Assembly: GCA_016871755.1 (NCBI GenBank)
Contig: VHCJ01000002.1
Span: 1-64,000, forward strand
Direction: 5' to 3'
Origin: Verrucomicrobiota bacterium
Lineage (GTDB): Bacteria > Verrucomicrobiota > Verrucomicrobiia > Opitutales > Opitutaceae
Length of the DNA: 64,000 nucleotides
Within the stretch, counting starts at the first letter, position 1. The number at the start of each line of letters is the position of its first letter. Of this stretch, positions 1 through 64,000 are shown in pieces. The position numbers were made by a program, and so were the translations under genes. The notes beneath the pieces are model-generated. The model was not told the DNA's origin. It did not search any database and saw only the letters and a program-made list of their open reading frames with translations.

Positions 1-26
1 GGGGTCGCACCGGCGGCCCCCTTTTT
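1..26 (+). terminator. Rho-independent terminator of an upstream gene
   Basis: GGGGTCGC (1-8) pairs with GCGGCCCC (13-20), with one T:G pair, around the tetraloop ACCG. A C and then five T (22-26) follow. This is a classic intrinsic terminator shape and presumably ends a plus-strand gene lying before the window. Confidence 0.6.
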
Positions 27-103
27 GTCAGTCATCCGCGATTAAAGAACGCCCCCCGGTTGCAGTCACGGGCCGGACGCGTTGCTTAGGACGTTTCCCC
101 GCG

Positions 104-310
104 ATGATCCTGATCCGTCGGCAAATCGACCGCGAACGCGCCTACACCGCGATCTTCCTCCCGGGGGAGCCGCCGCGCGTGTTCCCGACGTCCGATTACG
201 AGCACGCCCGGATCCTGCAGATCTACAAGCAGGACCGGCCCCATCCGGGGATCAAAAACGACTTTTCCGACGATCTTCGTCCGCAGCCATCGCCGCCGAC
301 GCCGCCCTGA
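104..310 (+). CDS. small hypothetical protein, 68 aa
   Basis: I do not recognise the family. The peptide starts MILIRRQIDRERAYTAIFLP, has mixed charged and hydrophobic composition up to about residue 55, and ends in a Pro-rich tail (PSPPTPP). Third codon positions are strongly G/C like the neighbouring real genes, and the residue mix resembles a folded protein rather than a GC-rich shadow. AGGA lies about 13 bases before the ATG, a little far for a good ribosome site. It sits alone between an upstream terminator and icd. A secreted or membrane role is not suggested, since there is no hydrophobic segment. Confidence 0.5.
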   Translation: MILIRRQIDRERAYTAIFLPGEPPRVFPTSDYEHARILQIYKQDRPHPGIKNDFSDDLRPQPSPPTPP

Positions 311-2695
<2,385 letters not shown>

Positions 2696-2708
2696 GCCGC
2701 GTCCACGG

Positions 2709-2738
2709 GGTCAGGCTCGCGCCCGCGCGGGCCTGACC
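2709..2738 (+). terminator. hairpin downstream of icd
   Basis: GGTCAGGC..., bases 2709-2721, pairs with 2726-2738 over 13 positions, allowing one T:G pair, around a four-base loop. No T run follows, so it may be an mRNA 3'-end stabiliser or a Rho-assisted terminator. Its GGTCAGGC arm resembles the core of the short interspersed repeats found elsewhere in the window. Confidence 0.5.
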
Positions 2739-2798
2739 GGGTCCGGTCCGACCGTTCCCGGCGGTGAGTGACCCGCCACGTCTCCCCCACGCCCGGCC

Positions 2799-3599
2799 AT
2801 GAATCACTCCGAAGCCGGAGCCTTCTGGGAGCGCAACGCCGAGGCGTGGACGCAGCTCGCGCGCGCGGGACACGATGTATTCCGCGATCAGGTCAATACA
2901 CCGGGCTTCTTCGCCCTGCTCCCGCCCGTCACGGGTCTCGCCGGTCTCGACCTCGGCTGCGGCGAGGGACACCACACGCGCTTGCTCGCACGGCAGGGCG
3001 CCTTGGTGACCGGGCTCGACATTGCCCCGACGTTCATCCGGCACGCCGAAGCCGAGGAGGCCCGCGCCCCGTTGGGCATCAGCTACGTCACCGCCAGCGC
3101 CGTCCATCTGCCCTTTCCCGACCGGGTCTTCGATTTCGTCACCGGGTTCATGAGCCTGCACGACATCCCGGAGCTGGAGGTCGTGCTGCGGGAAATCGTC
3201 CGGGTGCTCCGGCCCGGCGGCTTCCTCCAGTTCTCCATCCTGCATCCCTGCTTCAACCCACCGCACCGGCGGGTCGTGCGTGACGAGGCCGGCGATGCGA
3301 CGGCGGTCGAGGTCAGCGACTACTTCCTCGACGCCGATGGGCGCATCGACACGTGGACGTTTGGCAGCGTACCGGAATCCCTCCGACGCACCTACGCCGA
3401 GTTTCAGGTCCCGCGCTTCCACCGGACACTCGCCGAGTGGATGAATCTCTTGGTGGACGCCGGTCTCGTGATCGAGCGCTGTGCGGAACCCCGCCCGTCC
3501 GCCGCCGCCGTCGCCGAGCGCCCAACGCTCCGCGACGGCGAGGTCGCACCTTACTTCCTGCTCGTGCGCGCACGGCGGCCCGCGTCGCCCGCCCCGTGA
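2799..3599 (+). CDS. class I SAM-dependent methyltransferase
   Basis: A 266 aa Rossmann-fold methyltransferase of the Methyltransf_11/UbiE-like type. Motif I is seen as LDLGCGEGHHTRLLA near residue 50, followed by the acidic end of strand 2 (GLDIAP) and the post-motif segment HLPFPDRVFDFVTGFMSLHD. VLREIVRVLRPGGFLQFSIL is the usual motif III region. The substrate cannot be read from the sequence. It has no membrane segment and sits alone between icd and a convergent peptidase gene. The ATG at 2799 gives a start a sensible distance before motif I. Confidence 0.85.
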   Translation: MNHSEAGAFWERNAEAWTQLARAGHDVFRDQVNTPGFFALLPPVTGLAGLDLGCGEGHHTRLLARQGALVTGLDIAPTFIRHAEAEEARAPLGISYVTASAVHLPFPDRVFDFVTGFMSLHDIPELEVVLREIVRVLRPGGFLQFSILHPCFNPPHRRVVRDEAGDATAVEVSDYFLDADGRIDTWTFGSVPESLRRTYAEFQVPRFHRTLAEWMNLLVDAGLVIERCAEPRPSAAAVAERPTLRDGEVAPYFLLVRARRPASPAP

Positions 3600-3605
3600 G
3601 CCGAG

Positions 3606-3655
3606 GCGCCGCTCATCGCAGCGCCGCCCAGCCCAGCGCCACTTATCGCAGCGCC
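3606..3655. repeat. imperfect 20-bp tandem repeat after the methyltransferase gene
   Basis: GCGCCGCTCATCGCAGCGCC at 3606-3625 recurs as GCGCCACTTATCGCAGCGCC at 3636-3655, 18 of 20 identical, with a period of 30 bases. The copies begin seven bases after the stop codon. Confidence 0.6.
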
Positions 3656-3707
3656 ATCCCTGCCCGCCGGTCGACGAAGGTGATCGCGGGCCTTCTCGCC
3701 GGGCGGC

Positions 3708-6116
3708 TCACTTGAGCCACTGCGCGAGCCAACCCTGCACTTCGCGGTACCAGAAGCGCCCGTTCTCCCCCTTGAGGATCCAGTGATTCTCGTCCGGGAA
3801 AACGATCAAGCGGCTCGGGATCTGCAGGCGCTGGTGGAAGCTCCAATTTTCAAGGGTGTTGTTCAGGGGAACCCGGAAGTCGTTCTCGCCCACGGTCAGC
3901 AGCATTGGGGTCCGCCAGCCCGTGCCTTTCGCGTGATTGCCCGCAAGGCGCGCCGGGTTCTGCTCCCGCCAGATCGGTCCCTGCTCCCACACGGGACCAC
4001 CGTTGCCGACTTCGCGGTGGTAGATCACGTCGCTGGTCGCCCACTGCGATTCCAGATTCACGAGGCCGGCGTGCGACACGAACGCCCGGTACCGGGTCGT
4101 CGTCGCCTGCAGCCAATTCACGAGGTGCCCACCGTAGCTGGCACCCGCCGCCGCGACGCGATTGCCGTCGAGGAAGGGATAGCGGCGCAGCGCCTCATCG
4201 AGGCCTTGATTGATTTCATCCGCCGGGGTTTTGAGGGGGTCGCCCTGGATCGCCTGCCCAAAGGCCTCCGTGTAGCCGCGTGAGCCGGAGTAGTTCGTCA
4301 TCACCAGCACGTAACCGGGCGCCGCGAGGAGCTGGTAGTTCCAGCGCACGCTCCACGCGTCGCGGAACTGCGGCGCCGGCCCCCCGTGGATCACCACGAG
4401 CACCGGATAGCGTCGCGCCGGATCAAACCCCGCCGGACGCAGCACCAGGGTCTCGACCGGACGTCCCAAGGCACTCGTCACCACGAAGGACACCAGCGGA
4501 CGCAGGTCCAGCGGGGCGAGGCGGTCGGCATTGAAGCGGGTCAGGGGCTTGCGCGCGCCCGTTGCGAGTTCGATTTCCACCAGCTCGGGCGGACCCATCG
4601 CACTCTCCGAGGACGCGACGATCCGACCGGCCTCCGCCGCCAGCGACGAGATCACGCCGGCACCCTGCAGGGGACGCGGGGTCACCGGCCCACCGGTCAC
4701 GGGCACACTGAAGAGGCGGGTGTGCGCACCTTCCTCCGCCGCCAGCAGCACTGTGCGTCCGTCCGCCAACAACACGAAATCCGCAATCGAGAGGTCCAGC
4801 GACGCCGTGAGGTCCACGCGCGACGCCCCTTGCATCGGCCACGGGAACGACACGACGCGGCTGTGATGGTAGACCTTGCCGTCACCGCCAGGACTGAAGC
4901 TGAGGAGGAGATGCCGGCCATCAGGCGTGAAGACCGGCCCGCCGAAATCATCCGGACCCGCCGTCAGCGCCTGCGGCTCGCCGCCGTGCGGTCCGACGCG
5001 ATCGATGCCCTTGAGGCCGACCAGGTAGAGGTCCGTGCTGGTGTCAGCATACGCGGCGCGATCGCGCTCGATGGTCGCGACGAAGACCACACCCTCGCCG
5101 TCCGGGGTCCACGCCGCCGAGAGGCTCTGTCCGGCATCCGAAAGCCGTCCCGCAAAACCGCGTTTCGCCACCAGTTCCGTGCCAGCGAGGATGTCCCGCG
5201 CGACCGCTCCGGCGCGGGCTTCTTGCACGAAGAGCGAGGGTCGGCGATCGTCCAGCCACTGATCCCAGTAGCGGATGGGGAAACCGTCATAGACGCGCGC
5301 CGTCCACGGACGATCCTTGCGTTCCTTCGCGGCGCGTTTGTTCGCTGCGTCATCCTTCGCACCGGGATAGACGTCGCTGGAAAAGAGAATGCGTTGCCCA
5401 TCCGGACTCCACTGCGGTCCGCGGGCCCCCGTGGAGAGCTGGGTGATCCGCTCCGCCTCACCGCCGGTCTCCAGGTTCAGCACGTACACCTGCGGCGCGT
5501 CATCGCCATCCCGCTTCGCCGAAAAGGCCAGCCGGCTCCCGTCCGGGCTCCACGTCGCGCCCGCCTCCGCGCCGCGACTGTGGGTCAGCCGGCGCGGCGC
5601 CGATGATCCGTCCGTCATCACGAGCCACAGGTCGCTCGACTGTTCCTTGGGGTCGTACGCCGGATCCGTCACCGAAAACACCACCCGCGTGCCGTCCGGA
5701 CTGAGCACGGGTCCGCCCACGCGCTTCATCAGCCACACGTCTTCGTGCGTGATCGGCCGGGGGGTGACGACCGCAGGGGTCCCGGCGACCGTCGGCGCTG
5801 GCGCCACGGTCGCCGTCCCACCGGCCGTCCCACCGGCCGTCCCGCACGGGGAGGCCGCGACGGCGGCCTCCTGAGCTAATCCCGCCTCTGCCTCAGACGT
5901 TCCGCCGCTCGTCTCCGGCGCTCCCCCGCTCGCCGCGGCCGTTCCGACGTTCGCCTCCGCCGCTCCCTCGCCCATCTGATCCGCTCGGGACCAACCGGCC
6001 GGCGCACGCGAGGACCATGCCTCGGACGCGGTGGCGGTCACAACCACAGCGGACTCGGGAATCGACGACGCGGCAAGCGACAGGGGCGTCAGGAGAACGA
6101 GCAATAAGCGAACCAT
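3708..6116 (-). CDS. secreted S9 family prolyl oligopeptidase / acylaminoacyl-peptidase-like
   Basis: A serine peptidase that probably acts on short peptides in the periplasm. The 802 aa chain starts with a signal peptide (MVRLLLVLLTPLSLAAS), then an Ala/Gly/Thr-rich low-complexity stretch to about residue 95, then WD40-like propeller repeats (for example LSPDGTRVVFSV, WSPDGSRLAFS, FTPDGRHLLLSF), then the alpha/beta hydrolase domain. The catalytic triad is visible: Ser near 660 in GASYGG, Asp near 746 in GENDFRVP, His near 778 in DENHW. The start at 6116 is preferred over a TTG-type extension because AAGGTGG lies about 9 bases upstream and the signal peptide begins there. The gene runs convergently with the methyltransferase. 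Confidence 0.9.
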   Translation of the reverse strand: MVRLLLVLLTPLSLAASSIPESAVVVTATASEAWSSRAPAGWSRADQMGEGAAEANVGTAAASGGAPETSGGTSEAEAGLAQEAAVAASPCGTAGGTAGGTATVAPAPTVAGTPAVVTPRPITHEDVWLMKRVGGPVLSPDGTRVVFSVTDPAYDPKEQSSDLWLVMTDGSSAPRRLTHSRGAEAGATWSPDGSRLAFSAKRDGDDAPQVYVLNLETGGEAERITQLSTGARGPQWSPDGQRILFSSDVYPGAKDDAANKRAAKERKDRPWTARVYDGFPIRYWDQWLDDRRPSLFVQEARAGAVARDILAGTELVAKRGFAGRLSDAGQSLSAAWTPDGEGVVFVATIERDRAAYADTSTDLYLVGLKGIDRVGPHGGEPQALTAGPDDFGGPVFTPDGRHLLLSFSPGGDGKVYHHSRVVSFPWPMQGASRVDLTASLDLSIADFVLLADGRTVLLAAEEGAHTRLFSVPVTGGPVTPRPLQGAGVISSLAAEAGRIVASSESAMGPPELVEIELATGARKPLTRFNADRLAPLDLRPLVSFVVTSALGRPVETLVLRPAGFDPARRYPVLVVIHGGPAPQFRDAWSVRWNYQLLAAPGYVLVMTNYSGSRGYTEAFGQAIQGDPLKTPADEINQGLDEALRRYPFLDGNRVAAAGASYGGHLVNWLQATTTRYRAFVSHAGLVNLESQWATSDVIYHREVGNGGPVWEQGPIWREQNPARLAGNHAKGTGWRTPMLLTVGENDFRVPLNNTLENWSFHQRLQIPSRLIVFPDENHWILKGENGRFWYREVQGWLAQWLK
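5810..5845. repeat. three 12-bp tandem units inside the S9 peptidase gene
   Basis: Three consecutive units of the form CGGCCGTCCCAC lie at 5810-5821, 5822-5833 and 5834-5845, with one mismatch in each outer copy. They encode the repeated GTAG residues of the protein's low-complexity linker, between signal peptide and propeller. This looks like recent slippage expansion. Confidence 0.7.
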
Positions 6117-6192
6117 TCTGACCACCTTAGGCCCTTTACGTGCGATTGCGATCCGTCGCCGCATTTTCCCCTGCCGCTCCGGTTGCCCACCC

Positions 6193-7410
6193 TCACCGCC
6201 CCGCCGCCTCCTCGTGCCGACCGTCCGCTCGCTTGACCAGTCGTCCGCCGAGTTCGAGGCGGAGGATCACCGCCATCGCCCGCTCCGCCGACCAGCCCAA
6301 TCCAAGGGCGACGTCCTCCGTCGCAAGGATCGCCCCGCCGCGGAAGAGTTCGAGCACCGCCGCCTCGGCGGGCGAAGCTGGAGGAGGGATCAGACTCGAA
6401 CCCGGCGGCCGGTCCGCCGCAGTCTCATCTTCGCCTTCCCGGTGGGGGCGCCCGTCGCCGTCGGCCGGTTCCCCGCGCACCACGCCACGCGCGGCGTTGT
6501 CGGGAATCGGTCCGGGGCGAAGACCGCGAAGGTAGCCGAGTTCATCGACCACATCCTCGACCGAGGTCAGCAACACCGCCCCGTCGCGGATCAGCTGGTG
6601 GCACCCGGCGCTGGTCGGTTGGTCGATCCGGCCCGGCACCGCCAGCACGACGCGCCCTTGCTCGGCTGCGAAGCGCGCGGTGATCATCGAGCCGCCGTCG
6701 ACGTCGCTCTCCACCACCACGATCGCCGCACTCATGCCCGCCACGATGCGGTTGCGCATCGCGAAGGACTGCCGATCCGCGGGCCGCCCCAGCCGGAACT
6801 CCGACAGCAACGCTCCTTCGCGCGCGATCCGTTCCGTCAACGCCCGGTTCTCCGGCGGATAGACGAGATCCACTCCGGTCCCGAGCACCGCGGCGGTGCC
6901 GCCGCCCGCCTCCAGCGCTCCTTCGTGCGCAGCCGTGTCGATCCCCCGGGCAAGTCCGCTGACGACGCAGAAACCGCGCCGCGCCAGTTCGCCGCCCAGC
7001 CGCCGCGCCGTCGCGAGGCCGTACTGCGTCGTGCGGCGCGACCCCACGATCGCCACACAGGTCCGCCCCGGCTCGTAACGGCCCCGGCAGTACAGTCCGA
7101 TCGGCGGATCGTGAATCTCGCGCAGCAGCGGCGGATAGCCGTCGTCCGCCGCCGCCACAAATGCCGCCCCGCAGTCCTGGAGTCCGCGCTCCTCCGCCGC
7201 CAGATCGACGTGCGCGCGCCACGTGGCGAGTGTCGCCGCGATCACCGGCCCGACTCCGCGAACGGCCCGCAGCGTTTCCGGCGCCGCCGCCAGCACCGCC
7301 GCAGGATCACCGCCGCAGGCTTCGAGCAGTCGGTTCGCCGTGATCGGCCCGACGTGCGGGAGCGCATTCAGCACCAAAAGGGCCTGCGAGGGGGACAGCG
7401 CGGATTCCAT
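6193..7410 (-). CDS. dprA: DNA processing protein DprA/Smf
   Basis: Binds incoming single-stranded DNA and loads RecA during natural transformation. The 405 aa protein has an N-terminal helix-hairpin-helix part (LPHVGPITANRLLEACGG, TLRAVRGVGPVIAATL), then the Rossmann-like core with VGSRRTTQYG, SGLARGIDTAAHEGAL and the DLVYPPENRAL segment, and ends with a winged-helix-like tail (AVLELFRGGAILATEDVALG). An acidic/Pro-rich linker near residues 300-340 is lineage-specific. The ATG at 7410 (MESALSPSQ) was chosen because homology begins there; the in-frame extension upstream is Arg/Ala junk. It lies next to the S9 peptidase on the same strand, 76 bases away. Confidence 0.92.
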   Translation of the reverse strand: MESALSPSQALLVLNALPHVGPITANRLLEACGGDPAAVLAAAPETLRAVRGVGPVIAATLATWRAHVDLAAEERGLQDCGAAFVAAADDGYPPLLREIHDPPIGLYCRGRYEPGRTCVAIVGSRRTTQYGLATARRLGGELARRGFCVVSGLARGIDTAAHEGALEAGGGTAAVLGTGVDLVYPPENRALTERIAREGALLSEFRLGRPADRQSFAMRNRIVAGMSAAIVVVESDVDGGSMITARFAAEQGRVVLAVPGRIDQPTSAGCHQLIRDGAVLLTSVEDVVDELGYLRGLRPGPIPDNAARGVVRGEPADGDGRPHREGEDETAADRPPGSSLIPPPASPAEAAVLELFRGGAILATEDVALGLGWSAERAMAVILRLELGGRLVKRADGRHEEAAGR

Positions 7411-7629
7411 GCGCAACCCCTGCGGCGCGACAGCGCTGCGGGCAATTGCGGAGGCGGCCCGACGTCCGCCCAATTTAGGTTCGGACGCGCCAAACGCACC
7501 GGGGCTTGCCGGGCGATCATGACTCGATCGAACTCAGGGGCGCCGCCAGAGCAGGCTCCAATCGGCTGGGATCGGCGAACGGCGCCGGCCCGCACCGAAC
7601 GCCGGGGCGCGGCCGACCCGCGCTGGAGC

Positions 7630-8499
7630 CTAGACGCGTTCCCAGCGACTCGGGGCAATGCCGGGGGCGTCGCCGCGCATGTTCTTCGGCTTGTTCGGGT
7701 GGTTGAAGTCGAAGCCGCGGCGGACGTTCGGGTTTTCGAAGAACCGGGCGAGGTGCGGGGGCACCTGCGCCAGCTTGTCCGCCGGCCACGTCGGGATCTT
7801 CTCCTCCGCCGGACCCGCCCAAGCCGGGCGATACAAGTAAGCCAGCATGCCGCGCTCGCGCGTGCCGACGTTCGGGCAGTTGCCGTGAAACACCTTGTGG
7901 TTCAGCAGCACCGCCGAGCCCGCCTTCGCGGGCACCGCCACCTGCTCGGGATGCCCGGTGTACCGGGTGTAGGGATTGGCATCCGCGTGCATCGAGAGGT
8001 GCGACCGCGGCACGACGAGGAAGGGCGACACGTCCGCCGTCAGGTCATCCAGGTAGTACAGCACGCGCACCTGCACGGGACACGATCCCGCCCAGCCGAA
8101 GATCTGCGAGCCATAGGGCTGGCCATCCGTGTGCAGGCTGATGCCGGGGTGACCCGGCAGCGAGAGGGCATACACGCCGCCGAGGAAAAGGATGTCCGGC
8201 CCGAGCAGGGCCTCGAGGAACGCCACGGTGGGGGCATGCCCGACGAGGTTGATGAAGTCCGGTCCTTCCCACTGGATGCCGCGGCGCCCGCGCTGCTTGT
8301 CGCTGTAATCCGCCGGGATGGTCTCCAGCGGCGCCAACTGGCGCTTGAAGTTCGCCACCTGCTCGGGCGAGAGGAGGTCCGGGAGGACGACGTAGCCTTC
8401 AAGTTCGAGGTGACGGATGCGCTGGCCAAGGGTCAGCGCGGACCAATCGGTGGTGTCGAGCCGGAGGGGACCGGCGGAGGGGGCAAGGGCGGCATTCAT
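7630..8499 (-). CDS. phytanoyl-CoA dioxygenase family protein
   Basis: A non-haem Fe(II)/2-oxoglutarate oxygenase of 289 aa. The metal site is seen as HTDGQPYGSQ (His-x-Asp) near the middle and HKVFHGNCPN for the distal His. The Arg of GTRERGML is the likely 2-oxoglutarate anchor. The N-terminus carries LEGYVVLPDLLSPEQVANFK, a typical PhyH opening. The substrate is unknown; in related bacteria such proteins act on small hydroxylated metabolites or sugars. It is divergent from the regulator starting at 8746, which probably controls it. No clear ribosome site precedes the ATG at 8499. Confidence 0.85.
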   Translation of the reverse strand: MNAALAPSAGPLRLDTTDWSALTLGQRIRHLELEGYVVLPDLLSPEQVANFKRQLAPLETIPADYSDKQRGRRGIQWEGPDFINLVGHAPTVAFLEALLGPDILFLGGVYALSLPGHPGISLHTDGQPYGSQIFGWAGSCPVQVRVLYYLDDLTADVSPFLVVPRSHLSMHADANPYTRYTGHPEQVAVPAKAGSAVLLNHKVFHGNCPNVGTRERGMLAYLYRPAWAGPAEEKIPTWPADKLAQVPPHLARFFENPNVRRGFDFNHPNKPKNMRGDAPGIAPSRWERV

Positions 8500-8745
8500 G
8501 GGTGTGGGGGGAAAGTCGAACTCGGGAGGGGAACCGGCAGCGGGCTGGAGAAGTCCGGAGACCCGGTCGTCTCCGGCTGCACCCGCCGCCCGGCCAGCGC
8601 GCGGGCGCCGGACCGATCGCGGGTGCCTGTCCGCATCGAGCGCGCGGCGGGACCCCGGAGCAAGCATGCCACAGTTGTCTTTTCCCCACACATCTTCTGC
8701 CGGACGGGGATTGACCGCCCGGCGCGGCCCCGCAAGAACGCCGCC

Positions 8746-10038
8746 ATGCCGCTTGCGCTCCGACGTCTCAGCCTCGTCGACCAGGTCGCCGCGGCACTCC
8801 GGATGGAGCTCGATGCGTCGCGCTGGCCAACCCAGCTGCCCGGCGAGCACCAGCTTGCCGCCCAGCTGCAGGTGAGCCGCTCGACCCTGCGCCAGGCGCT
8901 GCAACTCCTCCGCCGCGAGGGCCGGCTCGCCGTGCGGCGCGGCAGTCGCTGGCGTCCTGCGTCCGACGACGGCGCGCGCCCCGGATCAGGGTCCGGCCGC
9001 CGCTCGCAGACCACCCCAGCCTCCCCACCGCGCGGGCGGTCCGAGCCCCGCCGCCCCGCTCCTTCCTCGCGCGGGTCGCGTCTGCCCTCAGGCATCCGCC
9101 CGGGGACCGGCTCGCCCGCCACGGTGTCGACCGTCGCCGCCGCGCGGACGCACTCCGCGCCGCCGGCGTCGGCGCAGGCGCAGCCACCGTCGGCCGACGT
9201 CGTGGCGATGATTTCGTCCCTGCCGCCGGCCGAGCAGTCGTGGTCCTCGATTCTGATCCGCGACGAACTGCGCGCCCAATTGCAGCGGGCCGGGCTGGAA
9301 TTGCAGACGCACGTAGTAGCCCAGCGCTCCCCGCGCAGCGGCGGCGCGGCGCTGCGGCGACTGCTGGCCCACGCGGGCGCGACCGCCTGGGTGCTGGCGT
9401 CGTGCTCCGAGGCGGTGCAGCGGCACTTTGAGGAGGGCGGACGACCAGCGCTGGTCCTCGGCTCGGCTCACCCGGGCGTGCGCCTGCCCGCCTTCCGCAT
9501 CGACCTCGGGGCCGCGCTGCGGCACGCCCTCGCCTCCCTTCAACGTCACGGGCACCGGCAGATCGCCCTGCTCCTGCCGCGCACGCCGTTCGCCGGCACG
9601 CGCGAGGTCGCCGCGAGCCTCGCCGAAGCGACGGCCTGGCTGCGCGAGCGGGGCATGGCGGTGACGGTGCGTGAGCATGAAAGCTCGACTCACGGCGTGG
9701 GGCTGGCGCTCACCGGGTTGCTCGCCTCGCAGGCCCGGCCGAGCGCACTCATCGTGATGCTGCCCGGCGACGCGCTCAGCGCGCTCGGGCACCTGCACGC
9801 GCGCGGGGTGCCCGTGCCGCAGGCCCTGTCGTTGATCTGCCTCTTCGACGATCCCTACCTCGCCCGGTTGACCCCGGCGCTCGCGCGCTACGCGTGCGAC
9901 CCGACGCTCTTCGTCCGTCGCCTCGCCCGGCAGCTGATCCGGCTCGTGCGCTCCGGCGTGCGGCCAACGCCCGTCGCGGTCGTGCCGGAGTTCATCCGCG
10001 GCGGCACGCTGGGGTCGTGCAGCAGCGACGGAGGCTAG
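8746..10038 (+). CDS. GntR-type HTH / LacI-like sensor transcriptional regulator
   Basis: A 430 aa DNA-binding regulator. Residues 5-65 form a GntR winged helix (LVDQVAAALRMEL, LPGEHQLAAQLQVSRSTLRQ, LLRREGRLAVRRGSRW). Residues about 70-145 are an Arg/Ser/Pro/Ala-rich linker. The rest resembles a LacI/GalR periplasmic-binding-like sensor (ALASLQRHGHRQIALLLPRT, ALIVMLPGDALSALGHLHARG). This architecture is common in Verrucomicrobiota sugar and metabolite loci. The ATG at 8746 is 246 bases from the divergent dioxygenase start, so the shared intergenic space is the likely operator region. The ligand cannot be predicted. Confidence 0.8.
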   Translation: MPLALRRLSLVDQVAAALRMELDASRWPTQLPGEHQLAAQLQVSRSTLRQALQLLRREGRLAVRRGSRWRPASDDGARPGSGSGRRSQTTPASPPRGRSEPRRPAPSSRGSRLPSGIRPGTGSPATVSTVAAARTHSAPPASAQAQPPSADVVAMISSLPPAEQSWSSILIRDELRAQLQRAGLELQTHVVAQRSPRSGGAALRRLLAHAGATAWVLASCSEAVQRHFEEGGRPALVLGSAHPGVRLPAFRIDLGAALRHALASLQRHGHRQIALLLPRTPFAGTREVAASLAEATAWLRERGMAVTVREHESSTHGVGLALTGLLASQARPSALIVMLPGDALSALGHLHARGVPVPQALSLICLFDDPYLARLTPALARYACDPTLFVRRLARQLIRLVRSGVRPTPVAVVPEFIRGGTLGSCSSDGG

Positions 10039-10322
10039 TCCGATCCCCAGCGCGGACGCGCCGCACCTGCGCTCGTTCGTCGGCGCCGCAGGCTCGGGGT
10101 AGTCGGACCACGTCGGCCACCGATCCCGCGCGCCCGCGGCGAATTCACCGACCGCGCCGAGTTCCCCGGTCTCCGTCCCATCGATCCCGTTCGCCCGCGG
10201 AGAGCTCAGCCGGGCCTGGAGTCCGAGGGCCAGGCCTCCGAGCCAACCGGGTCGAACCGAACGCACCGGGCGCGCATTGACGGCTTGCCCCCACCGGCAA
10301 GGCGGGGTTGGCTTCCGGCCCC

Positions 10323-10844
10323 ATGAGCACTGCACCCGCGAAAGAGAACGCCGTCATCAGCACCTCCTACGGTGACCTTACCATCGCCTTCTGGCCCGAG
10401 GTGGCCCCGAAGACGGTCGAGAACTTCAAGAAACTCGCCCGCGAGGGTTTCTACGATGGCACGGCGTTTCACCGGATCATCAAGGGTTTCATGATCCAGG
10501 GCGGCTGCCCGAACACGCGCGCCGGCGCCCGTGGGATGCCCGGCACCGGCGATCCGGGGTACAAGCTCAAGGCGGAGTTCAACGCCAAGTCCCACCAGCG
10601 CGGCGTCATCTCCATGGCGCGCGCCTCCGATCCGGATTCGGCCGGCTGCCAGTTCTTCATCTGCCATGGCAACGCGTCGTTCCTCGACCGCCAGTACACC
10701 GCCTTCGGCCAGCTCGTCGGCGGTGACGACGTGCTCGAGCGCATCGCATCCGTCCCGACCCGCGCGGGCGGCGGCGGCGAGCGCAGCACGCCGGTCGACC
10801 GCATCGAGGTCACCAAGGTGACCATCGTTCCGGCCGCCAGCTGA
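10323..10844 (+). CDS. peptidyl-prolyl cis-trans isomerase, cyclophilin type
   Basis: Catalyses prolyl bond isomerisation in protein folding. The 173 aa protein spans a single cyclophilin domain with no signal peptide, so it is probably cytoplasmic. Diagnostic blocks are FYDGTAFHRIIKGFMIQGGC (catalytic Arg in FHRI), GVISMARASDPDSAGCQFFI and the TAFGQLVGGDDVLERI tail. The N-terminal segment (TSYGDLTIAFWPEVAPKTVE) is typical of short bacterial cyclophilins. The ATG at 10323 was preferred over the in-frame TTG at 10308. It lies 70 bases before a D-threonine-aldolase-like gene on the same strand. Confidence 0.92.
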   Translation: MSTAPAKENAVISTSYGDLTIAFWPEVAPKTVENFKKLAREGFYDGTAFHRIIKGFMIQGGCPNTRAGARGMPGTGDPGYKLKAEFNAKSHQRGVISMARASDPDSAGCQFFICHGNASFLDRQYTAFGQLVGGDDVLERIASVPTRAGGGGERSTPVDRIEVTKVTIVPAAS

Positions 10845-10914
10845 CGACGCCCCCGCGACGTGCTGTCCCCGGCAGGCTCGCGCTGTGGGTCCGGCTCTTC
10901 GGCGTTCCTCTTCC

Positions 10915-12063
10915 ATGAGCACCACCGCCTCCGCCACTCCCCCACCCCTCTCGTGGCGGGAGTTGTCGCTTCTGCCGGTCAACGCCGATGAGATCCCCTC
11001 GCCCGCGCTGATCCTGCGCTGGGAGGCGGTCGAGGAAAACCTGCGCCGCATGATCGAGCGGGTGGGTTCGCCCGACCGGCTGCGGCCGCATCTCAAGACC
11101 CACAAGCTGCCGCAAATCATCGCGCGGCTCGCCGAACTGGGCGTCACCAAGGCCAAGGCCGCGACCATCGCCGAGGCGGAAATGGCGGCGACCGCCGGCG
11201 CGCGCGATGTCCTGCTCGCGTTTCCCGCGATCGGGCCGACCGTCCCGCGGCTCGTCGAACTGGTGCGCGCCTTTCCCGCCGTGCAGTTTTCCGCGCTGGT
11301 CGATGACCCCGCGGCCCTCGACGCGCTCGGTGCGGCCTGCCATCGCGCGGATCTCGAACTCCCGGTATTCGTCGACCTCGATGTCGGCATGCAACGGACC
11401 GGCATCGCACCGGACGATGCCGCCGTCGCGCTCTACGCGCGCCTTGCCCGCACGCCCGGGCTGCGCCCCGCGGGGTTGCACGCGTACGACGGCCACCTCA
11501 GCCAGTCCGATCTCGCCGAGCGCACCGCCGCCTGCGATGCGGGCTTCGCCACCGTGGTCACCCTGCGCGACCGCCTCCGCGCGGCCGGCCTGCCCGCGCC
11601 GGTGATCGTCGCCGGCGGCACGCCCACGTTTCCGATCCACGCCCGCCGTCCCGACGTCGAATGCAGCCCCGGCACCTGCGTGCTCTGGGATGCCGGCTAT
11701 GCGCACAAGGTCCCGGACCTCGACTTTGTTCCGGCCGCGATCCTGCTCACCCGCGTGATCAGCCGGCCCGGTCCGAACCGCCTCTGCCTCGACCTCGGCC
11801 ACAAGGCAGTCGCGAGTGAAATGCCCCACCCTCGGGCGATCTTCCCGGCGCTGCCGGACGCAAAGCCGGTCGTGCACAGCGAGGAGCACCTTGTCCTGGA
11901 AACCCCGCGCGCCGCGGACCTCCCGGTCGGCACGGTGCTCGGAGCGATTCCCTGGCACATCTGCCCGACGGTGGCGCTGCAGAGCTTCGTCCACGTCTCG
12001 CACGCCAACCGCGTCGACGCCGTCTGGCCCGTCGTCGCCCGCACCCGCCGCCTAAGCGCGTAG
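10915..12063 (+). CDS. D-threonine aldolase-like / alanine racemase-domain PLP enzyme
   Basis: A fold-type III PLP enzyme of 382 aa related to D-threonine aldolase and D-serine dehydratase. The N-terminal PLP barrel carries LRPHLKTHKLPQI, where the Lys is the expected Schiff-base residue. FVDLDVGMQRTGI and VIVAGGTPTF are other family blocks. Near the C-terminus GAIPWHICPTVAL supplies the His-x-Cys metal pair known in D-TA family members. The likely reaction is metal-assisted cleavage of a D-3-hydroxyamino acid, but the exact substrate is not readable. The ATG at 10915 gives a Ser/Thr/Pro-rich head of about 15 residues before homology. Confidence 0.85.
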   Translation: MSTTASATPPPLSWRELSLLPVNADEIPSPALILRWEAVEENLRRMIERVGSPDRLRPHLKTHKLPQIIARLAELGVTKAKAATIAEAEMAATAGARDVLLAFPAIGPTVPRLVELVRAFPAVQFSALVDDPAALDALGAACHRADLELPVFVDLDVGMQRTGIAPDDAAVALYARLARTPGLRPAGLHAYDGHLSQSDLAERTAACDAGFATVVTLRDRLRAAGLPAPVIVAGGTPTFPIHARRPDVECSPGTCVLWDAGYAHKVPDLDFVPAAILLTRVISRPGPNRLCLDLGHKAVASEMPHPRAIFPALPDAKPVVHSEEHLVLETPRAADLPVGTVLGAIPWHICPTVALQSFVHVSHANRVDAVWPVVARTRRLSA

Positions 12064-12187
12064 CGGGAGGCGGCGGAGTCGACCCCTGACGCGCAAATCG
12101 CCTCTGACCGCCGACGGCGGCGTCCACCGCCGCGCCGACCGCAGCGCCGACCGAGGCCTCCACCGCGGTGCCGACCGCGGTCCCAGA

Positions 12188-12210
12188 GCAAAGTGCACAG
12201 CCTGACCCTC
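12188..12210 (-). repeat. GGTCAGGCTTTG-type interspersed repeat, copy A
   Basis: Reads on the minus strand as GAGGGTCAGGCTGTGCACTT then TGC. It shares the GAGGGTCAGGCT core and a C(T)TTGC end with the copies at 13315, 14917 and 22843. It lies in a 272-base gap after the D-threonine-aldolase-like gene. Confidence 0.55.
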
Positions 12211-12335
12211 GGTCGCCCCGGAACCACCCCTTCCCGCCGATCAGTCGATGTTCCGGCCAGTCGCGATGTTTCGAAGCTCGTGCGCCGAGCCCGCCGCGTT
12301 CCGCGCAGGCATCATCAACCCGCAACCGCCGGCCT

Positions 12336-12692
12336 TCAGAGGAGACGAAACACCTCAATCATCTTCCGCTTCAGCGCCCGCCGCCTCTCCACGCCCACCG
12401 TACCGATCTCCGCCTCAAGGTCGTCCTTGTTGACCGCGTACACATACCCGCAGTCAACCGCAGTCAGGAATTCCAGCCCCTCCGCGCCGTTGAGCAGGAC
12501 CTGATGCGCCCGGGCGGGGCTGCCCGGCGACACCTTGGTTCCGTGCAGCACGTTCACCCGTAGGATCCGCGAGTCCGCACAGTACTCCTCGTTGGACAGA
12601 ATGACGGCCGGATGAAGGTCGCGATCCGTCGGACGGAACCGCAGCCACACGACCGCCCAGGGACGGACCTCGACGCCGTGACGATTCTTCAT
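12336..12692 (-). CDS. MazF/PemK-like toxin family protein
   Basis: A 118 aa protein resembling PemK/MazF endoribonuclease toxins: VRPWAVVWLRFRP at the start, then DRDLHPAVILSNEEY, and LRVNVLHGTKVSPG in the middle. The HPAVILSN block is the usual beta-strand core of the PemK fold. The C-terminal part has a basic helix (GVERRRALKRKMIEVF). It lies 268 bases downstream of a Phd-like antitoxin gene on the same strand, a much larger gap than usual for such pairs. RNA cleavage is inferred from the family, not visible. The ATG at 12692 was chosen because the upstream in-frame extension is Gly/Arg-rich and non-homologous. Confidence 0.65.
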   Translation of the reverse strand: MKNRHGVEVRPWAVVWLRFRPTDRDLHPAVILSNEEYCADSRILRVNVLHGTKVSPGSPARAHQVLLNGAEGLEFLTAVDCGYVYAVNKDDLEAEIGTVGVERRRALKRKMIEVFRLL

Positions 12693-12888
12693 CGCGATCC
12701 GCCGCCGCCCGCCGTTGCCTCGGCCCCGCCGCTCTCCCGGGACGCCTCGGCCCCACGGCCCTCCGTCAAGGCCTTGACCCTGCCCACTCCCAATCGGGAC
12801 CCGCATCGGACTCCGTCGGCGGCCGCACCCATGGACTCCGTCACCGCGCTGGCGCCGGCGGGGGGAGCGATCCGATGTCCGGGAAAAC

Positions 12889-12987
12889 GGCGGCACTTCA
12901 TCGCAGAGGGACGGAATCAGAGGGAGAGGTGTGGTCGCCGTTCGGCCCGGCGGCGGCGGCTCATCGCAAAGGACCGGAGTCGGAGGG
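12889..12987. repeat. imperfect 36-bp direct repeat spanning the antitoxin gene 3' end
   Basis: The copy at 12952-12987 holds the last codons and stop of the antitoxin gene. A copy at 12889-12924 matches it at 28 of 36 positions, with a period of 63 bases, in the gap before the toxin gene. Confidence 0.5.
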
Positions 12988-13188
12988 TGCCGCGTTGATC
13001 CGGGCGATCTCCTCCTCGGACGGCTGGAAATATCCCACCGGGCGGAGCGGCACGGGTTCGGGCAGGACGAAGGGCACCAGTTGCATGAAGTCGGAACCGT
13101 TCTGGATGACGACGACTTCCCCTCTTTTCGCCCGCGAAAAGAGCTTCCCGAAGTTCCGCTTCGCCTCCGAAACCCTGAACATCTTCAT
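12961..13188 (-). CDS. Phd/YefM-like antitoxin
   Basis: A 75 aa protein with the N-terminal antitoxin DNA-binding pattern: MKMFRVSEAKRNFGKLFSRA, then KRGEVVVIQNGSDFMQLVPF. This matches the Phd/YefM layout of a short helix pair followed by the strand that carries the repressor dimer interface. The C-terminal half (EEEIARINAA) is Pro-rich and probably the toxin-binding arm. ATG codons at 13197, 13188 and 13182 are all in frame; 13188 is my preference. The probable partner is the MazF/PemK-like gene downstream, although Phd-type antitoxins more often pair with Doc or RelE toxins, so the pairing is inferred. Confidence 0.6.
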   Translation of the reverse strand: MKMFRVSEAKRNFGKLFSRAKRGEVVVIQNGSDFMQLVPFVLPEPVPLRPVGYFQPSEEEIARINAAPSDSGPLR

Positions 13189-13216
13189 GAGTCTCATCCA
13201 AGACTCACACGAGTCT
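13189..13216 (-). promoter_or_regulatory. possible antitoxin operator
   Basis: AGACTC (13201-13206) and GAGTCT (13211-13216) form an inverted repeat around ACAC. A third half-site GAGTCT lies at 13189-13194, touching the antitoxin start. Antitoxins of this type bind palindromes at their own promoter, so autoregulation is plausible but only inferred. Confidence 0.4.
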
Positions 13217-13668
13217 CACGTCAAGCCGGCGCGCCCCGCGGCACCCGCCCGCTCGCCTCGCGTCCCGCAAACCGCCTCCGACCGCCACACGAAGCTCCGA
13301 CCGGGGTGGCCAAGGGCAAGGTGCAAAGCCTGACCCTCAATCGCCTGCCGACGCATCGGCACCGTCCCTTTCCACGTCGTCGCCCCGCCCCAAGACGACG
13401 ACCGCCGCTCGGCCATCGCGGAACGGGAGCTCTCTTGCGCTCCCGCCATCCGCTCCGACCATCCGCTCACCGCAACAAACTGACCGAAGCCGGGGAGCAA
13501 GGCGTGAGATCGAGGCCGTCCGTGCATGGCGACACGCAACCGGCTCCGCTCACGCGACGGAAGCGAATCCGGCTCCTTGCCCCAAAGCGGGCTGCCGCTC
13601 GGGCGTGCATTACCTCGCATCGGCGCGGGAGCACCCCGCGTTGCCTTCGAGCCGAAGCGGGCCGCCGC
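13198..13668. other. 471-base gap without a supported gene
   Basis: No convincing coding sequence is seen on either strand. The gap holds the possible antitoxin operator at its left end, one GGTCAGGCTTTG-type repeat (13315-13338) and one copy of the SDR 3'-end duplication (13582-13617). The open frames here are Arg-rich GC shadows. Confidence 0.6.
13315..13338 (-). repeat. GGTCAGGCTTTG-type interspersed repeat, copy B
   Basis: On the minus strand it reads GAGGGTCAGGCTTTGCACCT then TGCC. It matches copy C at all but a few positions in the middle. Confidence 0.6.
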
Positions 13669-13687
13669 TCAGGCGTGCATCACCTGG
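13582..13687. repeat. imperfect 36-bp direct repeat spanning the SDR gene 3' end
   Basis: The copies at 13582-13617 and 13652-13687 agree at 31 of 36 positions with a period of 70 bases. The right copy contains the last codons and stop of the SDR gene; the left copy is just downstream of it. Confidence 0.65.
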
Positions 13688-14667
13688 CCGCCGTCCACGT
13701 TCAGGGTCTGGCCGGTGATGCTGCGGGCGTGATCCGACGCGATGAAGGCCGCGAGCGCAGCGCACTCCTCCGCGGTCTGCCAGCGCCCCAGCGGGGAAAT
13801 GCGCCGGATCTTCTCCTCCGCCCACGTGGCATAGTCGCGCCGCTCCGCCGGCGGCAGGGTGCGCTGCAACGCCTCCCAGACCGACTGGTTGAGATCCGTC
13901 TTGACCATTCCCGGCGAGAGCGCGTTCACCCGCACGCCGTACGCGGCGAAGTCGCGCGCAGCGCAGTGCACGAAGTTGATCAGCCCCGCCTTCGCCGCGC
14001 TGTACGGGGGGTCGGTCGGCGATCCGGTCTGCCCCGCCACCGAGACGAGAAACAGCAGCGATCCGCGCCGCCGCCGCACGAAGTTCGGCGCGAAGGCGTG
14101 CGCCGCATTCACCGCCGACACGAGGTTCAACTCCAAAACCCGCGGCCAATCCGCCGGCGAGAGGTTCCAGAAGGGGAAACCCGCCTTGCCCGAGCCCGCG
14201 CCAATGCAGAAAACCAAATGATCCGTCTCCCCGCACGCCTCCGCAAACCGCGCGACCTCGTCGAGCTTCGTCGCATCGCCGCGCACAAACGTCGCACCGG
14301 CCGGCCACGCCGCCGCGTCCGCCGAGGACCCCGCGTCGGCCCGGGCCACTTCGCCCCCGCCCAGCGAGGACGCGCCATCGGCCCGCGTCGCCCCGCCAGC
14401 GCCCGTCGCCCCACCGGCCAGCGTTGCGTCGCTGGCGCCCGCGATCCGACCGGTCGGCCGCGCCGCCCCGCCCGCCACGGGCACCGCATCGGCCCGCGTC
14501 GCCTCGACCCCGCCCGCCTTTCCACCCGCCGCGAGTTCGGCGGGCTCGGCGCGGTCGAAGCCGCACACCCGGCAGCCTTCACCCGCGAACGCGGTCACCA
14601 TCGCACGTCCGATGCCGCGCGCCGCACCCATCACTGCCACGGTCTGTCCGGTGAGTTGGAGATTCAT
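13669..14667 (-). CDS. SDR family oxidoreductase with a low-complexity insert
   Basis: A short-chain dehydrogenase of 332 aa, longer than the usual 250. The NAD(P) loop is AVMGAARGIGRAMV near residue 15, catalytic Ser in LVSVAGQTG, catalytic Tyr-x3-Lys in PPYSAAKAG, and the C-terminal block ARSITGQTLNVDGGQ is standard. Residues about 46-120 are an Ala/Gly/Thr-rich insertion between the second and third strands, with no counterpart in the family. If translated it should form a surface loop after strand 2. The ATG at 14667 begins MNLQLTGQTV, a typical SDR start. The substrate is unknown. Confidence 0.85.
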   Translation of the reverse strand: MNLQLTGQTVAVMGAARGIGRAMVTAFAGEGCRVCGFDRAEPAELAAGGKAGGVEATRADAVPVAGGAARPTGRIAGASDATLAGGATGAGGATRADGASSLGGGEVARADAGSSADAAAWPAGATFVRGDATKLDEVARFAEACGETDHLVFCIGAGSGKAGFPFWNLSPADWPRVLELNLVSAVNAAHAFAPNFVRRRRGSLLFLVSVAGQTGSPTDPPYSAAKAGLINFVHCAARDFAAYGVRVNALSPGMVKTDLNQSVWEALQRTLPPAERRDYATWAEEKIRRISPLGRWQTAEECAALAAFIASDHARSITGQTLNVDGGQVMHA

Positions 14668-15084
14668 AAGGGGTAACGCAATGGTGTTGCCCCGAAACCC
14701 TAGCCACCCGCTCCCCCGACGCGAGCCTGCAGCACTCCGACCGCCGAAGACACCCGCGCGGCAATTCCGAACGGGGCCCTGAGAGCCTCGCCCAACCGAC
14801 CGTCGGTCGCCGCCACCCAAGGGCAAGGGCGATCGGCGGACCGGACGCGTCAGCCGACCGAACCCGCCGCGGATCGCCGTCGCCAAGGCGCCGACCGCGC
14901 GACGAAGGAGCCCCGGGAGGGTCAGGCTTTGTCCTTTGCCGTCTCGCCGGAACGAGCGTTTCCCGCATGCCACCGCGGTTCCCGCCCGAGGCCACCCGTC
15001 GGCGTCAGCCGACCGGGCCGCCCGCCCGGGTCGGCGGCCATCGCAGTTTACATCGAGCCTTCCTTCTGGTCTTAGTCCTGCACC
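14668..15084. other. 417-base divergent gap without a supported gene
   Basis: The space lies between the SDR gene (minus) and the amidohydrolase gene (plus), so it should hold both promoters, but no confident -35/-10 pair was seen. It contains GGTCAGGCTTTG-type repeat copy C at 14917-14940. Confidence 0.55.
14917..14940 (+). repeat. GGTCAGGCTTTG-type interspersed repeat, copy C
   Basis: Reads GAGGGTCAGGCTTTGTCCTT then TGCC. The similarity to copy D extends to both sides (14914-14951 against 22840-22874), with three missing bases and two substitutions, so these two share at least 35 bases. Confidence 0.65.
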
Positions 15085-16641
15085 ATGACTCGCGCGGCGC
15101 ACCGCCGGTGTCCATTCCTCGCCGCGCTCGCGCTCGCGACGCTGGTCGCAGTGCTTCCGCCGTCGGCCCGGGCCACGGCGCCAAGCCCCACATCTCGTCC
15201 GCTCGCGCGCGCTCCCGCCCCCGCGGAAAAAGCGGCGCGGCCCTTGGTGATCCGGGGCGCCGCCGTCTTCCGGGAGGGCGCGTTCCACCCGAGCGCCGCC
15301 GTCGTCACCGCGAACGGCCGCATCGTCGCCGTCGTGCCGCCCGGCGACACCGTTCCCGTTCCCGACGGCGCGATCGAGGTCGCCGGCACCGGGCGCTTCC
15401 TCCTGCCCGGCTTCATCGATGGCCACTCGCACGTCTCCCACCTGTTCCCGCAGGCCGGCGTTCCGGTCGAGGACGTCCTCCCCGACTACCTCGCGAACGG
15501 CATCACCACGCTCCGCGCCACCGGCGACACCCTCGACGTCCAACTCCGGGTCCGCGCCTACAGCGAGGCCCACCCTGACCGCGCGCCGCGGCTGGTCATG
15601 GCCAGCCCGCTCTTCGACAAGTCGCCGCCCTACCACGCGGGCGTGAGCCTCGCCATCACCGACCCCGAGCAGGTGCCGCCGTTCGTGGATTCGATGGCCG
15701 CACTCGGCGTGCAGACGTTCAAGATCTACGTCGGCATGGACCGCCGCATCGGTTCGGCGATCATCCGCGAGGCCCGCCGCCACGACCGCTGGGCCACCGC
15801 GCACCTGCGCAAGTACCGCCCGCTCGACGCGATCGCGGATGGGATCAATAGCGTCGAGCACATCGAGTCGGTCTTCAACTTCCTCACGCCGCCCGAGGTC
15901 CCGGAATGGCTTCTGCGCGACGAGCGCATGCACATGTCCGCAATGGCCGTCGCCGGCTTTCGCCAAAAGATTCTTGAAGAGGAGGTGAAGACGGATTTCT
16001 CGCACCCGCGTGCGACCGAACTGATCGCGGCGTTCGCCCGGAACCACGTGATGGTCAATCCCACCCTCGTGGTGTACCGAAACTGGATGGTCCTGAGCGA
16101 CATTCCCGAGGTGCAGGAGCATCCGGACCTGCAGCGCACGCCCCATCAGCTCCTCGACTACTGGCGGACCCTCACCCACAACACCGGCGCGGTCCCCGAG
16201 ACCGAGGCCCTGCGCCGGCGGAGGTTCGCAATGCTGCAGGAACTCACCGGCCTGCTCCACCGCTCCGGCGTCGAACTCCTCGTCGGCACCGACGCACCCT
16301 TCCCGTTCGTGCCCCCCGGCTATTCCTTCCATCAGGAACTCGAACTGCTCGTGGAATCCGGCGTGCCGCCGGCCGCGGTGCTCATGGCCGCGACGCGCAA
16401 CAACGCCCGATCGGTCAATCTCTCCTCGGAGATCGGCGAAATCGCCCCCGGCCGGTGCGCCGACCTCGTGCTGCTCGACGCCAACCCGCTCGACGACATC
16501 CGCCATTCCCGCCGCATCACCGCCGTCGTGCGCAGCGGCATCCTGCTTACGCTCCCGGCCCAGCCCGCCGAGGCCCCGCCCGCCTGCAAGCCAAGGATTG
16601 AACCCGCCCGCCAGCGCACGAGCATGCGCGCGTGGGGCTGA
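15085..16641 (+). CDS. secreted amidohydrolase family protein
   Basis: A 518 aa metal-dependent hydrolase of the imidazolonepropionase-like branch. A signal peptide is present (FLAALALATLVAVLPP, ending ARA near residue 30). Metal ligands are visible: His-x-His in FIDGHSHVSH, His in ATAHLRKY, His in SVEHIES, and the catalytic Asp in VGTDAPFPF. The C-terminal beta block (GEIAPGRCADLVLLDANPL) returns to the composite domain. The substrate is unknown; exported members often act on cyclic dipeptides or amides. The last dozen residues (ARQRTSMRAWG) fall in a tandem-duplicated segment. The ATG at 15085 gives a well-formed signal peptide. Confidence 0.88.
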   Translation: MTRAAHRRCPFLAALALATLVAVLPPSARATAPSPTSRPLARAPAPAEKAARPLVIRGAAVFREGAFHPSAAVVTANGRIVAVVPPGDTVPVPDGAIEVAGTGRFLLPGFIDGHSHVSHLFPQAGVPVEDVLPDYLANGITTLRATGDTLDVQLRVRAYSEAHPDRAPRLVMASPLFDKSPPYHAGVSLAITDPEQVPPFVDSMAALGVQTFKIYVGMDRRIGSAIIREARRHDRWATAHLRKYRPLDAIADGINSVEHIESVFNFLTPPEVPEWLLRDERMHMSAMAVAGFRQKILEEEVKTDFSHPRATELIAAFARNHVMVNPTLVVYRNWMVLSDIPEVQEHPDLQRTPHQLLDYWRTLTHNTGAVPETEALRRRRFAMLQELTGLLHRSGVELLVGTDAPFPFVPPGYSFHQELELLVESGVPPAAVLMAATRNNARSVNLSSEIGEIAPGRCADLVLLDANPLDDIRHSRRITAVVRSGILLTLPAQPAEAPPACKPRIEPARQRTSMRAWG

Positions 16642-16686
16642 GCCAGCTCGCCAGAGCATACGCAAACGCGCCCGGGGCTAAGCCAG
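16609..16686. repeat. 40-bp-period imperfect repeat over the amidohydrolase 3' end
   Basis: A 38-base unit at 16609-16646, containing the last codons and TGA stop, recurs at 16649-16686 with 29 of 38 identical, where it contains a TAA. A weaker third trace with GCCAGAGCATGAGCAAGCGC follows at about 16692-16711. Confidence 0.6.
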
Positions 16687-16752
16687 CCAGCCAGCCAGAG
16701 CATGAGCAAGCGCACGCGAGCCTGAACCCGCGCGCGAGGGGCGGTGCCCCCG

Positions 16753-18405
16753 CTACGGCAGGTCGTAGATCTCCACCAACGCCACGCCAGTCGTGCCGTT
16801 CTTGCCCGACACCGTCGCCGTGTAGGATCCAGGGGGCACGTCCACGATCACCACCGCATCGGCACTGGCTTCACCCGCGAGGGCGAAGGCGCCGACCGAC
16901 GCAAACGTCGTCTTCAGCGCCGCCGTCCCACCCCAGTTGTCGTTCGCCGCCGTCACCGAGGTCGCCCCGAGGGCTTTCACCTCCACCACCGGGTCCGCCA
17001 GCGTGCCCGTCACGCCGCACGCCCCCAGCGACGGCCCAACCGCCCGGATCAGGAGGCGCTTCGAGGCGGTGCCGACGATCGAAAAGCCCGCGACCAGCAC
17101 GTCCGCTCCGGTGCCAACCTGCGCGCGGGTGGAGACGTTGATCAGACGGCCGCGGCCCGCGCCAAGATCGTACAATTCCACCAAGGCGATCCCCGAGCCG
17201 CCGTCGGCCCCGGCCACCTGAATGGTCCGGCCACCCCGCACCGCCAGCCGGAGCGCCGCGTCGCGCGTGCCCGCCGTCAGGGGAAAGGCCCCGGCATTCG
17301 TGAAGTCGCGTCCCAGCACGCCGCTCGCGCCCCAGTCATCATTCGCCGCAATCCGCACCGCGTCCTGATAGACCTCCAGCTTGGGATCCGCGATCGTTCC
17401 GGGGACGCCGAACTGCGCGAGGCTGGGCCCAATGCCTCGCATCAGCACGTCCCGCGCGCCGCCGCCGACCACGAAGCCCACGATCAGGCCCGATCCCGTG
17501 CCGGTCCGGATCGAGAGGTTGTACAGCACGCTCGCCGGGCGCGCGGGCTCGGCTTCCTTCGAGACGATCGAGTACAGCGAGGCCTGCGTGGGTTCGACTT
17601 GCGGCCATTGCGTGAACGGCGTGTCGACCCACGCCACGAAATCGAGCTGCCCGGCGCCGTCGATATCCATCGGGACCGCCGCCGACAGCGCGCGGTCCAC
17701 GTAGCCCTTCGTCATCGCGTAACCCTCCAGCTGCCACGGCTGCACCCAGGGCAGGACCGCCCGGTCCTGCGCGCGCAAGACACCATCCGCCCCGCCGAGG
17801 TAGATCGTCGCGGCGTTCTTGGCCTTTTCGTCAAGCACTCGTCCTCCCAGGTTTCGCTGGTTCAGTTCCTCGCAGGCGACCACGAAGTCCGGCCGGCCGT
17901 CGCGGTTGAAGTCGGCCACGGCGAGCCGCACCTGATGGACGGTGCGCACCGGCGGTGCCCCGTTGGCCCAGATGTCGGGCGCGGCCCGGAAGCCCCCCTT
18001 GCCGTCGTTGAGGAACACCACCACGGGCTCCTGCGACTGCCGCGGGATGGTGTGGGGAAAGAGCGGGAACGTCGCGACCCAGTCCTCGCGCCCGTCGCCA
18101 TTGAAGTCGCCCCTCCCCACGTCGCCCAAGTCCGTGGCGAGCACGCCCGCCGGGTGGTAGTCCTTGCTCGTCGGGTAGTAGACTTACCCGTGTCGCTCGG
18201 TGATCGAAATGCCGAACCACCCGAAGTTCCCGACCCGGTAGCTGCTCGTTTCGTGGTTGGTGCGGTCCGGTCCGAGGGTCCGCGGCGAGGGCCCCAGCGT
18301 AAGCAGTTGGGCGAAGCCGAGGCTCGGGAGGAGCGCTAGGCCGAACGCCGCACCAAGCCGGCACGCGCGCGCGGCGGAAAGAGGATGGCCGGAAGCTGGG
18401 GGCAT
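16753..18405 (-). pseudogene. FG-GAP/VCBS repeat secreted protein, interrupted by an in-frame TAA
   Basis: Two reading-frame pieces in the same frame join into one protein of about 550 codons. Residues 1-33 form a signal peptide (ACRLGAAFGLALLPSLGFAQ). FG-GAP blocks follow (DVGRGDFNGDGREDWVATFP, LAVADFNRDGRPDFVVACEE, DIDGAGQLDFVAWVD). The rest is two tandem copies of a domain of about 130 residues, each ending in VALVE(I/L)YDL, with LLIRAVGPSLGACGV as a typical core. A TAA at 18184-18186 sits after ISITERHG and before VYYPTSKDYHPAG, where the frame simply continues. A GTG restart at 18144 would lack the signal peptide. It may be a young nonsense mutation or a sequence error. Confidence 0.75.
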
Positions 18406-18575
18406 CTCTCAAGGGTGCTGCCACGCCACCTCACTGCAACCCGAACCGGTCTTGGGGAGAATCCGGCCGGGCCGGCTCCGATCCTCGGCGTCGCCGGGCG
18501 GTCCGGCAGCCCTCCCACTGCCGGCGGTGCAGGCGGGGCTTGACGACGGGAGCAATTGCACGAGGGTTCAGCATA

Positions 18576-19034
18576 ATGTCGTTCGCGACCTCCCCGCTGC
18601 GCGCCTTCCGCCACCTGCGGCGGGTCGTCGCGCTCGGGGCGGTGGGCTTGATGCTGGCGCTCAGTTGGCTCGCCGTCGATGGCACCGCTCACGGCTCGCT
18701 CCACGTCGCCGCGTCCGTCGACCTTCCCGCAGCCTGCGGGCACGACCACGATCTCGGCACGGGCGGCGGTCACGCCGGTCACTCCGGCGACCCCGGGCAA
18801 CCCGGCGCCGGCCACACCCACGGCGGCGCGGGGACGGATGGGGCGTGCGACGACCCGGGCTGCGCGGTGCTGCGATTTGCCGCCGGCGCCACGGATCCCT
18901 TCCAGCCGCAGGTCGTGACAGGACCGTCACGTCGGTTCTCGCCCTGGGTCCAGGCTCCAGCGGCTGACCGGGAGCCGGATCGCATGCCCTTGGCGTGGCC
19001 GGCCCCCAGCTGCGGTCCCCCGCTGCGGGCTTGA
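18576..19034 (+). CDS. His-rich envelope protein, 152 aa
   Basis: A small protein of unknown function. A basic N-terminus and one hydrophobic segment (VVALGAVGLMLALSWLAV) suggest a signal peptide or membrane anchor. The exported part has a metal-ligand-rich region: CGHDHDLGTGGGHAGH, then HTHGG, then CDDPGCAVLRFAAG. A His/Asp/Cys cluster of this kind may bind copper, zinc or nickel, which is inference from composition. GAGGG lies about 9 bases before the ATG at 18576. It is 170 bases upstream of an ABC exporter operon on the same strand, so a link to that transporter is possible. Confidence 0.65.
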   Translation: MSFATSPLRAFRHLRRVVALGAVGLMLALSWLAVDGTAHGSLHVAASVDLPAACGHDHDLGTGGGHAGHSGDPGQPGAGHTHGGAGTDGACDDPGCAVLRFAAGATDPFQPQVVTGPSRRFSPWVQAPAADREPDRMPLAWPAPSCGPPLRA

Positions 19035-19204
19035 GTTTGCCCTGACTGCTCGGCGAGCCCCGCCCGGGACCGCCGTGATTCGCCTCCGGCCACGCCGCGA
19101 CCTCATGCCAAGGCGCGGGCGCTCCCGCCGCCTCACCCGACCGCCGGATCTCCGTCCGGGTCGGCACAACGAACCGCCAGAGCCTCCCCCAACCGACCGC
19201 GCCC

Positions 19205-19906
19205 ATGCTTTTCGCAGAAAAACTCCATAAACGCTACGGTTCAACCGTCGCGCTGCACGCCCTCGACCTCTCCGTCGCCCCGGGCGAACTCTACGCCCTG
19301 CTCGGTCCCAACGGGGCCGGCAAGACCACGACCATCAACTGCTTCCTCGGCTTCCTTGCGCCCGATGGTGGCCGCGTGACCATCGACGGCCTTGACGTCG
19401 GCCAACACCCCTTGGAGACGAAACAGCGCCTCGCCTACATCCCGGAGCAGGTGAACCTCTACGGCCACTTCAGCGCCGCGGAGAACCTCGCCTACTTCGC
19501 CCAGCTGGGCGGGCATCACTACGCCCCCGCGGAACTGCGCGAGCTTCTCGCCGCGGTCGGGCTGCAGCCCGAGGCCCACGAACGGCGGGTCAGCGGCTTC
19601 TCAAAGGGCATGCGCCAGAAGGTGGGGATCGCGATCGCGCTGGCGAAGCGGGCGAAGGCCCTGCTGCTCGACGAGCCGACCAGCGGGCTCGACCCCAGCG
19701 CGAGCCACGAATTCAGCCAGTTGCTGGCCAGGCTGCGCGGCCAGGGGGTGGCCATCCTGATGGCGACGCATGACCTCTTCCGGGCCAAGGAGGACGCGAC
19801 ACGCGTGGGAATCATGCGGCGGGGAACGCTGGTCCGCGAGCTCTCGGCCGGCGAAATCCGGGGAACCGACCTCGAGCGGCTCTACCTCGAAGCCATGCGC
19901 GCGTGA
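19205..19906 (+). CDS. ABC transporter ATP-binding protein
   Basis: The 233 aa ATPase subunit of an ABC-2-type exporter. Walker A is LLGPNGAGKTTTIN near residue 40, the signature is RVSGFSKGMRQKVGIA, Walker B is KALLLDEPTSGLDP, and the switch His lies in MATHDLFR. It resembles the CcmA/NosF-like ATPases of gliding or copper-related exporters. Its stop overlaps a possible GTG start of the first permease, so the three genes form one operon with translational coupling. The transported substrate is unknown. Confidence 0.93.
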   Translation: MLFAEKLHKRYGSTVALHALDLSVAPGELYALLGPNGAGKTTTINCFLGFLAPDGGRVTIDGLDVGQHPLETKQRLAYIPEQVNLYGHFSAAENLAYFAQLGGHHYAPAELRELLAAVGLQPEAHERRVSGFSKGMRQKVGIAIALAKRAKALLLDEPTSGLDPSASHEFSQLLARLRGQGVAILMATHDLFRAKEDATRVGIMRRGTLVRELSAGEIRGTDLERLYLEAMRA

Positions 19907-19971
19907 GCCCGAACCCCACCCAACCCAGTCCCCCGCCCAGCGGCGCCGCAGGGTCCGGACCGACCACACCC

Positions 19972-21387
19972 ATGCTCAGCACGATCATGCGTCATCAGTG
20001 GCAGCAGGCGCTGCGCGACCAGCGCGTGCGCTGGCTCGCGATCGCCCTCATCCTCGCCGGACTCGCGGCGCTCCTGAGCGGATTGGCCCGCCAGCAGCGG
20101 CTGTCCGCCGAACGCGCGGAGGCCATCCGCGCCGACGCCGAGGCGTGGAGCCGGCAGGGCGTCGTCGATCCCCACGGTGCCGCCCACTTCGGGCGGACGG
20201 CGTTCAAGCCGATCTCGCTGCTCTCCGCCCTGGATCCGGGCCTGCTCGACCACATCGGTTCCCTGGTGCGCCTCGAGGCCCACAAGCAGAACGTGGCCAG
20301 CGGTCGTCCCAGCGATGCCGGCACCGCCCTCACCGCGTTCGTGCCGTTCACTGCGGCGTCGGCGCTGCAGATCTTCGCCCCGGTGCTGATCATCCTCACG
20401 GGCTTCGGGGTTTTCTCCGGCGAGGCCGCCCGCCAGATCCTGCGGCTTGAACTCGCCGCCGGGATCCCTCCGCGCGTCCTCCTGATGGGGCGCTTCCTCG
20501 CCCTCGGGGGCGGCGTCGCCGGCGTCCTTGGTCTGTTCGGCCTCGCCGGCGCCGTGGGTCTCTGGCTGACCGATGCACCCGCACCCGACTTCGCCCGGCT
20601 GGGTCTGCTGCTGGTCGGCTACGGGGCGTACCTCCTGACGTTCCTCGCCCTCACCCTCGGGATTTCGGCGCTCTGCGTCTCCGCCCGACCCGCCCTCGCC
20701 GGCCTGCTCGCCTTCTGGCTCGCCACGGTCCTGCTGGTGCCGCGGATCGGTCCCTCGCTCTCCGCCCAGGTCTATCCCGTTCCATCCGTCCCCGTCTTCG
20801 CCAACCAGGTCAGCGAATCAATCGACGACGGCCTCGACGGCCATGATCCCCGCCACACGCGGATGGATCGGCTGCGGGCGCGGGCCATGGCCCAGTACGG
20901 CGTCACCCGGATCGAGGACCTTCCCGTCAACTTCGGCGGGCTCGCCCTGGAGTACGGCGAGGCGGCCACCACCCGGGCGTATCAGCAGCACTTCGACGCG
21001 CTCTTCACGAACTACGAACGGCAGTCGCGCTTGCTGCAGGCCCTGAGTCCGCTGTCGCCCCGGCTTCCGCTGCAGGGTTGGTCGGCGGGACTCGCGGAGA
21101 CGGATTTCGCCGCGCACCGGGCGTTCCTCCAGGACGCCGAGCAGTACCGCTACGCGTTCGTGCAGGCGCTGAACCAGGCGGTGGTCAGGTCCACCCCAGG
21201 ACAACCGCGCGCCGCGGTCCGGGTCGCCGACATCACCGCGGAGGTCGATCGCGCCGCCGGTCACTCCGTCACGCTCGGCGAAACGTGGCGACGCCAGTGG
21301 TCCAACGGCGTCCTTCTCCTCACCTGGCTCGGCTTCTCGGTGGGCTTCGCCCTCTGGGCGGCCGGCCGCCTGCACCGACTCTCATGA
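19972..21387 (+). CDS. ABC-2 type transporter permease, DUF3526-like, first copy
   Basis: A membrane subunit of 471 aa. The N-terminal helix follows MLSTIMRHQWQQALRDQRVR; a large soluble loop spans about residues 40-110; several more hydrophobic segments follow (for example FLALGGGVAGVLGLFGLAGA and GLLLVGYGAYLLTFLALTLG). A second soluble region lies at about 265-440, with a closing helix (LLLTWLGFSVGFALWA). A GTG at 19903 overlapping the ATPase stop as GTGA would add a Pro-rich 23-residue head; I prefer the ATG at 19972, where the helix-forming N-terminus begins. The stop overlaps the next permease start as ATGA. Confidence 0.82.
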   Translation: MLSTIMRHQWQQALRDQRVRWLAIALILAGLAALLSGLARQQRLSAERAEAIRADAEAWSRQGVVDPHGAAHFGRTAFKPISLLSALDPGLLDHIGSLVRLEAHKQNVASGRPSDAGTALTAFVPFTAASALQIFAPVLIILTGFGVFSGEAARQILRLELAAGIPPRVLLMGRFLALGGGVAGVLGLFGLAGAVGLWLTDAPAPDFARLGLLLVGYGAYLLTFLALTLGISALCVSARPALAGLLAFWLATVLLVPRIGPSLSAQVYPVPSVPVFANQVSESIDDGLDGHDPRHTRMDRLRARAMAQYGVTRIEDLPVNFGGLALEYGEAATTRAYQQHFDALFTNYERQSRLLQALSPLSPRLPLQGWSAGLAETDFAAHRAFLQDAEQYRYAFVQALNQAVVRSTPGQPRAAVRVADITAEVDRAAGHSVTLGETWRRQWSNGVLLLTWLGFSVGFALWAAGRLHRLS

Positions 21388-22805
21388 ACGCGTTGCTCAC
21401 CGTCGTCCGCCACGAACTCCGCCGCTTGGTCCGGGACCGGGCGACGCCCGTGCTCGCGTTGCTCTTCGCCGCCATCTGTGTCTACGCGGCGTGGAACGGG
21501 CAGCGCTGGGCCGGTCAACGCGGGGAGGCGCTGCGGCAGATCGGGATCGATCTGCAGGAGTCGCGCGATGACTCGCGCGCCCGCGCGGCCGCCGCCGCGG
21601 CCGCCCAACCCGGGCGGACCTTCAGTCAGGGATCGGTCTCCGCCAGCGTGTGGTACCAGCCGACGCTGCCGTTGCGGCCGCTCGCGCCGCTCGCCATCGG
21701 GCAGGCCGATGGCTACCCCTTCGACGTCCGGTTCCATCCGGTCAGTCCGCGGACGCTCTTCGCGCCGCGGGAGGCGAGTCTCAGCAACCCGGCCGCCCTC
21801 GCGGCCGGATCCTTCGATCTGGCCTTCGTCATCGTCTACCTCCTGCCGGTCTTCCTTCTCGCCCTCACCTACGACCTCTGGATCGGGGAGCGCGACCGCG
21901 GCACGGCGCGACTGCTCCTCGCGCAACCGGTCCCACCGCAGGTGCTGTTCGCGGGCAAGGCGATCGCTCTCGGCGGCACCGTGCTGCTGGGGCTCGCCGC
22001 GCTTGTGGGACTGGCCCTCCTGACCTTCGGCGGAGCGGGTGGGGTCAGCGGGCCGGCGCTGGCCGCGCTGGGCGGGACGGTCCTGCTCTACGGAGCCTTC
22101 TGGGTCGCCGTGGCCCTCGCGGTCAACGTCTGGGTGCGCCACGCCGCCGGCGCCGCCCTCGCGTGCGGCGCGATCTGGCTCGGGGTCACCGCCCTGCTGC
22201 CCGCCCTGCTCACCGCCGCCGTCGATTTCACCCATCCGGCGCCTTCCAGCGCCGCCTACTCGAACCGTCTGCGGGAGGTTGAACTGGAACGCCAGGACGT
22301 GCGGCGCCAGCAGGCCCCGCCCGCCCGCAGCACGGCCGAGCGCGAGGATCGCAACGCCGCCCTGCGGCGCACGCTCACCCAGGTCGCGGAGGACATGGCG
22401 GCCTACGCGCCGGTCCGCGACGCCTTCCGGTCCAGGGAGCACGCACGCCGGAACCTCGCCCATGATCTCCGCTTCGCCTCGCCCGCGACCGCCGTGCAGG
22501 ACAGTCTCGAGCGCCTGGCCGGGACGGACGCCGCCCGCGCCGTGGCCTTCCAGGAGCAGGCATGGGACTTCGCGCAGGGCCTGCGGGCCCACGTCGAGGC
22601 TCACCTCACCGAAGCGCCCCCCGAAGACCTTCCCCAGCTCTACGCCGGCGTGTCGGTCTTTCGGTTCACGGAGCCACCCGCCACGGAGGTCCGCGAAGCG
22701 CTCGCCGCCAACGCCGCCGCGCTGCTCAGCTTCCTCATTGCCCTCGGCACCGTGATCGGCAGCGGGATCCAGCGGACGCGGCTCGTGGACGAGGACGCGC
22801 CTTAG
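21384..22805 (+). CDS. ABC-2 type transporter permease, DUF3526-like, second copy
   Basis: The second membrane subunit, 473 aa. It opens MNALLTVVRHELRRLVRDRA with the first helix (VLALLFAAICVYAAW), and later contains SFDLAFVIVYLLPVFLLALT, then DLWIGERDRGTARLLLAQPV, a conserved cytoplasmic element of ABC-2 permeases. The C-terminal helix follows EVREALAANAAALLSFLIAL. The general layout mirrors the first permease, suggesting an old duplication and a heterodimeric channel. ATGA overlap with the upstream gene indicates coupled translation. Confidence 0.85.
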   Translation: MNALLTVVRHELRRLVRDRATPVLALLFAAICVYAAWNGQRWAGQRGEALRQIGIDLQESRDDSRARAAAAAAAQPGRTFSQGSVSASVWYQPTLPLRPLAPLAIGQADGYPFDVRFHPVSPRTLFAPREASLSNPAALAAGSFDLAFVIVYLLPVFLLALTYDLWIGERDRGTARLLLAQPVPPQVLFAGKAIALGGTVLLGLAALVGLALLTFGGAGGVSGPALAALGGTVLLYGAFWVAVALAVNVWVRHAAGAALACGAIWLGVTALLPALLTAAVDFTHPAPSSAAYSNRLREVELERQDVRRQQAPPARSTAEREDRNAALRRTLTQVAEDMAAYAPVRDAFRSREHARRNLAHDLRFASPATAVQDSLERLAGTDAARAVAFQEQAWDFAQGLRAHVEAHLTEAPPEDLPQLYAGVSVFRFTEPPATEVREALAANAAALLSFLIALGTVIGSGIQRTRLVDEDAP

Positions 22806-22842
22806 CTTGCGACACCACTCGCGACGGCCGTCCGCATCCCGG

Positions 22843-22863
22843 GAGGGTCAGCTTTGTCCTTTG
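22843..22863 (+). repeat. GGTCAGGCTTTG-type interspersed repeat, copy D
   Basis: Reads GAGGGTCAGCTTTGTCCTTT then G, with one G missing from the core relative to copy C. It lies between the second permease and tRNA-Ser. Confidence 0.6.
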
Positions 22864-22989
22864 TTCTCGCCGGACCGGTCGGCGGCATGGGGTAGATGCC
22901 CGAGCGGGCCGTCGGCGGGCGGGCGGGCGACCGCTCATTTTCGACTTCCGTTTTCGACCGCCGCCGGTACCGTCTCCCTTCCTGTGCCT

Positions 22990-23079
<90 letters not shown>

Positions 23080-23147
23080 GTTTCTGCCGAGCCTCAGGTC
23101 GGCAGTCGGGTCGGCAGGAGACTTTCGGTTCCGCCAGCCCACCCACG

Positions 23148-23460
23148 ATGGGACGTTTTCTCACGCTGCTCCTGCTCACCGCCTTTGCCTGCGCTACGTC
23201 CGCTCAGGCTCAGCCTGCGAATGCGGTCTGGTCGGCCGAGGATCGGCACGAAGTGATGACCGCCTTGCAGACGACCCGCAAGGATCTCCTCGACTTGGTC
23301 AAGCCGCTGTCGGAGCGGCAATTCTTTCATCGCCTCGACGCCAAGGGCTGGTCGGCGAACGACATCGTCGAGCACCTCGGGCTGATCGAGGAGGGTTAGG
23401 TCAGGGAATTTTGGTGGGCGCTGTCTCAACCTCCGATGCCCGCTTCCTACCGCGAGGCCA
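23148..23460 (+). pseudogene. DinB-like secreted protein, truncated remnant
   Basis: The frame starts with a signal peptide (MGRFLTLLLLTAFACATSAQ) and continues with a DinB/YfiT-like helix pattern (DLVKPLSERQFFHRLDAKGW, NDIVEHLGLIEEG). A TAG at 23397-23399 interrupts it, but the same frame goes on as VREFWWALSQPPMPASYREA, where EEG-Y-VREFWW would be a natural join, so TAG probably replaces a Tyr codon. Homology then stops near 23460, where a cas2 fragment begins in another frame. Both the nonsense codon and the loss of the C-terminal half mark it as dead. Confidence 0.7.
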
Positions 23461-23461
23461 C

Positions 23462-23728
23462 CGCCGGTCAGCCGCCACGGCCTTCCGGGACTTTTTGTTG
23501 GATGACGGCTTTCAAATGATGCAACTCAGCGTCTATATGCGCCCCTGTGTAAGTTTCGCCCGCCAGGAAACGCATATGGACCGGACCAAAAAAAGCATCC
23601 CACCCGAAGGCAAGGTGCGGGCCTTCTTCGTCACCCGCGCCCAATGGGAACGCGCCTTCGTCATCTACGGATCCCCCGCCAAAGAGGTCTGCCCAGAGCA
23701 AATGCCCGAACAGATTCAGCTCTGGTGA
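23462..23728 (+). pseudogene. cas2: CRISPR-associated Cas2, 5'-truncated remnant
   Basis: The frame gives RRSAATAFRDFLLDDGFQMM, then QLSVYMRPCVSFARQ, then PPEGKVRAFFVTRAQWERAF, ending MPEQIQLW. This is the Cas2 ferredoxin-like fold from its first helix to its end, and the PEQ-x-QL-aromatic tail is typical of Cas2 next to type II-like adaptation modules. About 20 N-terminal residues, including the first strand with the metal-binding Asp, are missing, because the upstream sequence is DinB-like. An ATG at 23516 could start a still shorter product. It ends 41 bases before the first CRISPR repeat, the usual cas2-leader-array order. No cas1 or effector gene is in the window. Confidence 0.75.
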
Positions 23729-23769
23729 AATCTCACAAACAGTTCTCCAAAAAGTAATTCCGGGGGGCG

Positions 23770-23873
23770 GAGTCTCCACCCCTAGGAATTGGAATCAAGG
23801 CAAAGCCCTCATCGTTGACTCTTCCCAATCGCGACCGAGTCTCCACCCCTAGGAATTGGAATCAAGGCAAAGC
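23770..23873 (+). CRISPR. minimal CRISPR remnant: two 37-bp repeats, one 30-bp spacer
   Basis: Two identical 37-base repeats at 23770-23806 and 23837-23873 begin GAGTCTCCACCCCTAGG and end ATCAAGGCAAAGC. They flank a single 30-base spacer (23807-23836). Flanking bases differ on both sides, so the repeat length is exact. Repeat and spacer sizes and the position right after a cas2 remnant support CRISPR origin. With only two copies a chance duplication is possible, and no anti-repeat (tracr-like) sequence was found nearby. The 41 bases between cas2 and the first repeat would be a shortened leader. Confidence 0.7.
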
Positions 23874-24323
23874 ACGGGGTTTCGGGAGTCTGGGCAGCAA
23901 ACGCCGCCAGAGGCCAAGGAAACACCGCTACAAGGGCAGCGGGCGGAGAGGGCTAGTTGTGCCTCGCACCAGCCTTCCCTCTCGCGACCTTCAGAAACTC
24001 TCGATTGGCCTTCGGTGAACCGTTTCCCGCAGGGTTGCGGGAGCGCCTTTGTGGGCAAATTTGGGGGAACGGAAGCACCTATCTAAATGATTCCTTGCCG
24101 TCGGCTTTTCGATCCCCTCCCCCGGGTCTGGATTGATCCGGGATGAGTCCGGATCGACCCTTCCTGTGGACCCCTTCAAGCGCTCGCGGCCTCAGATCCC
24201 GATCAACTAGCGCAAGGGTCCGTTGGGTGGGCGGGATGCTTCCAGCAAAAGGACCGACTCCGGCGCTCAGCGAGTTGCGTTTTGTCCCCTTTGTGTCCCC
24301 TAACGGGGCCCTCACTTCGAAAA
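23874..24323. other. 450-base gap without a supported gene, accessory scar
   Basis: No coding sequence is convincing. The composition is visibly less G/C-biased than the chromosome around it, in keeping with the foreign DNA of the CRISPR scar on its left. It ends next to the 3' end of tRNA-Leu. No direct copy of either tRNA 3' end was found, so an integrated element boundary cannot be claimed. Confidence 0.5.
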
Positions 24324-24408
24324 TGGTGCTCAGGAAGGGACTCGAACCCTTACGCCTTACGGCACACGCCCCTCAAACGTGTGTGTCTACCAATTCCACC
24401 ACCTGAGC
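24324..24408 (-). tRNA. tRNA-Leu(GAG)
   Basis: An 85-base class II tRNA on the minus strand with acceptor GCTCAGG/CCTGAGC, discriminator A and encoded CCA. The anticodon loop TTGAGGG gives GAG (24372-24374). The T-arm reads GGTTCGAGTCC. Confidence 0.93.
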
Positions 24409-24527
24409 GACTCGAAAACCGAGGAAGGGCGACTAAGCGAAATCGGCCCGCCGGTGTAAAGCCTCATTTTCACGGCCCCCAAGATCCGCTTTGACGTTCC
24501 GGGTCCCGCCGGGCGTCATTCCGGCTC

Positions 24528-25454
24528 GTGGCCTCGACGCTCGCCGACATCACCGACGCGCTGCTCCGCTCCTACGAGCGGGACGGCGGCATCAATCACT
24601 TCGACGGCACCAACCTGCCGTCCGAGGAATCGGTCAACCGGCTGTGCTCCGACTTCATGCGGCTGCTCTTCCCGGGCTTCTTCGACCAGGATCCGCTCCA
24701 CCGGGACGCCGTGCCCGCCACCACCGGCCGGCGCGTCGAGGAGGTCCACCGTCGGCTGGTCACCGAGCTCGAGAAGTGCCTGCGGTTCTCCCGCAACCCG
24801 GATCCCGCCGCCGCCGCCAGCGCCCTCGCCATGGCCGTCCTCGGCGAATTGCCCGACATCCGCCGCGCCGTCCACACCGACGTCGTCGCCGCCTACGAGG
24901 GCGATCCCGCCGCCCGCAGCGTCGAGGAAATCATCCTTTCCTACCCGTGCGTGCTCGTGATCTCCCTCCAGCGCATCGCCCACGCGCTCTACCGGCGCGA
25001 GGTGCCGCTGCTGCCGCGCATGATGACCGAATACGGGCATGAGCGCACCGGCGCCGATATCCATCCAGGCGCCCGGATCGGCTCCCACTTCTTCATCGAC
25101 CACTGCACCGGCGTCGTCATCGGCGAAACCGCCCGCATCGGCAACCACGTCAAGATCTACCAGGGGGTCACGCTCGGCGCGAAATCCTTCGTCACCGACG
25201 ACCAGGGTCGGCCGGTCAAGGGCGTGCAGCGCCATCCCCGGCTCGACGACCATGTGGTCGTCTACCCGGGCGCGACCATCCTCGGCGGCGACACGGTCAT
25301 CGGGGAACACTGCGTGGTCGGTTCCAATGTCTGGCTGATGGAGTCCATGCCGCCGAACACGATCGCGTACTACCAGGGCGACCAGGCGTCGATCATCCGC
25401 CCGCGCAAGCCCCGCGGGACGGGGAACGAGACCGCCAGCGACTGGGTCATCTGA
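24528..25454 (+). CDS. cysE: serine O-acetyltransferase
   Basis: Makes O-acetylserine from serine and acetyl-CoA, the first step of cysteine synthesis. The 308 aa protein has a helical N-terminal part to about residue 175, then the left-handed beta-helix hexapeptide region: YGHERTGADIHPGARIGSHF, FIDHCTGVVIGETARIGN, VKIYQGVTLGAKSF. The catalytic His/Asp are in FIDHCTGVVIG. The long N-terminal domain is of the EpsC/SAT-like type, not the E. coli one. The start is GTG at 24528; no ATG fits. cysS lies 3.6 kb downstream but is not linked. Confidence 0.92.
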   Translation: MASTLADITDALLRSYERDGGINHFDGTNLPSEESVNRLCSDFMRLLFPGFFDQDPLHRDAVPATTGRRVEEVHRRLVTELEKCLRFSRNPDPAAAASALAMAVLGELPDIRRAVHTDVVAAYEGDPAARSVEEIILSYPCVLVISLQRIAHALYRREVPLLPRMMTEYGHERTGADIHPGARIGSHFFIDHCTGVVIGETARIGNHVKIYQGVTLGAKSFVTDDQGRPVKGVQRHPRLDDHVVVYPGATILGGDTVIGEHCVVGSNVWLMESMPPNTIAYYQGDQASIIRPRKPRGTGNETASDWVI

Positions 25455-25515
25455 CGAAGGCGCGGCGCCCCGAGGCTCCCGGGCCGTGCCGCGGGCAGCG
25501 GCGGCCGGCGACGCT

Positions 25516-26580
25516 TCAGCGGCGATCGCGTTCCGCGAGGGCACGGGCCAGCACGGCGGCGAGGCGGGGGCCACGGAAGACGAGCCCGGAGTACACCTGC
25601 ACGAGCGTCGCCCCGGCATCGAGCTTCTCGGCGGCACTGGCCGGATCGCTGATGCCACCCACCGCGATGATCGGGAGGCGACCCTGCGAGCGGAGCGCGA
25701 CGTACCGTACAATCTCCGTCGCCCGCCGCCGCAGGGGCTCCCCGCTCAGGCCGCCGGCCTCGCCAACCTGCGCGAACGCCCCGGGGCGCGCCAGCGTGGT
25801 GTTCGTCGCAATCAGGCCGTCGAGCCCGAACTCCGCCACCGTGCCCAGCACGGCGTCGATCTGCGGCCAAGAAAGGTCCGGCGCGATCTTGAGCAGGATC
25901 GGTACCCGCCTCCCACCCGGACGCGCCGCCGCCGCCCGGTTCGCGCCGGTCACCGCCGCCAGCAACTCCCGCAGGCGGTCTTCATCCTGCAGCTTGCGGA
26001 GGTCCGGCGTGTTCGGACTTGAGACGTTCAGGACGAGATAGTCCGCGAAGGGCGCCAGGCGCTCGAAGCTGGCCAGGTAGTCGGCCGGCGCCTGCTCGAT
26101 CGCCGTCACCTTCGACTTGCCGAGGTTGATGCCCAGCGGGATCGGCCGCCGACCCCGCGGGGGCTGCCGCGCCAGCGTCCGCGCCACCGCCTCGGCACCC
26201 GCGTTGTTGAAGCCCATCCGGTTGATCAGCGCCTCCTCGGCGGGAAACCGGAACATGCGGGGCGCCGGGTTCCCCGGCTGCCCCAGCGCCGTCACCGTCC
26301 CCACCTCCACGTGACCGAATCCCAGCGCCGCCGCTCCCGGCCAGGCCCGCGCGTTCTTGTCGAAACCCGCCGCCAGACCCACCCGGTTCGGGAAATCCAG
26401 CCCAAAGGCCCGCACCGGTGCATACCGGCAGGGGTCCAGCCGCGAAATCCGCTCCGCCAGCACCCGCAGCGGCCCCAGCCGCCCCAGCAGTTCCAACCCC
26501 TCCACGCCCAGCTCGTGAGCACGCTCCGACTCCAGTCGGAACAGCAACGGCCGCAGTGCCTTTTCGTAGAGAGAATCCAT
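25516..26580 (-). CDS. pyrD: dihydroorotate dehydrogenase, class 2 (quinone)
   Basis: Oxidises dihydroorotate to orotate in pyrimidine synthesis and passes electrons to quinone at the inner membrane. The 354 aa length and an N-terminal helical segment before the barrel (MDSLYEKALRPLLFRLESER) are class 2 features. The barrel shows GLAAGFDKNARAW, INRMGFNNAG, NVSSPNTPDLRKLQ with the catalytic Ser, LLKIAPDL and IIAVGGISDPASA. The ATG at 26580 matches the usual amphipathic start of the family. It is divergent from the acidic-tail gene at 26727. Confidence 0.95.
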   Translation of the reverse strand: MDSLYEKALRPLLFRLESERAHELGVEGLELLGRLGPLRVLAERISRLDPCRYAPVRAFGLDFPNRVGLAAGFDKNARAWPGAAALGFGHVEVGTVTALGQPGNPAPRMFRFPAEEALINRMGFNNAGAEAVARTLARQPPRGRRPIPLGINLGKSKVTAIEQAPADYLASFERLAPFADYLVLNVSSPNTPDLRKLQDEDRLRELLAAVTGANRAAAARPGGRRVPILLKIAPDLSWPQIDAVLGTVAEFGLDGLIATNTTLARPGAFAQVGEAGGLSGEPLRRRATEIVRYVALRSQGRLPIIAVGGISDPASAAEKLDAGATLVQVYSGLVFRGPRLAAVLARALAERDRR

Positions 26581-26726
26581 GCCGACCCCCAGCCTAGGAA
26601 CCACCCCGGCCGAAAACAAGCACCCCGGGTCACTCCCACCCGACAAAAAAAGCATTTTCCCGGTTTGACTCGCGACGAACCCCGCGCTTTTGCTCCCGAA
26701 ATTCCCCTCACTGCGGAATCACACTC

Positions 26727-27551
26727 ATGGCAAAATCCTCTGGCACTCTCGACTGGTGCAACGTCCGGCTCGGCGACGACCACAACTGGTGGGTCGACGA
26801 AGTGAGCGACCCCGTGCGCTGGGACGTCGATGGCCTGAGCATCATCGACCCCCGCCAAGTCGCCCATCTCATCGAATCCGTCGAGCCGCTGCGCGACTAC
26901 GGTTTCGACCAGGACGTGATGGAGTCCGCCTTCATCCCCTTCCGCATCGAAAAGGACCTCGGCAGCGGCAAGGTGCGTCTCAAGCGGGTCAAGGACTCGA
27001 TCTTCGAGTCCGAGGAAAAGCTCTTCGCCCTGCCCGACATCGTCGATGAGGAGAACGGCCCGTTCGCCGACCTGCTCGACCACCTCACCCGTTGCCGCGT
27101 CAAGATGCTCAATGACGTCTTCGACTTCGAGCAGAAGCTCAGCGTCGACGAGGTCGAGGACGAGATCCGCGAGGACCAGAACGCCGAATTCATGGAGGGC
27201 AAGGCCATCCACTCCTTCAATGAGCTGTGCGGCATCCTGGACTACGCCCCCGCCGGCTGGGAGGGCGAGGAAGAGGGCGAGGAGAAGCCGAGCGTCGACG
27301 AGGGCGAAGGCGAGGACCTGCCCGAGATCGACGAGGAGGACGAGAAGGCCCTCGAGGGCGATTCTTCCCTGAAGTGGGACGAGGACGAGGAGGGCGGCGA
27401 GGGGGACGGCGAAGAGAAGCCCGCCTCCGGGGACGATGACGAAGACGAGGACGACGAGGACGGCGAGGACGGCGACTCGGAGGACGAGGAAGAGGAAGAG
27501 GACGACGACGAAGGGTCCAAGCCACCCGCCAAGGGTCGTCGCCGCCGCTGA
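26727..27551 (+). CDS. conserved hypothetical protein with a long acidic tail
   Basis: I do not recognise a named family. The 274 aa protein has a folded-looking N-terminal part to about residue 175 (GTLDWCNVRLGDDHNWWVDE, FRIEKDLGSGKVRLKRVKDS) and then about 90 residues dominated by Glu, Asp and Gly, closing with a basic patch (KGRRRR). The tail resembles acidic chaperone-like or DNA-mimic segments, but that is only composition. No signal peptide or membrane segment is present. It is followed by a strong terminator and appears monocistronic and divergent from pyrD. Confidence 0.75.
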   Translation: MAKSSGTLDWCNVRLGDDHNWWVDEVSDPVRWDVDGLSIIDPRQVAHLIESVEPLRDYGFDQDVMESAFIPFRIEKDLGSGKVRLKRVKDSIFESEEKLFALPDIVDEENGPFADLLDHLTRCRVKMLNDVFDFEQKLSVDEVEDEIREDQNAEFMEGKAIHSFNELCGILDYAPAGWEGEEEGEEKPSVDEGEGEDLPEIDEEDEKALEGDSSLKWDEDEEGGEGDGEEKPASGDDDEDEDDEDGEDGDSEDEEEEEDDDEGSKPPAKGRRRR

Positions 27552-27657
27552 TCCGCCCGCCGGCTCAGGCACCCCGCGCCGGGAGCGTCAGACCGCACCG
27601 GGGAAGCAGGGCCAGCGCCGGGGAAGCCAAGTGAAGGCTTCTCCGGATGTCCGCGCC

Positions 27658-27685
27658 AAGGACCGACCACCGTCGGTCCTTTTTT
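27658..27685 (+). terminator. Rho-independent terminator after the acidic-tail gene
   Basis: AAGGACCGAC (27658-27667) pairs perfectly with GTCGGTCCTT (27672-27681) around a CACC loop, and the T run extends to 27685. It lies 106 bases after the gene stop. Confidence 0.88.
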
Positions 27686-27767
27686 CGCGCCCGCAGCCTT
27701 GGCCCGGAGACTTGGCCCGGAGACCCGCCCCAGAGCCCCGACCCGCAGTCCCGGCCCGCAGTCCGGG

Positions 27768-28781
27768 TCAGAGGGACAGCTCGGTCGCCATGTCCTTGGC
27801 GAAATACGTCAGGATCATGTCCGCCCCCGCCCGCTTGATCGCCAACAGCGACTCCCGGCGGGTCCGAGGCAGGTCGAGCCAGCCGCGCTCGGCCGCCGCC
27901 TTGAGTTGGGCGTATTCGCCTGAGACTTGGTAGGCCGCGACGGGCCGCTGGGTGGCGTTGCGGATCTCCCGGATGATGTCGAGGTAGGGTCCGGCGGGCT
28001 TGACCATCAGGACGTCCGCTCCCTCCGCCTCGTCGAGTGCGGCCTCGATCAGGGCCTCGCGGCGATTGGCCGGGCTGACCTGGTAGCCGCGCTTGTCGAG
28101 CGAGTGCGTGCCGGCGGCCTTGGCGCTGCCGATCGCGTCGCGGAAGGGACCGTAGTACGCCGAAGCGAACTTGGCCGAGTACGCCATAATCGCCGTGTGC
28201 GTGCAGCCCGCCGCATCCATCGCGCGGCGGATCGCCCCGACCCGCCCGTCCATCATGTCGGACGGGGCGACGAAATCGACGCCCGCCTGCGCATGCAGGA
28301 CCGCCATGCGGGCGAGGACTCCGACCGTCTCATCGTTCGCGACAGTTTCACCGTCGGCATGAAGAATCCCGTCGTGCCCGTGCGTCGTGTAGGGATCCAG
28401 GGCGATGTCGGTCATCACGCTGATCTGCGGCACCGCCGCCTTGACGGCATGCACCGCGCGGATGACGAGGCCGTTCGGATCGAGCGCCCGGGTGCCGCGT
28501 TCGTCCTTCAGGCTGTCCGCGAGCTTGGGGAAGAGCGCCACGGCGGGAACGCCCAAGCCCGACAGGGTGCGGCACTCCTCGACCAAGTCGGCAATGCTCA
28601 GGCGGGACACGCCCGGCATGGACGCTATCGGCTCCGGGGCCCCGTTCCCCTCGACCACGAACAGCGGGGCAATGAAGTCCGCCGGGGTCAGGATCGTCTC
28701 CTCGACGAGGCTGCGCAGTGCGCCGGTCCGGCGCAGCCGCCGGGGCCGGTGGGTGAGATCGAGCTTGAAGTCGGAGCTCAT
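27768..28781 (-). CDS. hemB: delta-aminolevulinic acid dehydratase (porphobilinogen synthase)
   Basis: Condenses two 5-aminolevulinate molecules to porphobilinogen in haem synthesis. The 337 aa protein has both active-site lysines visible in KFASAYYGPFRDA and MVKPAGPYLDII. At the metal site, where zinc enzymes carry a triple-Cys motif, this one reads DIALDPYTTHGHDGIL, so it should be a Mg-dependent type as in Pseudomonas or Bradyrhizobium. The ATG at 28781 (MSSDFKLDLTHRPRRLRRT) was chosen over a TTG seven codons earlier. The gene is convergent with the terminator of the acidic-tail gene. hemA lies 12 kb away. Confidence 0.95.
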   Translation of the reverse strand: MSSDFKLDLTHRPRRLRRTGALRSLVEETILTPADFIAPLFVVEGNGAPEPIASMPGVSRLSIADLVEECRTLSGLGVPAVALFPKLADSLKDERGTRALDPNGLVIRAVHAVKAAVPQISVMTDIALDPYTTHGHDGILHADGETVANDETVGVLARMAVLHAQAGVDFVAPSDMMDGRVGAIRRAMDAAGCTHTAIMAYSAKFASAYYGPFRDAIGSAKAAGTHSLDKRGYQVSPANRREALIEAALDEAEGADVLMVKPAGPYLDIIREIRNATQRPVAAYQVSGEYAQLKAAAERGWLDLPRTRRESLLAIKRAGADMILTYFAKDMATELSL

Positions 28782-29036
28782 ATTCGCGTTGTTGCCATCC
28801 AATCACGCCATGGCCCGGGTCGCCACACGTTTTTTCGCGGTCTGCCGCCTCGCCGAGGCGTGTCGAACGCCGCGCGCCGGCGCCTGAGTCCGTGGTCGCT
28901 GCCCGGCCGCGCGACCGGCTGCAGGTGCCGGCCCTCCTGTCCCCCGGCACCCTTCAACGAGGGCGGAAATTGACGTTTCCCACCCGCCCCCGGCCCTGTT
29001 AGGGCTCGACCTTCGCTTTTTCTTCCTCACCACCGC

Positions 29037-30404
<1,368 letters not shown>

Positions 30405-30426
30405 TCCCAACCTCCCCCTCCTTCCC

Positions 30427-32337
30427 ATGCCGATGTCCCCCTTCGAGGAACTCCGCCACTCCGCCTCGCACATCCTCGCGACGGCCCTGCTCCGCATCTT
30501 CCCGGACGCCAAGCTCGACATCGGACCGCCCACCGACACGGGCTTCTATTACGACGTCGATCTGGAGCACAAGCTGACCCAGGACGATCTCACCCGCCTC
30601 GAGGCGGAGATGAAGAAGGTCGTGGACGAGAACCAGCCCTTCACCCGCCGCGAGGTCTCGCGCGAGGAGGCCGTTGCGATCATCACCCAGCGTGGGCAGG
30701 AGCGCTACAAGCTCGGCCGCCTCGCGGACATTCCTGAGGGCGAGAAGATCTCGTTCTACCAGAACGGAGAGTTCATGGACCTGTGCGCCGGCACGCACGT
30801 GCGCTACTCGTCCAAGGTCAAGGCCTTCAAGCTTCTCTCCATCGCCGGTGCGTACCACCGCGGCGACGAGCGGAACAAGCAGCTGCAGCGCATCTACGGC
30901 ACCGCCTTCCCGAACCGCGAGGAGCTCGAACAGCACCTGGAGCGGCTCGAGCAGGCCAAGGCCCGCGACCACCGCAAGCTCGGCAAGGACCTGCGCCTGT
31001 TCGTGATCGACGAGGATGTGGGCCAAGGCCTCATCCTCTGGACGCCCAACGGCTCGATCATTCGTCAGGAGTTGCAGACCTTCATCGGCGAGGAGCTGCG
31101 CAAGCAGGGCTATCACCAGGTCTTCACGCCGCACATCGGCAAGCTCGAGCTCTACAAGACCTCGGGCCACTTCCCGTACTACAAGGAGTCGCAGTTCACT
31201 CCGGTCGTGGAAAATGAGTCGCTCGCCGCGATCGTGCGCGAGGGCTGCTCCTGCGCCGACATGGTGGCCCGCCTCGACGGCGTCTCGGCCAAGCTCCGCG
31301 AGGACGTCAACCGCCGCGCTGGTCGCGAAATCATCCCGCAGGATCGGGTGCTCAGCGCGGATCGCCTGCTCGACGGCTTCATGCTGAAGCCGATGAACTG
31401 CCCGCATCACATCAAGATCTTTGCCTCGCAGCCGCACAGCTACCGCGACCTCCCGGTCCGGCTGGCGGAATTCGGCACGGTCTACCGCTGGGAGCAGAGC
31501 GGCGAATTGAACGGCATGACCCGCGTCCGCGGCTTCACCCAGGACGACGCCCACCTTTTCTGCACGGAGAGTCAGGTGCCGGCCGAGGTCCTCGGCTGTC
31601 TCTCGCTCGTCAAGGTCGTGCTCACGACCCTCGGCATGAGCGATTACCGCGTGCGCGTGGGTCTTCGCGATCCCGATTCCAACAAGTACACCGGCACCGC
31701 CGAGAACTGGGACAAAGCCGAGTCCGCCTGCCGCGAGGCCGCGAAGACGCTGGGCGTGCCGTTCACCGAGGAGCCGGGCGAGGCCGCGTTCTACGGGCCA
31801 AAGATCGACTTCGTGATCAAGGACGTGATCGGCCGCGAATGGCAGCTGGGCACGGTGCAGGTGGACTACAACCTGCCCGTCCGCTTCGATCTCTCCTACA
31901 TCGGACCCGACAACCAGCCGCACCGGCCGGTCATGATCCACCGCGCCCCGTTCGGCTCGATGGAGCGCTTCTGCGGCGTGCTCATCGAGCACTTCGGCGG
32001 CGACTTCCCGGCGTGGCTCGCCCCCGAGCAGGCGCGCATCGTGCCGATCAGCGACAAGGTGATCGACTACGCGCGGGATCTGCTGGCGCAGTTCAAGGCC
32101 GCGGGCATCCGCGCGTCCGTCGACGAGCACAGCGACAAGCTGGGCGCCAAGGTGCGCCGCGCCGAACTGGACAAGGTGCCCTACACCCTCGTCATCGGAG
32201 CCAAGGAAGCCGAAGCCGCGTCGGTCAGCGTCCGCTCCCGCGCCCGCGGGGACGAGGGCGTGAAGCCCGCCGCCGCGTTCCTCGAAAGTCTCGTCACCGA
32301 GATCCGGACGCGCGCCCTTCCGGCGAAACGCGCCTAG
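30427..32337 (+). CDS. thrS: threonyl-tRNA synthetase lacking the TGS domain
   Basis: Charges tRNA-Thr. The 636 aa class II enzyme starts directly with the editing domain (HSASHILATALLR, then DLCAGTHVRYSS), so the N-terminal TGS domain of E. coli ThrS is absent. The catalytic core has zinc ligands in LKPMNCPHHIKIFA, DDAHLFC and MIHRAPFGSMERF. Between YYKESQFTPV and GFMLKPMNC an insert of about 50 residues rich in Cys, Asp and Arg (AAIVREGCSCADMVARLDGV) replaces the short loop of most bacterial enzymes. The anticodon domain ends the protein. The alternative ATG at 30433 differs by two codons. Confidence 0.95.
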   Translation: MPMSPFEELRHSASHILATALLRIFPDAKLDIGPPTDTGFYYDVDLEHKLTQDDLTRLEAEMKKVVDENQPFTRREVSREEAVAIITQRGQERYKLGRLADIPEGEKISFYQNGEFMDLCAGTHVRYSSKVKAFKLLSIAGAYHRGDERNKQLQRIYGTAFPNREELEQHLERLEQAKARDHRKLGKDLRLFVIDEDVGQGLILWTPNGSIIRQELQTFIGEELRKQGYHQVFTPHIGKLELYKTSGHFPYYKESQFTPVVENESLAAIVREGCSCADMVARLDGVSAKLREDVNRRAGREIIPQDRVLSADRLLDGFMLKPMNCPHHIKIFASQPHSYRDLPVRLAEFGTVYRWEQSGELNGMTRVRGFTQDDAHLFCTESQVPAEVLGCLSLVKVVLTTLGMSDYRVRVGLRDPDSNKYTGTAENWDKAESACREAAKTLGVPFTEEPGEAAFYGPKIDFVIKDVIGREWQLGTVQVDYNLPVRFDLSYIGPDNQPHRPVMIHRAPFGSMERFCGVLIEHFGGDFPAWLAPEQARIVPISDKVIDYARDLLAQFKAAGIRASVDEHSDKLGAKVRRAELDKVPYTLVIGAKEAEAASVSVRSRARGDEGVKPAAAFLESLVTEIRTRALPAKRA

Positions 32338-32338
32338 C

Positions 32339-32362
32339 AAAAGAGGCGACTCGCGTCGCCTC
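32339..32362 (-). terminator. Rho-independent terminator of glnB, overlapping the thrS end
   Basis: GAGGCGAC (32343-32350) and GTCGCCTC (32355-32362) form an 8-bp stem around a TCGC loop. On the minus strand it is followed by TTTT (32342-32339), fitting an intrinsic terminator 74 bases past the glnB stop. On the plus strand it lacks a T run but may still cap the thrS mRNA. Confidence 0.75.
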
Positions 32363-32435
32363 GTGGTTTCCGACTCAGGCGCGCGGTGCTCCGGCACCCG
32401 CGCCTTTTCTGCGCCTTGCGGTGATCAAGCTGCCG

Positions 32436-32786
<351 letters not shown>

Positions 32787-32969
32787 TTAAGGATTAGGCA
32801 GGAGGATAACTTCGGTTCGGGGAGCGGGGCAAGCCTAGTCACGACCTTGGCGAGCGCCGGGCGCGGGCGAACCGGGGGCGGATCGGACGCGCCGACGCGC
32901 TCGAGGACGGATGCCCTACCCTGAGCACGCGACAGGCCAGCCGTGCCACGCAAGGCGATGGCAACCGGC

Positions 32970-34757
<1,788 letters not shown>

Positions 34758-34908
34758 GGGCGTGGTCGCCTCTGAGGTAAGCGGGGCCGCCGGGGGGCCC
34801 GCAAACCAATTCTCCGAGGGGAACGAGCCCGGCCGGTCGGCTCCGGGGCGCCGTCGGCGATCGCGCGGGGAAAGACGGCCCCGAGGCCGGGGCGGCGCGG
34901 ACGCCGGT

Positions 34909-36321
34909 TCAGGTGGCGGCGGTCCGGCGGCAGGGCAGCAGCGCGGCGTCCTGCATCCCGTGGATGATTTTCTTGTCCGGCGGGCAGAAGGTCGCGAGCG
35001 CGCCCCCGAGTTGCACGCCGCCCGCCTGCGCGAAGTAGTAGGGGCAGAGCCGCAGCCGCCCGAACTCCTCGGCGGCGGCGTGCGGCGGGACCTCGGCGTA
35101 GAGGCGGTGCGCGACCCGCCGGGGTTTGCGGTATTCCTGCACGAGGTGAAGGTTCCGCGGGGCCGCCGCCACCGCGGCCTCGATCGCGGCCTGCCACTCC
35201 TCCCGCGAACAATCGCTGCCGAGCGTGACGCCGCGGGCGCCCCAGGCGGTCTCGTGAAAGCCGGAAATCTTCACGATCAGTTCGCGCTCCCGCTGCGAGG
35301 CGCCGGAGAGCTGACGCCAGTCGGTGAGCGCGCGCCCACCGACCCGCGGGCCATCAAGGATCGCGCCCGGCGGCAGCGGTGCCGGGTCCATGATCCACGT
35401 CGCCGGAATCAGCCGCCGCAGGGTGGCCAGCGCCGCCCGCGACAGGGTCTCCGCCCAGAAATCCGCGAGGAGGTGATGGCGGAAGAGACCGAAGGCCAGC
35501 TTCTCCTCCTGGAACGGCCGCAGGGGCGGCGCCACCGCCACCTCCCCCGCCCGCCACGCCTCCAGCAGATGCGTCGCGGTCGGAATGTTCACGAGGTCGA
35601 ACAGCTCGAAGAACCGGTGTACGACGTCGATCTTCTCTGGATTGCCCTCCAGAGCGAAGCAGAGGGTCGATCCCAGCGGGAAAACCTCCTCCGGGCGCAG
35701 GCAGAACACCCGCTTGCCCTGCAACTGCAGTTGCTGCGCCAGCCAGTGCATCTCCGGCCGGTAGGTCGCCGCCTCGTCGGACACCACCAACGCGATGAGC
35801 GGGTTGCGCAGGTCGGGCTTCAGGGCCGCGAGTCCGGCGTGGAAGAGCCGGATCATCGCATCGCCGGACCCGATCACGGCCGAGTCTCCCCCCGAGGCAT
35901 AAAGGCGATTCAGGAACGCGGTCAGCCCGATCCCTCCGGGCACCGAGTCCAGTTCGGTCATGACAAAGCCCTCGGCGGTCAGGAGGAGGTCCGGGCGAAG
36001 CACCGTGGGCAGGCGACCCCGGTTGCCCGAGTCCCGGGCGTGCGCAACCAGTTCGGGGGGTTTGCCGCGATCGAGGTACTCAGCGACCCACGGAGCGACG
36101 AGCGGTCTGTTGCGCAGCAGATTCCGACCCGCCACCGAGCGCAGGTAGAGGGTCTCCAGCGCCTGGTGGAACTCGAGGCAGGCGGTGCCGATCTGCTCCA
36201 ACTCCTGCACCTGTTCGCCCGCCAGCGGCCAGGCCTCGGGCGCGAGACGCCACGACTTCGCCTCAAACAGAGGCTGGCCGGCGAAGGCGGGGTCGAGGGC
36301 GGCGCGGGCGAGTTCGGGCAT
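34909..36321 (-). CDS. conserved protein, ATP-grasp-like, unknown function
   Basis: A 470 aa soluble protein. VMTELDSVPGGIGLTAFLNR resembles the substrate-binding segment of glutathionylspermidine-synthase-type or circularly permuted ATP-grasp enzymes. Later LIVKISGFHETAWGARGVTL fits the ATP-grasp Lys strand, and LHLVQEYRKPRRV followed by LRLCPYYFA fits the C-terminal metal-binding lobe. I cannot name a substrate; peptide-like bond formation is only a family-based guess. It sits 28 bases after the YqeY gene and upstream of aspS on the same strand, a context suggesting housekeeping. The start at 36321 is the only ATG near the frame opening. Confidence 0.7.
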   Translation of the reverse strand: MPELARAALDPAFAGQPLFEAKSWRLAPEAWPLAGEQVQELEQIGTACLEFHQALETLYLRSVAGRNLLRNRPLVAPWVAEYLDRGKPPELVAHARDSGNRGRLPTVLRPDLLLTAEGFVMTELDSVPGGIGLTAFLNRLYASGGDSAVIGSGDAMIRLFHAGLAALKPDLRNPLIALVVSDEAATYRPEMHWLAQQLQLQGKRVFCLRPEEVFPLGSTLCFALEGNPEKIDVVHRFFELFDLVNIPTATHLLEAWRAGEVAVAPPLRPFQEEKLAFGLFRHHLLADFWAETLSRAALATLRRLIPATWIMDPAPLPPGAILDGPRVGGRALTDWRQLSGASQRERELIVKISGFHETAWGARGVTLGSDCSREEWQAAIEAAVAAAPRNLHLVQEYRKPRRVAHRLYAEVPPHAAAEEFGRLRLCPYYFAQAGGVQLGGALATFCPPDKKIIHGMQDAALLPCRRTAAT

Positions 36322-36349
36322 GGCGGCGTCGAAGCGGGGGAGCCGGCCC

Positions 36350-36799
36350 TCAGGCGAGCTTCGATTGCAGGAGCCGACTGACGACCGCGAAGTCCAATTG
36401 CCCGGCGTCCGGGTGCTGCTTGAGGGCGCCCATCACCCGGCCCATGTCCTTCTTGGTCGCGGCTCCGGTGGTGCGGAGCACCTCGGCGACCAGCGCCTCA
36501 ATCTGAGCGGGGGAAAGACCCTTCGGCAGATAGACCTCCAGGAGCGCGATCTCGGCGGAGTTCGCGTCCACGAGGTCGGTCCGCCCCGCCTTGGCGAACT
36601 CCTCCCGCGCGTCGGTCAGGTTCTTGACCGCCTTGCGCAGCGTCGCCGTGACGAGGCCCTCGTCGATGGGCTTGCCTTGGTCCATCGAGGCCCGCTGGAT
36701 GGCGGCGTCGCAGGTGCGGAGGATCGTGGCGGTCTTGGCGGCGCGAGCCTTCATCGCCGTGATGATGTCGGCACGGATGCGTTCGTAGGTGGAGGGCAT
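36350..36799 (-). CDS. GatB/YqeY domain protein
   Basis: A 149 aa protein matching the YqeY family, which is related to the tRNA-binding tail domain of GatB. Characteristic pieces are YERIRADIITAMKARAAKTA, LRKAVKNLTDAREEFAKAGR, EIALLEVYLPKGLSPAQIEA and GRVMGALKQHPDAGQLD. It has no amidotransferase partner nearby, and in other bacteria it is commonly found near rpsU or dnaG. Here it heads a minus-strand group with the ATP-grasp-like gene and aspS. The ATG at 36799 is the natural start. Confidence 0.9.
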   Translation of the reverse strand: MPSTYERIRADIITAMKARAAKTATILRTCDAAIQRASMDQGKPIDEGLVTATLRKAVKNLTDAREEFAKAGRTDLVDANSAEIALLEVYLPKGLSPAQIEALVAEVLRTTGAATKKDMGRVMGALKQHPDAGQLDFAVVSRLLQSKLA

Positions 36800-36902
36800 G
36801 GGGCGAGTGTGACGGCCCACCGCCGCCTGTCGAGCCGTCCTCCCCGGCACGGTTGATTCCCCCTCGACTCCGCCCGATTCGCCGACTCCCTTCGTTGATC
36901 CC

Positions 36903-37982
36903 ATGTCCTCCAGCCCCGCCCCCTCCCCCATTGGCTTTGGCATCGTCGGTCCAGGCCTGATCGCCGACTTCCACGCGCGCGCGATTGCCGGCATCCCCGG
37001 TTGTGCGGTCAAAGGCGTGTGCGGCCGCTCGGCGGGCTCCACGAAGGCGTTTGCGGACAAGCACGGCGTCGCCTTCACGACGGACCGGGTCGAGGACCTG
37101 GTGGCCCGGGACGACATCCAGGTGGTCTGCGTCACCACGCCCAGCGGGGCGCACCTTGAGCCGGCGCTGACCGCCATCCGCGCCGGGCGCCACGTCGTGA
37201 TCGAGAAGCCGATCGAAGTCACCCTGGAACGGATGGACGCCCTGCTGGCGGCCAGCCGCGCGGCCGGCGTGCACCTGCTGCCGATCTTTCAGGCCCGGTT
37301 CGGGGATGGCGCGAGGACGGTGAAGCGCGCGTTGGACGCCGGACGCTTTGGTCGCCTCGTGCTCGCCAGTGCGTACGTGAAGTGGGTCCGGGCCGCCGCC
37401 TACTACCACCAAAGCTGGCACGGCACGCTCGCGCTTGATGGCGGCGGCGCGCTGATCAATCAGGCGATCCACGCCGTCGATCTGCTCCAGTGGTTCGCCG
37501 GACTCCCGACCGACGTCTTTGCGTTCACGACCCGCCGCGTCCACACCGGCATCGAGGCGGAGGACACCGCCGCCGCGACGCTGCGCTTCGCCAGCGGGGC
37601 GCTTGGCGTGATCGAGGCCACGACCGCGGCCCATCCCGGCTGGTCGCGGCGCATCGAGGTGTGCGGGGAGAACGGCTCCATCGTCCTCGAGGACGACCGC
37701 ATCACCCGCTGGGATTTCCGGGAGGCGGCGCCGGAAGATGACGCCATCCGCGGCGGTGCGGCGGCGACCCAGCTCGGCTCCGGTGCCAGTTCCCCGGGCG
37801 GCATCAGCCACCTCGGGCACCAGCGGCAGATCGCGAACCTCGTGGAGGCGATCCGCACCGGTGCCGCGTTGGAAGTCGACGGCCCCGAAGCCCGGAAGGC
37901 GGTCGCGCTCGTGCTCGCCCTTTACGAGTCGGCTCGCTCCGGCCGGCCCGCCCATCCCTCAACGGGTCCCGGCGCAGCCTGA
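36903..37982 (+). CDS. Gfo/Idh/MocA family oxidoreductase, first copy
   Basis: A 359 aa NAD(P)-dependent sugar or cyclitol dehydrogenase. The Rossmann loop is GIVGPGLIADFHARAIA near residue 15, the catalytic-domain start is VVIEKPIEVTLERMDAL with the conserved Glu-Lys-Pro, and the helix with the catalytic His reads INQAIHAVDLLQWF. The substrate is unknown. It is convergent with the ThuA-like gene at 38029, a pairing frequent in Verrucomicrobiota and consistent with a shared role in sugar metabolism. The ATG at 36903 is preceded by no strong ribosome site. Confidence 0.9.
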   Translation: MSSSPAPSPIGFGIVGPGLIADFHARAIAGIPGCAVKGVCGRSAGSTKAFADKHGVAFTTDRVEDLVARDDIQVVCVTTPSGAHLEPALTAIRAGRHVVIEKPIEVTLERMDALLAASRAAGVHLLPIFQARFGDGARTVKRALDAGRFGRLVLASAYVKWVRAAAYYHQSWHGTLALDGGGALINQAIHAVDLLQWFAGLPTDVFAFTTRRVHTGIEAEDTAAATLRFASGALGVIEATTAAHPGWSRRIEVCGENGSIVLEDDRITRWDFREAAPEDDAIRGGAAATQLGSGASSPGGISHLGHQRQIANLVEAIRTGAALEVDGPEARKAVALVLALYESARSGRPAHPSTGPGAA

Positions 37983-38028
37983 GGCGGCCGATGGCCGCCT
38001 TGCGGTCGCACGGACGATCGCGAGGACG

Positions 38029-38781
38029 CTAGGCCCCGGTGTCGCCGCGGATCGGTTCCGGGTGCGTCCGGGCATTCGGGGACAGGTGCACATCCGCCCA
38101 CTGGCCCTGCGGGGCCGCCCAGCGGGCGGCGTTGGCGAGCACGCGGCGCACGTTGCCGTCGTGATAGGTCGGATACGTTTCGTGGCCGGGCCGGAAGTAG
38201 AAGATCTTCCCATTGCCCCGCCGCCACGTGCAGCCGCTGCGGAACACGTCGCCACCCTCGAACCACGAGAGGAAGACCTGTTCGTCGGGCGTGGGAATCA
38301 CGAACGGCTCGCCGTACATTTCCTCGCGCGGGAGCTCGAAGTAAGGCCCGAGCCCGGCGGCGATCGGGTGCCCGGGATTGCAGACCCAGAGCCGCTCCCG
38401 CTCGCCGGCCTCGCGCCAGCGCAGGGAGGCCGTGGTCCCGAGCAGCCGACGGAAGATCTTCGCGTAGTGCCCCGAGTGCAGCACGATGAGCCCCATCCCC
38501 TCCAGCACCCGCTGCTGCACCCGGTCCACGACCGCGTCCGAGACCTCGGCGTGCGCCATGTGACCCCACCACGTCAGCACGTCGGTCCGGGCCAGACGCT
38601 CGGCGGTCAGCCCGTGCTCCACCTCCTGCAACGTCGCCGTCTCGACGACGGCCTCCGGCACGCCCTCGCGGATGGCCGACGCGATCGTCTCATGCATTCC
38701 CTGGGGATACGCCGCCGCCACCTTGGGATGGCGATGCTCATGCACGTTCTCTCCCCAGACCACCACGCGAAGCGAAGACAT
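38029..38781 (-). CDS. ThuA domain protein
   Basis: A 250 aa protein of the ThuA / glutamine-amidotransferase-like fold, linked to trehalose and other sugar use. Visible blocks: [15 protein letters not shown] at the start, [40 protein letters not shown], and the C-terminal [19 protein letters not shown]-like segment ([18 protein letters not shown]). No nucleophilic Cys of true class I amidotransferases is evident. The ATG at 38781 (MSSLRVVV) begins the first beta strand. It is divergent from radC; the 56 bases between the ThuA start and the radC region hold the radC promoter. Confidence 0.88.
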
Positions 38782-38809
38782 GGGGCGCAGTACAAGGCAG
38801 CGAGATCCA

Positions 38810-38838
38810 TTGACAAGCCCGAGTAAATGCAATCTTAT
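38810..38838 (+). promoter_or_regulatory. sigma-70-like promoter of radC
   Basis: TTGACA at 38810-38815 (perfect -35) is followed after exactly 17 bases by TCTTAT at 38833-38838 (4 of 6 to the -10 consensus). Transcription would begin near 38845, after the in-frame ATG at 38837 but before the ATG at 38855. Confidence 0.6.
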
Positions 38839-38854
38839 GGCTATACCTTCACCC

Positions 38855-39571
38855 ATGGATGCTCCCGCTCTTCCAAACCGCCTGCGTGAGACGGCGCCGC
38901 AGGAGCGCCCGCAGGAGCGACTTCTTGCCTCGGGTGCGGCGGCGTTGAGCGACGCTGAACTCGTGGCGCTGCTGTTGCGGAGTGGGACCCGCGGGTTGGA
39001 CGTGGTCACCCTGAGCACTCGCTTGCTGCAGGAGGCGGGCACGCTGGGGGGTCTCCTGAACTGGTCGCCGGCGCGCTTCCGGCGGACCCGCGGGATCGGG
39101 ACGGTCAAGGCGGTCCAACTCGCCGCCGTGATGGAGATTGCGCGGCGCGTGCTCAGTCAGGAAGCGGTGGCTGCTCCCCTCCTGGACCATGCCGAGGGCG
39201 TCGCGGCGTACCTGGCCCCCTTCGCGGCGGGGCTGGAGGTGGAAAAATTCTGGGTCCTCTGCCTGAACCGGAAGGGCCGCCTGCTCAAGAGGGTGGAGGC
39301 GACCTCCGGCACGGCCTCGAGCACGCTGGTGCACCCCCGCGAGGTCTTCCGCGAGGCGGTCCGGGAAGGTGCCTCCAGTGTCATCTGTGCGCACAACCAT
39401 CCCAGCGGCGATCCCAGCCCCAGTGCGCAGGACATCCGCATCACCCGCAGCCTGCGCGAAGCGGCGGCGGCGCTGGACATTCCCATGCTCGACCACGTGG
39501 TCCTCGGGAGGCGCGGCCTCGATCCGGCTGGCGTCGGTTTCTACAGCTTCCGTTCGGCGGGGCACCTGTAG
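38855..39571 (+). CDS. radC: RadC family DNA repair / JAB domain protein
   Basis: A 238 aa RadC homologue; its biochemical role remains uncertain. The N-terminal UPF0758 part ([40 protein letters not shown]) holds a helix-hairpin-helix motif. The JAMM metalloprotease-like site is [17 protein letters not shown]. The C-terminal end ([20 protein letters not shown]) is typical, though most RadC end PISLREQG-like rather than this. I chose the ATG at 38855 rather than 38837 because a good promoter places the transcript start between them; length also fits the family (about 225 aa). Confidence 0.9.
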
Positions 39572-39646
39572 GGCCGGCCGTCCGCAGGCGGACGGCCGCC
39601 GTTCCCCTCCCGCGCAGCCTTGCGCGAGGGCCGCGAAGTCGACAGC

Positions 39647-40504
39647 ATGGTGCTTCGGATGGATCCATCGACTGATCGTTTCTGGTTCTGGCTGGCCGGA
39701 GCCTGCTATTTCGCGGGATTGGTGCTCGGCACGGCGGCGGTGCTGCGCCGCCGACCGCACTCCCGCGGCCTGATGAACGTCATCGTGGTGGTCGGCTACG
39801 TCCTGCACACCTACGCCCTTTACCTGCGGGGCGTCGAGGTCCGGGGCTGCCCGATCGGGAACCCATTCGAGATCTTCCAGTTCACGGCGTGGTCGGCGAC
39901 GAGCCTCTACCTCGTGGTGGGAACCACGTTCCGCATCAGCCTGCTTGGCTACTTCACGTCGATGCTGTCGGCGGCGCTCACGCTGCTCTCTCTCGCGATG
40001 CCCGCGTGGGATGCCACGCACCGCGTGAACATCTTCGGCGGCAACGCATGGATCGAGTTCCACGCCGCGCTTGCCCTCTTCAGCTACGGCGTCTTCGGCC
40101 TGCTCTCGCTCACGTCGATCCTCTTCCTCCTCCGGCACTTCTCGCTCAAGAACAAGCAGCTCGACGGGACGTTCGCCTTCCTTCCGTCCATCGTCGACCT
40201 CGACCAGATCGGCTACCGCCTCCTGATCACCGGGGTGGCCTTGCTCGCCACGTCGCTGCTCGTCGGCGCCTCGTGGTGGGTGCGCAATCCCGGCGCGGTG
40301 AACCCGTTCAAGATCGCCGTGACCGTCTCGATCTGGCTCGCCTATGCCACGGCGCTCGGCCTCCGCCTGCGCGGGCGCGTGCAGGGCAAGCGGCTGGCCA
40401 AGGTCTGCATCGCCCTCTTTGCCGCCGCGCTCCTCTCGCTCTCGTTGATCACGCCCCGCCGCCCGGCCACGGGTCCGGCCAGCGTCCCTTCATCCCAGCC
40501 GTGA
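39647..40504 (+). CDS. cytochrome c assembly / HemX-like membrane protein
   Basis: A 285 aa integral membrane protein with about eight hydrophobic segments. The order fits the CcsA/CcmC/HemX family: GACYFAGLVLGTAAVL, LMNVIVVVGYVLHTYALYL, a Trp-containing middle (AWSATSLYLVVGTTFRI), IEFHAALALFSYGVFGLLSL with the conserved His, and LLVGASWWVRNPGAVNPFKI. It overlaps hemA by GTGA, as hemX does in many genomes, so it probably modulates GluTR levels, although cytochrome c haem handling is equally possible. ATGs at 39647 and 39659 are both in frame. Confidence 0.82.
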   Translation: MVLRMDPSTDRFWFWLAGACYFAGLVLGTAAVLRRRPHSRGLMNVIVVVGYVLHTYALYLRGVEVRGCPIGNPFEIFQFTAWSATSLYLVVGTTFRISLLGYFTSMLSAALTLLSLAMPAWDATHRVNIFGGNAWIEFHAALALFSYGVFGLLSLTSILFLLRHFSLKNKQLDGTFAFLPSIVDLDQIGYRLLITGVALLATSLLVGASWWVRNPGAVNPFKIAVTVSIWLAYATALGLRLRGRVQGKRLAKVCIALFAAALLSLSLITPRRPATGPASVPSSQP

Positions 40505-41562
40505 GTTCGCCCGACGTTCCGCCGTCGCTGTTCGTCGTCGGCGCCAGTCATCAGACCACCCCGATCGAGCTGCGCGAGCAACTGGCCCTCACGCCGGAGA
40601 AACTCGCCCAGCTGCACGACGCCGCCAGCCGACTCGCCGGCCTGCGTGAGCTCGCGGTGGTGAACACGTGCAACCGCGTGGAATTCTACGGCGTGGCGAC
40701 CGATGCCGCCGCCGTCGCCGCGCTTGAGCAGGAGTTCTGCCGCCTGTCCGGCTTCGACCCCGCCACGTTCGCGACCATCCGCCGGATGGCCGATGGTTCG
40801 GACGTGATCCGCCACCTCGTGGCCGTCGCCAGCGGTCTTGAGTCGCAGATGCTCGGCGAGAACGAAATCTTCGGCCAGGTGAAGAGTGCGTACGAGGGGG
40901 CCCAGCAGCGGCGCAGCGTCGGTCCGGTGCTCAATCGGGTCTTCCAAAAGGCGTTCCAAGGCGCGAAGCACGTGCGGACGCAGACCGCCATCACGGTCGG
41001 CCAGGTGAGCGTCGCCAACGTCGCGGTGGAACTCGCCGGCACGATCTTCGGCGACCTGAGCGAGACCCGGGTCCTGCTCCTCGGAGCCGGCGACATCGGC
41101 GAGAAGACGGCCAAGGCCTTCCAGAGCCGGGGTGCCGGGTCGCTCACGGTCGCCAGCCGCACCCTCGCCCGCGCGCTCGAACTGGCCACCGAGTTCGGCG
41201 CGGTGGCGTTGCCGTTCGAGCAGGTCAGCCAGCGGCTGCACGAGTACGACATCCTGGTTTGTTCCACCGCCGCGCCGCACGCGGTGATCACCCACGCGGC
41301 GGTGGCGGCCGCGCTCCGCCGTCGGCCGTCGCACCCGCTCTTCTTCATCGATCTGGCGCTGCCCCGCGACGTCGAGCCCGAGGTCGCGACGCTGGAGAAC
41401 GCCTTCGTCTACAATCTCGACGATCTCGCGCGCATCGCCGAGCGGAACCGCGCCGCGCGCGAGGCCGAGGTCGCCCGCGCCCGCACGCTCGTCGGCGAGC
41501 GCGCGGAGGCGATCTGGCGGCAGGTCGCCCCGCAGGCCGGGGGACGGCTGGAGGCGCGCTGA
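40501..41562 (+). CDS. hemA: glutamyl-tRNA reductase, short form
   Basis: Reduces Glu-tRNA to glutamate-1-semialdehyde, the first committed step of the C5 haem route. The 353 aa protein has the catalytic domain with GASHQTTPIELREQL and the nucleophilic Cys in VVNTCNRVEFYG, then SGLESQMLGENEIFGQVKSA and the NADPH domain (VLLLGAGDIGEKTAKAF). The C-terminal dimerisation helix domain is short: family members are usually about 420 aa, and here the chain ends soon after DLALPRDVEPEVATLENAF. The GTG start overlaps the HemX-like stop (GTGA), indicating coupled translation. Confidence 0.93.
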   Translation: MSSPDVPPSLFVVGASHQTTPIELREQLALTPEKLAQLHDAASRLAGLRELAVVNTCNRVEFYGVATDAAAVAALEQEFCRLSGFDPATFATIRRMADGSDVIRHLVAVASGLESQMLGENEIFGQVKSAYEGAQQRRSVGPVLNRVFQKAFQGAKHVRTQTAITVGQVSVANVAVELAGTIFGDLSETRVLLLGAGDIGEKTAKAFQSRGAGSLTVASRTLARALELATEFGAVALPFEQVSQRLHEYDILVCSTAAPHAVITHAAVAAALRRRPSHPLFFIDLALPRDVEPEVATLENAFVYNLDDLARIAERNRAAREAEVARARTLVGERAEAIWRQVAPQAGGRLEAR

Positions 41563-41600
41563 CGCGCGTCCGTGCCGGCGTCGGCCGCGCGCCGTGCTCG

Positions 41601-42800
41601 CTAGCGGTCGAGGTGCCGCTGCACCCAGAGGGCGGCCCCGCGCTCCACCGGCGAGCGCAGGATGGCGCGCAGCCGTTCCGCCGTCTGCCGGGCGCGCGTG
41701 ATGCGTTCCGGATCGCGCGTGCAGCGACGCAGTTCCTCACCGAGCGGCGCGGCGGCCGCGGCCCCCTGGATGAACTCGGGATAGACCTCCTCGTTGAGCA
41801 GCAGGTTGGCGATCCCGAGGTAGGGAACCCGGAGGAGGCAGCGCCCGAGCAGGTAGGTCAGGGCGTTGGCACGGTAGACGATTGCGCCCGGGATGCCCGC
41901 GAGCGCGCAATGCAGCGACATCGTGCCGCTGGAGGTCAGCACGGCCGAGGCGGCGATCTCCCGGCCGGGCGGCACGAGGACAACCGATGCCGGGAGCTGC
42001 GCGGCGCGCAGCACGCTTTCGATCAACGGGCTGGGATGGAGCACCTGCGCCTGCGCGAGCCCCGAGGCCGCGAAGCCCGCCAGCAGCCGCGGGAAGATCC
42101 GCTGCACCGCCTGCCGCCGGCTGCCGGGCAGCAGGAGCACCGGCGCGGCGGGGTCGTAGCGGACCGGCGGGAGATAATCCGGAGCCAGAAAGGGGTGCCC
42201 CACGAACTCCACCGGGAGGCTCGTGTCCGCATAGCACGCTGGCTCGAACGAGAAGATCGTCGCCAACGCATCGAGGTCGCGCGCCATGGTGAAGCGTCGC
42301 CGGGCTTTCCACGCCCAGATTTGGGGCGAGATGTAGTACAGGAGCTTCACCCGGCCCCCACCCTTGGCGCTGATCCCACGCTCGCGAAGCCGGGCCGCGA
42401 GGCGGAGATTGAAGCCCGGGTAGTCGACCAGCAGCACCGCCCGGGGGCGGTGCCGCGCGATCCACTCCACCGTCTCGTCCAGCAGGGTCCGGAAATAACG
42501 GTAGTGCTTCAGCACCTCCACGACTCCGACCACCGAGGCGGCCGTCAAGTCATGCAGCAGTTCCGCCCCGGCCTCCCGCAGGGCCGGCCCGCCCAGCGCC
42601 GCCACCGTCGGCGGACGGACGCTGCGCCGCAGGTCGCGCACGAGGCGGGCCGCGTGCTCATCCCCGGAGTGCTCACCCGCGATGACGAGCAGGTCCGGGG
42701 CCTCGGCCGCCGGCGCCGGCAGCAGCGTCAGCGGAGCCCGCGACACCACCGGTCGGCGCGCCATGCGCAGGTCCTGCAGTTCCTGGCGAATCTGGCTCAC
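41601..42800 (-). CDS. lpxB: lipid-A-disaccharide synthase
   Basis: Joins UDP-2,3-diacylglucosamine and lipid X to the lipid A disaccharide at the inner membrane. The 399 aa GT19 enzyme has the signature VIAGEHSGDEHAARLVRDL, then VVGVVEVLKHYRYF, DYPGFNLRLAARLRE, and YYISPQIWAWKARR. The C-terminal EGV..HP-like region shows VEFVGHPFLAPDYL. The start could be GTG at 42800, used here, or the ATG at 42764 (MARRPVVS), which has a GCAGGAC sequence upstream. It is the last gene of a minus-strand operon with lysS, lolC/E, lolD and a Gfo/Idh gene. Confidence 0.93.
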   Translation of the reverse strand: MSQIRQELQDLRMARRPVVSRAPLTLLPAPAAEAPDLLVIAGEHSGDEHAARLVRDLRRSVRPPTVAALGGPALREAGAELLHDLTAASVVGVVEVLKHYRYFRTLLDETVEWIARHRPRAVLLVDYPGFNLRLAARLRERGISAKGGGRVKLLYYISPQIWAWKARRRFTMARDLDALATIFSFEPACYADTSLPVEFVGHPFLAPDYLPPVRYDPAAPVLLLPGSRRQAVQRIFPRLLAGFAASGLAQAQVLHPSPLIESVLRAAQLPASVVLVPPGREIAASAVLTSSGTMSLHCALAGIPGAIVYRANALTYLLGRCLLRVPYLGIANLLLNEEVYPEFIQGAAAAAPLGEELRRCTRDPERITRARQTAERLRAILRSPVERGAALWVQRHLDR

Positions 42801-42818
42801 GGCGGCGGGACGATACCC

Positions 42819-43808
42819 TCAGGACCGACGCGCCCCGGCCCGGATCTGCTCGGTGATGAGGATCGCCAGTTCCAGCGCCGACTTGGCCAGTTCCCCGGTC
42901 ACCTTCGGCTGCCGAGCCCGGCCCACGCTCTCCACGAAGTGGGCCAGTTCCAGCGCGAGCGGCTCCCCCTTCTCGAGCGGCACCGGCTCGAGGGGCACGG
43001 CCGAAAGGTCACCCGGCTTCACGGCGCCGGCGATGACCTTCTGCGCGTACTCCAGCATGCCGGCCCGCTTCACGAGGTGGCCGGACTGGTTCATGAAGTC
43101 GAACGAGAGGTAGCCGGATCCCTGGAAGATCCGGATCTCGCGCACCTTCTTCAGGCTCATGCGGCTGGCGCTGAGGTTGGCGACGCAGCCGTTCGCGAAT
43201 TGCAGCCGCGCGTTCGCGATGTCCTCGGTGCGCGAGAGCACGCTCACGCCCACGCTGTCGATCCGTTCGATCGGTGACTTGACCAGTTCGAGGACGATCC
43301 CGATGTCGTGAATCATCAGGTCCAGCACCACGCCGACCTCCGTGCCGCGGGGCGTGAAGGGGGCGAGGCGTTCGGCGGTGATGAAACGCGGATCGCTGAC
43401 CTCCTGCTCAAGGAAGCTCATCACCGGATTGAAGTGCTCGATGTGCCCGACCTGCACGAGCACGCCGGCGGCCCGGGCGGCTGCCAGCACCCGCTCCGCC
43501 TCCTCAAGCGTGGCGGTGATCGGCTTCTCGATCAGCAGATGACATCCACCCGCCAGCAGCGGCAGGGCGACCTCCGCATGGCGGTCGGTCGGCACCACCA
43601 CCGACACCGCATCGCACTCGGCCGCCATCTCCTCAAGTGTCGCGAAGCGGCGGGCCCCGAAGCGCGCCGCGATCTCCGCCGCCCGGGCGTCGCTGGCCTC
43701 GAAGAAGCCCGCGAAGTCGACGCCGGGAAGGCTCTGGTAGATGCGCACGTGGTGCTGCCCGAGCGAGCCCACGCCCGCGACGCCGCAACGAAGAACGGGA
43801 TTAGCCAT
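42819..43808 (-). CDS. Gfo/Idh/MocA family oxidoreductase in the lipid A/lol operon
   Basis: A 329 aa NAD(P)-dependent oxidoreductase. Rossmann loop VAGVGSLGQHHVRIY, Glu-Lys-Pro in LLIEKPITATLEEAERVLAA, and the substrate helix VVLDLMIHDIGIVLELV with the conserved Asp and His. GGAAGG lies about 11 bases before the ATG at 43808. It overlaps the lolD stop by 8 bases and is 18 bases from lpxB, so it is translated with envelope genes. Its substrate may be a nucleotide sugar precursor of lipopolysaccharide; this is inferred only from position. Confidence 0.88.
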   Translation of the reverse strand: MANPVLRCGVAGVGSLGQHHVRIYQSLPGVDFAGFFEASDARAAEIAARFGARRFATLEEMAAECDAVSVVVPTDRHAEVALPLLAGGCHLLIEKPITATLEEAERVLAAARAAGVLVQVGHIEHFNPVMSFLEQEVSDPRFITAERLAPFTPRGTEVGVVLDLMIHDIGIVLELVKSPIERIDSVGVSVLSRTEDIANARLQFANGCVANLSASRMSLKKVREIRIFQGSGYLSFDFMNQSGHLVKRAGMLEYAQKVIAGAVKPGDLSAVPLEPVPLEKGEPLALELAHFVESVGRARQPKVTGELAKSALELAILITEQIRAGARRS

Positions 43809-44481
43809 GGTGCAGGATTCCTTCCGAGAGAGTGAGATGACGGGACGTCCGCGCGGCATGCGCCGGATTGTGAGTCACGAGGATAAGCGCCGTGCGGGTC
43901 TCCGCAACCAACTCCAAGAGCAGGGTGATGACCGCCTCGCCGGTCCGCTCGTCGAGATTGCCCGTGGGTTCATCCGCCAGCACGAGGCTGGGCTGGTTCA
44001 TCAACGCGCGCGCCACCGCCACGCGCTGCCGCTCGCCCCCCGACAACTGCGAGGGCAGGTGACGCGCCCGCTCGCCCAAGCCCACCCGGGCCAGCAGGTC
44101 CGCGGCGCGGCGCCGGGCGGCGGCATCCACCCGACCGCCGATCCGCCTGGGGAGCAGTACGTTGTCCTCGGCCGTCAACTCGGGCACGAGGTGGAAGCTC
44201 TGGAAGATCATCCCGAGAAACCGATTCCGAATCGCGGTGCACCGCGCCGCATCGATCCGGTCGCCGTTCCATCGCAGTTCGCCCGCGTCCGGGGCATCCA
44301 GCCCGGCAAGGAGATGCAGGAGCGTCGACTTTCCCGCCCCCGACTCGCCCCGGATCGACACGCTCTCCCCGGCCCGCAGCAGGAGGTCCACGCCGCGCAG
44401 GACCGCGATGCGCCGGTCGCCGCTGGCGTAGGTCTTGGTCAGGCCCGCGGCCTGCAGCACCGGTGGCGTCGGTTCACTCAC
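43801..44481 (-). CDS. lolD: lipoprotein-releasing system ATP-binding protein
   Basis: The ATPase of the Lol exporter that releases outer-membrane lipoproteins from the inner membrane. The 226 aa protein has Walker A IRGESGAGKSTLLHLL, signature LSGGERQRVAVARALMNQP, Walker B SLVLADEPTGNLDE and switch His in LVTHNPAHAA. The first strand and AGLTKTYASGDRRIAVLRGV match LolD/MacB-type ATPases, which bind a FtsX-like permease, as found next door. The start is GTG at 44481, overlapping the upstream permease stop by 8 bases. Confidence 0.92.
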   Translation of the reverse strand: MSEPTPPVLQAAGLTKTYASGDRRIAVLRGVDLLLRAGESVSIRGESGAGKSTLLHLLAGLDAPDAGELRWNGDRIDAARCTAIRNRFLGMIFQSFHLVPELTAEDNVLLPRRIGGRVDAAARRRAADLLARVGLGERARHLPSQLSGGERQRVAVARALMNQPSLVLADEPTGNLDERTGEAVITLLLELVAETRTALILVTHNPAHAARTSRHLTLSEGILHHG

Positions 44482-45706
44482 TGCGGAAGGCCTCCACCGG
44501 ACGCAGCCGGGCCGCCCGCCACGCCGGGACCAGTCCGGCGAGAAACGAAATCGCGAGGGTCAGCACGACCACCGTCGCGACGTCTCCGGGCACGGTGTGC
44601 GCCGGCAGGTTGGAAAACTGGTAGAAGCGCCGCAGCTCGTCCTCCCGCTGCGTGAGCCGGGCGATCAGCATCACGGCATCGTTGCGCACCGCGAGCGCGG
44701 CGAAGCCGAGGCCCAGCCCCACCAGCGTGCCGAAACATCCGATCAGGATGCCCTGCGCGCAGAAGCAGGCCGCCACCCCCCGCGACGAGGCCCCGAGCGC
44801 TCCCAGCAGGCCGATCTCGCGGGTCTTGCGCACCACGGAGATCAAGAGGGAACTCATGACGGAAAACGCCGCCACGATCACGATGAAGAGGAGGAGGAAG
44901 AAGATCATGCCCTTCTCCAGGTTCAGCACCCAGAGGAATTCCTCGAAACTGTCCATCCATGAGAACGCCTGCAGCCCGGCGGGAAGTCCACCCGCGTTCA
45001 GCCGGCGCGCCAACTCGTCCTCCCCGACCCCGGGCCGGGCGCGGACGTTGACGCCGTGCACCGCCGACCCAAGCCCGTAAAGATCCTGCACGAGGCGCAG
45101 CGTGCCGTACAGCATGCTGCTGTCCAGTTGCTGGTGACCGATCTCGACGAGGCCCACAACCCGAACCTCCCGCGGCAGGAAAACTTCGTCACTTCGCAGC
45201 CGTTCGATGATCAGCGGGGAGTAGACCTCCAGCGTGTCGCCAATCGTCACGCCGAGCGAACGGGCCAGCTCCGAGCTCACCAGCACCGAATCATCGTCGA
45301 GTTCCTCCAGCGTTCCGAGCCGGACGTACGCCGCGAGGTCCACCACGCCCCCGACCGTGTCGAGATGAAGGCCGCGGATGGCAGGATAGGCCGGCCGGCC
45401 GTTTGCCATCACCATGACGACGCCGGAGGCGAAGGGGGTCGCCGCCTCCACTCCCGGGACGCGACGGACCTGCTGCAACACAGCCGCAGGATCATCGATC
45501 AGGCCGCGGGCCTTGACCTGCACTTCGCCCTCCGTCTCCACGATCATGCGACGGATCTCGTAGCCGAATCCGCCCATCACGCTCGTCACCACGATGAGCA
45601 ACGCGACGCCCAACGCCACGCCGAGAACGGAGATGGCGGTGAAGAAGGGGAAACGCCGGCCCGCCGGGAAGAGCTGCTTCAGGGCGAGATGGACGTACCA
45701 GGGCAT
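44474..45706 (-). CDS. lipoprotein-releasing ABC transporter permease, LolC/LolE family
   Basis: A 410 aa permease with the four-helix LolC/E layout: an N-terminal helix (PFFTAISVLGVALGVALLIV, then VTSVMGGFGYEIRR), a large periplasmic domain (about residues 45-260), and three C-terminal helices beginning LEKGMIFFLLLFIVIVAAFS. RKTREIGLLGALGASSRGVA is the conserved cytoplasmic coupling segment. The C-terminal VPAWRAARLRPVEAFRSE is the family end signature. Only one permease is encoded, as in many bacteria where one LolF-type protein replaces LolC and LolE. The ATG at 45706 starts MPWYVHLALKQLF. lysS ends 11 bases upstream. Confidence 0.92.
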   Translation of the reverse strand: MPWYVHLALKQLFPAGRRFPFFTAISVLGVALGVALLIVVTSVMGGFGYEIRRMIVETEGEVQVKARGLIDDPAAVLQQVRRVPGVEAATPFASGVVMVMANGRPAYPAIRGLHLDTVGGVVDLAAYVRLGTLEELDDDSVLVSSELARSLGVTIGDTLEVYSPLIIERLRSDEVFLPREVRVVGLVEIGHQQLDSSMLYGTLRLVQDLYGLGSAVHGVNVRARPGVGEDELARRLNAGGLPAGLQAFSWMDSFEEFLWVLNLEKGMIFFLLLFIVIVAAFSVMSSLLISVVRKTREIGLLGALGASSRGVAACFCAQGILIGCFGTLVGLGLGFAALAVRNDAVMLIARLTQREDELRRFYQFSNLPAHTVPGDVATVVVLTLAISFLAGLVPAWRAARLRPVEAFRSE

Positions 45707-45717
45707 GGCGGCGGCGC

Positions 45718-47208
45718 TCAGGGCGCCGGAGTGGTCCGCAACTGCGGGAAGAGAATCACGTCCCGGATGCTCTCGGCGCCCGTGAGCAGGATGCACAGGC
45801 GGTCAATGCCGATGCCCATCCCGCCCGCGGGGGGCATGCCGTGCTCCAAGGCGAAAAGGAAGTCCTGATCCACGTTCTGCTGCTCGCCACCCGCCTGGGC
45901 CTCGAACATGCGGCGCTGTTCCTGCGGATCGTTCTGCTCGCTGTACGCCGGCGCGATCTCCATGCCGCCAATCGTCAGCTCGAACACATCGAGAACCGTG
46001 GGATCCTCGCGGTTCAGCTTGGCGAGCGGGCACAGCTCCCTCGGCAGGTGCGTCACGAAGGTCGGCTGGATCAGCCCGGGCTCGATCCGCTTCGAGAAGA
46101 TTTCGTTGGTGATCTCGAAGTCCTCCCACGAGGGGTCGACCTTCAGGCCGAGCGCCTCGACGGCCGTGATCTTCTCCGCCTTCGTCCGCTTGAACCAGTC
46201 CGCGTCCCCCGTCGCCTCGCGGATCAGGTCGCGGTACGGCACCTCGCGCCACTCGCCGGCGAATTCAATGTCCTGCCCGCTCGCCGCATGACGGATGCGG
46301 GTGGTGCCGAGCACGGTCTGGCAGATGGAAAGCAGGAGTTCGCGCACGAGCACCATCATCCCGCGGTAGTCCGAGTACGCCTGGTACACCTCCAGCATCG
46401 TGAACTCCGGATTGTGGCGCCGCGAAATGCCTTCGTTGCGGAAGTTGCGGCCGATCTCGAACACGCGGTCAATGCCGCCGACGAGCAGGCGCTTCAAGTA
46501 GAGCTCCAGGGAGATGCGGAGCACGAAGTCCATCCCAAGGGCGTTGTGATGGGTCGTGAACGGACGCGCCGCCGCGCCGCCGGCCACCGACTGCAGGACC
46601 GGGGTCTCGACCTCGATGAACTGGCGGTCCTCGAGGAAACGCCGGATGTGCGACACGATCCGCGAACGCTGGAGCAGGCGCGTCCGCGACTCCGGGTTCA
46701 CGATCAGGTCGAGGTAACGCTGCCGGTACACCTGCTCCGGATCGCTCAGCCCGTGCCACTTCTCGGGCAGCGGGCGCAGCGCCTTGGCGAGAAGGACATA
46801 GCGGTCGACCCGCACCGTGACCTCGCCGGTCCGTGTCTTGAAAAGCGTGCCCTCGGCCCCGACGATGTCCCCGAGGTCGAGTTTCTTGAAGGCGGCGTAG
46901 GCCTCATCGCCCACGAGATCCTTCTTCACGTAGAGCTGCAGCGGGCCCTCCGCGCCGCCACCCTGCTGGTCGAAGATCTTGACGAACTGACTCTTGCCCA
47001 TGTCACGGATCACGACGAGGCGTCCGGCCACCGCCACCTTCACCGCATAGTCCTGACCATCGACATAGGCGCGGCGGGCGGCGTCGGAGAAATGGGTGGT
47101 CGTGAACGCCGCACGGAAGGGATCAAGGCCGGCGGCGCGCAGTTCCGCCAACTTGGACAGCCGCACGGCATGTTGGTCGTGGGAGATGTCAAGCGGTTGG
47201 TCGCTCAT
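45718..47208 (-). CDS. lysS: lysyl-tRNA synthetase, class II
   Basis: Charges tRNA-Lys. The 496 aa class IIb enzyme has the OB-fold anticodon domain (VAVAGRLVVIRDMGKSQFVK), motif 2 (FEIGRNFRNEGISRRHNPEF then TMLEVYQAYSDYRGM) and motif 3 (PPAGGMGIGIDRLCILLTGA). The N-terminus (QHAVRLSKLAELRAAGLDPF) is as expected for the family. The ATG at 47208 is preferred; a GTG/TTG extension adds a non-homologous peptide. It is the first gene of the lysS-lolC/E-lolD-Gfo/Idh-lpxB operon and is divergent from the MgtC-family gene. Confidence 0.95.
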   Translation of the reverse strand: MSDQPLDISHDQHAVRLSKLAELRAAGLDPFRAAFTTTHFSDAARRAYVDGQDYAVKVAVAGRLVVIRDMGKSQFVKIFDQQGGGAEGPLQLYVKKDLVGDEAYAAFKKLDLGDIVGAEGTLFKTRTGEVTVRVDRYVLLAKALRPLPEKWHGLSDPEQVYRQRYLDLIVNPESRTRLLQRSRIVSHIRRFLEDRQFIEVETPVLQSVAGGAAARPFTTHHNALGMDFVLRISLELYLKRLLVGGIDRVFEIGRNFRNEGISRRHNPEFTMLEVYQAYSDYRGMMVLVRELLLSICQTVLGTTRIRHAASGQDIEFAGEWREVPYRDLIREATGDADWFKRTKAEKITAVEALGLKVDPSWEDFEITNEIFSKRIEPGLIQPTFVTHLPRELCPLAKLNREDPTVLDVFELTIGGMEIAPAYSEQNDPQEQRRMFEAQAGGEQQNVDQDFLFALEHGMPPAGGMGIGIDRLCILLTGAESIRDVILFPQLRTTPAP

Positions 47209-47303
47209 GGTTGAATCCGGCACGATGTCCACCCCCGCCGCCGCCGGCAAACCGATTCTCGGACCTCCTTGCCGTGCGGCGCCCGACCGCCCATGCTCCG
47301 GGC

Positions 47304-48578
47304 ATGGACACGGTGGCCGTCACGGCCGGCATGGAAAAGCTGCTCCCCGGAATCCTCACGAGCGCAAGCCTCGGCGCGCTGATCGGGCTGATCCGGCAAT
47401 GGAGCGACTTGTCCGATGATCCGGCGAGCCGGGACGACTTCGGCGGTGTCCGCACCTACACGCTCTGGGCGATGGTCGGCTGCATCGCCGCCCACGCCTC
47501 CGCCGCGCTGAGTCCGCTGCTGCTCCCCGTCGCCCTCGCCGCCCTCGCGCTCCAGCAGGTCGTGGCGCGCCAGGCCGGTCAGCCGGCGGGCAACACGCGC
47601 TTCGCCGCCTTCGTCGTCACCGTGCTGGTGGGCGCCCTCGTCGCGTGGAACGAGCGCCAGGCGGCGGTCTTGGTCGCCGGCCTCGCCATGGTGATCCTCG
47701 CGTCGAAGAAACCGCTGCACGACTGGACGCGCCGCTTCACGGAGCAGGACATCCGGGCGACGCTGCAGTTCGTCGCGATCACCGGGGTGGTCCTGCCGCT
47801 CGTTCCCGACCGTACCTTCGGTCCGTGGGGCGGGTTCAATCCGTATGCGACCTGGATGATGGTGATCCTGATCTCCGGCCTCGGGTTCGTCGGCTATGTC
47901 GCGATGCGGATCCTGGGGGCGCGCGCCGGCCTGCTCGTCACCAGCCTGCTGGGCGGTCTGGCCTCGAGCACGGCCACCACGCTCGCGTTCAGCCGTCGCA
48001 GCCGCGAGGCGCCCGAGTGGTCCGCGCACTTCGCCTTCGCGGTCGTCGCGGCATGCACGGTGATGGTGCCGCGCGTCGCGCTCGCGATCGCCGTCGTCTC
48101 GCCCGCCCTCGCACTCCGCCTGGCGCCGACCCTCGCGGCCCTGATCATCCCGGCGCTGCTCTACGGCGTCATCTGGTGGCGCCGGCGGGCCGGGACGCCC
48201 GCCCCGTCCGAACTCCCGCTGCACAATCCGCTCGGGCTCGGCACCTCGATCAAGTTCGCCCTCCTCTACGCCGTGATCGCGTTCCTGATCAAGGCGGTGA
48301 TCGCGCTCGAGTGGAACGCCGGGCTCCTGCCCCTCAGCTTCGCCTCGGGCCTCACCGACATGGACGCGATCTCCCTGTCGCTGGCCAACAGCCGGGAGGC
48401 CGGATCGGTGGCGCTGGAGACCGCCGCGCTCGCCGTGACCCTCGCGGCGGTGGCCAACACGCTGATGAAGGCCGCCCTGGCGCTGACCCTCGGTTCTCCG
48501 GGGATGCGCCGGCCGGTGGTAACCGTCTTGGGTTTAACCGCCGCGGTCGGCATCGCCGCCGCGTGGCTGCAGCCCTAG
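47304..48578 (+). CDS. MgtC/SapB family membrane protein with DUF4010
   Basis: A 424 aa polytopic membrane protein. The N-terminal third matches the MgtC fold (SLGALIGLIRQWSDLSDDPA, DDFGGVRTYTLWAMVGCIAA), and the remainder fits DUF4010: FVAITGVVLPLVPDRTFGPW, GLLVTSLLGGLASSTATTLA, SLANSREAGSVALETAALAV. About ten or more hydrophobic segments are present. The role in transport or pH/ion homeostasis is not established for this branch. The stop is directly abutted by the thrC stop on the other strand (48578/48579), so the two are convergent with no spacer. ATGs at 47304 and 47331 are both in frame. Confidence 0.86.
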   Translation: MDTVAVTAGMEKLLPGILTSASLGALIGLIRQWSDLSDDPASRDDFGGVRTYTLWAMVGCIAAHASAALSPLLLPVALAALALQQVVARQAGQPAGNTRFAAFVVTVLVGALVAWNERQAAVLVAGLAMVILASKKPLHDWTRRFTEQDIRATLQFVAITGVVLPLVPDRTFGPWGGFNPYATWMMVILISGLGFVGYVAMRILGARAGLLVTSLLGGLASSTATTLAFSRRSREAPEWSAHFAFAVVAACTVMVPRVALAIAVVSPALALRLAPTLAALIIPALLYGVIWWRRRAGTPAPSELPLHNPLGLGTSIKFALLYAVIAFLIKAVIALEWNAGLLPLSFASGLTDMDAISLSLANSREAGSVALETAALAVTLAAVANTLMKAALALTLGSPGMRRPVVTVLGLTAAVGIAAAWLQP

Positions 48579-49940
48579 CTAGACGGCGTGCTCCTCGACG
48601 TAGCGCCGCACCGCATCGAGGGAGGCCGGGAGGCGGTGCGAGACGAGGGGACGCGTCTTCAGCGCCTCCAGCGCCGGATGCGTGGGTTCGAAGCCCAGCG
48701 CATCGCGGAGCGTCTCGGGAAACTTGGCCGGACTTGCCGTCGCGAGGATCACGCTTGGGCGTTCCTCGGAAAGATCCTTGAAGCCGCAGGCCGTGTGCGG
48801 ATCCGCGACGTAGCCCCAGCGACGGTGGGTCTCCCGGATAAGCGAGACGATCTCGGCGTCCGTGCAGCGCGACGAGGCAAACGAAGCCTGCAGGGCCGCG
48901 CCGAAGGAGAAGGCACCGGTCTCACGGAAGGTCCGCATCACCTCGCGCACCCGCGCGGGGTCCTCGCCCACCGTGTAATAGAGGAACCGCTCGAAGTTGG
49001 ACGCGACCTGGATGTCCATCGACGGTGCCAGGCTCGGGACCACGTCGCCAACGCGGTATTCGCCGGTCGTGAACAACCGGTGCAGGATGTCGTTCCGGTT
49101 GGTGGCGACCCGGAACCGGGCGATCGGCACGCCCATGCGCTGGAGCATCCAGCCCGCGAGCACATTCCCGAAGTTGCCGGTCGGCACCACGAATTCCGCG
49201 GACTCGCGGATCGCGGGCGGCAACCGCAGCCACGCGCTCAGGTAGTAGACGCATTGCGCGAGAACCCGGGCGAGGTTGATGGAATTGACCGCGGACAGAC
49301 GGTGACCCGTGCGGAACGCGGTGTCGCCGAACAGCGTCTTCACGATCGCCTGCGCGTCGTCGAAGGTCCCCGCGATGGCGAGTGCATGCACGTTTGCGGC
49401 CCCCGTGCAGGCCATCTGCCGCTCCTGCAGCGGGGAAGTCCGACCCTCCGGGTAGAGGATGAAGATGGCGGTGCCGGGCTTGCCGAGCAGGCCGTGGATC
49501 GCGGCGGAGCCGGTGTCGCCGGACGTCGCTCCGAGCACGTTGATCTTCTCGTTCCGCAGCCGGCATTGCAGCTCGTAGAGATTGCCGAGCAACTGGAGCG
49601 CGCAGTCCTTGAACGCGAGCGTCGGGCCGTGGAACAGCTCCAGCACGAAGCGCCGTTCGTCCAGTTGGACGAGCGGCGCGATCTCCGGATGCGCGAACGT
49701 CGCATAGCTCTTCGTCACCAGCGCGCGCAGCACGTCCCCGGGGATGTCCGTGGCGAACCGGGACAGGAAGCGGAAGCAGAGCTCCGGGTAGGGCAGCGCC
49801 GCCCATGCGTCGAGTTCGCTCCGGGAGAAGCGCGGCAACTCCGCGGGCAGGAAGAGCCCGCCGTCCGGGGCGAGCCCGGTGGCCACGGCGTCGCTGAACC
49901 CGAGGGCCGGCGACTCTCCGCGCGTGGAGATGAAGCGCAT
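48579..49940 (-). CDS. thrC: threonine synthase
   Basis: A PLP enzyme converting O-phosphohomoserine to threonine. The 453 aa protein begins MRFISTRGESPALGFSDAVA as in the family. The PLP Lys lies in HGPTLAFKDCALQLLGN, and the phosphate-binding Gly-rich loop is PTGNFGNVLAGWMLQRM. GATSGDTGSAAIHGL is another signature. The last gene of the serA-plsY-hom-lysC-thrC group, 36 bases after lysC. No thrB is visible in the window, so homoserine kinase must be elsewhere. Confidence 0.95.
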   Translation of the reverse strand: MRFISTRGESPALGFSDAVATGLAPDGGLFLPAELPRFSRSELDAWAALPYPELCFRFLSRFATDIPGDVLRALVTKSYATFAHPEIAPLVQLDERRFVLELFHGPTLAFKDCALQLLGNLYELQCRLRNEKINVLGATSGDTGSAAIHGLLGKPGTAIFILYPEGRTSPLQERQMACTGAANVHALAIAGTFDDAQAIVKTLFGDTAFRTGHRLSAVNSINLARVLAQCVYYLSAWLRLPPAIRESAEFVVPTGNFGNVLAGWMLQRMGVPIARFRVATNRNDILHRLFTTGEYRVGDVVPSLAPSMDIQVASNFERFLYYTVGEDPARVREVMRTFRETGAFSFGAALQASFASSRCTDAEIVSLIRETHRRWGYVADPHTACGFKDLSEERPSVILATASPAKFPETLRDALGFEPTHPALEALKTRPLVSHRLPASLDAVRRYVEEHAV

Positions 49941-49976
49941 GGACGGGAACCGCGGGCGGGCCAGCCGCCCGCGCGC

Positions 49977-51194
49977 TCAGAGCCGGTCGAGTTGGAACGC
50001 GGCGTGTGCGACGCGCGACGCCTCGTCGGCCCGGTCCTGTTCGACGATGACGGAAATCTTGATCTCCGAGGTGCTGATCATCTCGATGTTGATGTTCGCC
50101 GCCGCCAGCGCCTGGAAGAGCGTCGCCGCCACGCCGCTGTGGGTCTTCATGCCCACGCCGACGACGGAGAGCTTGGCGATCTGCTCGTGGATCGCGACCT
50201 GCCCGCCGCCCATCGCGGCCAGGACGGGTTCCAGCGCCCTCTGCGCCTTGACCTGATCGGTCTGCGGCACGGTGAAGGTGAGATTGGCGACGCCGCCGCG
50301 GCCCACGTTCTGGACGATCATGTCGACCATCACGTTGGCATCCGCGAGGGCGCGGAAGACCCGGGCCGCCGAGCCCGGCTTGTCGGGCAGGTTGCTGATG
50401 ATGACCTTGGCCTGGTCCTTGTCCACGGCGACGCCGCGGACCACGACCTTCTCCATGTATGCGACTTCTTCTTTCACGATAGTTCCCGGGTTTTGATTGA
50501 AGGATGAACGGACCTCGAAGACGACGCCGTACTTCTTGGCGAATTCGACGCTGCGCGACTGCATGACCTTGCTGCCGCTGGAGGCGAGCTCGAGCATCTC
50601 GTCGTAGGAAATCTCGTCGAGCTTGCGGGCGTCCTTCACCACGCGCGGATCGGCGGTGTAAACGCCATCCACGTCGGTGTAGATCTCGCACTTGTCGGCC
50701 TTCACCGCCGCGGCGAGGGCGATGGCCGTGAGGTCGGAACCGCCGCGGCCGAGGGTGGTGACACCACCGTCGTCGTTGATGCCCTGGAAGCCGGCGACGA
50801 TGACGACGCGGCCCGCCTCGAGATCCTTCTCCACCGGAGCCGCGTTGATCATCTTGATCTTGGCCTTGGTGTGGACGGCGTCGGTGAAGATTCCCGCCTG
50901 CGCGCCCGTGTAGCTCACGGCGTCCACGCCGACGCCATGCAGCGCCATCGCGGTCAGTGCGATCGTCTCCTGCTCGCCGATGGCCAGCAACTGGTCGAGT
51001 TCGCGCTCCGACGGCTGGGCGCACAGGAGCTTGGCCTTGGCGATGAGCTCGTTGGTCACGCCCGCGCGCGCCGAGACGACGATCACGAGTTGATTGCCTT
51101 GGTCGCGAACGGCCTTGACCCGTTCCGCGACTTTCTTGATGCGTTCGACGTCACCGACCGAGGTGCCGCCATACTTCTGGACGATTCGAGCCAT
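49977..51194 (-). CDS. lysC: aspartate kinase
   Basis: Phosphorylates aspartate, first step toward lysine, threonine and methionine. The 405 aa protein is the monofunctional lysC/ask type. MARIVQKYGGTSVGDVERIK is the classic start; VTTLGRGGSDLTAIALAAAV holds the catalytic region; two C-terminal ACT domains follow (VIISNLPDKPGSAARVFRAL and VVGVGMKTHSGVAATLFQAL), so feedback inhibition by end products is likely. Located between hom and thrC in one operon, 29 bases after hom. Confidence 0.96.
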   Translation of the reverse strand: MARIVQKYGGTSVGDVERIKKVAERVKAVRDQGNQLVIVVSARAGVTNELIAKAKLLCAQPSERELDQLLAIGEQETIALTAMALHGVGVDAVSYTGAQAGIFTDAVHTKAKIKMINAAPVEKDLEAGRVVIVAGFQGINDDGGVTTLGRGGSDLTAIALAAAVKADKCEIYTDVDGVYTADPRVVKDARKLDEISYDEMLELASSGSKVMQSRSVEFAKKYGVVFEVRSSFNQNPGTIVKEEVAYMEKVVVRGVAVDKDQAKVIISNLPDKPGSAARVFRALADANVMVDMIVQNVGRGGVANLTFTVPQTDQVKAQRALEPVLAAMGGGQVAIHEQIAKLSVVGVGMKTHSGVAATLFQALAAANINIEMISTSEIKISVIVEQDRADEASRVAHAAFQLDRL

Positions 51195-51223
51195 GATGAA
51201 AGGGAAAGGAGGGCGTGCCGGTC

Positions 51224-52540
51224 TTACTCGGAAAAGTCGGCGATGCGGAGCAGGAGCGGCCGTTCGATCACGCTGCGCAGGCGGCCGAGCGCGGCGAGCG
51301 TGGCACCCATGGCCCGCTCGTCGCTCTCGTGGGTGGTGAGGATGAGGGAGGCGGCGTTCGGGCGCTCGGAGGCGGTCTGGATGACGGACTCGATGCTCAC
51401 CCCGTGGCGGGCCATCGCGGTGGCGATCTGGGCGAGGACGCCCGGTTGATCCTTCACGGTCGTGCGGACGTAGTAGCGGCTGCGCAGGCGGTCCGGGGGC
51501 GTGAGGCCAAGGGTGCGGGCGGCTGGAGCAGGCAACTCGGCCGGGGTGATGTCGCGACCGGTCGTCAGCAGCACGATCGCGTCGGCGATGTCGCTGATCA
51601 CCGCGCTGGCGGTGGCGTCCTGGCCCGCTCCGCGGCCGATGTAGGTGGTGGTTCCGACCACGTCGCCGACCACCGCGATGCCGTTGAAGACCCCGTTCAC
51701 GTTGGCGAGCACGCGGTCCTTGGGGACCAAGGTGGGATGCACCCGCACGGCCAGTTCGTCGCGGGCGAAGTCGCGGGTGATGAACGCGAGGAGCTTGATG
51801 CCGTAGCCCAGCGTGGCCGCGTGCCGCAGGTCGGCCTGGGTGATCTGGGTGATGCCCTCGACCGTCATCTGTTCCGGCTTCAGCCAGACCCCGTGGGCGA
51901 GGTGGGCGAGGATCGACGCCTTGTGGGCGGTGTCCCATCCCTCGACATCGAGGGACTCGTCGGCCTCGGCGAAGCCGAGCCGCTTGGCGTCGGCGAGGAT
52001 TTCCGGATACCCGGCGCCCTCGGCGGCCATGCGGGTGAGGATGTAGTTACACGTCCCGTTGAGGATGCCGTAGATCAGCTTGAAGCGGTTCGCGACCAAC
52101 CCCTCGCGCAGCGCCTTGATGATCGGAATGCCCCCGGCCACGGACGCCTCGAAGAAGAAACGTCCCCCACCCTTGCGGGCGGCGGCGAAGACCGCCTCAC
52201 CGCTCTCGCAGAGCAGTGCCTTGTTGGCGGAGACGACAACCTTGCCGCGCGACAGGGCCTCAAGCGTCACCTGCTTGGCGATGCCCGTGCCGCCCATCAG
52301 TTCGCACACGATGTCGATCGAAGGATCGCGCGCGATCGACATCGGATCATCGACGAGGCAGCGCGCCGGGACCTTGACCGAGCGGGCCTTGGACCGGTCG
52401 CGGACCGCAGCCTTCGCCAGTTCGATCCGGACACCGAGCCGACCCTTGAGCGCGGCGCGATTCGCCGTCAGATGCTTCCAAACCCCCTGACCGACGGTGC
52501 CGAGGCCACAGAGACCGATGCGGATGGTGCGAGTCGACAT
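51224..52540 (-). CDS. hom: homoserine dehydrogenase
   Basis: Reduces aspartate semialdehyde to homoserine. The 438 aa protein has the Rossmann start IRIGLCGLGTVGQGVWKHL, the catalytic domain with GTCNYILTRMAAEGAGYPEI and LDVEGWDTAHKASILAHLA carrying the substrate-site residues, and a C-terminal ACT domain (YVRTTVKDQPGVLAQIATAM) for threonine feedback. The start codon is ATG at 52540. It is 18 bases from the plsY stop, within the operon. Confidence 0.95.
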   Translation of the reverse strand: MSTRTIRIGLCGLGTVGQGVWKHLTANRAALKGRLGVRIELAKAAVRDRSKARSVKVPARCLVDDPMSIARDPSIDIVCELMGGTGIAKQVTLEALSRGKVVVSANKALLCESGEAVFAAARKGGGRFFFEASVAGGIPIIKALREGLVANRFKLIYGILNGTCNYILTRMAAEGAGYPEILADAKRLGFAEADESLDVEGWDTAHKASILAHLAHGVWLKPEQMTVEGITQITQADLRHAATLGYGIKLLAFITRDFARDELAVRVHPTLVPKDRVLANVNGVFNGIAVVGDVVGTTTYIGRGAGQDATASAVISDIADAIVLLTTGRDITPAELPAPAARTLGLTPPDRLRSRYYVRTTVKDQPGVLAQIATAMARHGVSIESVIQTASERPNAASLILTTHESDERAMGATLAALGRLRSVIERPLLLRIADFSE

Positions 52541-52558
52541 GGAAAGAAATTCCGGGCC

Positions 52559-53200
52559 TCAGGGTGCCGGGGCGGAGCCGCCCGGGCGGCTGAAGCGGTT
52601 CTCGGTGCCGGCGAGCAGCCGACGGATGTTCGACCGGTGCATGATGATCACGAAGACCGCCACCGCGGCGGCCAGTCCGAGCAGCGGCCGGCTGACCCCG
52701 AGGAAGAACGCGGCGACCGGCAGCGTCAGCGCCCCGAGGAGCGACGCCAGCGAGGCATAACGCCCGATGAGGAAAGTGACGATCCACACCGCCGAGGCTG
52801 CGAGCAGGCCGAGAGGCAGCAGGACGGCGAAGCCGCCCACGGTGGTGGCGACGCCCTTGCCGCCCCGGAAACCCGTGAAGCAGGAGAAGCTGTGACCGAC
52901 GAGCCCGGCGGCGAGGCCGACGATCGCGGCGATCGAGGCATCGGCGGAGGAAATGGCGAGCCAGCCCCAACGCTGCGCCAGCAGCGGCAGCCCCGCAGCC
53001 GCGGCACCCTTGGCCGCATCGAGGAGGAAGACCAGATTGCCGGGTCCGCGGCCCAGCACCCGGCGCACGTTGGTGGCGCCGGGATTGCCGCTGCCGGCGC
53101 GGAAGATGTCCACGCCCTTGGCCCGCGCGACGAGGTAGCCGAACGGCAGGGCCCCGAGCACGTAACCAGCAAGCGCGGAGACCAACAGGGCGGGCATCAT
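52559..53200 (-). CDS. plsY: acyl-phosphate glycerol-3-phosphate acyltransferase
   Basis: Acylates glycerol-3-phosphate using acyl-phosphate at the inner membrane, starting phospholipid synthesis. The 213 aa membrane protein has five or so hydrophobic segments and the three PlsY motifs: AGSGNPGATNVRRVLG, GHSFSCFTGFRGGKGVATTV, and the HRSNIRRLLAGTENRF end. It lies 22 bases after serA and before hom, an odd position for a lipid gene but clearly co-transcribed. Two adjacent ATGs at 53200 and 53197 are equally good. Confidence 0.95.
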   Translation of the reverse strand: MMPALLVSALAGYVLGALPFGYLVARAKGVDIFRAGSGNPGATNVRRVLGRGPGNLVFLLDAAKGAAAAGLPLLAQRWGWLAISSADASIAAIVGLAAGLVGHSFSCFTGFRGGKGVATTVGGFAVLLPLGLLAASAVWIVTFLIGRYASLASLLGALTLPVAAFFLGVSRPLLGLAAAVAVFVIIMHRSNIRRLLAGTENRFSRPGGSAPAP

Positions 53201-53222
53201 GGCGGGACGCAGGAACGCGGCG

Positions 53223-54812
53223 TTACAATTCGACGTACTTCGCGAGGGCGATGTTCGGATTGCCCTTGAGCTCCCGGCGCACGGCGTCGCTCGGCTCGCT
53301 GTCCAGATTGATGACGATGAGCGCGGTCTGCCCCGGTGCCTGCCGGCTCAGGGACATGTTGGCGATGTTCACGCCGTCCTTGCCGAGCAGCGTGCCGACG
53401 TAGCCGATCATGCCCGGCTGGTCCTCGTTTTCGATGATGAGCAGCTTGCCCGCCGCCTCCACCTCCACCTCGCGCTGGTTGATCGTAACCACCCGCGGCT
53501 TCGCCGCCTTGGTGAACAACGTCCCCGTCACGCTCCGCGACGAACCGTCGACCGAGAGGGCCTCCACGCCGAGGAGCTCCGTGTAGTCGCTGTCCTCGGT
53601 GGACTTGAGAATCTCGCACTTGATGCCCAGGCGCTCGAGGATGACCGGCGCATTGACGAAGTTGACGCCGTCGCCGCTGATCCGGCGCAGGTAGCCGCGC
53701 TGCACCGCGCGCGTGATCGCATTGGTGTCGAGATCGACGAGCTTGCCCCAGTAGGTGATCTTCAGCCCGGTGACCTGGGGGCTGGCGATCTGCTGGACCA
53801 GCGTTCCCAGCTTGGCGCCCAGATCGATGTAGGGCCCGAGCACCTTCACGGCGGCCGCGTCGATCGACGGCATGTTCACGGCGTTGCGAATGACTCCCCC
53901 GCGCAGGACATCGGTGATCTGCTCGGCGATCTCGATCCCGACGGACTCCTGCGCCTCGGCGGTCGAGGCGCCGAGGTGGGGCGTGAGCACGACGTTAGGC
54001 AGCGTCCGGAGTTCGCTGTCCTTCGCCAGCGGCTCATCCTCGAAGACATCGAGTCCCGCCGCCGCGACCTTGCCCGACTTGATCGCCTCGATCAGAGCGC
54101 TCTCCTTGATGATCCCGCCCCGGGCGCAATTGAAGATGCGCAGGCCCTTCTTCGCCTTCGCGAACGCCGCCTCGTCGATCATGTAGCGCGTATCGTCCGT
54201 GAGCGGCATGTGGACGGTGATGTAGTCCGACTGGGCGAGCAACTCATCGAGCGTCGCCGGTTCCACCTGCATCGCCTTGGCGCGGCTCGGGGCGAGGTAC
54301 GGATCGTAGGCCAGCACGAGCATGCCGAAGGCCTGCGCCCGCTTTGCGACCTCGCTGCCGATGCGGCCGAGGCCGACCACGCCCAGCGTCTTCTTGAAAA
54401 GCTCGATTCCCCCGAAGCTCTTGCGGTCCCACTGACCCGCCTTCATCGACGCGGCCGCCTGCGGCACCGGACGCGCGCCGCAGAGCAGGTGCGTGAAGGT
54501 CAGTTCCGCCGTCGCAATCGTATTGCCCGAGGGCGTGTTCATCACGATCACCCCGCGCTCCGTGGCGGCGTCGACGTCGACGTTGTCCACGCCCACGCCC
54601 GCCCGGCCGACCACGCGCAGGAGCGGGGCGGCGGCCATCACCTCGGCGGAAATCCGCGTCTCCGAACGCACCGCGATCGCATGCACGTCGCGCACGAGTT
54701 CCAGGACGCGCTCCGGAGAGGATCCGTAGGCCTCAATGACTTCGTAGCCCGGCTGCGCACGCAGGAAGGCGACCCCTTTGGGTGAAATCTTGTCGGCAAC
54801 GAGAATTTTCAT
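53223..54812 (-). CDS. serA: D-3-phosphoglycerate dehydrogenase, long form with ACT domain
   Basis: Commits 3-phosphoglycerate to serine synthesis. The 529 aa length is the long, Mycobacterium-like form. The NAD domain reads LGVVGLGRIGSEVAKRAQAF, with RIFNCARGGIIKESAL and LTPHLGASTAEAQESVG for the catalytic Arg/His regions. The intervening ASB domain (about 320-450) and the C-terminal ACT domain (LLIIENEDQPGMIGYVGTLL) suggest serine feedback. The ATG at 54812 starts MKILVADKISPKGVAFL. It heads the operon serA-plsY-hom-lysC-thrC. Confidence 0.95.
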   Translation of the reverse strand: MKILVADKISPKGVAFLRAQPGYEVIEAYGSSPERVLELVRDVHAIAVRSETRISAEVMAAAPLLRVVGRAGVGVDNVDVDAATERGVIVMNTPSGNTIATAELTFTHLLCGARPVPQAAASMKAGQWDRKSFGGIELFKKTLGVVGLGRIGSEVAKRAQAFGMLVLAYDPYLAPSRAKAMQVEPATLDELLAQSDYITVHMPLTDDTRYMIDEAAFAKAKKGLRIFNCARGGIIKESALIEAIKSGKVAAAGLDVFEDEPLAKDSELRTLPNVVLTPHLGASTAEAQESVGIEIAEQITDVLRGGVIRNAVNMPSIDAAAVKVLGPYIDLGAKLGTLVQQIASPQVTGLKITYWGKLVDLDTNAITRAVQRGYLRRISGDGVNFVNAPVILERLGIKCEILKSTEDSDYTELLGVEALSVDGSSRSVTGTLFTKAAKPRVVTINQREVEVEAAGKLLIIENEDQPGMIGYVGTLLGKDGVNIANMSLSRQAPGQTALIVINLDSEPSDAVRRELKGNPNIALAKYVEL

Positions 54813-54975
54813 TCGGGCAAAAGCATCCCATCGAAACGGCTTGCCGGGGAGGCAAGCAAGCAAGGAAACGGGGCGACGCTCCGACGGTCCGCGCGACGTC
54901 CGCGCGCACTTGCAATCGCGGTGCAGCAATGAAGGCGGGCTCGCCAAGCGATCCACGGGCGTTCGAATCTCGGGC

Positions 54976-55602
54976 GTGCCCGACTCCCGCCTAGCCCGTC
55001 AGGTTCAATTCATCGTCGAGGTCGACAAGCTGAAGGACATCTACCGCCAGACGGTGCTGATCCACAGTGGCCGTGCGGAGAACGATGCCGAGCACTCCTG
55101 GCATCTCTGCCTGCTGGTGATCGTGCTCGCCGAGCACGCCAACCTGCCCGACCTCGACACGCTGCGGGTGCTGAAGATGCTGATCATCCACGACGTGGTG
55201 GAGATCGACGCCGGCGACACCTTCGCCTACGACGAGCACCGGATGTCGGACCAGCATGCCCGCGAGGCGCGCGCGGCGGAGCGGATCTTCGGCCTGCTGC
55301 CGGAGGACCAGGCGCGGGAACTCCGGGAACTTTGGGACGAGTTCGAGGCGAAGCAGACACCGGAGGCGCGCTTCGCCACCGCGGTGGATCGCTTCCAGCC
55401 GGTGCTGCTCAACCTGCTGACCCAAGGATCCGCCTGGCGACGCCACGGCGTCACGCACGACCGGGTTGTCGCCCGCAACCGCCACATCGCGGAGGGGTCG
55501 TCCACGCTCTGGGAGTTGGCGGAGGCGATGCTGGAGGAAGCCGTGCGCGACGGACGGCTGCCAGCCGGGCCGCCGCCCGAGGGGCACGAGGGACGTTCCT
55601 GA
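54976..55602 (+). CDS. HD domain phosphohydrolase, YfbR/HDDC2-like
   Basis: A 208 aa HD protein, probably a 5'-deoxynucleotidase or related phosphohydrolase. HD ligands are seen in GRAENDAEHSWHLCLLVI (His), LIIHDVVEIDAGDTFAY (His-Asp) and DRFQPVLLNLL (distal Asp). QFIVEVDKLKDIYRQTVLIH at the start is typical of the HD_3 / HDDC2 group. The GTG at 54976 was chosen because the upstream in-frame codons are non-homologous Arg-rich sequence. It is divergent from serA and separate from the dGTPase-like gene. Confidence 0.88.
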   Translation: MPDSRLARQVQFIVEVDKLKDIYRQTVLIHSGRAENDAEHSWHLCLLVIVLAEHANLPDLDTLRVLKMLIIHDVVEIDAGDTFAYDEHRMSDQHAREARAAERIFGLLPEDQARELRELWDEFEAKQTPEARFATAVDRFQPVLLNLLTQGSAWRRHGVTHDRVVARNRHIAEGSSTLWELAEAMLEEAVRDGRLPAGPPPEGHEGRS

Positions 55603-55762
55603 GGCGGGCGCCTGTTTCCTCGCCGGCCCCACTCCGGTCGCGCGTCGGGTCAGCCACCAAGGTCCCCGCCCGAAAGCTCCGCTTCGCACTCGTCGAGTCG
55701 ACGGGACGGCGGGTTCACCGCGGACGGTGCCACGACCGCCCTCCGTCACCGTGTCGCACCGC

Positions 55763-57034
55763 TCAGCTCAGGTCGCGCAGGCTGCCGAAGTCGGCTTCGA
55801 AGAGGCGACGGTAGGTCCGCACGATCATTCCGTCCGTCAGGCCCGCGAGCCAGTCGCAGATCCGTCGCGCCTTCTCGGCCTCAGTGCCAGCGGCATCGAT
55901 GAGCCGACCAACCCGCGGGGGCAGGATGCGGATGACGCGGCCCCGGCACTCCACGTGGTTCCGCCACGCCGAGTCCCACAGGTCGAACAGCACCTTGCGC
56001 GCCTTGTGCTCCATCTGTTGGAGCTGCGGGCTTTCGAAGATGAGGTCATTCGCGAGTTGCTTGTAGAAAGCCGCCTCCCGCTGCACCTCCGCACCCACGG
56101 CCAACTCAAAGCGGTAGCGCGGGGTCGCCGTGCTCATGAAGTTCTGCCGCGGTCGCAGCCGGCACGCCGTGATGAAGCTCCCGATCTTTTGCGAGAAGAC
56201 CGACTCCAGCCGATCCGCACGCACCGCGACGAAGAGTCGCTCCAGCCAGCCGAGGCGCTCCGCATCCAGCGCCTGCCCTGCGGCCCAGCGCTCCATCCGG
56301 TCCACCGCGAGGAAACCCGCCTTCACCCCGTCGACCACGTCATTCAGCGAATACGCGGCGTCGTCGGCCCAGTCCATGATCTGGCACTCAACGCTCTTGA
56401 AGAGGTTCAACGCCTCCCCCTCGTGCAGCGCCGCGGGAATCGCCGCGCCGCCGAAGACGAAGTCCCGCTGCGCCACCTGGGAATCGTAGAGGAAATGGTG
56501 GCTCGGCGGCACCGCATACTCCCGCAGCAACTTCTTGTACTTGAGGACGCCGTCCATCAGCGCACGCGTGGGCTGCATGCCCCGCGTTCCCTCCTCGTCC
56601 TGATGCAGCGTCTCGGTCAACAGGTGCAGCGTCTGGGCATTGCCCTCAAAGCCACCCCACGGAAGCATCAGCTCCTGAAGGGTGCGTTCGCCGGAGTGTC
56701 CAAAGGGCGGGTGCCCGAGATCATGGGCGAGGCAGACCGCCTCCACCAACTCAGGGTCGATGTAGAAATCCGGCGCCAGCGGCTCTCCGCGGGAGAGCAG
56801 GAAATGGCAGATCGACCGACCGATCTGCGCCACCTCCATCGAATGCGTCAGGCGCGTCCGGTAGAAATCATACTCCCCGGAGAGAAAGACCTGCGTCTTC
56901 GACTGCAACTTGCGGAACGCGTGGGCATGGATGATGCGGTCGCGGTCGATCTGGAAAAGCGACCGGTAGTCAGGCCGGCGCGGCGATTCCCACGTCGCCT
57001 CGTCAAAGTCGGAATAGAATCGGTTCGTCGGCAT
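55763..57034 (-). CDS. dGTP triphosphohydrolase family protein
   Basis: A 423 aa HD-domain nucleotide phosphohydrolase that likely hydrolyses dNTPs. The N-terminus (RSLFQIDRDRIIHAHAFRKL, QSKTQVFLSGEYDFYRTRLT) and HD motif (LTHSMEVAQIGRSI, VCLAHDLGHPPFGHSGERTL) are diagnostic for Dgt-like proteins. MDWADDAAYSLNDVVDGVKA gives the distal Asp. Length resembles the shorter, type 2 Dgt group; nucleotide preference is not readable. The ATG at 57034 begins MPTNRFYSDFDEATWESP. It is divergent from the DUF971 gene. Confidence 0.92.
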   Translation of the reverse strand: MPTNRFYSDFDEATWESPRRPDYRSLFQIDRDRIIHAHAFRKLQSKTQVFLSGEYDFYRTRLTHSMEVAQIGRSICHFLLSRGEPLAPDFYIDPELVEAVCLAHDLGHPPFGHSGERTLQELMLPWGGFEGNAQTLHLLTETLHQDEEGTRGMQPTRALMDGVLKYKKLLREYAVPPSHHFLYDSQVAQRDFVFGGAAIPAALHEGEALNLFKSVECQIMDWADDAAYSLNDVVDGVKAGFLAVDRMERWAAGQALDAERLGWLERLFVAVRADRLESVFSQKIGSFITACRLRPRQNFMSTATPRYRFELAVGAEVQREAAFYKQLANDLIFESPQLQQMEHKARKVLFDLWDSAWRNHVECRGRVIRILPPRVGRLIDAAGTEAEKARRICDWLAGLTDGMIVRTYRRLFEADFGSLRDLS

Positions 57035-57160
57035 GCACCCGCCCCGGAGGGCGGACCCGAGCGCACGCCGGACCGGGACCGAAGGCAACGCTGATCCGGT
57101 CGGCGGAGGCGCCTCGATTTTCCTCGGCAGGGTGGGCGCCCTGTCGTTTCGTCCCTAGCC

Positions 57161-57475
57161 ATGCACACGCCCGTCGATGTCCAGATCATCGGCCCGGAGG
57201 TCGCGATCCGCTGGAGCGACGGGGCCGAGTCGTTTTTCCCCGCCGAGCGCCTGCGCGCCGCCTCGCCCAGCGCCGAGACGCAGGGGGAACGCGACATCTT
57301 CGGCCGCCAATACGGCGGGCACGGCCCGAGGGCCTTCGACGGCGTGACCGTCCACGCATGGGATCGGGTCGGCAACTACGCCCTTCGCTTCGTCTTCAGC
57401 GACGGACACCAGACCGGCCTGTACACCTACGACTACCTCCGCGCGCTGGCCGACCGCCTCGGCACCGGCTCCTGA
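57161..57475 (+). CDS. DUF971 domain protein
   Basis: A 104 aa protein of the DUF971 / GBBH-like N-terminal domain family, whose members are often near Mrp/ApbC or nucleotide genes and may deliver iron-sulphur clusters. Typical pieces: VAIRWSDGAESFFPAERLR, a central acidic segment, WDRVGNYALRFVFSDGHQTG and LYTYDYLRALA. hisI starts 47 bases after its stop, so the two are probably co-transcribed. The function is not established. Confidence 0.9.
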   Translation: MHTPVDVQIIGPEVAIRWSDGAESFFPAERLRAASPSAETQGERDIFGRQYGGHGPRAFDGVTVHAWDRVGNYALRFVFSDGHQTGLYTYDYLRALADRLGTGS

Positions 57476-57522
57476 GCGGTCCATCCGGCACCACCCACGC
57501 CTCGCTCAATCCCCTTTCTGTC

Positions 57523-57984
57523 ATGTCCTTTCCCTCCCGGACCACCACCCCCGAGATCGAACTTGGTCACACGTTCCAGCCGAAGTTTGGCGCCGATGGC
57601 CTCATCCCCTGCATCACGCAGGATGCCGGCACCGGCGAAGTGCTGATGTTCGCGTTCATGAACGCGGAATCCCTCCAGCACACGCTCCGCACCCGGCTCG
57701 CCACGTACTGGAGCCGCTCCCGCAGCAAGCTCTGGGTCAAGGGCGAGGAATCGGGCAACGTGCAGCGCGTGCAGGAGGTTCGCACCGACTGCGATCAGGA
57801 CGTGATCCTGCTCTCCGTCACGCAGGAGGGGCCCGCCAACGCCTCCTGCCACAATGGTTTCAAGAGTTGCTTCTACCGCCGGTTGCGGGACGTGGACGGC
57901 GCGGCGTCGCGGGGCGACTTCAGCCTCGAGACCATCGCGAAGCCACTTTTCGACCCCGCCCTCGTCTACAAGCGGAAGGCCTAG
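57523..57984 (+). CDS. hisI: phosphoribosyl-AMP cyclohydrolase
   Basis: Opens the purine ring of PR-AMP in histidine synthesis. The 153 aa monofunctional HisI shows GLIPCITQDAGTGEVLMFAF, SRSRSKLWVKGEESGNVQRV, and the Zn/Mg site residues in RTDCDQDVILLSV and ASCHNGFKSCFYR. No HisE domain is attached, and other his genes are outside the window. The ATG at 57523 (MSFPSRTTTPEIELG) gives a short variable head. It ends 9 bases before the convergent lpxA stop. Confidence 0.94.
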   Translation: MSFPSRTTTPEIELGHTFQPKFGADGLIPCITQDAGTGEVLMFAFMNAESLQHTLRTRLATYWSRSRSKLWVKGEESGNVQRVQEVRTDCDQDVILLSVTQEGPANASCHNGFKSCFYRRLRDVDGAASRGDFSLETIAKPLFDPALVYKRKA

Positions 57985-57993
57985 CGCCGCCGC

Positions 57994-58785
57994 TCACGCC
58001 GACACACCGGGCGCGAGCCCGCGTTCGCTCGCGGCGGCGAAATCCAGCACCTTACGGAACTCGGCCGTCGCGGCCTGCTCCGACGCCGCCAGCTTCTCCA
58101 GCGCCTGCGACCGGTTCAAGCCGTCCCGGAAAAGCACGCGGTGCAGTTGCTTGACGCGCTCGATTTGCTCGGAGGAAAAGCCCCGGCGCTCCAAGCCGAC
58201 CTTGTTGATCGAACGGATCACGGCGGGCTGACCATCCGCGATCATGAACGGCACGACATCCTGCACGACCTTCGCGAAGGCACTGATCATGGCGTGCGCC
58301 CCGATGCGGCAGAACTGGTGCACCCCGGCGGCACCGCCGATCGTGACGTGGTCCTCGACCCGCACGTGCCCGGCAAGGAGAATGCCATTGCTCATCACGA
58401 TGTGGTTTCCCAGCACGCAGTCGTGCGCGACGTGGCAGTTCGCGAGCAGCGTGTTGTCGTCTCCTAGGACCGTGAATTCGCCGTCCCGCGTCGCCGCGTG
58501 CACCGTGACGTATTCGCGGAACACCGAACGGGCCCCGATCCGGACCCCCGGACGCCCACCCTGGAACTTCAGGTCCTGCGTCTTCGCACCAAGATTGGCG
58601 AAAGGGAACACCTCGCAGCTCTCTCCGAGGACCGTCCACCCCTCCACCGACGCATGATGATGCAGGCGCGTGCGGTCCCCCAGCACGACCCCTGCGCCGA
58701 CGTAGGCGAAGGCACCGACCTCGACATCGGCGCCCAATTCCGCACCCGCCTCCACCACCGCACTCGGATGAATCCGCGTGGCCAT
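57994..58785 (-). CDS. lpxA: UDP-N-acetylglucosamine O-acyltransferase
   Basis: Transfers a hydroxyacyl chain to UDP-GlcNAc, first step of lipid A synthesis. The 263 aa protein is a left-handed beta-helix of hexapeptide repeats (ATRIHPSAVVEAGAELGADV, VEVGAFAYVGAGVVLG). The catalytic His is in LLANCHVAHDCVLGNH, and the C-terminal helical domain begins INKVGLERRGFSSEQIERVK. It starts two bases after the LpxC-FabZ stop, so translation is coupled. Confidence 0.95.
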   Translation of the reverse strand: MATRIHPSAVVEAGAELGADVEVGAFAYVGAGVVLGDRTRLHHHASVEGWTVLGESCEVFPFANLGAKTQDLKFQGGRPGVRIGARSVFREYVTVHAATRDGEFTVLGDDNTLLANCHVAHDCVLGNHIVMSNGILLAGHVRVEDHVTIGGAAGVHQFCRIGAHAMISAFAKVVQDVVPFMIADGQPAVIRSINKVGLERRGFSSEQIERVKQLHRVLFRDGLNRSQALEKLAASEQAATAEFRKVLDFAAASERGLAPGVSA

Positions 58786-58787
58786 GC

Positions 58788-60128
58788 TCAGCCGACCTCC
58801 GCTTCGTCGACGATCGCGAACATCAGGTCAGCCGAGGACACCACCGCGCCGTCGACGGAGCAGGTCACTTCGGCCGACGCGAGCTTCGTGCCCCGCGTCT
58901 TGGTCAGCTTCGCCGTCACGACCAACCGGTCTCCCGGCCGGACCGGTCGGCGGAACTTCACCTTGTCCGCGCTCATGAACAGCGACGTCTTGCCCTCGAG
59001 CGACCCGCGCCGGAGCATGAGCAGGCCCGCCGCCTGCGCCATCGCTTCGAGTTGGAGCACCCCGGGCATCACGGGGTTCCCCGGAAAGTGACCTTGGAAA
59101 TAAGGCTCGTTGATCGTGACGTTCTTGATCGCGGTCAACTCGTCCTCGCCGCGGAACTCGGTCACGCGATCGATCATGAGGAACGGATACCGGTGCGGCA
59201 GCATGTCGAGCACCCGGCGGATATCGAGGGACGTTTCGTGGGCCTGCACCATGGACTTGCCCTCGGTCGCAGTCGCCTTCTTCGTTCCGCGCTTGGCGGC
59301 CTCGGCCCGCCGATCAAACAGGGCCTTGGTGAATTCGGCGTTGAGCTGATGCCCCGGGCAGGTCGCGACGATGTGCGCCTTGAGCGGCAGACCCAGCAGC
59401 ACGATGTCGCCGATGATATCGAGCATCTTGTGCCGCACGAACTCGTCCCGGAAACGCAGCGGTTCCTTGGACAAGATGTTGCCTCCCTTGATCACGACGG
59501 CGGAGTCCAGACTGCCGCCGCGGATCTTGCCGAGCTTCAGCAGTTCCTCGATGTCCTCGTAGATGGTGAACGTCCGCGACGGCGCGATCTGCGAAATGTA
59601 GGTCTCCGGATCGACCGTGAGGGACAGGTGCTGCGTGTGATACCCGCGGTCGTCGGTCGACGTGCACGTGATCTTCAACCCATCGAAAGGCAGGGCGATG
59701 ATGGACCGGTTGCCCTTCATGACGGAGACGGGCGCATCCAGTTCGTAGTAGACCCGATCCTTGTCCTGCTCGACCGGGCCGGCCTCCTGGATGAGGGTGA
59801 CGAACGGCCGGGCCGATCCGTCCATGATCGGAGGCTCCGAGGCATCCATCTCGATCACGGCGTTGTCGATGCCGCAGCCATGCAGGGCGCTCAGCACGTG
59901 CTCGACGAGGTGCACCTTCGTATGTCCCTCTTGGACAGTGGTGTTGCGCACCAAATCACCCACCCCCTCAATGCGCGGATGGACCTCGGGCTCCCCGTGC
60001 AAGTCCAGGCGTTTGAAGACCAGCCCGTGGTTGGCGGGGGCCGGCTTGAACGTCAGCTGGACGGGGTTGCCGGTATGCAGGCCGGTTCCCTTGATCGAGA
60101 CGGCGCGCGACAAGGTGCGTTGCTTCAT
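58788..60128 (-). CDS. lpxC-fabZ: bifunctional UDP-3-O-acyl-GlcNAc deacetylase / 3-hydroxyacyl-ACP dehydratase
   Basis: A 446 aa fusion. Residues 1-285 are Lpx[20 protein letters not shown], the zinc His in [16 protein letters not shown] and the second ligands in [14 protein letters not shown]. Residues 300-446 are Fab[21 protein letters not shown] and the catalytic His in [20 protein letters not shown]. This fusion is known in Bacteroidota, Chlorobi and some Verrucomicrobiota. It ties lipid A deacetylation to hydroxyacyl-ACP flux. The ATG at 60128 has no strong ribosome site. lpxA follows with a 2-base gap. Confidence 0.95.
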
Positions 60129-60198
60129 GGGTGAGGGCCCGCCGAGTGTCCGGGTCCGCTCGGAAAAGGGCAAGCGCTTAGGCGGGATGGCCGAATCC

Positions 60199-60226
60199 TT
60201 GACAGCCCCACCGAGACTTGGCTAAT
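60199..60226 (+). promoter_or_regulatory. sigma-70-like promoter of efp
   Basis: TTGACA at 60199-60204 (perfect -35), a 16-base spacer, and GCTAAT at 60221-60226 (4 of 6 to the -10 consensus). The start point near 60233 would give a leader of about 47 bases before the efp ATG at 60280. Confidence 0.6.
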
Positions 60227-60279
60227 CCCACACCCTTTCCCGCACCGATTCCAACCGTCCGCGCCCCACCCTATCGTCC

Positions 60280-60837
60280 ATGCCTTCCGCCAACGACATC
60301 CGCAAAGGCCAAGTCATCAAGTTCAACGGCGAGCCGCACCTGGTCATGGAGACCCAGCACCGCACGCCGGGCAACCTCCGCGCCTTCGTGCAGATCAAGA
60401 TGCGAAACCTCCGCTACGGCAAGGCGCTGGACCAGCGGTTCGCCTCGACGGAGACGATCGAGGTGCTGCCGACCGACCGGAAGACCCTCGAGTTCAGCTA
60501 CGCGGACCGTGACACGTTCGCGTTCATCGACCCGGAGTCGTTCGACCAGATTGAGCTCACGGAGGCCACGCTCGGGGAGGTGAAGAACTACCTGACCCCG
60601 GGCGGCCGCGTGGACGTACTCTTCGTTGACGAGAAGCCCCTGTCGGTCGACCTCCCGTCCACGGTCTCGCTGAAGATCATCGAGAGCGCGGAAGGCGTGA
60701 AGGGCGACACGGCGAGCAACGTCCAGAAGCCCGCCAAGCTCGAGACCGGCCTCATCATCCAAGTCCCGCTCTTCATCAAGGAAGGCGAAACCGTCCGCGT
60801 GAGCACGGTTGACGGCACCTACCTCGGCCGCGCCTGA
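60280..60837 (+). CDS. efp: elongation factor P
   Basis: Relieves ribosome stalling at polyproline. The 185 aa protein has the three-domain EF-P layout: SANDIRKGQVIKFNGEPHL, an OB-fold domain II (TIEVLPTDRKTLEFSYADRD) and domain III (ETGLIIQVPLFIKEGETVRV, ending STVDGTYLGRA). The loop of domain I that normally carries PGKG with the modified Lys or Arg reads QHRTPGNLRAF, so Asn32 occupies the place of E. coli Lys34. No epmA, epmB or earP gene is near. A strong terminator follows. Confidence 0.94.
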   Translation: MPSANDIRKGQVIKFNGEPHLVMETQHRTPGNLRAFVQIKMRNLRYGKALDQRFASTETIEVLPTDRKTLEFSYADRDTFAFIDPESFDQIELTEATLGEVKNYLTPGGRVDVLFVDEKPLSVDLPSTVSLKIIESAEGVKGDTASNVQKPAKLETGLIIQVPLFIKEGETVRVSTVDGTYLGRA

Positions 60838-60896
60838 GGTCGGTTCCCGGACCCGAACCGACGCGCGCCGCGACCTCCTCCCGCGTCGCGGCCGGC

Positions 60897-60938
60897 AACG
60901 ACGAAGCCCGCAGCGAGTGCTGCGGGCTTCGTCGTTTT
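60897..60938 (+). terminator. Rho-independent terminator of efp
   Basis: An 18-bp perfect stem (60897-60914 with 60919-60936; the arm core is GAAGCCCGCAGC) around a GAGT loop, ending in TTTT (60935-60938). It lies 60 bases after the efp stop. Confidence 0.92.
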
Positions 60939-61015
60939 CCGTCGCCCCACAAAGAGGAACGGGGGCGCTGAGTCAATCGGACCCGGCAGGCCTGCCGGGG
61001 ACCGGACCCCGAGGG

Positions 61016-62359
61016 TCAGGCGACACGCTCGACCACGAGCGGCGGCGGCGTAGGCCGCTTGGGCGCGAGGCGGTACGCATCCTTGAAGTAGTTCAGGGCC
61101 TGCTCGAGCTTGGACTCGTCGTTGTAGTGAATCATCATCAACGGCTCGCCCTGCTTGACCTGCGTGCCCACCTTGCGGATCTCGGAGACGCCGACGGAGT
61201 GGTCGATCTTTTCGCCCGGAGCGGAACGCCCGGCACCGAGCAGATGCACGCCGTGCGCGATCATGGCGGCGTTGATGGTGTGGACGTAGCCGCGCTTCGG
61301 GGCCGGCAACTTGCGGATGTGGCGAGCCTGCGGGAATTTTTCCGGGTGATCGATGAAGGCCGTGTCGCCGCCCTGGGCCTTCACGAGTTCCTTCAGTTTC
61401 TCGAGAGCCGAGCCATCGGTGAGGTGGCGCTCGACCGTCTGCTTGGCCGAGAGCGTGGAGCCCGCCACGCCGGCGAGGCGAACGATCTCCATGCCCAGCT
61501 TCAGCACGAGTTCCTTGATGTCCTCGGGGCCGCCGCCCTTGAGGATCTGAATGGCTTCCTTGACCTCGAGAGCGGTGCCGACGGTGTCACCGAGCGGCTG
61601 GTTCATGTCGGTGACGAGCGCCACGCAACGCCGCTTCATCGAGCGGCCGACGCGCGTCATCGAGCGGGCCAACTGCTTCGCCTGCTCCAGATCCTTGATG
61701 AACGAACCATTGCCCCACTTGACGTCGATCACGAGGCCCTCGGAACCCTCGGCGAGCTTCTTCGAAAGGACGGAACCGGTGATCAGCGGCAGGCTCGGGA
61801 TCGTTCCCGTTTCCTTGCGCAAGTCGTAGAGCTTCGCGTCGGCCGGTGCGAGGTCATCGGACTGTGCGATGATCGCCCCGTTGATGCGCGCGAGTTGATT
61901 GACGAACTGCTCGTTGGCGAGGTTGCCCTTGAAACCCGGAATGGAGCCCAACTTGTCGAGCGTGCTGATCACATAATCGTGCTCAGCGCTGCACATCATT
62001 GGCACCACGACGCCCGCCGCCATCGCGAGCGGGACGAGGACGAGGGACGTCTTGTCGCCGATGCCACCGGTCGCGAACTTGTCGATCTTCGGCTTCGCGA
62101 TGGCGGAGAGATCGATCACCTCGCCGGACAGCATCATTTCCTCGGTGAGGTCGGCGGTCTCCTGGGCCGACATGCCTTGGAAGTAGATCGCCATCGCGAG
62201 TGCGGCCAGCTGGTGCTGCGGCATCTCCCCATCGAGCGTGCTGTCAACGATGTAGCGGATCTCGTCCTTGCTGAACTCGCCACCGTCACGCTTCTTCTCG
62301 ATCAGGAATTCGAAGGTCGGCTTGATGAACCTACGGGGAGGAATGTTGCGCTTCGTCAT
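61016..62359 (-). CDS. thymidine / pyrimidine nucleoside phosphorylase family protein
   Basis: Phosphorolysis of pyrimidine nucleosides in salvage. The 447 aa protein follows the family: an N-terminal helical domain (FLIEKKRDGGEFSKDEIRYI), a glycosyl transferase core with YDLRKETGTIPSLPLITGSV (Arg and Ser/Lys ligands), GLVIDVKWGNGSF, and the C-terminal PYNP domain (GYVHTINAAMIAHGVHLLGA). Two normally conserved elements differ: KFATGGIGDKTS in place of KHSTGG, and MMCSAEHDYVISTLDKLG in place of the GRGLGHTGGT loop. The substrate may therefore not be thymidine. ATG at 62359 is the natural start; argS is divergent. Confidence 0.85.
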   Translation of the reverse strand: MTKRNIPPRRFIKPTFEFLIEKKRDGGEFSKDEIRYIVDSTLDGEMPQHQLAALAMAIYFQGMSAQETADLTEEMMLSGEVIDLSAIAKPKIDKFATGGIGDKTSLVLVPLAMAAGVVVPMMCSAEHDYVISTLDKLGSIPGFKGNLANEQFVNQLARINGAIIAQSDDLAPADAKLYDLRKETGTIPSLPLITGSVLSKKLAEGSEGLVIDVKWGNGSFIKDLEQAKQLARSMTRVGRSMKRRCVALVTDMNQPLGDTVGTALEVKEAIQILKGGGPEDIKELVLKLGMEIVRLAGVAGSTLSAKQTVERHLTDGSALEKLKELVKAQGGDTAFIDHPEKFPQARHIRKLPAPKRGYVHTINAAMIAHGVHLLGAGRSAPGEKIDHSVGVSEIRKVGTQVKQGEPLMMIHYNDESKLEQALNYFKDAYRLAPKRPTPPPLVVERVA

Positions 62360-62543
62360 GGTAACAGGAAAGGCTCCGGGTAGCAGTTCCGCCGAGTCGT
62401 AAAAGAATACGAGTAAACCACGGGGACATGGAATGTCGAGCCGGAAATGCTTCCCATCCCGGTCGTTCCGATCCCCCACCCCTGAGACACGCATCGCGCA
62501 AATCGCGCTTGCGGCGCGATCCCCCGCCGCGTCTCGTCGCAGG

Positions 62544-64000
62544 ATGCACGTCTCCTTCCAACCCGCGGTCGACCTCGCTGCTGCCGTGGCTGCCGCCGGC
62601 CGACAACTCGGGTTCGCGGACTCTGAGTTTTCCTCCGAGGTGCGCACCGCAGATCCGCGGCACGGAGACTTTCAAGCCAATGGCGTTCTGGCGTACGCGA
62701 AGCTGCACAAAGCCAATCCCCGCGCCTTGGCGGAGAAGGTGGTCGCCGCCCTCCCGTCCGAAATTCTATCCATTTGCGATGCGAGCCTGGCGGGCCCTGG
62801 CTTCATCAACTTCCGCCTGCGCCCGACCGCGCTGCTGGCGTGGCTGCAACAGTACGGGAGCGCCCGACAGTTGGAGGAAGGCGCCGCGGGATTGCACCGT
62901 GGGCAGCACTACGTCGTCGACTTCAGTTCCCCCAACACCGCCAAGCAACTCCACGTCGGGCACATCCGCGGCATGGTCATCGGCGAGGCGATCTGCCGGA
63001 TGCTGGCGTTTTGCGGCGCGACGGTGATCCGCGACAATCACATCGGCGACTGGGGCACCCAGTTCGGGAAGTTGATCTGGGGCTACAAGAATCTCCGGAA
63101 TGACGAGGCCCTCGCGCGCGATCCGCTCGAGGAGCTTGAGCGGCTCTACAAGGCGGCCGACGCAGCCACCAAGGAGCGGCCGGAGGTCCTCGAGGCCGCG
63201 CGGGCCGAACTCGTGAAGCTCCAGGCCGGCGACGCGGAAAACCTCGCACTCTGGAACCGGATCAATGCGATCAGTTCCGGCGCTTTCGAGGAGATCTACC
63301 GGAAACTCGACATCCGCTTCGACCATCAACTCGGCGAGAGCTTCTACAATGACAAGCTCACTCCCGTCTACGGCGAGCTCTCACGGCTGGGTCTCGCCAC
63401 CGAGTCGGAGGGCGCCCTCGTGGTGTTTCACCCCGAGCACCCCCGCTTCAACACCCAGCCCTTCATCATCCGGAAATCGGACGGCGCCGCAAACTACGCC
63501 TCGACCGACCTCGCCACCATGCTGTACCGGGTCGAGCACTTCGGCGCGGACGCGATCGTGATCCTGACCGACGCCCGCCAGACGGATCATTTCGAGCAAC
63601 TCTGGCTCACCACGCAAAAGTGGTTCGCCGCCACCGGCCGGCGCCTCCCCCGCTTCGAGCACGTCTCCTTCGGCTCGATCCTCGGTGAGGACGGCAAGGC
63701 GATCAAGACCCGGTCCGGCGACCCGATCCGGCTCAAGGCGCTGCTTTCCGAGGCCGAGGAGCGCGCGTTCGCCCTCGTTTCCACGAAATCGCCCGAGTTG
63801 CCCGAGACGGAGCGCCGCGAGATCGCCGCCGCCGTCGGGATCGGCGCGGTCCGCTACGCCGACCTCTCGCAGAACCGCAGCAGCGACTACGTCTTCACGT
63901 GGGACAAGATCCTTTCCCTCGAAGGCAACACTGCCCCCTACCTCCTGTATGCGGTGGCCCGCATCCACTCCATTTTCCGCCGTCATGGGGTTGACCCCGC
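62544..64000 (+). CDS. argS: arginyl-tRNA synthetase (3' end outside window)
   Basis: Charges tRNA-Arg. At least 485 codons are present and the frame is open to the end of the window, so the C-terminal anticodon domain is missing here. The N-terminal Add-1 domain is seen (FRLRPTALLAWLQQYG), then the HIGH motif in SSPNTAKQLHVGHIRGMVIG, HIGDWGTQFGKL, and the KMSK-like loop EDGKAIKTRSGDPIRL. AGG directly precedes the ATG at 62544, so spacing is poor, but homology begins there. It is divergent from the nucleoside phosphorylase gene. Confidence 0.94.
   Translation, partial: MHVSFQPAVDLAAAVAAAGRQLGFADSEFSSEVRTADPRHGDFQANGVLAYAKLHKANPRALAEKVVAALPSEILSICDASLAGPGFINFRLRPTALLAWLQQYGSARQLEEGAAGLHRGQHYVVDFSSPNTAKQLHVGHIRGMVIGEAICRMLAFCGATVIRDNHIGDWGTQFGKLIWGYKNLRNDEALARDPLEELERLYKAADAATKERPEVLEAARAELVKLQAGDAENLALWNRINAISSGAFEEIYRKLDIRFDHQLGESFYNDKLTPVYGELSRLGLATESEGALVVFHPEHPRFNTQPFIIRKSDGAANYASTDLATMLYRVEHFGADAIVILTDARQTDHFEQLWLTTQKWFAATGRRLPRFEHVSFGSILGEDGKAIKTRSGDPIRLKALLSEAEERAFALVSTKSPELPETERREIAAAVGIGAVRYADLSQNRSSDYVFTWDKILSLEGNTAPYLLYAVARIHSIFRRHGVDP

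Follow-up and report, generated by a model that had tools for sequence, protein, structure and literature searches.

The locus

Within the window, i.e. the entire 64,000-nucleotide stretch of Verrucomicrobiota DNA that was analyzed, two 37-nt repeats (cas2-proximal copy, 23770-23806; distal copy, 23837-23873) are identical at 37/37 positions and enclose a single 30-nt spacer (23807-23836), all three placed on the minus strand, the sense expected for the crRNA. The first-pass annotation described these repeats and the spacer exactly and was equally accurate on the distance from the Cas2 frame: the gap between the cas2 stop and the array is 41 nt (23729-23769, unstranded), and its right end partly matches the first repeat in inverted orientation. 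Among exact direct repeats spaced by 40-120 nt in the window, this 37-mer is the longest, the next reaching 17 nt, and the maximum was 11-12 nt in 8 first-order Markov simulations. A search of the 3.67-Mb assembly to which the window belongs, allowing up to 3 mismatches, gave no copy of a 29-nt repeat core beyond these two, and the exact 37-mer has no match in viral contigs. The locus thus shows the near-identical direct repeats and the unique spacer of similar size that define a CRISPR array; as the window holds two copies only, regularity was judged from the arrays of relatives.

The array is preceded by a fragment of a type II cas2 gene (23470-23728, plus strand) that is open to its natural stop and contains no internal stop codons. 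The frame matches Pfam PF09827 (E = 6.5e-12), PADLOC Cas2_II (E = 1.6e-25) and NCBIfam TIGR01573 (E = 1.2e-11), and the first-pass reading of it as a fragment holds, homology to the intact copies starting only at 23470, the earliest position of DNA homology to intact relatives. Compared with these relatives, the N-terminal ~25-26 residues are absent, including the FDLP strand: the front of the intact proteins contains VVAFDLP, and homology of the window protein begins at the FRxFLLDDGFQM region. The missing strand would carry a catalytic Asp. The remaining 87 amino acids are 75-89% identical to the Cas2 of the four closest genomes, all from the same family. Against the intact copies of three of the related genomes (G062, G060 and G081), dN/dS of the fragment is ~0.04-0.08, with dS near or at saturation, compared to 0.04-0.10 among the intact pairs themselves; G019, in which the extracted copy differs in length, was excluded from this comparison.

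Directly abutting the cas2 fragment, in a different frame, is the 5' part of a DinB-like gene (23148-23469, plus strand), with an in-frame stop at 23397-23399 and a Pfam DinB_2 match that is below the gathering score (E = 3.1e-4); its right edge was set at the start of cas2 homology, 23470. A search of 57 genomes for an intact relative of the DinB-like part, meant to place the left boundary of the putatively lost locus, matched only the genome of the window itself and so gave no left boundary. A longer open frame spanning the junction (22562-23728) covers the tRNA-Ser gene and was not accepted as a real gene.

The neighbors on the two sides are tRNA-Ser(cga) (22990-23079, plus strand) and tRNA-Leu(gag) (24324-24408, minus strand). 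An Rfam search of 18000-30000 detected both tRNAs; the remaining matches were two that overlap tRNA-Ser but do not reach the gathering score and two at chance level. Seven loci around tRNA-Leu were compared in congeners: similarity to the window extends rightwards from 23961 in G003 and from 24320-24324 in the six others. The first-pass annotation had considered that relatives might keep the duplication without cas genes; this is not the case, the repeat being found in none of these seven loci, including that of G003 which shares the right flank, and in none of nine congener genomes, which also lack cas2 matches (0/9). For 23081-23960, neither the G003 locus nor the G005 locus provides a credible match. 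In G005, an ABC-transporter gene and tRNA-Ser are located on a different contig from tRNA-Leu, and tRNA-Ser points in the opposite direction; thus, the site coincides with a break of synteny.

Complete loci in related genomes and missing components

Relatives of the window Cas2 were detected in 15 of 141 genomes (own genome included). In three genomes of the same family that belong to other genera, G062, G060 and G081 (loci L020, L021 and L022, respectively; coordinates of the latter two refer to the reverse complement), a complete locus is present, with the order cas9, cas1, cas2 and then the array; a type II cas operon is accordingly found in each of the three, compared to a cas2 fragment only in the window. 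The full locus that the first-pass annotation proposed to look for in relatives therefore exists, with a repeat matching that of the window at up to 33/37 nt (L020) in the same position after cas2. The arrays consist of 9 (G062), 15 (G060) and 11 (G081, the eleventh truncated) repeats spaced by 66-68 nt. The L020 proteins, the ones for which models were checked (Cas2 being queried from its second residue), match models for Cas9, type II Cas1 and type II Cas2. The cas9 gene of G060 is broken into two frames (L021, ~7165-10400), so that this system may be failing too, or else the split is a sequencing error. Like these type II-C-like loci and those of other Verrucomicrobiota, the window has the same repeat length, spacing and repeat core, and cas2 beside the array; unlike them, it has lost the front of cas2, retains two repeats, and lies in a genome where cas9, cas1 and tracrRNA were not detected.

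In that genome (G000), neither the TIGR01865 model nor the L020 Cas9 gave a match; among the seven genomes searched with L020 Cas9, G060, G062 and G081 were positive and G000, G003, G005 and G047 negative. The L020 Cas1 was likewise without a match in G000, in a search run without a positive control. A tracrRNA pattern occurred in two of seven genomes and not in G000, this strict pattern also missing the G060 copy because of a 1-nt indel, and no tracrRNA-like element was found in the window. The assembly is a draft of 144 contigs, 97.4% complete, and a gap in it could hide cas genes; within this draft, no complete cas operon was found to accompany the array, as is characteristic of CRISPR remnants and orphan arrays.

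The exact 30-mer spacer, as well as either of its 22-mer ends, is absent from viral contigs. When 3 mismatches were allowed, a search of 141 genomes recovered the spacer in a single genome, at its original site and with no second match there, and BLAST searches of phage and plasmid sequences returned seven records each, with best E values of 0.6 and 0.4, which were taken as chance matches. The suggestion that the spacer might still name an old invader thus found no credible target in these searches.

Orientation of the array

In L020, L021 and L022, an element GGAATCAAG(T/A)CAAAG is located upstream of cas9, on the opposite strand, and is followed by a hairpin within ~90 nt (by eye); it has the look of a tracrRNA-like anti-repeat. 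Since the sense of this element is that of the plus-strand repeat, crRNA is predicted to come from the minus strand, opposite to the cas genes; the same would apply to the crRNA of the window array, in which the repeats are oriented as in the relatives. Transcription of crRNA opposite to the cas genes is given as the rule for type II-C in PMC6737040. L022 and L011 have a truncated repeat at the end of the array away from cas2; no such distal decay was seen in the other loci, in several of which the array runs off the end of the sequence. The truncations would agree with the mutated first, i.e. oldest, repeat of type II-C arrays described in PMC12080349. Taken together, a minus-strand crRNA and truncated distal repeats indicate that the part of the array retained in the window is most likely the newest, spacer-acquiring end. 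The order cas2-leader-array assumed in the first-pass annotation is thus correct insofar as the array directly follows cas2, as in the relatives, but fails in the transcriptional sense, since with crRNA read from the minus strand the cas2 side would be the 3', spacer-acquiring end and not the leader.

In L022 (11933-11990), a short hairpin, its 9-bp stem perfectly paired, starts with the last bases of the truncated distal repeat, an arrangement that fits what PMC12080349 describes for type II-C as insulation of the first repeat.

An inverted copy of the repeat on the cas2 side

About half of the related loci have a cas2-side flank of 30 nt that reproduces, in inverted orientation, the variable half of the repeat next to it; between lineages, this flank changes together with the repeat. 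Pairing scores and folds locate such flank-repeat inverted copies at 23740-23806 in the window, 10785-10853 in L020, 6187-6253 in L062 and 5495-5559 in L079. Eleven of 19 arrays, including that of the window (at 0.04), scored above 95% of shuffled flanks and eight did not. When flanks and repeats were swapped among 16 cas2-adjacent arrays (of the 19, L066, from the same genome as L021, and both L078 and L063, which lack an adjacent cas2, were dropped), a flank paired with its own repeat scored 15.9 on average vs 9.7 for the swapped pairs; the observed sum was reached in 0 of 5000 permutations, which does not translate into a clean probability given that some of the loci are related (L062/L073, L009/L010 and others) and hence not independent. 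Counting against the pattern, low flank scores were obtained for L008, L011, L012, L059, L069, L070 and L081 (6-10) and L022 (12); L022, L070, L011 and L059 have instead self-complementary stretches in the flank (by eye). Far flanks scored ~10 in 15 of the 16 arrays, the remaining one being too short, and this control consists partly of spacer sequence because the arrays of L008, L009, L012 and L059 reach or approach the end of the sequence. The window flank scores 14 with its own repeat, barely above the swapped mean of 12.8, and reaches its best score, 23, with the repeat of a relative.

Folding of four chosen examples gave z scores of -2.1 (window), -4.4 (L020), -7.7 (L062) and -4.8 (L079), the window value corresponding to -22.8 kcal/mol for a minus-strand RNA of 23735-23806. 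Terminator-like sites numbered six where 1.5 would be expected; no such site coincides with the repeats or with the hairpin on the cas2 side, which counts against a terminator reading in the window; a scan of 23100-24320 yielded no sigma-70-like promoter. Tentatively, and with the balance somewhat against it, one may propose that, in this branch of type II-C, the repeat at the acquisition end and its inverted copy in the flank form a stem, either as a minus-strand RNA hairpin or as a DNA cruciform, and that this stem terminates the array or marks the site for insertion by Cas1-Cas2; the window flank would then be an older version, as it pairs better with the repeat of a relative than with its own. 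Such structures were sought in a type II-C study (PMC12080349) upstream of the array, that is, at the other end. Our literature search retrieved no paper plainly on such structures at the acquisition end, and none that combined Verrucomicrobia, type II-C CRISPR and tracrRNA. If functional, the inverted flank copy would matter more than the stub itself.

Origin of the stub

It is highly probable that the window stub is what remains of a type II-C CRISPR-Cas9 locus lost by deletion, with the cas2-side end kept. The first-pass interpretation, a collapsed CRISPR locus, is supported by the intact cas9-cas1-cas2-array loci of the three relatives and by the failure to find cas9 and cas1 in the own genome. 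A complete type II-C locus (tracrRNA, cas9, cas1, cas2 and array) would once have been located between tRNA-Ser and tRNA-Leu, in a stretch that found no match in the congener loci examined; a deletion would have taken out tracrRNA, cas9, cas1 and the front of cas2, fusing the remainder to a truncated DinB-like gene, with the array reduced to two repeats and one spacer at its cas2-side end. We infer that a single deletion underlies this history. The loss was probably recent relative to the divergence of the genera, considering that dN/dS of the cas2 fragment resembles that of intact pairs. The open cas2 fragment and the identical repeats show that decay has barely begun, which fits a recent loss but would also fit retained function. 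The stub is most likely inert because, without Cas9, Cas1 and tracrRNA, neither spacer acquisition nor guided complexes would be possible.

Several other explanations were weighed against such a remnant. Least probable, to the point of being negligible, is a chance duplication or a dispersed non-CRISPR repeat, both raised in the first-pass annotation: there are indeed two copies only, but the repeat is about three times as long as the simulated maxima, it has no other copy in the genome, and relatives carry homologous long arrays beside cas genes. An artificial junction of the DinB-like gene, cas2 and the array, produced by chimeric assembly or binning of metagenomic sequence, is improbable as well; the draft state of the assembly and the lack of a credible counterpart of 23081-23960 in G003 and G005 would be compatible with it, but the site is inside a 232-kb contig and its right flank, from 23961, matches a congener.

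Function is, if anything, slightly harder still to credit. The mini-array could work with Cas9 and tracrRNA supplied in trans, from an assembly gap or a mobile element, and the identical repeats, the open cas2 fragment and an assembly only ~97% complete leave some room for this very unlikely option, against which stand the missing cas9, cas1 and tracrRNA matches and the absence of any further repeat copy within 3 mismatches. Retention for some other job, e.g. as a minus-strand small RNA or a decoy, appears just as unlikely: the undamaged repeats and the predicted hairpin at the cas2-side end, which is followed by a T-run on the minus strand, speak for it, but no sigma-70-like promoter was found around the array, the terminator scan did not call this hairpin, the spacer has no second match in its own genome, and the repeat does not occur in the congeners. 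The stub is therefore filed as a CRISPR remnant, ordinary in kind, rather than a working type II-C system. Isolated or orphan arrays (PMC5294841, PMC6737040) similarly consist of an array without a working cas operon and are read in these papers as possible remnants; CRISPR-Cas loci with lost cas genes are already known (PMC5294841). The difference from these orphan arrays is that in the window the history is visible, thanks to the cas2 fragment and the intact relatives.

Other stubs in the same repeat family

Matches to the pattern RRAWTTGGAATCAAGGCAAAGC were found in 24 stretches of the collected genomes, by title 20 from Verrucomicrobiota, two from Lentisphaerae, one from Desulfocapsa and one from Bacilli, compared to an estimated chance expectation of ~1 match in a collection of that size. 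Within the available sequence, cas1 and cas2 are present in 12 of the 24, and seven (L061, L063, L065, L067, L072, L074 and L075) contain a single exact match, that in L072 being cut by the contig end and that in L067 looking like a solo full repeat. Similarly to the window, L024 (genome G047), L067 and L063 carry one or two repeats of the family and no cas genes detected in the sequence examined; only in the window was a cas fragment detected beside the repeats, the others having been searched with the L020 Cas proteins only. Thus, loss of loci in this repeat family recurs, other stubs of the family being in existence. The value of the window stub lies in presenting a clean, apparently recent loss for which intact relatives are available, and in pointing to a mostly Verrucomicrobiota repeat family with recurring stubs.

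In a Chthoniobacter metagenome-assembled genome (L061, 655-2062), cas1, cas2 and one repeat of the family are present, with no cas9 match within 8 kb. In G047, a solo repeat that is 92% identical is found at L024 16698-16735, with no cas match in 18 kb and no Cas9 match in the genome. In an Opitutaceae metagenome-assembled genome (L063, 2561-2645), with no cas match in 8 kb, two repeats, one of them with a changed core, are 67 nt apart and form another stub.
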